Source: an uncultured Desulfuromonadales bacterium (GTDB taxonomy: Bacteria > Desulfobacterota > Desulfuromonadia > Desulfuromonadales > Trichloromonadaceae). From it: a DNA stretch of 35,918 nucleotides. Within the stretch, counting starts at the first letter, position 1, and the number at the start of each line of letters is the position of its first letter. A program made the translations under genes and the position numbers. The notes below the pieces were generated by a model. The model ran no database searches and was not told the origin of the DNA. It worked only from the letters and a program-made list of their open reading frames with translations. This document shows positions 1-35,918 of the stretch, piece by piece. The stretch is taken from positions 1-35,918 of the forward strand of contig CALZIZ010000014.1 in NCBI GenBank assembly GCA_945787465.1, in the 5' to 3' direction.

Positions 1-13
1 GGGAGGATTTTCC

Positions 14-1060
14 ATGAAAAAGTTTTTCACCCTCATTGCCTCGGCCACACTGCTGCTCAGCTGTCTGTCCTCGGGGGCTTTGGCCGCAGAGAAGTTCAAG
101 CTGGCCTGGTCCCACTACACCGGATGGGAGCCCTGGGCCTATGCGCAGGACTCCGGCATTCTCAAAAAATGGGCCGATAAATACGGCATCGAGATCGAAG
201 TGACCCTGGTTAACGATTACATCGAGTCGATCAACCTCTACACCACCGGCGAATTCGACGCCTGCACCATGACCAACATGGACGGCCTGACCATCCCCGC
301 TGTGGGCGGCATCGACAGCACCGCCCTGATTGTCGGGGATTTCTCTAACGGCAACGACGGCATCGTCATCAAAAAGGGCGAGTCGGTCAAGGACCTGGCC
401 GGCCAGAAAGTGATGCTCGTCGAGCTCTCGGTATCCCACTACCTGCTGGCCCGGGCCCTGGATGAAAACGGCATGAGCGAGCGGGACCTGACCGTGGTCA
501 ACACCAGCGATGCCGACATCGCCTCGCTGTTCCTGTCGAGCCCAGATGCTGCGGTGGTCACCTGGAATCCCCCCCTGATGCAGGTGCGCAACGACAAGGA
601 CGCCAAGCTGATTTTCGACTCGTCCAAAATCCCCGGCGAAATCATTGACCTGACCGTCGTCAAAACCAAGGCCCCCGACAGCTTCAAGAAGGCACTGGTC
701 GGCGCCTGGTTCGAGACCATGTCGGTGATGTCCGGACGTGGAGCGAAGGCGAAGGAGGCGATCGATTTAATGGCCAAGACCGCCGGCGCCACCACCGCCG
801 AGTTCAAGTCGCAGTTGCGGACCACCGCCATGTTCTACACCCCTGCTGAGGCCGCGGCCTTTGCCAAGAGCCCCGAGCTGAAAAAGACCATGGACCATGT
901 CCGCGCCTTCAGTTTCGACAAGGGGCTTTACGGAAATGCGCCTTCGAAGGACTTTGTCGGCATCGAGTTTTCCGACGGCAGCGTCATGGGGGACAAAAAC
1001 AACGTGAAGTTACGCTTCGACGCCTCCTTCATGGAGCTGGCCGCCGAGAAAAAACTCTAA
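14..1060 (+). CDS. ABC transporter periplasmic substrate-binding protein, urea-carboxylase-associated type
   Basis: This 348-residue protein has a Sec signal peptide (basic MKK start, hydrophobic stretch to about residue 24, AxA-like end before AEKFKL) followed by a NitT/TauT-like periplasmic-binding fold. The run of motifs (LAWSHYTGWEPW near residue 30, GEFDACTMTNMD near 78, VGDFSNGNDG near 107, VTWNP near 180) is that of the binding-protein family encoded beside urea carboxylase, known in other bacteria to sit in guanidine- or urea-related operons. The substrate is therefore probably a small cationic or amide nitrogen compound, but this is inferred from family only; no carboxylase gene is visible here. 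A GGGAGGA ribosome site at 1-7 supports the start. It is the first gene of a three-gene importer operon that may extend upstream of the window edge. Confidence 0.88.
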   Translation: MKKFFTLIASATLLLSCLSSGALAAEKFKLAWSHYTGWEPWAYAQDSGILKKWADKYGIEIEVTLVNDYIESINLYTTGEFDACTMTNMDGLTIPAVGGIDSTALIVGDFSNGNDGIVIKKGESVKDLAGQKVMLVELSVSHYLLARALDENGMSERDLTVVNTSDADIASLFLSSPDAAVVTWNPPLMQVRNDKDAKLIFDSSKIPGEIIDLTVVKTKAPDSFKKALVGAWFETMSVMSGRGAKAKEAIDLMAKTAGATTAEFKSQLRTTAMFYTPAEAAAFAKSPELKKTMDHVRAFSFDKGLYGNAPSKDFVGIEFSDGSVMGDKNNVKLRFDASFMELAAEKKL

Positions 1061-1084
1061 CAGCCTCCTGGGCATGGTTGAGAG

Positions 1085-1120
1085 CGCTCCGGCAGCATGT
1101 TAGCCGGAGCGTTCGTTTTA
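1085..1120 (+). terminator. Intra-operon hairpin between binding-protein and permease genes
   Basis: A perfect 9-bp stem (CGCTCCGGC at 1085-1093 with GCCGGAGCG at 1103-1111, 9-nt loop) is followed by the T-rich run TTCGTTTTA. It lies 25 bases after the binding-protein stop and just before the permease ribosome site. Such hairpins commonly make the binding protein more abundant than the membrane parts, either by partial termination or by protecting the 3' end of the upstream message. The T-run is interrupted, so read-through is likely. Confidence 0.6.
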
Positions 1121-1132
1121 ACCGGAGGATGC

Positions 1133-1966
1133 ATGTATAAAAGACCGCTCTTTTTCGGGCTGCACGCACAACCGCCCCGAAAGTTTAACTGGATGCTGGC
1201 CGCCCTGCCCTTCATCCTCGTTCTAATAGCCTACCTTGTCGCCTCGGATATCCGTCACGAAATCAACCCCCAGGACAAACTGCTGCCGAGCCTCTCGCAG
1301 ATGCTGGAATCTGCCAAGGCCCTGGCCACGGTCCCCGACAGGCGAAGCGGCGACCTCCTGCTGTGGTCCGATACCCTGGCCAGCCTGAAACGCATCGGCA
1401 TGGGCGTGTCCCTGGCGGCGGTGGTCGGGTTGCTTCTGGGCCTGAATATGGGCCTGCTTCCCGGTATCCGCTCTCTCAAGCTGGCCTTCGTCACCTTTAT
1501 CTCGATGATTCCTCCGCTGGCCATTTTGCCCATTCTGTTTATTTCCTTCGGGGTCGGTGAACTGGCCAAGGTGATGCTCATTTTCCTGGGGGTATTTCCC
1601 ATCATCACCAGGGATATCTACCTGGCCACCCGCATGATTCCCCGCGAGCAGATCACCAAGGCCCTGACCCTTGGGGCATCGGGCTGTGCGGTCATCTATC
1701 GTATTGTTTTGCCGCAGATACTGCCCAGGCTGCTCGACACGGTACGACTCTCCCTCGGTTCGGCCTGGCTGTTTCTTATCGCCGCCGAGGCGATTGCCTC
1801 GACCGGTGGGCTGGGGTACCGGATCTTCCTGGTGCGCCGCTACCTGGCGATGGATGTCATTCTCCCTTATGTTTTGTGGATCACTCTACTGGGGTTTCTG
1901 ATGGACCTGGCGCTGCGGATGCTGGTCGCCAAAAAGTTCTCCTGGTACGTGGCCCGGAAAGGATAA
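1133..1966 (+). CDS. ABC transporter permease (NitT/TauT-like)
   Basis: This inner-membrane permease of 277 residues is a BPD_transp_1 domain protein with about six hydrophobic segments. The cytoplasmic EAA-like loop is at about residues 183-205 (ALTLGASG...LPQILP), where it would contact the ATPase. I place the start at ATG 1133 because GGAGG at 1124-1128 precedes it. The longer frame opening at 1097 begins inside the loop of the intergenic hairpin and has no ribosome site. It lies between the binding protein and the ATPase in the same direction, with only 7 bases before the ATPase gene. No sequence defect is visible. Confidence 0.87.
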   Translation: MYKRPLFFGLHAQPPRKFNWMLAALPFILVLIAYLVASDIRHEINPQDKLLPSLSQMLESAKALATVPDRRSGDLLLWSDTLASLKRIGMGVSLAAVVGLLLGLNMGLLPGIRSLKLAFVTFISMIPPLAILPILFISFGVGELAKVMLIFLGVFPIITRDIYLATRMIPREQITKALTLGASGCAVIYRIVLPQILPRLLDTVRLSLGSAWLFLIAAEAIASTGGLGYRIFLVRRYLAMDVILPYVLWITLLGFLMDLALRMLVAKKFSWYVARKG

Positions 1967-1973
1967 GCCGAAA

Positions 1974-2807
1974 ATGATTTCTGACCTGAAAGATAAATAC
2001 CAGCTTGCCATTGAGGACGTCACCAAGACCTATGGCGACAAGGTCGTTCTGGATGATATCGATCTGATTGTTACCGGGGGCGAGTTCTGCACCGTTGTGG
2101 GGCCGAGCGGCTGCGGCAAATCGACCCTGCTGCGGCTGATTCTGGGCCAGGAGCAGCCGTCATCGGGAAAGATCTTCATCAATGGCCAGCCCGTGGGCCT
2201 GCCGAATACCGACCGCGGCATTGTCTACCAGCGCTATTCGCTCTTTCCCCATCTTACGGTTTTAAAAAATGTCATGCTCGGTCAGAGCCTGCGGATTTCT
2301 CCCTGGAAGGGCTGGGGCAAAAAGGCCGAGCTTCAGGAAGAAGCCATGGAATACCTGAGCAGGGTGCGCCTCGCCGAGCATGCCGACAAGTACCCTCATG
2401 AGCTTTCAGGCGGCATGCAGCAACGGGTGGCCATCGCCCAGGCCCTGATTGCCAAGCCCCAGATCCTGATGATGGATGAGCCCTTCGGAGCCCTGGATCC
2501 GGAAACCATGCTCTCCCAATACTACTCGGATAGCCGCGGAGACTACCCGGGGGGCAGGCGCGGCGCAAAAGTCGTCTCCGACCACTTTTTGCCTTATCAG
2601 GCCAATGCGACCACCGCCAAGCAAAGCTCTGAGTTTCAGGCTCTGATGTCCCAGATCCGCCAGGACGGCTTTAACCCCGAGTACCTGCAGCATGTTTCAG
2701 AGTTCAACCTCAACCATCCCGACTCGTTCCGCACCCTGACCTCTGAGACCAGCGATCGAGGAGATCTGGTCAAAACGCCGATCATGGAAGGTCGATTGCC
2801 CGAATAA
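1974..2807 (+). CDS. ABC transporter ATPase, apparently internally deleted (no H-loop)
   Basis: Walker A (GPSGCGKST, residues 43-51), Q-loop (Y85-Q86), signature LSGGMQQR (144-151), Walker B ILMMDEP (164-170) and D-loop GALD (172-175) are all present. However, directly after DPET (residue 178, base 2507) the chain continues with [12 protein letters not shown]. In related ATPases of this transporter type that segment follows the H-loop helix region. The roughly 40 residues that should contain the switch histidine (consensus TH-D-EA) are missing, with the frame kept. The C-terminal extension ending [16 protein letters not shown] is family-typical. An ATPase without the H-loop would be expected to hydrolyse ATP poorly or not at all, so this is either a disabled gene or an assembly loss. 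Confidence 0.8.
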
Positions 2808-2876
2808 GCGATCCCAGCCACCGTGAGATGATCGGCCACAAACGGAACTCCGCGACAACCTGAGCAAGGACATCAA

Positions 2877-3860
2877 TTGACATCACACCGCAAACAGATT
2901 CTGCAATGGGCCCGGCAGGGGCACCTGAAAAAAGACTCGCTCCCTAATGCTTTTCGCCTGGCTGAAGCTGAGCCCTGCCCCGGAGACTGGGGCCAGTTTC
3001 TCGATGGCCTGATGCTTTGGTTCGGTGCCATCTTCATGGCCATCGGGGTTATCTTCTTTTTTGCCTTCAACTGGCAGGAGATGGGACGCCTTGCCAAGTT
3101 CGGGCTTGTTGAAATCTGTATCGTTGCGGCCGTTGCCATCTGCTGGAAGCTCGGTCTCGATCGGTTGTCGGGCAAGGCCGCCCTGTTCGCTGCAACACTT
3201 CTGATCGGCGCCCTGCTCGCATTGGTCGGCCAGACCTACCAGACCGGGGCCGACCCCTGGCAGCTCTTTGCCACCTGGGCCCTGATGGTTCTGCCCTGGG
3301 TTGCCATCGGTCGCTTCGGTGCTCTGCTGCTGTTCTGGATTGGGCTGGTCAACCTCTCCCTCCTGCTGTATTTTCAGACCTTTCCCCGCGCTTTCGGATG
3401 GATCGGTTTGCTCTTCAGCACCGAGACCTTGCTCTGGACCCTCTTTGTTTTGAACACAGTCGCCTTGGGACTCTGGGAGTTTGCCGCACAGCGCAAGGTC
3501 GCCTGGTTGGGCGAACGCTGGCCGCTTCGGGTGCTGGCCTTTGCCAGCGGCGGTCTGATCACTACTCTTGCTGTCTTGGCGCTTGTCGACAGCCGCCATT
3601 TCAACCTTTTGGAAATGGCGACCTACTTTGTCTGGCTGGCAGCAGGGTGTGTCATCTACCGCCATAAAATTCAGGATATCTTTGTTCTGACCGGCGGGGT
3701 GTTGAGCGTCATCATTGTTGTCACGGCATGGCTGGCCAAGCAGCTGCTGTTCCACGGGGAGAGTGCCGGGGCGTTGCTGATGATCGGCATGACAGTGATC
3801 GGCCTGTCGGCTGCCGGCGGGTTCTGGCTGAAATCAATCGCCCAGGAGAAAAACCCATGA
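2877..3860 (+). CDS. DUF2157 multi-pass membrane protein
   Basis: This 327-residue protein has a short soluble N-terminus (residues 1-40, rich in charged residues) followed by about ten hydrophobic segments to the C-terminus, matching the DUF2157 layout. The start is TTG at 2877, preceded by AAGGA at 2866-2870 with 6-nt spacing. No ATG is better placed. Its stop overlaps the next gene's start as ATGA (3857-3860), so translation is probably coupled. DUF2157, DUF4401 and GDYXXLXY genes are known to occur together in many proteobacteria, but their job is not established. It lies 69 bases after the ABC ATPase in the same direction; whether it shares that transcript is unclear. Confidence 0.8.
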   Translation: MTSHRKQILQWARQGHLKKDSLPNAFRLAEAEPCPGDWGQFLDGLMLWFGAIFMAIGVIFFFAFNWQEMGRLAKFGLVEICIVAAVAICWKLGLDRLSGKAALFAATLLIGALLALVGQTYQTGADPWQLFATWALMVLPWVAIGRFGALLLFWIGLVNLSLLLYFQTFPRAFGWIGLLFSTETLLWTLFVLNTVALGLWEFAAQRKVAWLGERWPLRVLAFASGGLITTLAVLALVDSRHFNLLEMATYFVWLAAGCVIYRHKIQDIFVLTGGVLSVIIVVTAWLAKQLLFHGESAGALLMIGMTVIGLSAAGGFWLKSIAQEKNP

Positions 3861-4942
3861 ACACCCTGTCCAGTAAGGCATTGTGGCAGCAGCTGCACGA
3901 CAAGGGCCTGGTTGAGGGGGATCTGCCACCAGCTGGAAAAACCGAGTCGCTCTGGTACGTGCGCTTCATGCTCGGAGCGGCCGGGTGGATCGGCTCCCTT
4001 TTTCTGCTTGGCTTTGTCGCAGTTGGTTTCTCATTCGTGGTCGATAGCCCAATGGCCGCTCTGGTCGTCGGCGCCCTTGCCTGCGGCGGCGCCTTCGCGC
4101 TTTTTTTCAACGCCCGCGATAACGATTTTTTCACCCAATTCGCTTTGGCCGTCGGCCTGGCCGGTCAGCTGCTGCTGATATACGGTCTTTTCGAACTGTT
4201 CGAGGGAAATGAGGTGCTCTTCTACGGCACTGTTTTTGTTCTCGAAGCGGTACTGACCGTCGTTATCCCCAACTTTATATATCGCGTGATGACCAGCCTG
4301 GCAGCGATGGTTGCACTCTGTTTGACTCTCTCCAGTGGCGGCGCCTACGGGATTGCACCGGGCCTGAGCGCTGCCGGGTTTGCCCTTATCTGGCTGCAGG
4401 AGAGCCGCTGGGTCGGATTCAGCGCCATCTGCCGGCCGGCCGGTTACGGGTTCGCCCTCTCTCTGCTGCTCTACTGGGCCAGCATGCTCTGGGGTCGGGC
4501 ACTCTGGTGGCCGCGATCTTACAAAGGTGCGAGCTGGATTTCCGTCTACGCCCCCTGGCTTGGCAAGGCACTGGTTCTGGCGGTTTTTCTTGCCGTCGTC
4601 TTTGTTTTGCTCAAACGCATGCATTTAGCAGCCGGAAGCCGATCAGGTCTGACCGCCCTTGGTGGCGCAACCCTGGTATTGTTGGGGTCTTTTCCTGTGC
4701 CAGGGATTGCTGAGGCGCTTCTGATTATGATCATCGGCTTTTCAATCTGCAACCGGGTGCTGATGGGGCTCGGCCTGCTGGCCTTCGGCGTTTTTCTCTC
4801 CAACTATTACTACATGATGCAATCAACCCTGCTGGAGAAATCTCTGCTCCTTTTTGGCCTCGGCGCCGGGCTGCTCGTCAGTCGCCTGGTGCTGGGAAAA
4901 TGGCTGCCCCCTGCAGCACTGGGAGGGCAGGCCGATGCGTAA
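3857..4942 (+). CDS. DUF4401 multi-pass membrane protein
   Basis: This 361-residue protein begins with a soluble 30-residue stretch (MNTLSSKALWQQLHDKG) and continues with about ten membrane segments. This is the organisation of DUF4401 proteins, the usual partner of DUF2157 proteins. The start is set by the ATGA overlap with the upstream stop and the AGGAG about 8 bases upstream; the longer frame opening at 3728 would run far into the upstream gene. The end overlaps the next gene by 8 bases. Function is unknown. The tight overlaps on both sides suggest the three products are made together in the inner membrane. Confidence 0.8.
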   Translation: MNTLSSKALWQQLHDKGLVEGDLPPAGKTESLWYVRFMLGAAGWIGSLFLLGFVAVGFSFVVDSPMAALVVGALACGGAFALFFNARDNDFFTQFALAVGLAGQLLLIYGLFELFEGNEVLFYGTVFVLEAVLTVVIPNFIYRVMTSLAAMVALCLTLSSGGAYGIAPGLSAAGFALIWLQESRWVGFSAICRPAGYGFALSLLLYWASMLWGRALWWPRSYKGASWISVYAPWLGKALVLAVFLAVVFVLLKRMHLAAGSRSGLTALGGATLVLLGSFPVPGIAEALLIMIIGFSICNRVLMGLGLLAFGVFLSNYYYMMQSTLLEKSLLLFGLGAGLLVSRLVLGKWLPPAALGGQADA

Positions 4943-5429
4943 GCTTATACTGGTGCTGACGACCCTGCTGGTGCTTGCGGCGGTTAACTTCAATATTTAC
5001 CAGCGCGAACAGTTGATCAGCAGCGGCCGCGTGGTGTTGCTGGAACTTGCGCCGGTCGATCCGCGCTCGCTTATGCAGGGCGACTACATGGCACTGCGCT
5101 TCAAGGCCGCGAACCGGGCTTTTGCGCAGAAAGACCTGCAAACCCTTAAGGACGGTCATCTGGTGGTCACCCTCGATGACCAAAACCGGGCCTCATTCAA
5201 CCGCTTTGCCGAGTCGTCAATCCTTGCCGACAACGAAATCCTGCTGCGCTATCGCATCCGCAACGGGAAACCCAAGTTTGCCACAAATGCTTTCTTTTTT
5301 CAGGAAGGTCATGCCAAGGCTTACGAAAGTGCCCGCTATGGTGAATTTCGCGTTGCACCCGATGGCGAAATGATTCTGACCCGGATGCGGGATCGAAACC
5401 TGGTTGTGCTTGGGGCTGGTAAACCTTAA
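4935..5429 (+). CDS. GDYXXLXY-motif membrane-anchored protein
   Basis: This 164-residue protein has one N-terminal hydrophobic segment (residues 3-18) and an exported or periplasmic domain. The family-naming motif appears as GDYMALRF at residues 49-56, right after the VDPRSLMQ lead-in typical of the family. ATG 4935 is chosen because GGGAGGG at 4920-4926 precedes it and it overlaps the DUF4401 stop (4940-4942). The longer frame from 4854 lacks a ribosome site. It is the last gene of the DUF2157-DUF4401-GDYXXLXY trio; the family is conserved in this order, but no biochemical role is known. Confidence 0.82.
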   Translation: MRKLILVLTTLLVLAAVNFNIYQREQLISSGRVVLLELAPVDPRSLMQGDYMALRFKAANRAFAQKDLQTLKDGHLVVTLDDQNRASFNRFAESSILADNEILLRYRIRNGKPKFATNAFFFQEGHAKAYESARYGEFRVAPDGEMILTRMRDRNLVVLGAGKP

Positions 5430-5513
5430 ATCTGGGTATGCACTTTAACTCAGGTTGCCCCCAGTTGGCCCTTGGCCTGCCGACCTCGATCTGATTCAGC
5501 TGCTGATTTTGGG

Positions 5514-5597
5514 GAATGAAGAAAACAGAATTCAGAAGGCAGAAGAAAAAAGGGAAAATGAAAGAGAGATCTTCTTCTGTGTTCTGAGTTCTCATTC
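5514..5597. repeat. Imperfect inverted repeat of the CAGAATTCAGAAG type
   Basis: The left arm starts at GAATGA (5514) and continues with repeated CAGAA/AGAAG words. The right arm ends at CATTC (5597) and reads as their reverse complement. A second element of the same kind lies at 17577-17675 between purF and pyrE. These look like dispersed intergenic hairpin repeats; here it sits after the GDYXXLXY gene and could end its transcript. Confidence 0.55.
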
Positions 5598-6043
5598 GCA
5601 TAACCCATGGCGGGTCATGTTCCACAAGGTAGATTTAACTGGAGCCAAGTGCATAAGCAGAAAAAGGCAATAATAAAGAAAAAAAACCTTGGGATTATTC
5701 ACCGCTCTACCCGGCTGTTGCGAACACCGGCGCTGCTGTGCCTGAAAAAACAAGAACTGGTCATTGCCTTGCTGAATGCTTCGCATAAGAGGAGTCGCCA
5801 CGAAGCAACTCCGTTGTCATCAGCAGCCAGGAGGCTGTCCACGGCGAATCCCGACGGTTTTGCTTTGCAAATGTGATGAGTCGTTATCTATTTTTTATGC
5901 AACTGGCTAATTACGTCTATACGGCAGCAACTTGAGGCCCCTAATCCCTGCCAAAACGCAGTGTTTTCCACAGGCATTGTTGACGTGGAACATGCATATC
6001 CATGATACAACCAAGATAAACGATATTTGACCTTGAATGTCAG

Positions 6044-6145
6044 GGTCAGGCCACTGGGCTTTTGCACATCGGAGGCAACCTTGGCGAGAACCTTGTTGTA
6101 AGAGACCCCGGCCGAGGCGGTCAATCCCGTCTCTTTTCTGATCTT
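6044..6145 (-). pseudogene. dinB: Fragment of DNA polymerase IV (dinB)
   Basis: Thirty-four codons read in one minus-strand frame give [18 protein letters not shown] followed by a stretch containing LAKVASD and KPSGLT. This is the conserved palm-region segment of Y-family polymerase IV (usual form: [29 protein letters not shown]). Before and after this segment, in all three minus-strand frames, I find no further recognisable DinB sequence: neither the N-terminal DMDAF motif nor the SIDE motif nor the little-finger domain. It is therefore a relic, not a gene. The frame around it stays open (5888-6337), but the flanking residues are unlike the family. Confidence 0.72.
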
Positions 6146-6254
6146 CTGCCATTTAAGACCGACCATCCAATCGGACAAGCCGATAAATAAAACTCTCCCC
6201 ATTTTTCCTGGAAGTTCCTGTGGTGACGCGTCCAAAATGAAATGTGCAGGTCCT

Positions 6255-8476
6255 TTAGAAGTTCTCTGGCGGGGTTGAAGAGACAAAGAAAACGGGGCAG
6301 GGCGCCTCGGAAATAACCCTGTCAACGCTGCTGCCAAGCTTCACGTAGTCCTGCCGCTCGATACCGCCACTTCCATGTGATGCCAGGACAATGAGATCAA
6401 TCCCTTCCCTTTTTGCGACCTCTAAGATAGTTCTCGCAGCCCCTGAGCCGGACACCTCTTTATGAACCGGAATTCTCATCTGGGCAAATTTAAACGCCAG
6501 ATTTGAGAGGTAGTCCTCCAGGCTGGACTGCAGTTCTGTATTTCCCTCTTCTTCCGGCACTGACAGGAGCCAGACCCCAGAATGAAACCGCAAAGCAAGC
6601 GCCATGGCAAAAGGGATACATTGTTCAGAGATGGGAGACCCATCGAGAGGGACGAGAATCCTCCCAAAGTCACTGCGGCGGCAGCGCCAGTCGTCGACCG
6701 GCCTGACAATGAGCAGAGGCGGAGTCGTCTCATAAATGACATTATAGGTCACCACAGACGACAGCAACCTTTCTGCCGGGGTCTTGCCAAAAGTGGTCAT
6801 CACCACCAGATCAAAGTGGCCTTTATTGCAGAGACGAACAATGACCTCAGCCGGGTCTCCTTTGATGATACGACGGGTGACCTCTTCCCCTGAATGCGAC
6901 ATCTGCCCCGCGACCTGCCGGAGGTACAGCGCTGCTTCGCGGGCAGCCATTTCTGTATCATCCTCACCAATCACGGTTACGAGCGTTATCGACGCACCAT
7001 ATTCTCTGGACAGCTTTAAGGCCGAGGGCAGGCTGGACTCGGCATTTTCCGTTCCGTCCAGGGGAACCAGGATTTTCTTCAGATTATAAACGGTCACCGG
7101 GACCATTCGCCTCATGGGCGTAAGCGGCGTGGACTCGAGGATCACATTGAGACGGTCCTGCAGCCGGGCTGGAGCCCCCAGCTTGGTTCGAAAGTGGTTA
7201 AAGGCGAGGAAAAACAGCGGGACCAGGAGAAGGTACATCCAGGCACCCTCAAAAAATCTCTCTTCAAAAATAATCAGAGTTGCAAGGGTTGAGAGGATGG
7301 ATGCGCCAAGGGTCAGAAACAAAGCAATAATGTCATTGAAGACCCAACCCGACTTCAATTTCCTCACCAGTCTTCTGGTCGTGGCCCATCCTGTCATACT
7401 GAGAAGGATAAAGACGCCCGCGGCATAAAGAGCCAGGTACGTCTCTTCCCTGGTTCCAAACGCAAGAAAGCAGCCGACCACCACGGTGACCTGGAACCAG
7501 ACCGGAAGGGTGGGAACATCAAAGCGATTTCTTACCCCCCAGTAGCCGGGGATGTAATGGCGGAGCTTGAGGCCCAGGGAGAGGTTTTGAATTCCCTGGG
7601 CACTGGCGGCAGCAGCTGAAAGCAATACGGCGATGCCGATGAAACTGCCCAGGTAGGCCAGAGGGACGGGCAGGAGATGGTCCATCGTCTGAGTAAAAAC
7701 AGAAACTTCTGAGTTTGCCGGATCGGCCAGTGCCAGAATCGCGGGACCGACAATGACCATGGTCAAGGCCGTGGTCCCCATGATGATCACCAGGCTCCCG
7801 AAAGCTTTGCGACTTTTTTCCCGTGCCGTGCCCTCATAGGCGGCGACCAGGTTGGCAAAAATCTCGATCCCCGTCATGAGCGCCAGAATGCGGGCGTAGC
7901 CGCCAAGGGTAAAGTGGATGTATTCTCCGGAGAAGGCCCGCAAATCAATTTGTGGTAAATGCAAGCCGCGCTGATAGATAACCGCAAGGATCATAGCCCA
8001 GAGCAGGATCAGCACAGCGGCTGTGGCCGGGCCGAAGAACCTGGCCGAAATCATCGGCCCCCGATTCACCAGGTAGCCCACGACAAGGGTAAATAGGACA
8101 GCGACAACGCCCCTTATATCAGTGAACAGGAACTGCTCGTTGAGGACAGGGAAGCGGTCGGCAATGAAGGTGACCAGGGCAGCGATACTGACCAGAAAGG
8201 TCAGCGTGTATTCGATAACCGTGATCGCAGCGTTGGTTTTTACCGCCCAACTGCCGAATTCTTCCTCGCGACATAGCGATACATTGCCGAAACAGCAAAG
8301 ACTGTGAAGACGGCCATCCAGACGGAGGACCCGAAAGTGACCGACGCCACGCCTGCGCCGACAATAAGACTCAGGAACGGGCCAAATACATAGAGCGGAG
8401 AGGTCGCGGGATCCCCCCCGCCCGCGAGTGCTCCCTGGAGTGAATTCTTCAATTTATAGGAGATTGATGCGCTCAC
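6255..8476 (-). pseudogene. APC-superfamily permease fused to two UspA domains, frameshifted
   Basis: The reading starts at GTG 8476 with two membrane segments, including GDPATSPLYVFG, and runs in frame to about 8265 (AMYRYVARK). It must then change frame to continue with EEEFGSWAVKTNAA and the rest. The second part (open to 6255; first ATG 8081) holds about ten more membrane segments and then two UspA domains with ILVPLDG and ILVPLDGSP starts and nucleotide-loop motifs near each end (GKTPAERLLSS, GSGG). The expected Gly-rich loop between segments 2 and 3 is absent at the switch, so a small out-of-frame deletion is more likely than a single-base slip. If real, the gene is broken; if an assembly error, it encodes a stress-linked transporter of about 730 residues. 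Confidence 0.75.
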
Positions 8477-8506
8477 ACTTATCTTTCCGAGTTCCCAGGT
8501 TCACGG

Positions 8507-8797
8507 CTATTTTTTAAATTTATCGACAGCTTCGCTGACGGCAGACTTCAAAGAATCCCAGGCCGACTCCATGCCATCCTTGATCGATTCCCAGGCGTCT
8601 TCACTGGACTCGGCAAGCTCAGACAGTTTCTCCCGGTTTTTCTCCAACTTCTGCTCAAGGGACTTGATCTTTTGGTGTATTTCAAGTTGAACGTCCGCGC
8701 TGGCCCCTGACGCCCGGGCCTTCAGCTTGTCCAGATCGGCCTTCCATTCATCCAGCTGAGCCTGTTTTTTCTGTCGGTACAGCTCTTTGTCACTCAT
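8507..8797 (-). CDS. Coiled-coil stress-type protein (sll1863-like)
   Basis: This 96-residue protein is highly charged and predicted nearly all helical: heptad-like K/L/E spacing from residue 5 to 65 (DKLKARASG, IKSLEQKLEKNREKLSEL), then an amphipathic tail with W-containing repeats (AWESIKDGMESAWDSLKSAV). No signal peptide is seen, so it is probably cytoplasmic or membrane-peripheral. AGAAGGA just before the ATG is a good ribosome site. It resembles the small sll1863 family linked to stress responses. It lies between the LapA-like gene and the permease-UspA gene in one direction, which suggests a stress-responsive operon. Confidence 0.65.
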   Translation of the reverse strand: MSDKELYRQKKQAQLDEWKADLDKLKARASGASADVQLEIHQKIKSLEQKLEKNREKLSELAESSEDAWESIKDGMESAWDSLKSAVSEAVDKFKK

Positions 8798-8821
8798 ATA
8801 ATTTTCCTTCTCTGGAATGTT

Positions 8822-9022
8822 TTAACCAACCTTCTTCATAAACAGCGCGACCAGCATCCCGGCGCCGAATCCTCCCATTGTCGTCAGAAACAGCAGCACC
8901 ACAACTGGCATCTCCGCCGTCAACCAGAGAAATCTTGCCTGGATTTGTGAGGTATTCTGGCCAACGATGATCACTAATAAGAGGATGATCAACAGAAGAA
9001 GCGCCAACTTTACTTTTTTCAT
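8822..9022 (-). CDS. LapA/DUF1049-type small membrane protein
   Basis: This 66-residue protein has two membrane segments: residues 4-22 (LALLLLIILLLVIIV, followed by the family GQN) and about 39-60 with a Gly-rich GGFGAG turn. It ends in a basic KK tail. The size, the N-terminal KxK, the xxQN after the first helix and the two-helix layout match the LapA domain (DUF1049), whose better-studied members help assemble the outer membrane. It is the first gene of the minus-strand group that continues with the coiled-coil protein and the permease-UspA gene; the promoter at 9116-9143 would serve all three. Confidence 0.72.
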   Translation of the reverse strand: MKKVKLALLLLIILLLVIIVGQNTSQIQARFLWLTAEMPVVVLLFLTTMGGFGAGMLVALFMKKVG

Positions 9023-9115
9023 TCAGTGGATCCCTGTCTTGAAAGCGATTGACCGTTTTTGTCCCCAGAGTCGTGATGAAGAGTAAATTCCTTCATTCGG
9101 CAGCGCCATAAGCCC

Positions 9116-9143
9116 ATTATACCCTGATATGTACGGGTTAAAC
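9116..9143 (-). promoter_or_regulatory. Sigma-70-like promoter for the LapA-coiled-coil-permease group
   Basis: Reading the minus strand, a perfect TATAAT (plus-strand 9116-9121) lies 16 bases downstream of GTTTAA (9138-9143), with about 87 bases to the LapA start codon. The -10 box is ideal; the -35 box is weak. The -35 region falls inside the left arm of the inverted-repeat element at 9137-9310. Confidence 0.5.
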
Positions 9144-9310
9144 CCAGATCCGCGGGACTGGGGCGGATAAAGAGTGTAAGTGCTTGGCCTGAAGAAGGGT
9201 TTCAAAAAAGCTGAGGGGCACCCATCGGTTCGTCGGTGATTTTTTGATCCCTTAGACAGGTCAATGACGTTGGCTATTTGCCGGCAAGGTTCCGCGGATC
9301 TGGGTTTAAC
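9137..9310. mobile_element. 174-bp element bounded by 19-bp inverted repeats
   Basis: GTTAAACCCAGATCCGCGG at 9137-9155 is repeated exactly, inverted, at 9292-9310. The interior (9156-9291) carries no transposase-like frame. The layout is that of a MITE or a solo pair of insertion-sequence ends. The right end runs into the 3' part of the zf-TFIIB remnant (9274-9513), and the left end overlaps the LapA promoter. I see no clear target duplication. Confidence 0.5.
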
Positions 9311-9513
9311 AAGAAAAGGTTATTTAAAAATGTCAAAGATGCTTTTGCGCGCTTTTTAACGAAGCCTTGATCCTCAAACAATGCATCTAGTTCACCAGCG
9401 TCAAGGTGAAGAGCCCCGAATTTTTCATTAGCACAAAGATCAATAGAAATTTTTCCTTTCTGAATCTCTACCAGGGACTTGGTCCCGCAACGAAAACAGT
9501 GGTAGGGCCGGAA
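9274..9513 (-). pseudogene. Remnant of a zf-TFIIB zinc-ribbon protein
   Basis: An open minus-strand stretch of 79 codons with no ATG starts straight after an in-frame TAA (plus 9514-9516). It reads YHCFRCGTKSLVEIQKGKI, then IDLC, then LHLDAGELDALFED. This follows the zf-TFIIB plan: CxxC, a short strand ending in IDxC, then G-hydrophobic-LDxGELxxL. The second knuckle is degraded (C-ANEKFG instead of C-x-x-C-GG), and the upstream side is cut off a few bases before the 9543-9709 element. It therefore looks like a truncated, decayed gene whose ends have been disturbed by the two repeat elements. Confidence 0.5.
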
Positions 9514-9542
9514 TTAGTGGTCACGATTAACCGCACAGGTCA

Positions 9543-9709
9543 CTAGGAGGCTGTCCGACAATGAGAGACCGGCTGCAAACCCGGCTGTTTGGCCCATATT
9601 TCGGCTCCTTTTCGGCCCATAGCAACGGCTATGAGCTCTCAAAGGACCCAAAATCTGTTCTCAAACTTCCGGATTTTCGCTTCGGCCCTATTGTCGGACA
9701 GCCTCCTAG
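9543..9709. mobile_element. 167-bp MITE-like element with perfect 20-bp terminal inverted repeats
   Basis: CTAGGAGGCTGTCCGACAAT at 9543-9562 is repeated exactly, inverted, at 9690-9709. The interior includes a hairpin CATAGC-AACG-GCTATG near 9618-9633. A second copy, about 95% identical over 121 bases but missing the right end, lies at 30635-30755. No transposase is present, so it would be mobilised in trans, if at all. No target duplication is obvious. A 63-codon frame inside it (9561-9752) runs out of the element and is not a credible gene. Confidence 0.8.
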
Positions 9710-9719
9710 CCTCTTTGTG

Positions 9720-9747
9720 TTGTTTAAAGGTTTATTAGTGGTAAAAT
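9720..9747 (+). promoter_or_regulatory. Possible sigma-70 promoter for htpX
   Basis: TTGTTT (9720-9725), a 16-base spacer and TAAAAT (9742-9747) sit 89 bases before the htpX start and only 11 bases after the MITE-like element. No convincing heat-shock (sigma-32) promoter is visible here. Confidence 0.35.
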
Positions 9748-9835
9748 TTTAGCCGCCAGTATGGGAAAGACAAGACTTGCTCAATGATAATGATGCTGGG
9801 ACCTCGCCTGCTCAGCGCCCAAAGGAAGTTGAGAT

Positions 9836-10720
9836 ATGAAAAGAGTCATGTTGTTCGTTATCACCAATCTCGCAGTCATCCTGGTCCTCAGCCTGGTCCT
9901 GAGCCTGTTCGGGGTCGGGCAGATTCTCGATGAGCGAGGAGTGGACCTCGATCTTTACAATTTAATGATTTTTGCATCCGTCTTCGGCTTTGGGGGGGCA
10001 CTGATATCGCTGGCTATCTCAAAATGGACGGCCAAGCGGATGACTGGCGCACAAGTCATCACTTCACCCAGCAGTGAAGTTGAGGCCTGGCTGGTGCAGA
10101 CGGTGAGCAAACAGGCCGAGATTGCCGGCATCGGTATGCCCGAGGTCGCTATCTATGACGCTCCAGACGTCAACGCTTTTGCAACTGGCATGCGCCGCAA
10201 TAATGCGCTGGTGGCGGTGAGTACCGGGCTGCTGCGCTCCATGAACCGAGATGAGGCCGAAGCCGTACTGGCCCACGAAGTCAGTCATGTCGCCAACGGC
10301 GACATGATCACCCTGGCGCTCATCCAGGGAGTGGTCAATACCTTCGTCATCGTTGCTTCGCGGGTGGTGGGTCATTTAATCGATCGCGTGGTGTTTAAAA
10401 CCGAGCGAGGGCATGGCCCCGCTTTTTATATCACCTCGATCCTTGCACAAGTCCTCTTCGGTATTCTCGCCAGTATTATTGTCTTCTGGTTCAGCCGGCA
10501 GCGCGAATTCCGCGCTGATGCCGGCAGCGCCCATCTGGCTGGGCGAGAAAAGATGATCGCGGCTCTTGAGAAGCTGCGCCGCAACGCCAATCAACCCCAC
10601 CTGCCCGACCAGATGGCGGCCTTTGGTATCTCTGGCAGCATGGGACAGGGTCTCAAGCGCTTCTTCATGACGCATCCGCCCCTTGAAGATCGCATTGCGG
10701 CGCTCAAGCGCACGGCCTAA
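9836..10720 (+). CDS. htpX: Membrane zinc metalloprotease HtpX
   Basis: This 294-residue M48-family protease degrades damaged inner-membrane proteins from the cytoplasmic face. The zinc site HEVSH is at residues 147-151, with the third ligand expected in [10 protein letters not shown] near residue 223. There are two N-terminal membrane segments (about 4-28 and 42-62) and two more around 158-178 and 192-213. The C-terminal [13 protein letters not shown] is the usual HtpX ending. Length is normal for the family. The ribosome site AAGGAAG precedes ATG 9836. It stands alone between repeat-rich sequence and a long spacer. Confidence 0.95.
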
Positions 10721-11041
10721 TAACGATTTCTGCAGATTCCCGGCAAATTCCGGGCACCTCAAGAGTTCCGGCCTTTGGCGATGCGGATGTAAAATATTTT
10801 GTGCTCTCCAGGGTTCTGTGTATCTACCTTGCGCAATTGATCATCAACAGTTCAGGCAGATCAATTGATTCTTGATGGCGCACCGCCAAACTGCGTTCAG
10901 GCCTACGGTGTGTTCCGCAGCCGACCGATCTTTTTCCCGCCATTAGGGCAGCCTTGTGCCCTTCCCTTAGACTCCAGATGCTCCACTTAGAGCATCAGGC
11001 AGGATGGATGAACAGCCGAATGCCCCCTTAATGACCAAACA
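10721..11041. other. 321-base spacer between htpX and the SLC13 transporter
   Basis: I see no gene. It contains an inverted repeat CAATTGATC (10834-10842) / GATCAATTG (10859-10867), a hairpin AGGGCA-GCCTTG-TGCCCT (10945-10962) followed by TCCCTTAG, which may be a weak htpX terminator, and a second hairpin GATGCTC-CACTTA-GAGCATC (10977-10996) 45 bases before the transporter start. No strong promoter boxes stand out. Confidence 0.5.
10834..10867. promoter_or_regulatory. 9-bp inverted repeat, possible operator
   Basis: CAATTGATC and its exact inverse GATCAATTG are separated by 16 bases, in the spacer upstream of the SLC13-type transporter. The geometry suits a dimeric regulator, but no regulator gene is nearby and the words are AT-rich, so chance is possible. 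Confidence 0.22.
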
Positions 11042-12895
11042 ATGGAGCCCCAATTGATCAGTCTTCCACTGCCCCCGAATCCTCATTCCCTGGCCGTGCT
11101 TTGCCTTGCGGCTCTGGCGTTGCTGCTATTTACGCGGGAAAAGCTGCCTCTGGAATCAGCGAGCTTTATTATTCTGATCTTTCTGGCGATAGGCTTCGAA
11201 CTTTTTCCGTTCCAGGTCGATGGAAAAGTGCTGCACGCAGCCGAATTTTTTCACGGTTTTGGCCATGAAGCACTGGTTGCGGTCTGTGCCCTGATGATCG
11301 CCGGTCAGGGCATTGTCCGTACCGGGGCACTGGAGCCGGTCGGCCGAACTCTGGCACGACTATGGAAGATCAGTCCGAAGGTCTCTTTACTGCTCACTTT
11401 GCTGATCGGTGCATTCATCAGCGCCTTTATCAATAACGTCCCTGTGGTTGTGCTTCTGCTGCCGATTTTAATCAGTGTCTCAATCCGCACCGGGATGAGG
11501 GCCTCATCAGTTCTCATGCCGATGGGGTTCGCTACCCTGCTGGGCGGCACCTGTACCACCATCGGCACCTCGACAAATCTGCTGGTGGTGTCGGTTGCGG
11601 CAGATATGGGCGTCCGCAAGCTGGAAATGTTCGATTTTCTCCTGCCGGCGGCAATTGCCGGCAGCATCGGGATTGTCTACCTCTGGCTGCTGGCCCCGCG
11701 CATTTTGCCGGATCGGAAACTGGCGCTGGCCGACTCCTCGCCACGGATTTTTTCCGCGCATCTGGCGATCCTGGAAAACAGTTCGATGGTCGGGAAAACC
11801 CTGGCCGAGGCGATCAAAAAGGTCGATGGGGCGATTAAGGTCAGAAGCATCAGGCGTGGACCTGACAGCTTCACCATGCCGCTGCCCAGCGTGGTCCTGA
11901 AAGCGGGCGATCAATTGATTATTCGCGATACCCCGGATCGGCTGAAGGAATTTGAGACGGTGCTGGAAGGGGCCCTTTTTGCGGATGAAAGCATGGAAAA
12001 CCCGATCGGTGACGAGCATCCACTCAAGGCCGATGATCAGCAGGTTGCTGAAATCGCGGTGATTCAAGGCTCGCACCTGCAGGGGAGAACGTTCAGCAAT
12101 ATCCGCTTTGCCGAGCGGTACGGAATCATCATGCTGGCTATTCATCGGGCAGGTAAGCCACTGCAGAAGGAGCCGGGCCCAATTCGTGACATTCGCCTTC
12201 AGGCCGGGGATATCCTGCTGGTCCAGGGCCAGCGCGAGCAGATTTCCAACCTGAAAAAAGATAAGGATATTCTGGTTCTCGATGCCACCATGGATCTGCC
12301 ATACACGCAAAAAGCGCCCCTGGCGCTGAGCATCATGCTGGCCATTATCCTCGCCGCCGCCACCGGCTTTCTGCCGATCGCGATCAGCGCATCCTGTGGC
12401 GCCCTGCTCATGATCATGACCGGCTGCCTGAGCTGGCGCAATGCCACCAATGGGTTGAGCACCCAGGTCATCCTGATTGTTGTCGCCAGCCTGGCTCTCG
12501 GTTCGGCGCTGCTGAAAACCGGCGGCGCAGATTATCTGGCAGAACTGTTTCTGAGCCTTTCGGGCGACGCTTCGCCGACTTTCATGCTCAGCGGACTGAT
12601 GCTGTTGATGGCGATTCTAACCAACGCGGTCTCGAACAATGCCACAGCCGTTATGGGAACCCCGATCGCAATATCGATTGCGACTCAGATGGGGCAACCC
12701 GCTGAGCCCTTTGTGCTGGCGGTGCTGTTTGGGGCCAACATGAGCTTTGCCACCCCCATGGCATACAAAACGAATTTATTGGTGATGAATGCCGGGGAAT
12801 ATACTTTTAACGATTTTCTTCGCGTTGGCATCCCCCTGGTCCTGCTTCTCTGGGGGACCCTGTCTTGGCTCCTGCCAAGAATCTATGGGCTTTAA
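11042..12895 (+). CDS. SLC13/DASS-type anion symporter with two RCK_C domains
   Basis: This 617-residue inner-membrane protein consists of an N-terminal half with about six membrane segments, a cytoplasmic insert, and a C-terminal half with five or six segments. The first half carries the family signature around SAFINNVPVVVLLLPI (near residue 123), the second the matching TNAVSNNATAVMGTP. The insert (about residues 230-420) contains two RCK_C/TrkA_C domains, each ending in a strand such as AGDQLIIRD or AGDILLVQG. Members carry di-/tricarboxylates, sulfate or similar anions with sodium or protons; the substrate cannot be told from sequence. The ribosome site before ATG 11042 is weak, so the start is less certain. 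Confidence 0.85.
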   Translation: MEPQLISLPLPPNPHSLAVLCLAALALLLFTREKLPLESASFIILIFLAIGFELFPFQVDGKVLHAAEFFHGFGHEALVAVCALMIAGQGIVRTGALEPVGRTLARLWKISPKVSLLLTLLIGAFISAFINNVPVVVLLLPILISVSIRTGMRASSVLMPMGFATLLGGTCTTIGTSTNLLVVSVAADMGVRKLEMFDFLLPAAIAGSIGIVYLWLLAPRILPDRKLALADSSPRIFSAHLAILENSSMVGKTLAEAIKKVDGAIKVRSIRRGPDSFTMPLPSVVLKAGDQLIIRDTPDRLKEFETVLEGALFADESMENPIGDEHPLKADDQQVAEIAVIQGSHLQGRTFSNIRFAERYGIIMLAIHRAGKPLQKEPGPIRDIRLQAGDILLVQGQREQISNLKKDKDILVLDATMDLPYTQKAPLALSIMLAIILAAATGFLPIAISASCGALLMIMTGCLSWRNATNGLSTQVILIVVASLALGSALLKTGGADYLAELFLSLSGDASPTFMLSGLMLLMAILTNAVSNNATAVMGTPIAISIATQMGQPAEPFVLAVLFGANMSFATPMAYKTNLLVMNAGEYTFNDFLRVGIPLVLLLWGTLSWLLPRIYGL

Positions 12896-13117
12896 CTCAC
12901 ATTCGGGCAAGATTTTCTCGCCCCCGAAATCAAAGGCCAGGGGCCCCAGTGGGCACAATGGTTTCAGAGGATGCAAACGGCAGAAACTGGGGGAGGACTG
13001 AACCCACTTGGGGCCCAAAAGAAAAACCCCCGGTCTCCACAACCGCTTCCTGGTGAAAGCGGCAGTGAAAGCCAGGGGCCTATTTTCTCGAAATCTAGAT
13101 GATTTCGGTTGTTTTAT

Positions 13118-13192
<75 letters not shown>

Positions 13193-13225
13193 TCTATGTG
13201 TTACTCGCTGTCGCAAGCGGGCATA

Positions 13226-13254
13226 TTAATAACAAAAGCCCCTGACCAAGTCAA
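13226..13254 (-). promoter_or_regulatory. Sigma-70 promoter for tRNA-Gly
   Basis: On the minus strand, TTGACT (plus 13249-13254) and TATTAA (13226-13231) are spaced by 17 bases, about 33 bases upstream of the tRNA 5' end. Confidence 0.6.
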
Positions 13255-13293
13255 CAGAAAATTTCAAATAAAACGTCCCGTCCGCCGCTAAGA

Positions 13294-13881
13294 TTATTTG
13301 AAAAACACCTTAAAGAATTTCAACAGATAGTCGGCCCCGGACCACATGGTCATGGCGAAGGCGACGTAAAAGAAAAAGATGCCGAAATTCTGCATGGAGA
13401 CGTGAAAGATCTCCCACTTCAGGCCAAAAAACCAGTAGTAGTCATAGTGCAGCAACAGGCCCGGGATGGCTGTCATCTGGAAGATCGTCTTGTACTTGCC
13501 AAGGTCACTGGCCGAAATAACGATCCCCTCAGACGAGGCGATCGAGCGCAGGCCCGTCACCAGGATCTCCCGGGCCAGGACCAGAAAAACAGCCCAGGCA
13601 GGCACCCTGCCCATGGGGATCATCATGATCAGCGCCGCCATGACCAGCAGCTTGTCGGCCAACGGGTCGAGAAACTTGCCCAACACCGTGACCACCTCCC
13701 ACTTGCGGGCAAGGTAGCCGTCGAGCCAGTCGGTGATCGATGCCAGCCCAAAAACCACCGCGGCCCAGAATCCTGCCTCACGAGTGTCGAAAAACAGCAG
13801 GATCACCAGTACTGGGATGGCTGCGATACGGCCAAGGGTCAGGAGGTTCGGCAGATTCAACAGCCCCGAACGTAAATTCAT
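13294..13881 (-). CDS. pgsA: CDP-diacylglycerol-glycerol-3-phosphate 3-phosphatidyltransferase
   Basis: This 195-residue integral membrane enzyme makes phosphatidylglycerol phosphate, the first committed step to phosphatidylglycerol and cardiolipin. The full CDP-alcohol phosphotransferase signature D-x2-DG-x2-AR-x8-G-x3-D-x3-D is present at residues 51-76 (DWLDGYLAR ... GKFLDPLAD). The N-terminal LNLPNLLTLGRI is typical of PgsA, and about five membrane segments follow. Its ATG overlaps the stop of the lytic transglycosylase gene as ATGA, so both are translated together. Nothing unusual is seen. Confidence 0.94.
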   Translation of the reverse strand: MNLRSGLLNLPNLLTLGRIAAIPVLVILLFFDTREAGFWAAVVFGLASITDWLDGYLARKWEVVTVLGKFLDPLADKLLVMAALIMMIPMGRVPAWAVFLVLAREILVTGLRSIASSEGIVISASDLGKYKTIFQMTAIPGLLLHYDYYWFFGLKWEIFHVSMQNFGIFFFYVAFAMTMWSGADYLLKFFKVFFK

Positions 13882-14459
13882 AAACGGGTATCCTCGTTTC
13901 GACGATAATACTGGAGATACTTTTTGACCCTGTCGATATAGTTTCTGGTTTCGCGGTAGGGGGGCACGCCGCCATGGCGCCGCACGGTGCCGGGACCGGC
14001 ATTATATGCGGCAAGAGCCAGATCGAGGTTATTATTGAACTGGTCAAGCATAAGCCGCAGATAGCGGGTTCCGCCGCGAATATTATCTTCAGGGTTGAAT
14101 GGGTTGGCAACCTGCATGTCCCTTGCGGTTTCGGGGATCAACTGCATCAACCCCTGAGCCCCCCTGCTGGAGACGGCCCTGGAGTCATAGTCGCTCTCAA
14201 CCTTGATCACCGCCTTGACCAGGGCATCCTCCATGCGATACATGGCGGCGTAATGGTCAATAATCTCGCGCACGGTGCTGCGGTCCGATTCTTCCTTCAT
14301 GTAGAAGGAATAGCGGCCTGAAGTCGGGACATTGGTAAAGTGGATGACGCCATTCTCATCGACATGACGGTAAATGTCGGCGCCCGCAGGAACAGCCATT
14401 ATGACATTGATCGCCACAAAGGCAACGCCCCCCCTGATAATCCATGCAATCCATTTCAT
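13878..14459 (-). CDS. Lytic transglycosylase (SLT domain) with DUF4124 N-terminus
   Basis: This 193-residue exported murein hydrolase has a signal anchor or signal peptide at residues 1-26, then a short DUF4124 segment (ADIYRHVDENGVIHFTNVP, about 27-45), then an SLT/MltC-like transglycosylase domain (about 65-180). The catalytic glutamate is E88 in KVES, followed by the family motifs GAQGLMQL (about 100-107), NIRGGTRYL and ALAAYNAGPG (about 138-147). ATG 14459 is chosen because GAGG lies about 8 bases upstream; an earlier TTG at 14474 has none. It cleaves peptidoglycan with 1,6-anhydro-product formation, according to the family. Confidence 0.9.
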   Translation of the reverse strand: MKWIAWIIRGGVAFVAINVIMAVPAGADIYRHVDENGVIHFTNVPTSGRYSFYMKEESDRSTVREIIDHYAAMYRMEDALVKAVIKVESDYDSRAVSSRGAQGLMQLIPETARDMQVANPFNPEDNIRGGTRYLRLMLDQFNNNLDLALAAYNAGPGTVRRHGGVPPYRETRNYIDRVKKYLQYYRRNEDTRL

Positions 14460-14535
14460 AAAAACCTCACTCAAACAGCCAGGAATATAGCCTAAAAGCT
14501 GTTGTGTTTCAACCTATTTAGCCGGGCCAAATTGC

Positions 14536-14564
14536 TTGACAAGAGGATATTGGCCACCGATAAT
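14536..14564 (+). promoter_or_regulatory. Sigma-70 promoter upstream of nadB
   Basis: TTGACA (14536-14541), a 17-base spacer and GATAAT (14559-14564) form a near-consensus promoter. The start would fall near 14571, giving a leader of about 117 bases before nadB. Confidence 0.65.
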
Positions 14565-14687
14565 GAAGCACTTGGATACCTTCACCCTGGCAATGACCCT
14601 GAACTCTGCCTAGGTGCTGCAATCCCTGTTCCTATTGAATCTTATCCGCGGCGGGCATTCCAAATCTCCTAACAACGAGACGTTTAA

Positions 14688-16286
14688 ATGAAGATCACAT
14701 CTGACTTTCTGGTTATCGGCAGCGGTATTGCCGGCCTGTCTTTTGCTCTCAAGGTGGCCGACCGGGGCAGCGTATCACTGGTGACCAAGCGGGGCATTTC
14801 AGAAACAGCAACCGATCTTGCCCAGGGCGGTATCGCTTCGGTCTTTTCCGAGGAAGACACCTACGAAGCCCATGTTCAGGACACAATGGTGGCAGGGGTC
14901 CACCTGTCCCACCCTGACATCGTGCAACTGGTGGTCGAAAGCGGCCCCCAGGCGATCCGCGACCTCATCGACTGGGGGGTCCAGTTCTCCAGGAAGGAAG
15001 ACGGAACCTACGATCTCACCCGCGAGGGCGGCCACAGTCAACGCCGCATCCTCCACGCCAAAGATGTAACAGGTCGTGAAATTGAGCGTGCGCTGGTCGA
15101 GGCGGTCCATCAACACCCGAATATCACCCTTTATGAAAATCACATCGCGGTGGACCTGATCACCGAGGCCAAAATTACCCAACGACGGGTTAAACCCGAC
15201 CGTTGCCTCGGTGCTTATGTGCTCGATATCGGCAATAGCGAAGTTGTCTCTTTCGGTGCCCGCTCCACAGTGCTTGCCACCGGCGGCGCCGGCAAGGTCT
15301 ACCTTTACACCTGCAACCCCGACATCGCCACGGGCGATGGCCTGGCAATGGCCTACCGGGCAGGTGCCACTGTTGCCAACATGGAGTTCATGCAGTTCCA
15401 CCCCACCACCCTGTATCATCCCCACGCCAAATCATTTCTGATTTCCGAAGCGGTGCGTGGTGAAGGGGCTATTCTCAAACGCCGCGACGGTAGCGCCTTT
15501 ATGGAGGCCTACCATCCCCTCAAGGACCTGGCCCCCAGGGACATCGTGGCCAGAGCCATAGACAACGAGATGAAAACCCATGGCGACGACTGTGTCTTTC
15601 TGGACATCACCCATAAAGGGGCGGACTACATCAAGGATCGCTTTCCCAACATCTACCAGACCTGCCTCTCCTACGGAATCGACATGGTATCCGACCCCAT
15701 CCCGGTGGTTCCGGCAGCCCACTATCTGTGCGGCGGGATCAAGGTCGACAGCTGGGGCGAAACCGACCTCCAGAACCTGTTCGCCATCGGCGAAGTCTCA
15801 TTCACCGGCCTGCATGGCGCCAACCGCCTGGCCAGCAACAGCCTTCTCGAAGGGGTGGTTTATGCCGACCGGGCGGCACAGAGGACTCTGAAGCTGCTGG
15901 CCGAAAAAGAGACCATCTACCCGAGCATCGCCCCCTGGGACAGCGGCAGCGCCACCAACAGCGACGAGGAAGTCGTCGTGGCCCACAATTGGGACGAAAT
16001 CCGCCGTTGCATGTGGAACTATGTGGGGATTGTCCGCTCCACCAAACGCCTGACCAGGGCGCTGCGCAGAATTCAGATGATCCAGGAAGAGATCGCTGAT
16101 TATTACTGGGATTTCTACATCACCTCGGACCTCATTGAATTGCGCAATATCGCCACCGTAGCCGAACTCATCGTCCGATGCGGCCTGCAGCGCAAGGAGA
16201 GCCGGGGCCTTCACTACACCATCGACTACCCCGAAACCGACGATATTCACTGGAAACAAGACACGATCATTCGCAAAAACTTTTAG
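14688..16286 (+). CDS. nadB: L-aspartate oxidase
   Basis: This 532-residue flavoprotein converts L-aspartate to iminoaspartate, the first step of de novo NAD synthesis. The N-terminal FAD dinucleotide motif is IGSGIAGLS (about 10-18). The active-site segments TDLAQGGIA, EGGHSQRRI, EFMQFHPTTLY, SEAVRGEGA and ARDIVARAI follow in family order, with HGANRLASNSLLEG near residue 380 and a C-terminal helical domain. Length is normal. No nadA or nadC is in the window. It appears to be the first gene of a unit with a chorismate mutase (9 bases downstream) and a small DAHP-synthase-like domain. Confidence 0.96.
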   Translation: MKITSDFLVIGSGIAGLSFALKVADRGSVSLVTKRGISETATDLAQGGIASVFSEEDTYEAHVQDTMVAGVHLSHPDIVQLVVESGPQAIRDLIDWGVQFSRKEDGTYDLTREGGHSQRRILHAKDVTGREIERALVEAVHQHPNITLYENHIAVDLITEAKITQRRVKPDRCLGAYVLDIGNSEVVSFGARSTVLATGGAGKVYLYTCNPDIATGDGLAMAYRAGATVANMEFMQFHPTTLYHPHAKSFLISEAVRGEGAILKRRDGSAFMEAYHPLKDLAPRDIVARAIDNEMKTHGDDCVFLDITHKGADYIKDRFPNIYQTCLSYGIDMVSDPIPVVPAAHYLCGGIKVDSWGETDLQNLFAIGEVSFTGLHGANRLASNSLLEGVVYADRAAQRTLKLLAEKETIYPSIAPWDSGSATNSDEEVVVAHNWDEIRRCMWNYVGIVRSTKRLTRALRRIQMIQEEIADYYWDFYITSDLIELRNIATVAELIVRCGLQRKESRGLHYTIDYPETDDIHWKQDTIIRKNF

Positions 16287-16295
16287 GAGTACACC

Positions 16296-16568
16296 TTGGA
16301 TATCGACCAGATTCGCAAGGAAATCGACCGCCTGGACCAGGAATTGCTGAGAATTTTCAACGAGCGGGCCAGCCTGGCCCTGAAAATCGGCGAGATCAAA
16401 AAGGTCCAGGGCATCCCCGTTTATGACCCGACGCGGGAAAAACGCATTTTTGCCAAAATGCAGGCCGCCAATCCCGGCCCTCTTGAGAACAGCGCGATCG
16501 TGCGCCTGTTCGAGCGCGTTATCGACGAGTCCCGGCGCCTTGAGCGCATACGCACGAAAGGAATCTAA
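16296..16568 (+). CDS. AroQ-type chorismate mutase, stand-alone
   Basis: This 90-residue all-helical protein has the AroQ pattern: IRKEIDRLDQELLRIFNERASLALKIGEIK (Arg and Lys of the first helix), then VYDPTREKRIF, then the third helix with an Arg-rich end. It interconverts chorismate and prephenate on the way to phenylalanine and tyrosine, or acts as a regulatory partner of DAHP synthase. The start is TTG 16296, with AGGAG at 16285-16289 and 6-base spacing. The next gene, 5 bases downstream, is a lone DAHP-synthase regulatory domain, which hints that this mutase may take part in feedback control as well as catalysis. Confidence 0.88.
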   Translation: MDIDQIRKEIDRLDQELLRIFNERASLALKIGEIKKVQGIPVYDPTREKRIFAKMQAANPGPLENSAIVRLFERVIDESRRLERIRTKGI

Positions 16569-16573
16569 GGCCC

Positions 16574-16783
16574 ATGCTTGTGGTGATGAAAAAGACCGCT
16601 ACCGAAGAAGAGTTGCAGGGAGTAAAAGAATTTCTGATCGGCCGGGATTTCGACTTTCACCAGTCCACTGGTGCCAATCGAACCATCATCGGAGTCATCG
16701 GGGAGACCGCCAACCTGAGCCTGCAGCAGATTCGCGACCTGCCCGGGGTACTTGAAGTTTTCAAGATCCCCGAAGAGGAATAA
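16574..16783 (+). CDS. Stand-alone ferredoxin-like regulatory domain of DAHP synthase
   Basis: This 69-residue protein matches the N-terminal ferredoxin-like domain of class-I-beta DAHP synthases: start LVVMKKTATEEEL, middle GANRTIIGVIGET, end LPGVLEVFKI. In full enzymes this is followed by a TIM barrel of about 260 residues; here a clean TAA follows after PEEE and no barrel sequence can be found downstream. In known enzymes this domain binds tyrosine or phenylalanine and gates the active site. It could act in trans on a separately encoded synthase, or be what remains of a truncated gene. Direct coupling to the chorismate mutase gene (5-base gap) favours a functional unit. Confidence 0.7.
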   Translation: MLVVMKKTATEEELQGVKEFLIGRDFDFHQSTGANRTIIGVIGETANLSLQQIRDLPGVLEVFKIPEEE

Positions 16784-16817
16784 AACCAGGCTAAAGGTGA
16801 AAGGCTAAAGGCATATG

Positions 16818-16893
16818 CTTCGACAGGCTCAGCATGAACGGGCCCAGGGGCAATTGAATCCGTGAGATGCCGTTCGGCCTGAGCCTGTCGAAG
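16818..16893. repeat. Inverted repeat of the CTTCGACAGGCTCAG type
   Basis: The left arm CTTCGACAGGCTCAG continues to 16841 and the right arm, ending CTGAGCCTGTCGAAG at 16893, is its reverse complement apart from a three-base mismatch. This is a common class of dispersed intergenic hairpin found in many bacterial genomes. A weaker outer pair of AAGG/CCTT-rich words flanks it (16789-16812 and 16965-16998). Confidence 0.6.
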
Positions 16894-16910
16894 GCCCTTT
16901 CTACGAACAC

Positions 16911-16950
16911 AAAAAAGGGACTGCGCCGAATCGGATCGGCGCAGCCCCTT
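16911..16950 (-). terminator. Rho-independent terminator for pyrE
   Basis: A 15-bp stem with one mismatch (16915-16929 with 16936-16950, 6-nt loop) is followed, on the minus strand, by six T residues (plus-strand AAAAAA at 16911-16916). It lies 50 bases past the pyrE stop. From the plus side the T-run is poor, so it mainly serves pyrE, though it may also slow transcripts from nadB. Confidence 0.75.
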
Positions 16951-17000
16951 ATTACATGTTTTTGCTTTTAAACCTTGAACCTTTATCCTTGCACCTGTCG

Positions 17001-17558
17001 TTAACCTACAACCTGGGTTCTGGTAAGGACTGCACGCAGGGCGATGCCCTGCCCTTCGATGTTTTCGCGGGCGCCTTCTTCGCGGTCGACGAGGGTGACG
17101 ATGCCGACAACCTCGAGGCCTTCTTCACGGGCACGCTCGACAGCTTTGATCGAGGAACCGCCAGTGGTGGTCACGTCTTCAACGATAACGACCCTGGAGC
17201 CCGGAGGCAGGTTCTTGCGGCCTTCGAGCCACTGGCCGGTGCCGTGCCCTTTGGGCTCTTTGCGGATGATAAAGGCGGCCAGGTCTTGCCCTTCAAGCTG
17301 GGCGGCAATTGAGGTTGCGGTCGCGATGGGGTCTGCGCCGAGGGTCAGCCCGCCAACCCCGTCGATGGGCCCGGGAAACTGTTTGACCTCTTCGTAGAAA
17401 GCTTTACCGACCAGCAGCCCGCCGCGGGCATGCAGCGTTGTCTGCTTGCCGTCAAAGTAGAAGTTGCTTTTACGACCCGAGGCCAGGGTCACTTCGCGCT
17501 CCTCGTAGGACAGCTCGCGGATAATCTGAATCAGTTCGTCTCTCTGCTGTTGGTCCAT
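17001..17558 (-). CDS. pyrE: Orotate phosphoribosyltransferase
   Basis: This 185-residue cytoplasmic enzyme joins orotate and PRPP to give OMP in pyrimidine synthesis. The PRPP-binding motif VVIVEDVTTTGGS is near residues 122-134, preceded by the flexible-loop region with AAFIIRKEPKGHGTG. The N-terminal SGRKSNFYFDGKQTTLH motif is typical of bacterial PyrE. The start follows AGGAGG closely. It shares direction with purF-purQ-purL but is separated from purF by a 122-base spacer holding an inverted-repeat element. Confidence 0.95.
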   Translation of the reverse strand: MDQQQRDELIQIIRELSYEEREVTLASGRKSNFYFDGKQTTLHARGGLLVGKAFYEEVKQFPGPIDGVGGLTLGADPIATATSIAAQLEGQDLAAFIIRKEPKGHGTGQWLEGRKNLPPGSRVVIVEDVTTTGGSSIKAVERAREEGLEVVGIVTLVDREEGARENIEGQGIALRAVLTRTQVVG

Positions 17559-17576
17559 GAAATCCTCCTGAAATGG

Positions 17577-17675
17577 AATATAAAATACAGAAGTCAGAAT
17601 GTAGAATACAGAAGAAAGCCACAGGATTTTTTTGACGGTTTCTCTTCTGACTTCTGTCTTCTTAATTCTGCATTC
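17577..17675. repeat. Imperfect inverted repeat of the CAGAAGTCAGAAT type
   Basis: The left arm (17577-17617) is made of ACAGAAGTCAGAAT-like words and the right arm (17641-17675) is their reverse complement. It is the same class as the element at 5514-5597. It fills the purF-pyrE spacer and could end or slow the purF transcript. Confidence 0.6.
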
Positions 17676-17680
17676 AAACT

Positions 17681-19087
17681 TTAAAACAATCCCAGCTGCT
17701 TATCCCCTTTGAGGCGGGGAAATTTGACCGGATAGCTGCCGCTGAAACATGCGTCGCAGAAGTGGGTACCGCCAACGACCGACGCCCCTGCAGCAGCAAG
17801 GGTTCCTTCTTGAGAGAGGTAGCCGAGGGTGTCGGAGGTGATATAACGGTTGATTTCCTCGATGGTATGCGAGGAGGAGATCAGCTCCTTGCGGGTCGGG
17901 GTGTCAATGCCATAGAAGCAGGGGTAACTGGTTGGGGGGCAGGAGATCCGCACATGGACCTCCTTGGCTCCGGCATTGCGGATCATTTTGATGATTTTGC
18001 GGGCGGTAGTGCCGCGCACGATCGAATCGTCGATGACCACCACGCGCTTGCCCTGGATCACCTCGCGCACCGGATTAAGCTTGATCTTGACCCCGAAGTG
18101 ACGGATCGACTGCTGGGGCTCGATAAAGGTACGCCCCACGTAGTGGTTACGGATCAGACCGAGCTGAAAAGGGATACCCGATTCTTCGGCGTAACCGATG
18201 GCCGCCGGCACACCCGAGTCGGGTATCGGCACCACAACATCGGCCTCGACGGGGTGTTCGAGAGCCAGCTGGCGACCGAATTCCTTTCGCACCCCGTAAA
18301 CATTGCGGCCGAAAATAATGCTGTCAGGACGGGCAAAATAGATGTGCTCGAAAATGCAGGGAGAAGGTTTGACCTCTTTGAAAGGATGAAAAGACTTCAG
18401 CCCTTCTTTGTCGACGAGGATCATCTCCCCGGGTTCGATCTCACGGATGAACTCGGCCTCGATCAGATCGAAGGCGCAGGTTTCCGAGGCAACGACATAG
18501 GCCCCGTCAAGTTTTCCGAGGGCCAGCGGTCTGAAGCCGTTGGGATCGCGCACCGCCACCATGCGGGTTTCGGTCAGAAAGACCAGGCTGTAGGCGCCTT
18601 TGATGCGCTCAAGGGCCTCGACAACCCGGTCCGACAGGGAGTCGCACTCGGCTCTGGCCAGCAGGTGAATGATGGTTTCGGTATCAGCAACGGTGGAGAA
18701 GATGGAGCCCTTGTGTTCAAGCTCGTTGCGGATCTCCTGAGCGTTGACCAGATTTCCGTTATGGGCGACGGCGATGCTGCCGCGAGCATAGTCGACCATG
18801 ATCGGTTGACAGTTTTTGACATCGTTTCCGCCGGCCGTGGAGTAGCGAACATGCCCGATGGCATTGCTGCCGGGCAGGTTTTCGAAAACCGAATCGCGCT
18901 TGAATACATCGGCAACCAGCCCCATGCCCTTATGGGCCCGCAGGCGGGTGCCGTCGGAGGCGACTATGCCGCAACTTTCCTGGCCGCGATGCTGCAGGGC
19001 GTAAAGCCCGAGATAGGCCAGATTGGCGGCCTCGGGGTGCCCGAATATACCGAAGACCCCGCATTCGTCGTTGAATTTATCGAACAT
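17681..19087 (-). CDS. purF: Amidophosphoribosyltransferase
   Basis: This 468-residue enzyme catalyses the first committed step of purine synthesis (PRPP plus glutamine to phosphoribosylamine). An eight-residue propeptide MFDKFNDE precedes the catalytic Cys9 (CGVFGIFG), as in the Bacillus-type enzyme. The glutaminase domain has HRGQESCGI and the phosphoribosyl domain has [13 protein letters not shown]. Cysteines in SPCIFEH, SYPCFYG and HFCDACFSG match the four ligands of the [4Fe-4S] cluster of that enzyme class, so an oxygen-sensitive cluster is likely. It has its own 132-base upstream spacer after the purQ terminator, so it may be separately transcribed. Confidence 0.96.
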
Positions 19088-19183
19088 GCCTTAGCAAACC
19101 TCGTTTCTGAAGCGTTTTTAACGATATTTCGACAACTTACTGACTTTCCAAGACTCAATATTCTGGAGTCTAGCATAGCCTTG

Positions 19184-19212
19184 AAAAAAAAAGATACCCT
19201 GCCACTCAGGGT
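19184..19212 (-). terminator. Terminator after purQ
   Basis: On the minus strand, ACCCTG-AGTGG-CAGGGT (plus 19196-19212) is followed by ATC and then nine T residues (plus 19184-19192), 7 bases after the purQ stop. The stem is short but the T-run is strong, so purL-purQ probably ends here and purF starts anew or by read-through. Confidence 0.7.
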
Positions 19213-19219
19213 TGAGGTT

Positions 19220-20050
19220 TTATAGAAGCTCTTCGCGGACAAAACGAACCGCATTCTGGTAGAGCCATAACCCCATCCCCTCTTCGGGAAGCTCTTCTTC
19301 CCGGGTCCAGCGGGGATGGTGGGTGCGGTGCACGTAGGCCTCGGGATGCGGCATGAGTCCAAACAGGCGTCCGGTTTCGTCGCAGACCCCGGCGATGGCG
19401 TTCATCGAGCCATTGGGGTTCTGAGGGTAATCCTGGGTCGGGGCGCTGTAGTCAGCATCGCAGTACTTGAGAACGGCGAGTTTTTCCTTTTCAATCTGCT
19501 CCAGGACCGCATTCTCACCGGCGACAAATTTGCCTTCGCCGTGACGTACCGGCAGGTAAATCCCCTCCAGGTCGCGAGTGTAGATACAGGGAGACTCGGG
19601 ATCGACCTTGAGGTAGGTCCAGCGATCCTCGAAGCGACCGCTGTCATTAAAGGTGAGGGTCGTGGTCTGGGTCTGGTAATCCCGACCGAGCCCAGGCAGA
19701 AGCCCCATCTTGACCATCAACTGGAAGCCGTTGCAGACTCCCATGACCAGCTTGCCCTCGCCGATGAAGCGGTGCAACTGGTCGGAGAGATGTTCCTGGC
19801 TTCCTGAAATGGCGGCATGGCGCAGGCGGTTGGCGCCGGCTTTGGCGCTGCCAAGGTCGTCGCCGTCAAGAAAGCCGCCGGCCAGGTTGAGAAAATGGTA
19901 GTCGTCGAGGCGCACCCGCCCCGCGAGGAGTTCGGCGATATGAACAATGTCGGCAACCTCGGCCCCGGCGAGGCGGCAGGCGTTGGCCACCTCCCGCTCG
20001 CAGTTGGTGCCGTTGCCTGTGATAACGATCGCTCTAACCTCTTTGGCCAT
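19220..20050 (-). CDS. purQ: Phosphoribosylformylglycinamidine synthase, glutaminase subunit
   Basis: This 276-residue class-I glutamine amidotransferase supplies ammonia to PurL. The nucleophile Cys106 lies in GVCNGFQ and the His/Glu partners in PHPEAYVH near residue 242. ATG 20050 begins only 2 bases after the purL stop, preceded by GGGAG inside the end of purL; the longer frame to 20182 would overlap purL by 130 bases without a ribosome site. The protein is longer than the roughly 227-residue Bacillus PurQ, a feature of the PurQ type that partners PurS-PurL fusions. Confidence 0.93.
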   Translation of the reverse strand: MAKEVRAIVITGNGTNCEREVANACRLAGAEVADIVHIAELLAGRVRLDDYHFLNLAGGFLDGDDLGSAKAGANRLRHAAISGSQEHLSDQLHRFIGEGKLVMGVCNGFQLMVKMGLLPGLGRDYQTQTTTLTFNDSGRFEDRWTYLKVDPESPCIYTRDLEGIYLPVRHGEGKFVAGENAVLEQIEKEKLAVLKYCDADYSAPTQDYPQNPNGSMNAIAGVCDETGRLFGLMPHPEAYVHRTHHPRWTREEELPEEGMGLWLYQNAVRFVREELL

Positions 20051-20052
20051 GA

Positions 20053-23034
20053 TTACAGCTCCCTCAAAGGCGCTTGCCACGCCTCTTTCAGTTCGTTGAT
20101 ATCCGCATCGATCAGCACCTGCGCGCCATCTCCGACCACCTTCAGGCGCGGCGCCTCGGTCACCTCGCCGATACAGGCGCAAGCCTGGCCGGCAAACAGC
20201 GCTTCGAAGCGCTGGCGGTTCTCCGAGCGCACACTGACCAGCAAACGACTCTGCGATTCGGAAAAGAGGATTTTATCGGCCCGCACCTCACCTTCGGCGA
20301 CAACCTTACCCAGGTCTGCATTGATCCCGAAACCGCCGGCAAAGGCCTTTTCCGCCAGGGCGACGCCGAGGCCGCCGTCGGACAGATCGTGGCAGGAGCG
20401 CACCAGGCCTTCTGCCTGGGCGGCGTTCAACGATTTGTAGAGCTTCAGGGCTGCAGGGGCATCGACCTTGGGCACATTGCTGCCAAGCTCGCCAAGTTGG
20501 GCATAGTACTCGGAGCCGCCGCACTCATCGGCGGTGGTCCCGAGCAGGTAGACCAGATCACCAGGACGCTTGACATCCATCGAAATGGCCTGGCGCACAT
20601 CGTCCATCTTGCCGATGACCGAGAAGAGCACGGTCGGCGGGATGGAAATCTTGGTCTCACCGATCTGGTAGTCGTTCTTCATCGAGTCCTTGCCGGAGAT
20701 CAGCGGCACCCCGAAGGCCACGCAGTAGTCGTAGAGAGCCTTGTTGGCGCGCACCAGCTGCGCCGCCTTGTATTCGCCGTCAGGGGTTTTTTCGCTCTTC
20801 ACCGGGTCGCACCAGCAGAAGTTGTCGAGACCCGCAACATGCTCGATATCGCCGCCGACGGCCACGTAGTTACGCAGCCCCTCATCGATGGCACAGGCCA
20901 TCATGTGATAGGTGTCGATATCGCTGTAGCTGGGGCAGATACCGTGGGAGACCACGACCCCCTCAAAGGAGTCGAAGAGCGGCCTGTAAACGGCCGCATC
21001 CGAAGGCCCGTCGTTGGCGACCCCGACCAGCGGCTTGATCACGGTGCCGGCCTGAACCTCGTGGTCGTAACGGCGGATAACGCTCTCCTTGGAGCAGATG
21101 TCGAGCCGGCCGAGCAGATCCTTGAGGGTCGCGCCAAGGTCCCCGGGTTGGTCGAGTTGCGGCTCGACAAGAGCCCTGGGTTCCCACCTGGCGGGAATCA
21201 CCATTTGGGGGACGCCTTCATGAAGAAATTTCATGGAGACGTAGGACACGGTCTTGCCCTCGTAGAGACAATGGAAATAACCACTGTCGGTAAATATCCC
21301 CAGATCCGCCGCCTCGACGTCCATCTCACGGGCGAGGCTGATGAATTCGTCAAGCTTCTCAGGCTGCACCGCGAGAGTCATGCGCTCCTGGGCCTCGGAG
21401 ATAAGGATCTCCCAGGGCTGCAGGCCGGGATATTTGAGCGGCGCCCGGTCAAGATGCAGCTCAAAGCCGCCGGTGTCCTCGGCCATTTCGCCGACCGAGG
21501 AGGAAAGCCCCCCTGCCCCGTTGTCGGTGATCGAGCGGTAAAGCCCAAGGTCTCGGGCGATGGCCAGGAAATCGAACATCCGCTTCTGGGTGATCGGGTC
21601 GCCGATCTGCACCGCAGTCACCGGAGAGCCTTCGTGTAACTCCTCGGAGCTGAAGGTTGCGCCATGAATGCCGTCCTTGCCGATGCGCCCTCCGGTCATG
21701 ACGATATGATCGCCGGCCAGGGCCTTTTTCTCGTGGGCGGGCTTGCCGTGCAGCTGCCGGGGCATGATCGCTGCCGTGCCGCAGTAGACAAGGGGCTTGC
21801 CGGCAAAACGCTCGTCAAAAACGATCGAGCCGTTGACCGTGGGGATGCCGCTCTTGTTGCCGCCGTGCTCGACCCCTTCGACGACCCCCTCGAAAATGCG
21901 CCGCGGATGGAGCAGACGCTTGGGCAGGGGTTTTTCGAGAAAGGGCGAGGCAAAACAAAAGACATCGGTATTAAAAATCAACCGGGCCCCCATGCCGGTG
22001 CCGACCCCGTCGCGGTTGACCCCGACGATGCCGGTCAGGGCCCCGCCGTAGGGGTCGAGGGCGCTGGGGGAGTTGTGGGTTTCGACCTTGAAGACCAGGC
22101 TCCAGTCGTCGTTGAATTCAATAACCCCTGCGTTGTCCTTGAAGACCGAAAGGCAGAAATCCTTTTCGCCGAGCCTGGCCCGGATGTCCCTTGTCGCGCC
22201 GACGATATAGGTTTTGAACAGCGAATCGATGACTTCGCTGTTGCCCTGCTCGTCCTGGTACTCGATGCGTGCCGAAAAGATCTTATGCTTGCAGTGCTCG
22301 CTCCAGGTCTGGGCCAGCGCCTCGAGCTCGACGTCAGTGAGGTTGGCGCCGAGGCCTGCAGCCTCGCGAACCTTGCGCACTTCAGGGTCAAGGGCGTGGG
22401 CCTGGAGCTTTTTCATCTCTTCGAGGTTCAGTGCCAGCATCCCGTCACGACTGATCGTCATCAACTCCTCATCGGAGACGTTGAGGTCGATCTGGCGAAC
22501 TTGGGGCGCCGTATCGCTGGTCACGCGGGGAACGCTCACCGGCACTCCCTGGGCCGGATCGAGTTCATCGGCACTGAGGATCGTCCAGCGCTGAATCAGC
22601 CCGTTGGCGAGAAACCCCGCCGTGATCTCCTCAGCGGCCTGTTTGTCGATTTGCCCTTTAAGCAGGTACTGAGTCGAGGTATAAACCCCCTCTCCATCAG
22701 CCATGGGCCGCTTGGTGAGGTACTGGAGGGCTTCTTTGCTGGTGCGTCCGACATTATCCGTCACCCCTGGGCGAAAGCCGACCTCGACAAGCACATCGAA
22801 ATCATGGGCCAGGGGTCGATTGATGGCGACCTCCTGGATCACCGGGTCGGAAAAGGGCCCAAGGGCAGCTTCCCTGACTTCGTCCTCGGTGAGGTCTGCA
22901 TCGAGGGTATAGACGTCCAAGGTCCGCACGCTCTCCAGTTCTATACTCAGGTGGTGGCGGATCTCCCGCCGGATTCGTTCGCCCCGGGCATCTTTGACGC
23001 CGTCTTTTAGACCAACGACTATTCTCCAGGCCAT
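20053..23034 (-). CDS. purL: Phosphoribosylformylglycinamidine synthase, PurS-PurL fusion
   Basis: This 993-residue synthase subunit converts FGAR to FGAM with ATP and ammonia. The N-terminal region (about 1-170, starting AWRIVVGLKDG) is PurS-like. The catalytic PurL part follows, with TWSEHCKHK near residue 275, FKVETHNSPSALDPYGG near 335, GIPTVNGSI near 420, a second synthase half from about 640, and CHDLSDGGLGVALAE near 905. Glutaminase function is on the adjacent purQ, unlike the single-chain enterobacterial enzyme of about 1,295 residues. Two adjacent ATGs occur; the second (23034) has the better 6-base spacing from AAGGAG. Confidence 0.94.
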   Translation of the reverse strand: MAWRIVVGLKDGVKDARGERIRREIRHHLSIELESVRTLDVYTLDADLTEDEVREAALGPFSDPVIQEVAINRPLAHDFDVLVEVGFRPGVTDNVGRTSKEALQYLTKRPMADGEGVYTSTQYLLKGQIDKQAAEEITAGFLANGLIQRWTILSADELDPAQGVPVSVPRVTSDTAPQVRQIDLNVSDEELMTISRDGMLALNLEEMKKLQAHALDPEVRKVREAAGLGANLTDVELEALAQTWSEHCKHKIFSARIEYQDEQGNSEVIDSLFKTYIVGATRDIRARLGEKDFCLSVFKDNAGVIEFNDDWSLVFKVETHNSPSALDPYGGALTGIVGVNRDGVGTGMGARLIFNTDVFCFASPFLEKPLPKRLLHPRRIFEGVVEGVEHGGNKSGIPTVNGSIVFDERFAGKPLVYCGTAAIMPRQLHGKPAHEKKALAGDHIVMTGGRIGKDGIHGATFSSEELHEGSPVTAVQIGDPITQKRMFDFLAIARDLGLYRSITDNGAGGLSSSVGEMAEDTGGFELHLDRAPLKYPGLQPWEILISEAQERMTLAVQPEKLDEFISLAREMDVEAADLGIFTDSGYFHCLYEGKTVSYVSMKFLHEGVPQMVIPARWEPRALVEPQLDQPGDLGATLKDLLGRLDICSKESVIRRYDHEVQAGTVIKPLVGVANDGPSDAAVYRPLFDSFEGVVVSHGICPSYSDIDTYHMMACAIDEGLRNYVAVGGDIEHVAGLDNFCWCDPVKSEKTPDGEYKAAQLVRANKALYDYCVAFGVPLISGKDSMKNDYQIGETKISIPPTVLFSVIGKMDDVRQAISMDVKRPGDLVYLLGTTADECGGSEYYAQLGELGSNVPKVDAPAALKLYKSLNAAQAEGLVRSCHDLSDGGLGVALAEKAFAGGFGINADLGKVVAEGEVRADKILFSESQSRLLVSVRSENRQRFEALFAGQACACIGEVTEAPRLKVVGDGAQVLIDADINELKEAWQAPLREL

Positions 23035-23071
23035 CATGTTCTCCTTGGCACTGCCAAAAGGGTTCAATAAC

Positions 23072-23103
23072 AAAGAGCAGGGGGTTCGGTCCCCCTGCTC
23101 TTT
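23072..23103 (-). promoter_or_regulatory. Strong 13-bp hairpin in the purL leader
   Basis: AAAGAGCAGGGGG (23072-23084) pairs perfectly with CCCCCTGCTCTTT (23091-23103), loop of 6. On the minus strand it is followed by GTTATTG rather than a T-run. If the promoter at 23117-23145 is used, it would form the very 5' end of the purL message. It could protect the 5' end, act as a leaky attenuator, or terminate read-through from upstream. Confidence 0.6.
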
Positions 23104-23116
23104 CACTCTTATAAAT

Positions 23117-23145
23117 ATTGTAAAATCAGCTCGAAAAAGATGCAA
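23117..23145 (-). promoter_or_regulatory. Possible promoter of purL-purQ
   Basis: On the minus strand, TTGCAT (plus 23140-23145), a 17-base spacer and TACAAT (23117-23122) lie about 83 bases before the purL start. The -10 box is good and the -35 box is fair. Confidence 0.4.
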
Positions 23146-23237
23146 CTGTACCCAACTTCGGCATTGAGCCTGTCGCTGCCAGCCAGTTTTCTACCGGCAT
23201 TTCGGTTGGGCATGGGTCTCATCTTTGAAATGGAAAG

Positions 23238-23252
23238 CTCTGCAAAGCAGAG
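23238..23252 (-). terminator. Short hairpin downstream of the WalJ-like gene
   Basis: CTCTGC-TTT-GCAGAG on the minus strand (6-bp stem, 3-nt loop), 36 bases past the stop, is followed by the modest T-run CTTTCC. It may be a weak terminator separating this gene from purL. Confidence 0.35.
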
Positions 23253-23288
23253 AATCGACCTAAAAAAACTCGCAAAAGACAATTGATT

Positions 23289-24080
23289 TTAAATGCTTTT
23301 TCCATCTTGCACTATTGAAAAACAGGCGCTCGCCTGCTCTTGGGCTCCAACAATCAACCGGGGGTTGCAGAGGCTCTGCCGGTCTAGGGCCTGACGGATG
23401 CCGTCCAGAGCCAGATCGGGATGGTTGTTCACCTCACTGAGGTGGGCGAGAAAAACCGCCTCCAACCCTTCCCAGACCAGCCCTTCGAGCAATTGCGCTG
23501 CCGCCTTATTGGACAGATGACCGTGGTTACTGCGAATCCGCTGCTTAAGGGGCCAGGGATATGGGCCGTCGCGCAACATGTCTTCGTCGTGGTTGGTTTC
23601 AAGAACCAGCACCCGGCACCTCTGCAGTCGATCGGCAACCAACCGGGTGGCAATCCCCAGGTCGGTGGCAACCCCAATTTTACCTTGGGCAGTCTCTACA
23701 GTGTAACCGAGCGGTGCCGCAGCGTCATGGGTCAGGGGAAAGGTTTTTACTTTCATCCCCCCGAACTCAACGGTCGTTGCTGAATCGAGCTCTATGACCT
23801 CGGGCAATTTCCCGATTCGGGGCAGCTGCCCAAGGGCCTGGGGGTGGATGTAAACGGGCAACTGGTATTTGCGTGCCATGGGCCCGATCCCCCGGCAATG
23901 GTCGCCATGTTCATGGGTAACCAGCAACGCATTCAAATCCTCGGCGGCAACTCCGATCCCCTGAAGACGGTGGGCCAGTTCGCGGGCCGAAAGACCTGCG
24001 TCGATAAGAATCCCCTGCTTGCCGCTTTCGACATAAATCGCATTCCCCTTGCTGCCGCTGGCCAAAAGACAGACCCGCAA
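23289..24080 (-). CDS. Metallo-beta-lactamase-fold hydrolase, WalJ/YycJ type
   Basis: This 263-residue cytoplasmic MBL-fold protein has the metal-binding motif THEHGDH at residues 55-61, further ligands in LTHDAAAPLGYTV, TDLG and SNHGHLSN, and the N-terminal LASGSKGN of the YycJ (WalJ) group. Family members are proposed to be 5' nucleases or to act in cell-wall/DNA coordination; the substrate is unproven. The start is TTG 24080, with a full AAGGAGG (24088-24094) 7 bases away. It follows the histidine kinase gene by 81 bases, an arrangement that recalls walK-walJ of Firmicutes. A compact hairpin CTCTGC-AAA-GCAGAG lies downstream at 23238-23252. Confidence 0.85.
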   Translation of the reverse strand: MRVCLLASGSKGNAIYVESGKQGILIDAGLSARELAHRLQGIGVAAEDLNALLVTHEHGDHCRGIGPMARKYQLPVYIHPQALGQLPRIGKLPEVIELDSATTVEFGGMKVKTFPLTHDAAAPLGYTVETAQGKIGVATDLGIATRLVADRLQRCRVLVLETNHDEDMLRDGPYPWPLKQRIRSNHGHLSNKAAAQLLEGLVWEGLEAVFLAHLSEVNNHPDLALDGIRQALDRQSLCNPRLIVGAQEQASACFSIVQDGKSI

Positions 24081-24161
24081 GACAATCCCTCCTTGTCCCG
24101 ATGCCCGGGCGTTGTCTATATACCGAAATTCGCCTGACCCTGCAAGGGAATTCCGGCAATT

Positions 24162-26273
24162 TTAATCCTCTTGCAACAGACCATCGGGCCATTCGGGGCA
24201 CTCTATAAGTGTATTTCCAGGAAGCGAACCCTGCGACCCCTTATCGGGGCAGACCGGTAGAATAATATGAAAGGTACTTCCCGGGCAAGTCGCGGGGTCG
24301 TGCCCAGAGCTCTCCACCCAGATTTCCCCGCCGTGGGCATCGACGATTCCCTTGACAATCGTCAACCCCAGACCTGTGCCTTTGCCCTTGAAAGCCATCT
24401 TTCCGGTAAAGTGTTCTTCAATATTCCCGACTTCGTAAAATTTGTCAAAAACATGGATCTGATCGATTTCGGCAATACCGATCCCATTGTCCCGAATCAG
24501 GATTTCAACATAATCATAGAACTCCTCCCCGAGGTCCTTCAGTTTCACCTCACCTGCTCCTCCGACAGAATGGGGCGGACGCAGGCTTTGGGTAAGACGG
24601 GTTTCTACCGCAATGCTACCGCCATCGGGAGTGAATTTAATGGCATTGACCACCAGGTTGGTTATGACCTGGATCATTCGGTCGGGGTCACATGCAATAT
24701 CCGGCAACTGCTCCCCCAGATTGAGAACAAGAGTCTGGTGGCGGACCGAAAAGAAAAAGTCAATCTCCTTCAGGGCCTGGCGAATAACCGCGTTGACATT
24801 ACAGGGGCGGCTTCTCAGGGGCATCGCCTTATTGTCGAGCATGGAGACATCGACCATGTCTCGGACAATACTTGACAGCCTGGCCGCTGCATCCCCGATA
24901 TGCTGCACCAGGGGAGCGACCTCGTCATCCATTGCAGGACCCATCTCACCGAGCAACAGATCGGAATAACCGATGATGACTGTCAGAGGTGTTTTGAGTT
25001 CATGGGACGCAAGGCCGAGGAATGAATCCTTCATCTGGTTCAGGCGCTGCAGCTCCCAAGTGCTTTTCTCAAGGTTTTCCTTGACCTGACGCTCGCGAGT
25101 CACATCACGGTAAATAGTCTGCACCATGACCTTTCCGTCGAGCCCCACAACCGGGGAGCCCTTGGCCCAAGCTAACAGCCGACGCTGATCAGTGGGACGG
25201 AGGAAGCTCACTTCTGTTTCCAGAGAGCGCCCCTGGCGGATGTTCTGGTGAACCTCGTACTGAGCATCAAGATCTTCGACCCGCAACATCTGCAGAGCGG
25301 CAAAGAAATTCAACTGATGGGTTTTTTCTCGAGGCAGGCCGAAAAACGACTCGGCGGCCTTGTTCAGCAACACAATCCGGTCTTCTTCGTCACTCACCAC
25401 AATGGCGTCGCTGGCATGGTCAAGCAGCGAGCGGTACATTTCCCGACTGCGTCCCAGCTCAACACCTATGGCCTCCTGACGCTCGTAGGATTCCTGCAGT
25501 TGCCGGTTGGTTTCTTCAAGCTCCTGATAACCTTGCTGCAGCTTACGTTCGCGATCCTGAAGCGAGCCGGCCATCTCCTGAAGGGCTATGGCCAATTCGC
25601 CAAAGTCCCGGTTGGACATGGTCGGAACATCAACCTTGAGATTGCCCGAGGCAATCTCCTTGGCAACCGAACGCAGGCGATGAATGGGGCTGATAAGGTT
25701 TCTCTTGGTAAACAGCACGATAACTGTAAAAACCAGGACAAGGGCGCTGCAAAGAATCAACAACGAACGCTTCAAGGCGTTAACGGTACGCTCCCTGAGA
25801 ACCTTATCGGGAAAACCGACACGAATTCGCCCTGCAAGGTCTCCGTTGGGCCTGTACACCGGCACCGACACATCGTAGACCCTCCCCCAGCGGGGGAATT
25901 TCACAATTGCCGTTGAATCTTTTATCGGAGCTATAAAATCGCTGCCCCGGGTAAAATCGAAGGAAGGCTCATTTGCATAGAGGGGTTGCCCCAGGGTGTT
26001 TTCGACCAGGCAGTAAACAATCTCGGGATCGCCGCTGACGATATCCCGGCAACGGACATTAAATCCTTCGAGTTCTTCCAGCATAATGCCGAAGGCAAGA
26101 ATCTTCTCGATTGACGTCTTCAGTTCTGATGCCAGACTTTGGGCACGCAGAATAATCCCGTCACGATAGTCCCGCCGAAAACCCTCAATATTCAACCCGG
26201 TGTTTGTCGCGATGGTCAGGGTGAGGATTAAAAAGACGAAAATGAGGATTCGCTTTTCAAGGGTGCTTTTCAT
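24162..26273 (-). CDS. Membrane sensor histidine kinase (sensor-HAMP-PAS-HisKA-HATPase)
   Basis: This 703-residue kinase has TM1 at about 8-24, a periplasmic sensor domain 25-169 (ending in VSVPVYRPNGDLAGRIRVG, a Cache/dCACHE-like tail), TM2 about 170-189, HAMP 190-242 and a coiled linker. A PAS domain lies at about 278-395, with the PAC end QTIYRDVTRERQ. HisKA follows with phospho-acceptor His424 in SHELKTP, then HATPase with N-box NLVVNAIKF (about 539-547), DNGIGI (595-600) and GTGLGL (632-637). A 30-residue tail follows. The start at 26273 (MKSTLEK) is preferred to the frame opening at 26339, which adds a Cys-rich non-family leader. No response regulator is adjacent, so it is an orphan; its partner is elsewhere. 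Confidence 0.92.
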   Translation of the reverse strand: MKSTLEKRILIFVFLILTLTIATNTGLNIEGFRRDYRDGIILRAQSLASELKTSIEKILAFGIMLEELEGFNVRCRDIVSGDPEIVYCLVENTLGQPLYANEPSFDFTRGSDFIAPIKDSTAIVKFPRWGRVYDVSVPVYRPNGDLAGRIRVGFPDKVLRERTVNALKRSLLILCSALVLVFTVIVLFTKRNLISPIHRLRSVAKEIASGNLKVDVPTMSNRDFGELAIALQEMAGSLQDRERKLQQGYQELEETNRQLQESYERQEAIGVELGRSREMYRSLLDHASDAIVVSDEEDRIVLLNKAAESFFGLPREKTHQLNFFAALQMLRVEDLDAQYEVHQNIRQGRSLETEVSFLRPTDQRRLLAWAKGSPVVGLDGKVMVQTIYRDVTRERQVKENLEKSTWELQRLNQMKDSFLGLASHELKTPLTVIIGYSDLLLGEMGPAMDDEVAPLVQHIGDAAARLSSIVRDMVDVSMLDNKAMPLRSRPCNVNAVIRQALKEIDFFFSVRHQTLVLNLGEQLPDIACDPDRMIQVITNLVVNAIKFTPDGGSIAVETRLTQSLRPPHSVGGAGEVKLKDLGEEFYDYVEILIRDNGIGIAEIDQIHVFDKFYEVGNIEEHFTGKMAFKGKGTGLGLTIVKGIVDAHGGEIWVESSGHDPATCPGSTFHIILPVCPDKGSQGSLPGNTLIECPEWPDGLLQED

Positions 26274-26735
26274 CGATCCGGTCGAGGGTCCTTCAAGCGG
26301 GCAACTGCATTGACATCCGTAACATGGAATGGCATACAAGCAATTAAAATCAGGGCACCATTCTTGCTTATAGGCAAGACGCGCTACATTAGTTGCGGCC
26401 CTTTTTGGCGTGCCGATTTGCGTTTTTTATAAGTTAGGGTAAATTTACTGCGTTTAAGCGAAAGACCATGGAAGAGATGGGGCCCGCGGGCAACAAGGTG
26501 TCAACAACCGCCCGAGAAACAGAACATAAAGCCCGACGCGGTGGCTCCCTTTTCATGTTGGCAACTTCATAGCACATCACCTGCAAAAGGGCAATGAAAC
26601 ATTAGGGTTTCAAGCCAAAAGAGGTTGACGCTCAACATCCTATCCGATATGATCGCCCGACGAGCCTCAAACCTCTAAACATTTGTTTTTTCAGGAGCAA
26701 ATCCGCTCTTAATTTCTCACCGGAGGAGAGATTGC
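26274..26735. other. 462-base divergent spacer between histidine kinase and gap
   Basis: No gene is visible. The gap promoter is at 26625-26653. Near 26422-26450 there is a weaker plus-strand TTGCGT-16-TAAATT pair, followed by a GC-rich segment with the self-complementary GCCCGCGGGC (26483-26492). This could be a small RNA or just spacer. I could not match it to a known riboswitch or 6S RNA. Confidence 0.4.
26625..26653 (+). promoter_or_regulatory. Sigma-70 promoter of gap
   Basis: TTGACG (26625-26630), a 17-base spacer and TATGAT (26648-26653) form a strong promoter. Transcription should start near 26660, 76 bases before the gap start codon. Confidence 0.75.
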
Positions 26736-27737
26736 ATGGCAGCCAAAGTTGCAATAAATGGATTCGGACGCATCGGAAGAAATGTCCTGCGGGCCGCCCA
26801 GGGTTCTAAAGAGATCGAGATCGTTGCGATCAACGACCTGACCGATGCGGCCACTCTGGCCCACTTGCTGAAATACGACTCGGTGCATGGCACCTTCTCG
26901 GCAGAGGTGAAGACCGAGGGGGATGCCCTGGTCATCAACGGCAAGATGATCCAGGTTTACAAAGAAAGAGATCCGGCGGCTCTGCCATGGAAGGAGTTGG
27001 GTGTCGATATCGTTATCGAGTCGACCGGCCTCTTCACCAAGCGCGAGGATGCGCAGAAGCATCTTGACGCCGGGGCCAAGCGGGTCGTTATCAGCGCCCC
27101 GGGCAAGAACGTCGATATCACCATATGCATGGGAGTCAACGAGCAAGCCTACCATGCCGACACCCATCACATTATCTCCAACGCCTCCTGCACCACCAAC
27201 TGCCTGGCTCCCGTGGCAAAGGTCCTGATGGAGAATTTCGGCATCGTCAAAGGGATGATGACAACGATTCATGCTTACACCAACGACCAGAAAATCCTCG
27301 ACCTGCCCCATAAAGACCTGCGCCGGGGGCGGGCGGCAGCGATGTCGATGATCCCGACTACAACCGGGGCAGCCAAAGCCGTCTCTCTCGTATTACCCCA
27401 ACTTGAGGGCAAGCTCGACGGCATGGCGGTCAGGGTGCCGACGCCCAATGTTTCGCTTGTCGACCTGGTCGTTGAGACGGAAAAGCAAACCACCGAGGCC
27501 GAAATCAACTCCGCCCTCAAGGCCGCCGCCGAAAATTCCCTTAAGGGCATTCTGGAATACTGCGAGGTCCCGCTGGTCTCCAAAGACTTCAACGGCAACG
27601 CTGCCTCTTCGGTCGTCGATGCCCTTTCGACCAAGGTCATGGCGGGCAATCTGGTCAAGGTCTTGTCCTGGTACGACAACGAATGGGGCTATTCGAACCG
27701 GATTTTTGACCTGACCAAATTCGTGGCCAGCAAATAA
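26736..27737 (+). CDS. gap: Glyceraldehyde-3-phosphate dehydrogenase
   Basis: This 333-residue cytoplasmic enzyme oxidises glyceraldehyde-3-phosphate to 1,3-bisphosphoglycerate, or the reverse in gluconeogenesis. The NAD-binding start is AINGFGRIGRNVLRA, the active site SNASCTTNCLAP has the catalytic Cys near residue 152, and the C-terminal WYDNEWGYSNR is fully conserved. Length is standard. GGAGGAGAG precedes the ATG. It is followed by a terminator and then pgk, tpiA and secG, all in one direction. Confidence 0.97.
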   Translation: MAAKVAINGFGRIGRNVLRAAQGSKEIEIVAINDLTDAATLAHLLKYDSVHGTFSAEVKTEGDALVINGKMIQVYKERDPAALPWKELGVDIVIESTGLFTKREDAQKHLDAGAKRVVISAPGKNVDITICMGVNEQAYHADTHHIISNASCTTNCLAPVAKVLMENFGIVKGMMTTIHAYTNDQKILDLPHKDLRRGRAAAMSMIPTTTGAAKAVSLVLPQLEGKLDGMAVRVPTPNVSLVDLVVETEKQTTEAEINSALKAAAENSLKGILEYCEVPLVSKDFNGNAASSVVDALSTKVMAGNLVKVLSWYDNEWGYSNRIFDLTKFVASK

Positions 27738-27763
27738 AGCCCAAAGCGTACCCACTCATGGCA

Positions 27764-27792
27764 GGGCAGGATCCCAGGGTCCTGCCCTTTTT
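27764..27792 (+). terminator. Terminator between gap and pgk
   Basis: GGGCAGGA (27764-27771) pairs with TCCTGCCC (27780-27787), loop of 8, followed by TTTTT (27788-27792). It is a textbook hairpin 26 bases after the gap stop and only 26 bases before pgk. With no clear promoter for pgk in the remaining gap, it probably works as a partial terminator that sets gap expression above pgk. Confidence 0.85.
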
Positions 27793-27818
27793 ACAGTGCA
27801 CAATGCCGGAGATATGAA

Positions 27819-29012
27819 ATGTTTGACAAACTCACCCTTTCTGAAATCAAGACTAAAGGAAAAAAAGTATTCTGCCGGGTAGACTTCAACGTCCCCTTGG
27901 ACGAAAACCTGAATATTACCGATGACACCCGCATCGTGGCTGCCCTGCCGACCATTCGCCACATCCTCGAGCAGGGCGGGCGTCTGATCCTGGCCTCCCA
28001 CCTGGGGCGCCCCAAAGGAGCACCGGAGGCCAAATTCAGCCTTTCTCCTGTGGCACCCTACCTGTCCAGACTTCTGGGCCAGGAGGTGGCTATGGCCCCC
28101 GACTGCGTCGGCAGCGATGTGAAGGCCATGGTAGATGCCCTGCAGGACGGGCAGGTCTTGCTGCTGGAAAATGTCCGCTTTCATCCCGGCGAAACCAAAA
28201 ACGACCCTGAATTCAGCCAACAACTTGCCTCCCTGGCCGAAGTGTATGTCAACGACGCTTTCGGCACCGCCCATCGCGCGCACGCCTCGACCGAAGGGGT
28301 GGCCCGAATTCTGACACCCGCCGCTGCAGGCTTCTTAATGGAAAAAGAACTGCGTTACCTCGGCCAGGCCCTCGCTGCGCCCGAACGCCCCTTTGTCGCC
28401 ATCCTCGGCGGGGCCAAGGTCAGCGACAAGATTCAGGTCATCGAAAACCTTCTGGGCAAAGTCGATACCCTGATCATCGGCGGGGGAATGGCCTACACTT
28501 TTCTCAAGGCGCAGGGCCTTGAAATCGGCAAGTCCCTGGTCGAAAAAGAACGCCTTAGCCTTGCAGCCGACCTTCTCAAACAGGCCGCTGAGCGAGGTGT
28601 CAAAATTCTGCTGCCGCAGGACCATGTGGTTGCAGCCGAATTCAAGGCTGACGCCGAGCATCGCATTTGCGCAGGCAACGATTTTCCGTCGGACTGGATG
28701 GGTCTGGATATTGGCCCAAAGACCATCGAAACCTATGCAGAAGTCCTAAAGAAGGCTGCAACCGTCTTATGGAACGGCCCCATGGGGGTCTTCGAATTCA
28801 GCAACTTTGCCAAGGGAACCTTTGCCGTGGCCCAGGCCCTGGCCGCCTCTGAGGCGCTGACCATTATCGGTGGCGGAGACTCGGTTTCGGCGGTCAAAAA
28901 ATCGGGCCTGGAAGACCGCATGACGCACATCTCAACCGGAGGTGGCGCCTCCCTGGAGTTTCTCGAAGGCAAGCAGTTGCCGGGAGTGATTGCCCTGAGC
29001 GACAAACAGTAA
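27819..29012 (+). CDS. pgk: Phosphoglycerate kinase
   Basis: This 397-residue cytoplasmic enzyme transfers phosphate between 1,3-bisphosphoglycerate and ADP. Family features in order: [10 protein letters not shown] near residue 20, the substrate-binding SHLGRPKG near 62, [14 protein letters not shown] near 145, GGAKVSDKI near 195, the helix with GGGMAYTFL near 222, WNGPMGVFE near 318, and the nucleotide loop GGGDSVSA near 350. The start has CGGAGA 6 bases upstream. Standard length and no anomalies. Confidence 0.97.
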
Positions 29013-29043
29013 CCCACCCCGTCTATCATCGATCCTTTCTCGC

Positions 29044-29078
29044 CCTCCCCTGCCCTTATTTACGCCGGGGAGGTTTTT
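29044..29078 (+). terminator. Terminator-like hairpin between pgk and tpiA
   Basis: CCTCCCC (29044-29050) pairs with GGGGAGG (29067-29073), loop of 16, followed by TTTTT (29074-29078). It ends only 18 bases before the tpiA start and overlaps the approach to its ribosome site, so it could tune tpiA expression. Confidence 0.6.
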
Positions 29079-29096
29079 ACCTGGAGGCTATATAAA

Positions 29097-29855
29097 ATGC
29101 GCAAGCCGATCATTGCCGGCAACTGGAAGCTCCATAAAACCGTGGCCGAATCCCTCGAACTGGCCAACACCCTGAAGACCAGCCTGGCCGGCACTACCGA
29201 CACTGAAATCATCATCGCCCCCGTATTCACCGCCCTGGGAAAAGTCGCCGAGGCACTGGCCGGAAGCAACATTGCAGTCGCCGCTCAAAATTGTTATCCC
29301 GAAGCAACCGGCGCTTTTACCGGAGAAGTCTCTCCCCTGCTGCTCAAGGACATTGGCTGCAGTCATTGCATCGTCGGCCATTCAGAGCGTCGGCAAATCT
29401 TTGGCGAGGCTGACCAATTCATCAATGCCAAGGCCAAAGCCCTGCTGGCCGAAAACCTCAAGGTCATTCTGTGTATCGGCGAAACCCTGGAAGAACGTCA
29501 GGGCGGTAAAATGTATGACGTGCTGACCACGCAGATCAAAAACAGCCTGAAGGATATTTCGGCGGCGGATATGCAGAATATTATTCTGGCCTATGAACCG
29601 GTATGGGCCATCGGCACGGGCCAAACCGCCTCCGACGAGCAGGCTGAAGAGGCCCATGCCTTTTTGCGCGGCCTGCTCCAGGGAATGTTTGACCCTGAAG
29701 TTGCCGAGGCGACTCGCATCCTCTACGGTGGCAGCGTAAAGCCCGCCAATGTCGACGGCCTCATGGCCCAGGAGGATATCGATGGCACCCTGGTTGGAGG
29801 CGCCAGCCTCAAGGCGGAGGATTTTTCGCGGATTGTCCAATTTAAATGCAGCTGA
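29097..29855 (+). CDS. tpiA: Triose-phosphate isomerase
   Basis: This 252-residue TIM barrel interconverts dihydroxyacetone phosphate and glyceraldehyde-3-phosphate. The N-terminal AGNWKLHKT carries the active-site Asn and Lys; the catalytic His is in IVGHSERR (near residue 96), the catalytic Glu in AYEPVWAIGTG (near 168), and the phosphate-binding end in LYGGSVKP and GGASL. TGGAGG precedes ATG 29097. It completes the three-gene glycolytic block. Confidence 0.97.
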   Translation: MRKPIIAGNWKLHKTVAESLELANTLKTSLAGTTDTEIIIAPVFTALGKVAEALAGSNIAVAAQNCYPEATGAFTGEVSPLLLKDIGCSHCIVGHSERRQIFGEADQFINAKAKALLAENLKVILCIGETLEERQGGKMYDVLTTQIKNSLKDISAADMQNIILAYEPVWAIGTGQTASDEQAEEAHAFLRGLLQGMFDPEVAEATRILYGGSVKPANVDGLMAQEDIDGTLVGGASLKAEDFSRIVQFKCS

Positions 29856-29934
29856 CTTTCCTCTTTCCATGCCCACAAAGCTGTGTTAAAGTGCTGCGGT
29901 TAATTTCGTCGCACCCAAGGAGTCTACCTGAACA

Positions 29935-30249
29935 ATGACAGTATTTTTAATTTCCCTGCACGTCCTGGTCTGCATTGCCCTTATCGCTATAGTCCTGCTG
30001 CAAGGCGGCAAAGGCGCTGACATCGGAGCGTCTTTCGGTGCCGGCTCAAGCCATACCGTTTTCGGAGCTGCCGGTGGGCAATCTTTTCTCGGCAAACTGA
30101 CGACCAGCGCAGCAATCATCTTTATGCTGACCAGCCTGACCCTCGCCTACTTCTGGGGACAGGCTGGCTCGAGCAGTGTAATGCCGGAATCGGTAGCCCC
30201 TGCGGCTCAGACAGCCCCTGCACCGGCCAGCCCCAACACCGACAAATAA
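29935..30249 (+). CDS. secG: Preprotein translocase subunit SecG
   Basis: This 104-residue inner-membrane protein assists SecYEG-driven protein export. It has two membrane helices (about 2-22 and 57-79) joined by the conserved loop LLQGGKGADIGASFGAGSS...VFGAAGG, followed by a Pro/Ala-rich tail. AAGGAG lies 12 bases before the ATG, a little far. It follows tpiA by 79 bases, a common arrangement in which secG ends the glycolytic operon and a tRNA-Leu gene follows. Confidence 0.92.
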   Translation: MTVFLISLHVLVCIALIAIVLLQGGKGADIGASFGAGSSHTVFGAAGGQSFLGKLTTSAAIIFMLTSLTLAYFWGQAGSSSVMPESVAPAAQTAPAPASPNTDK

Positions 30250-30276
30250 AAAAATTGTTGGAGTCGATATTTAACA

Positions 30277-30305
30277 TTGACAGGCAAAGGCCAAATCAGT
30301 ATAAA
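30277..30305 (+). promoter_or_regulatory. Sigma-70 promoter of the tRNA-Leu genes
   Basis: TTGACA (30277-30282), a 17-base spacer and TATAAA (30300-30305) are close to consensus, placing the start about 6 bases before the first tRNA-Leu. Confidence 0.8.
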
Positions 30306-30317
30306 TACGACCCGTTA

Positions 30318-30404
30318 GCCGAAGTGGTGGAACTGGTAGACACGCCATCTTGAGGGGGTGGTGACCAATTGGTCGTGCGAGTTCGAGTCTCGCCTTCGGC
30401 ACCA
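30318..30404 (+). tRNA. tRNA-Leu(GAG), copy 1
   Basis: An 87-nt tRNA with a long variable arm (GACC-AATT-GGTC), acceptor GCCGAAG/CTTCGGC, anticodon stem CCATC/GGTGG around the loop TTGAGGG (anticodon GAG), T-arm with GTTCGAGTC and encoded CCA. Confidence 0.96.
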
Positions 30405-30539
30405 AAATTTACAAAAATTTCGGCCTTGGGGTTCTCCTTTACCGCGCCGGATAAATTGCCGCATATTTAACCGTATCCTGGCCACGAGTGTTCAACAACG
30501 GACAGGATCGATCAAAGTCACGACAAGCACAACATCTTT

Positions 30540-30626
30540 GCCGAAGTGGTGGAATTGGTAGACACGCACGCTTGAGGGGCGTGTGTTCGAAAGGACGTGC
30601 GAGTTCGAGTCTCGCCTTCGGCACCA
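30540..30626 (+). tRNA. tRNA-Leu(GAG), copy 2
   Basis: An 87-nt tRNA that shares the acceptor, D and T arms of copy 1 but has a different anticodon stem (CACGC/GCGTG) and variable arm (GTTC-GAAA-GGAC). The anticodon loop is again TTGAGGG (GAG), with encoded CCA. It lies 135 bases after copy 1, probably on the same transcript. Confidence 0.95.
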
Positions 30627-30634
30627 GATAATGC

Positions 30635-30755
30635 CTAGGAGGCTGTCCGACAATTAGAGACCGGCTGCAAACCCAGCTGTTTGGCTCATATTTCGGCTCC
30701 TTTTCGGCCCATAGCTACGGCTATGAGCTCTCAAACGACCCAAAATCTGTTCTCA
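30635..30755. mobile_element. Truncated copy of the 167-bp MITE-like element
   Basis: It begins with the same CTAGGAGGCTGTCCGACAAT as the element at 9543 and follows it for 121 bases with a handful of differences, then departs after TTCTCA. The right inverted end is missing. It starts 8 bases after the CCA of the second tRNA-Leu. Confidence 0.78.
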
Positions 30756-31102
30756 TAGCCACACACTTTTCCAGAACCACTACTCGTCTTACTACCCCGC
30801 CTTTTTCATCGCCATTGCACCAAGATCTCTCCACCAAACACCTTGCCGGCTTGAAACGCAATTTCTGCTCTTTTCCATGGCTTTGACTGAATTTAGCGGT
30901 GGCAGTTTTTTTGCTTCATCGGTTCATATTACGGAACAATTCTTGTATTAATACCAGTTTTTACCGACGGTTGTCGAATGGTCGACACGCTGGAAAAGCC
31001 CGAATTTCCTGGCATGAGCCCACCAATCATAGATGCTGTAACTCCTATGCTTTACTCCTGAGTGCCGGCGCTTAAACCGGCCGAAGGAAAGGAATAACGC
31101 CG
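30756..31102. other. 347-base spacer before the PATAN gene
   Basis: I see no gene, no clear terminator for the tRNA transcript and no strong promoter. A 27-codon plus-strand frame beginning ATG 30978 has no family features. GGAAAGGA at about 31086 is the ribosome site of the next gene. Confidence 0.45.
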
Positions 31103-32962
31103 ATGTCTTTTACCGGTGACCTGGAACACCTGCCAATCGTTGACGTCATACAATTGCTGCACTCGACAAGAAAATCGGGCACCCTGTGCGTAAAGGGAGG
31201 CAGAGGCGAAAGCCAGCTGGTCTTCAACGATGGCTATATTGTCAGCGCTAACCATTCAAACAACGCCGTGAGGATCGGAAAAATCCTCGTCGACATGAAC
31301 GCCATAACACCGGACGTTTTAGAAAAGACGCTGCTGGAGCAGAAAAATGCCGGGGGCGAAAGTAGACCCATCATTGACTTGTTAATTGAAAACCATGGTA
31401 TCGAACATGAGGTTGCCTTCAAGGGCCTTGAAACCTTAATCGAAATGACCGTGGTTGAGATGTTGAGGCTATCCGAGGGCTCCTTTACCCTCAATGTCGA
31501 CAATATCGAGGTTTCTGACGAATACCGGTATTTTCCTGAAATACTGAAAAAGGAAATCACCCTCGACACCCAGATGGTGTTGATGGATGCTCTGCGTATT
31601 TTCGACGAAAAAAACCGCGACGGAGAGTTTGACGAGGACGAATTCAGCAGCAATGAGGACCCCTTGCCAATGTCAAAAAATGAAGCCGAAGAGAGCCCCT
31701 CGATTACGGCAGACGAATTCGGCAGCAATGAGGACCCATCGCCAATGCCAAAAAATGAAGCCGAAGAGAGCCCCTCAATTACGGCAGACGATCTCGGCCT
31801 GGGAGACCTGGATTTGCTTGAAAGAAAAATCCCCGAGGTTTTTCCAGTCCTTGAGACATTTGACCCGGAGGACATCCATCGCCGGAAAATAAGGGAAACT
31901 TTGCCCGATGCTTCGATAACTGATCAGGAGGCCTTGGTATCCTACCTGATGAGTGGCCTCGCAGAAGAGGCCCACACCCCTCCCGGCCACGCCCCCCAGG
32001 GCAGTCCTGCCGCCATCATCCTCTTCAGTCGGGATGAGCTTCTCAAACACTGCATCCTGACGGCAGGCAAGGTTGATGGAATTATAGTCTTTACCACAGA
32101 CGAAGTTTCGGGCCTGGACCAGGCCATCGCCCAAACACTTTCCAAGGGGATTTCACCCATTCTGTTTTTTGATTGCCCCGAACAATCGGATGACGGTTTT
32201 TCCCGGGAAGCAATCCTTCGAACAAAACTGAAAATATCTGAGCAACACCCGCAACTGCAATCGATACAATTGATAAACGGGTGCGACTTTTCCTTTCTGC
32301 GCCAGGCAATAACACATACCGCGGCGATTCTGCCCCGCCCCCTCAGGCCGACCCAAAAAGATGCGTTTGTTTCCGACCTCATTGGTTTTCTAGAAGCCTT
32401 TCGGGCCATGGTCAGCCAGTCCCCGGGAGGTCAAGGCTCGCAGGCTCTCTGCACCCTCAAACGATACACCCGTGAGATGAGAGGCTTAAGCGAGGCCTCC
32501 GATTTATCCTTTGCCCTCCTTCGGGGTGTTTCCGAAACATTCGAGCGCGCCATTACCCTCATCGTCCGCAAGACAGACCTCATTGCCGAAAGAGCCATTG
32601 GGGTCAACGAGGCCGGGACGCGGCAAGCCTCGGCGGCCTTGAAATTTACAATCCCCCTGGCAGCACCTTCGATTTTCAAAACTGTCGTTAACGATGGTTA
32701 CCGCTTTTATGGCGAAAGCGACGATGCGCTTTTAAACGAAACGCTCTTTAAAAAAATAGCCCCCCCACTGCGACCGAATATCCTATTGCTGCCGGTAATA
32801 TGCCGAGGCAAGGTTATTACAATAATCTACTGCGATTTCGGCTCAAAAGATCCGACAATTGTTCAAATTGATACTTTAGAGATTCTTGCAAGGCAGGCAG
32901 GCTTGAAACTGGAGAATTCCCTTTACAGAAAGCAACTTGAAAAATTCTCCCAGCAGAGATAG
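31103..32962 (+). CDS. PATAN (DUF4388) domain protein with C-terminal GAF-like region
   Basis: This 619-residue cytoplasmic protein opens with MSFTGDLEHLPIVDVIQLLHSTRKSGTL, the hallmark of the PATAN/DUF4388 domain (about 1-150), a scaffold domain common in Deltaproteobacteria and cyanobacteria and often tied to two-component and motility signalling. An acidic linker (180-229) is an exact-length tandem repeat of 25 residues. A middle domain (about 275-390, with PAAIILFSRDELL) and a C-terminal part (about 440-610, containing ERAITLIVRKTDLIAERAIG and LEILARQAGLKLENS) look like a degenerate receiver-like region and a GAF-like fold; these two are weak calls. It is followed 36 bases later by a PilT-type ATPase, which suggests a role in pilus or surface control. 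Confidence 0.72.
   Translation: MSFTGDLEHLPIVDVIQLLHSTRKSGTLCVKGGRGESQLVFNDGYIVSANHSNNAVRIGKILVDMNAITPDVLEKTLLEQKNAGGESRPIIDLLIENHGIEHEVAFKGLETLIEMTVVEMLRLSEGSFTLNVDNIEVSDEYRYFPEILKKEITLDTQMVLMDALRIFDEKNRDGEFDEDEFSSNEDPLPMSKNEAEESPSITADEFGSNEDPSPMPKNEAEESPSITADDLGLGDLDLLERKIPEVFPVLETFDPEDIHRRKIRETLPDASITDQEALVSYLMSGLAEEAHTPPGHAPQGSPAAIILFSRDELLKHCILTAGKVDGIIVFTTDEVSGLDQAIAQTLSKGISPILFFDCPEQSDDGFSREAILRTKLKISEQHPQLQSIQLINGCDFSFLRQAITHTAAILPRPLRPTQKDAFVSDLIGFLEAFRAMVSQSPGGQGSQALCTLKRYTREMRGLSEASDLSFALLRGVSETFERAITLIVRKTDLIAERAIGVNEAGTRQASAALKFTIPLAAPSIFKTVVNDGYRFYGESDDALLNETLFKKIAPPLRPNILLLPVICRGKVITIIYCDFGSKDPTIVQIDTLEILARQAGLKLENSLYRKQLEKFSQQR
31640..31789 (+). repeat. 75-bp in-frame tandem duplication in the PATAN gene
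   Basis: Two adjacent 75-base units (31640-31714, 31715-31789), about 92% identical, encode two copies of a 25-residue acidic linker containing NEDP, KNEAEESPSITAD. The frame is kept. The near identity points to a recent duplication. Confidence 0.93.
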
Positions 32963-32998
32963 TCAGTTCACCGTAATGACCTTCGGAAGGAAATTGAA

Positions 32999-34066
32999 AT
33001 GGACCTGAAAACCTTTAACCAGATTCTTGAAATTGCTTTTGAAAGGAAGGTTTCTGACGTTCATTTTGAAGTGGACAACCCTCCATTTTTCAGAGGCCGA
33101 GGACAGCTGATCCGCTCCAAACTGGCAAAATTGACAGCTGTGGACACAGAATTTATCGCTGCCGAAATCATGAGACACAATAAGCGCGAACTGCCCGAAG
33201 ACCTCAAGGAGTTCGATGCCTCCTACTCAATTTCAAATGGTGGTCGTTTTCGTGTGAGCCTGTTTCGCCAACGCGGCCACGTCGGCATCGTCATGCGCGT
33301 CATCCCCCCCCATATCGGCACCTTTGAAGAACTGAACCTGCCGCCGGTGCTGGGGGAAATTGTCAAGGCCCCCAATGGCCTGGTTCTGGTAACAGGGCCC
33401 ACCGGCAACGGAAAATCGACCACTTTGGCTTCAATGATCAGGCACATCAACGAGAAGCACAGTTACAACATCATCACTATCGAAGATCCCATAGAGTTTC
33501 TTTTTACGTCCAACAGAAGTTGCATCATCCAAAGAGAGGTCGGTGTCGACACCCAGGATTTCAATACCGCCCTCAAAGCCGCGTTGCGCATGGACCCTGA
33601 TGTCATTATGGTCGGAGAGATGCGCGACCTCGAAACCATCGATGCCTGCATTAAGGCAGCGGAGACGGGGCACCTCGTCTTTTCAACTTTGCACACCCAG
33701 AATGCCGCCTCGACCATCAACCGCGTGGTGGGACACTTTCCACCGGATGCCCAGGAGATCATACGCCACAGACTTGCTGACATTCTGGTTGCAACTGTTT
33801 CTTTGCGCCTGATTAAAGACAAGAGCGGCGAAAACGTCATTCCGGTCATCGAGGTCATGCGATCAACAACAACAATACAGGCATGCATTCGTGAAGGGAG
33901 ACTGAATGAACTCGAGCAGGCCATTGAAAAAGGTCAGGCCCAGTATCATATGCAAAGCCTCGACCAGCACCTGATTCAACTCTGCAAGCGAAATATTATC
34001 ACCATCAATGAAGCCAAACGGGTTTCCCGCTCTATGGACCTGGAACGCAAACTAACATTCACTTAA
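32999..34066 (+). CDS. PilT-family pilus retraction-type ATPase
   Basis: This 355-residue cytoplasmic ATPase of type IV pili contains an N-terminal PAS-like domain (about 1-100), Walker A GPTGNGKST (133-141), Asp box IITIEDPIEF (158-167), Walker B DVIMVGEMRD (201-210) and His box GHLVFSTLHT (224-233). The usual PilT C-terminal AIRNLIRE motif is replaced by TTIQACIREG (291-300), so it is a PilT paralogue (PilU/PilT2-like) rather than the main retraction motor. No pilus structural genes are in the window. It is translated 36 bases after the PATAN protein and 13 bases before a small cytochrome. Confidence 0.88.
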   Translation: MDLKTFNQILEIAFERKVSDVHFEVDNPPFFRGRGQLIRSKLAKLTAVDTEFIAAEIMRHNKRELPEDLKEFDASYSISNGGRFRVSLFRQRGHVGIVMRVIPPHIGTFEELNLPPVLGEIVKAPNGLVLVTGPTGNGKSTTLASMIRHINEKHSYNIITIEDPIEFLFTSNRSCIIQREVGVDTQDFNTALKAALRMDPDVIMVGEMRDLETIDACIKAAETGHLVFSTLHTQNAASTINRVVGHFPPDAQEIIRHRLADILVATVSLRLIKDKSGENVIPVIEVMRSTTTIQACIREGRLNELEQAIEKGQAQYHMQSLDQHLIQLCKRNIITINEAKRVSRSMDLERKLTFT

Positions 34067-34079
34067 CGGGGGGGAAAAG

Positions 34080-34382
34080 GTGAAAACCTGGGGAACGACT
34101 TGGGCTGGGGTTTTCCTATTCCTTGCCCTGTCCCCTGCCTTCGGGGAGCAGGCACTGGAGCAAGGCAAGCGACTCTTTGCAACCACAGAACTTGGCAAGG
34201 CAGGAAAAAGCTGCGCCAGTTGCCATCCCCACGGCAAGGGGCTTGAAGAGATCGATGCCTATGACGATGGGATGCTCAAGGAGATGATAAATTTCTGCAT
34301 CCGCGATGCGTTAAAAGGGCCCATGCTGCAACTTGACTCCAGGGAACTCGAAGCCATGCGCGTCTACCTGCGGTCGCTCTAA
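34080..34382 (+). CDS. Small secreted monoheme c-type cytochrome
   Basis: This 100-residue protein has a signal peptide (residues 1-22, cleavage after AFG) and one heme site CASCH (45-49); the likely axial methionine lies in the C-terminal half (for example M82 in GPMLQLDSRE, or M93). The tail LDSRELEAMRVYLRSL is the usual last helix of class-I cytochromes c. The start is GTG 34080 with a G-rich ribosome site just upstream. It would act as a periplasmic electron carrier. It lies 13 bases after the pilT-type gene and converges on a minus-strand gene; a short AAGGC/GCCTT hairpin (34383-34399) separates them. Confidence 0.82.
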   Translation: MKTWGTTWAGVFLFLALSPAFGEQALEQGKRLFATTELGKAGKSCASCHPHGKGLEEIDAYDDGMLKEMINFCIRDALKGPMLQLDSRELEAMRVYLRSL

Positions 34383-34399
34383 AAGGCTGAAACTGCCTT
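34383..34399. terminator. Weak bidirectional hairpin between convergent genes
   Basis: AAGGC (34383-34387) and GCCTT (34395-34399) form a 5-bp stem right after the cytochrome stop. On the minus strand it is followed by TT and overlaps the stop of the converging gene. It is marginal in strength. Confidence 0.35.
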
Positions 34400-34791
34400 C
34401 AGCAACCGCAGCCGCAGTTGTGACAAACAACCTTATTGCTGCCCTCGGGCTCAACGGTTTCAGGAGCGAAGGCTACCCGATTCACCCCTCGACGAATGTC
34501 CTCAAAGAGATCGCGGCTGGGGCTGGCGCCGATGATATGGCCAAGGCAGAGATTGCCGATACTGTCTTTGGGCGAACGAATGCGGACCGAATTCAACAGG
34601 TCTCCATAGCCGTTCACATCGATAGATAAATCCGGATCCTGCAACTTTTTAACCTGGATCCCGAAGGGGGTAAGCTCCTGCTCCAGTCGGGCAAAGAACT
34701 CCTGGAGCAAACGGTCATCAACATCGTATCGCCACTCGTCCCGAGGAAACCGGCGCTCATAGAAAACCACGGTAATTTCTTTTTCAGTCAT
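34399..34791 (-). CDS. Uncharacterised protein with cysteine-rich C-terminal tail
   Basis: This 130-residue soluble protein has no signal peptide or membrane segment. The body (1-115) has mixed alpha/beta character, with FYERRFPRDEWRYDVDDRLL at the start and DLSIDVNGYGDLL near the middle. The last nine residues are VCHNCGCGC, giving Cys123, Cys126, Cys128 and Cys130 plus His124, a likely metal or cluster site, or a thiol relay. I do not recognise the family with certainty. Codon use and composition match the surroundings, and it sits 26 bases downstream of the PDZ gene's end on the other side of a small spacer (its own start follows a weak GAGAATGG site). Confidence 0.7.
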   Translation of the reverse strand: MTEKEITVVFYERRFPRDEWRYDVDDRLLQEFFARLEQELTPFGIQVKKLQDPDLSIDVNGYGDLLNSVRIRSPKDSIGNLCLGHIIGASPSRDLFEDIRRGVNRVAFAPETVEPEGSNKVVCHNCGCGC

Positions 34792-34817
34792 GGTCCATTC
34801 TCAATTACTGTATTAAG

Positions 34818-35222
34818 TTAATCGGCCTGGGGGGCGAGCATTTTCACCCCGAGCAAACTCTTCAGGGCTCCCTGCAGGGTAGCTCTTTGCAGGCGAACTG
34901 ACCGAGTCCCGGCAACGCCGGGGCGCAGATAGGTCAACCTCACCGAACTGCCGACCTCCCCCCACAGGCGCTCAGCGACAATCGTGGAAAATTCACTGCC
35001 CAGCAAGGGCTGACCATCAACCAGAACAATAAGATCCCCAGGTGCCAGACCAGCAGCAACAGCAGGAGAGCCCGGAACGATCTGAAGCACGACCAGTTCT
35101 CCGTTGCTCGTCGGTACGACCTGGACACCGATGCTTCCCGCTTGGAGTTCTTCTGTGACCCCCTGGCCAACCAGAACCAGCAACCAGAAAATACAGCAAA
35201 GAAAGAACGCTCTGAAAGACAT
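34818..35222 (-). CDS. Secreted PDZ-domain protein
   Basis: This 134-residue protein has an N-terminal signal peptide or anchor (residues 1-23) and one PDZ domain (about 28-110): IGVQVV, LVVLQIVPGSPAVAAGLAPGDLIVLVDGQPL, then a strand pair with SVRLTYLRPGVAGTRSVRL. No protease domain is present, so it is a stand-alone periplasmic peptide-binding module. It is transcribed after the YciO-type gene (29-base gap) and before the Cys-tail protein, suggesting one minus-strand unit. Confidence 0.8.
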   Translation of the reverse strand: MSFRAFFLCCIFWLLVLVGQGVTEELQAGSIGVQVVPTSNGELVVLQIVPGSPAVAAGLAPGDLIVLVDGQPLLGSEFSTIVAERLWGEVGSSVRLTYLRPGVAGTRSVRLQRATLQGALKSLLGVKMLAPQAD

Positions 35223-35251
35223 TATCGGGGTGCCTGGCCTATGGATGGCAA

Positions 35252-35866
35252 TTATAATTGGTGAAGCCAGGAGAGATCACCACTGCCCTGGCGCAGAACC
35301 TCGGGGCTGTCATCAATGAGACTGACCACCGTAGAGGGGTCGCCAAGAAGAATTCCGCCATCGATGACCATATCAAGCATATTGCCGAGGTCATCATGAA
35401 TTTCGTTGGGGTCGTGACAGGGCTCTTCTCCGGAACGATTGGCGCTGGTAGTGACCAGGGGATGGCCCAACTCCTGAACAATGGCCAGTGCAATCGGATT
35501 GTCGGGGATACGAATGCCGACTGTCTTCTGCTTGGTCACCAGCAGGTCAGGGACCACCCTGGTGGCATCGAGGACAAAGGTATAGGGCCCGGGCAACTGA
35601 CGTTTCATGGTTTTGAAGGCAAAGTTGCTGACCTGCGCGTAGTTGGCCACATCGGAAAGGTCGGAGCAGATAAAAGAAAAAGGTTTCCTGGGGTCTCGCT
35701 GCTTGATCTGGTAAATCTTTTTGACCCCCTTTTTGTTGAAAATATCGCAACCGATGCCGTAGGTCGTATCGGTCGGATAGGAAATTACCCCGCCTTGCTT
35801 GAGACAATCGACAACTTTTCGGATCAGGCGCGGTTGAGGATTCTCCGGATTAATGTGCAAAAGCAT
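35252..35866 (-). CDS. Sua5/YciO/YrdC-family protein
   Basis: This 204-residue cytoplasmic protein of the threonylcarbamoyl-AMP synthase fold makes, in studied members, the precursor for tRNA t6A37. The motifs GGVISYPTDTTYGIGCD (about 24-40), KQRDPRKPFSFI (nucleotide and substrate site) and PLVTTSANRSGE (about 138-149) are intact. The short length without a C-terminal Sua5 domain matches the YciO/YrdC size class; the RDPRKPF form is more YciO-like, so t6A activity is not certain. ATG 35866 is preferred to the frame at 35884 because AGGGAGGG precedes it. Confidence 0.87.
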   Translation of the reverse strand: MLLHINPENPQPRLIRKVVDCLKQGGVISYPTDTTYGIGCDIFNKKGVKKIYQIKQRDPRKPFSFICSDLSDVANYAQVSNFAFKTMKRQLPGPYTFVLDATRVVPDLLVTKQKTVGIRIPDNPIALAIVQELGHPLVTTSANRSGEEPCHDPNEIHDDLGNMLDMVIDGGILLGDPSTVVSLIDDSPEVLRQGSGDLSWLHQL

Positions 35867-35918
35867 CGATTCCCTCCCTGGCAAATTTCAGAAAGCTTGG
35901 ACTCGCAGTGTTCCACAC

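Follow-up and report, generated by a model that had tools for sequence, protein, structure and literature searches.

In the DAHP synthase of T. maritima, a ferredoxin-like domain (FXD) acts on the catalytic barrel, and the enzyme is closed by FXD-FXD contact. To our knowledge, no FXD has been found to act on a chorismate mutase (CM). An AroQ mutase that is made feedback-sensitive by a separate partner is represented by M. tuberculosis, in which CM and DAHP synthase form a non-covalent complex (PMC4281200). For G. metallireducens and G. sulfurreducens, a monofunctional chorismate mutase adjoining a gene product that resembles the Phe/Tyr-responsive domain of the T. maritima DAHP synthase (Gmet_1955/Gmet_1956, equal to GSU1828/GSU1829) was pointed out by Aklujkar et al. 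in 2009 (PMC2700814), in a short statement given without data, and the same regulation as is considered here was proposed. According to that description and to the class-wide search reported below, Gmet_1955/Gmet_1956 are almost certainly orthologous to the CM-FXD pair of the present locus. A search by locus tag returned only this one paper and no experimental test of the pair, in a coverage that leaves out most of the subscription literature.

The window, that is, the whole stretch of 35,918 nucleotides analysed here, belongs to an uncultured Desulfuromonadales bacterium. Its plus strand carries nadB for L-aspartate oxidase (14688..16286; NCBIfam PRK09077, 787.6 bits, over the cut-off) as the first gene of an operon, followed after 9 bases by aroQ for a monofunctional AroQ CM (16296..16568; 90 aa, TTG start; PF01817) and, after a further 5 bases, by a gene for a stand-alone DAHP-synthase FXD (16574..16783; 69 aa, ATG start, TAA stop; PF18152), all three on the same strand. 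The candidate operon promoter is a promoter-like site TTGACA-17-GATAAT located 5' of nadB (14536..14564, plus strand), which was scored at 11/12 in the consensus scan and is a consensus match only. The Shine-Dalgarno-like AAAGGA of the FXD gene sits within the end of the CM gene, which suggests that the translation of CM and that of FXD are coupled. Intergenic DNA and then the convergent pyrE follow 3' of the FXD gene, with neither a DAHP synthase frame nor a catalytic barrel, and a strong inverted repeat of 15 pairs between the operon and pyrE (16915..16950, a palindrome assigned to neither strand, called on the minus strand by the terminator scan) is a possible terminator shared by both. The operon linkage shows a shared function of the gene products, not their contact.

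A palindromic repeat composed of two inverted copies of TTCGACAGGCTCAG (0.02 expected by chance) is located directly 3' of the operon at 16819-16892 and resembles the dispersed palindromic elements of environmental genomes. Elsewhere in the window, a cluster of three genes for function-unknown proteins (DUF2157, DUF4401 and GDYXXLXY) occupies 2877-5429. The ABC transporter ATPase encoded at 1974-2807 has an unusual sequence after the D-loop, and an obvious H-loop histidine region was seen in none of the frames; an internal deletion or a real variant is possible. On the minus strand at 6255-8476, a permease-like protein with universal-stress domains at its end seems to have its N-terminal permease-like part encoded apart, in another frame (8240-8476), which points to a frameshift or a sequencing error.

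The FXD gene product was assigned to PF18152 (DAHP_snth_FXD) with E = 5.8e-19 and 68.1 bits versus the curated cut-off of 27, over positions 1-65 of 67. The earlier note on this DNA had read the locus as an AroQ mutase and a ferredoxin-like domain encoded side by side without a barrel, the latter as a lone 69-residue domain with a clean stop; both points are borne out by the matches to PF01817 and PF18152, by the near-complete coverage of the latter between ATG and TAA and by the lack of a synthase frame on the 3' side. An FXD-containing DAHP synthase of type I-beta holds the barrel in the same protein; here the protein comes to its stop after 69 aa. The structure model of the 69 residues (pLDDT 92.1) presents the beta-alpha-beta-beta-alpha-beta order, and its best matches by Foldseek were the FXDs of the DAHP synthases 4GRS/1RZM, with TM of 0.85-0.91 (E from 9e-6 to 3e-4 for 4GRS/1RZM/1VR6). 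4GRS is a chimeric DAHP synthase, and it is counted here as support for the FXD being a transferable module.

The CM was assigned to PF01817 with E = 2.3e-25 and 89 bits versus the cut-off of 27. With the catalytic register taken from the match to 1ECM (query 6-80 to chain 10-85), R7, R24, K35, R47, E48 and E83 were invariant among 27 relatives, and D44 and S79 were conserved in at least 90% of them. The E. coli catalytic residues R11, R28, K39, D48, R51, E52, S84 and Q88 are those which we take to have their equivalents in this CM, the one for position 88 being Glu, a conservative change; the catalytic residues are intact. The closest solved relatives of the CM are the CM domains of the DAHP synthase-CM fusions 2D8D, 5J6F and 3NVT, and this kinship leaves some room for a contact with DAHP synthase. 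Two CMs only were found in the genome, the second of which is fused to prephenate dehydratase and encoded beside tyrA on contig C239, and no CM was found on TyrA; this leaves the lone CM available for tyrosine synthesis.

The distribution of the free FXD was determined in the class formed by the relatives of Desulfuromonas and Geobacter, from which 98 genomes were sampled, and a strong short-frame match was defined as one with E below 1e-15. Such a match was present in 97 of the 98 genomes; the exception (G113) is also without nadB and without the lone CM, and its whole operon is either lost or in an assembly gap. The 58 genomes of the same order that were searched mostly contained three FXD copies, two as parts of full-length DAHP synthases and a third in a short frame. 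In all of the 50 short-frame loci fetched from this order, aroQ and the FXD gene were on one strand at a CM-FXD distance of 0-10 bases, and the FXD, with 55-74% identity and 68-77 aa, always had an ATG start; nadB preceded the pair in 49 loci, and the contig of the 50th ends just 5' of the CM. Among the named records, the free FXD was found by scan in Desulfuromonas, Geobacter, Geothermobacter, Geomobilimonas, Pelobacter and Geoalkalibacter. The dN/dS values of the closest free-FXD pairs, which are the only pairs cited because the distant ones were saturated and left unused, were from 0 to 0.16. The FXD reading frame is real and under purifying selection. Conserved stand-alone copies, for which the earlier note had suggested a search in relatives, are thus present across the class; a complete DAHP synthase in this position, named by the note as the mark of a truncation, was also looked for and was found in none of the same-order loci examined.

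Of 147 free-FXD loci, 146 had the CM gene directly 5' of the FXD gene and in the same orientation, mostly at a distance of 0-6 bases; the contig of the 147th ends there. All free FXDs formed one clade in the FXD tree (support 99/100), and the FXD-linked CMs formed one clade in the CM tree (support 100/98). A CM of this type was present in all 6 FXD-bearing genomes tested and in none of 24 FXD-less ones, four of which were from family f51. This family lies outside the class; in the sixteen loci read from it, the CM-FXD pair has no adjoining nadB, and in most of them the stop codon of CM and the start of FXD overlap. The nadB of the f51 genomes checked was located elsewhere. Family f51 was placed beside the Geobacter-like family f22 in both trees (CM 90/94, FXD 93/88), with moderate support and from short alignments. 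That CM and FXD give the same placement fits the two genes having been transferred together, and the pair may accordingly be taken, from these comparisons, as one transferable unit. In the loci examined from the same order and from f51, the pair had no neighbouring match to a DAHP synthase. A CM-FXD fusion of natural origin was not encountered: the extended open frames that surround the FXD in f51, as well as in some genomes of the class, were considered as such fusions and rejected, because they arise by chance where the FXD frame runs on across a CM encoded in a different frame. A read-through chain of CM and FXD, in which Gln stood in for the CM stop, was modelled with a pTM of 0.53 and no confident interface; since a single chain is unable to represent two homodimers, this model speaks neither for nor against contact.

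The residues H29, Q30, S31, T32 and G33 were identical in 147/147 free FXDs, and R36 was present in 143/147; from this conservation the segment H29-Q30-S31-T32-G33-A34-N35-R36 in the beta2-beta3 hairpin (codons 16658..16681, plus strand) is regarded as a putative ligand site. H29, S31, G33 and R36 are at the same positions in the T. maritima DAHP synthase, where, reportedly after Cross et al., His29 and Ser31 contact tyrosine at the effector site. Two DAHP synthases of the FXD type are encoded in the genome, and both carry an FXD themselves. The FXD-type DAHP synthases of the class (L196-L215, L001-L039) both have Ile at position 31, with H29/I31 in DAHPS_A and x29/I31 in DAHPS_B (position 29 varies), and among the DAHP synthases sampled from the rest of the phylum, most have H29/S31. 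The H29/S31 pair of the T. maritima type is therefore found, among the FXDs of this genome, only in the free FXD, which fits the conserved motif of the free FXD being that of a tyrosine sensor, so far as residue identities can tell. The claim made in 2009 that the free FXDs cluster with the domain of one DAHP synthase was examined on 65 columns, on which a grouping with either synthase type was not rejected. In this genome a DAHP synthase of the E. coli type is broken between the ends of two contigs (L004 and L005; contigs C106 and C135 of G000), where the assembly is thus incomplete.

On balance, the free FXD is probably a trans-acting regulatory subunit of the adjacent CM, which in a non-covalent complex would bring the mutase under feedback by an aromatic amino acid. 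CM and FXD would be made from one message and would form the complex; the ligand, an aromatic amino acid and most likely tyrosine (or phenylalanine), would be bound between two FXDs at H29-x-S31-x-G33, as in T. maritima; the binding would change the mutase activity, and the supply of prephenate for tyrosine would thereby follow the demand. The physical complex, the identity of the ligand and the direction of the effect are what we infer here. The CM is a likelier regulated partner than DAHP synthase because of the consistent pairing with CM, the f51 pair without nadB, the same placement in both trees and the lack of an adjoining DAHP synthase. The earlier note had proposed a trans-acting sensor which, together with the mutase, gates a separate DAHP synthase; the regulatory domain, conserved, stand-alone and genetically tied to CM, is retained from this proposal, and the gating of a separate synthase is not supported in the form proposed, as both FXD-type synthases own an FXD, none is beside the pair and the pair seems to move between lineages as CM and FXD alone.

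An action of the free FXD in trans on DAHP synthase itself, alone or in a three-way complex with CM, by pairing with the synthase FXDs and so restoring tyrosine sensitivity to enzymes with altered FXDs, is the main alternative, rather unlikely but deserving weight. Free FXD and DAHP synthase FXD belong to one domain family, the class synthases have I31 where the free FXD has H29/S31 like T. maritima and most non-class synthases sampled, and the CM is closest to DAHP synthase-fused CM domains; against these points, no synthase was matched beside the pair, f51 included, both synthases already have a full FXD, and the DAHP synthase of the f51 recipients keeps its own H29/S31 and so would have no need for a free FXD. 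Less probable again is a role in which the free FXD needs no ligand and, as a subunit, stabilises or assembles the CM, raising the activity or solubility of the mutase. The more than 100-fold activation of the M. tuberculosis CM by its partner (PMC4281200) is a parallel for such a role, and the positions of strongest conservation (H29-G33, I38, G40 and G43) could form a protein interface in place of a ligand site, but H29, S31, G33 and R36 are common with T. maritima position by position, which is a better fit to a retained ligand site. Little credence is given to a wider form of regulation, in which the tyrosine sensing of the class would have moved from the I31 DAHP synthases to the detached FXD as a shared soluble subunit gating both the mutase and the synthases in trans. 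That the free FXD, which corresponds to the N-terminal domain only, is a truncated remnant of a DAHP synthase gene has a practically negligible probability, given a single clade that recurs at one site in 97 of the 98 class genomes, uniform in length and low in dN/dS, and a full-length synthase in none of the loci examined at this site.

With the free FXD read as a regulatory subunit of CM, the locus is a known regulatory domain in detached form, within a conserved transferable two-gene unit that has been in print as a hypothesis since 2009. Should that reading hold, the locus would offer a clear natural example of an allosteric domain that exists apart from its enzyme and gives feedback in trans, the counterpart of the chimeric 4GRS; the pair, with 90 and 69 residues, would be a simple and testable model for the gain, loss and swapping of feedback modules. 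The T. maritima DAHP synthase (type I-beta; 1RZM, 3PG9) is alike in domain family, fold and the residues H29, S31, G33 and R36, but its FXD is N-terminal and fused to the catalytic barrel, whereas the FXD is alone here. In the DAHP synthase-CM fusions of Bacillus, Listeria, Geobacillus and Thermus (5GMU, 3NVT, 5J6F and 2D8D), the CM domains of which are the nearest solved relatives of this CM, CM is the regulatory domain of the fused synthase, whereas it is a separate enzyme here. The M. tuberculosis complex (PMC4281200) also has a monofunctional AroQ mutase regulated through a separate partner and is a precedent for the present proposal, but its mutase belongs to the AroQ-delta subclass and is partnered by an entire DAHP synthase, with no FXD protein taking part. 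The Geobacter pair (PMC2700814) has the same composition, a CM and an adjoining FXD-like protein, and the same regulatory proposal; what is added to it here is that the pair is near-universal in the class, that it probably moves as a unit, as its co-transfer outside the class would indicate, and that the free FXD retains the H29/S31 motif, a sensing motif no longer common to the resident FXD-type DAHP synthases.
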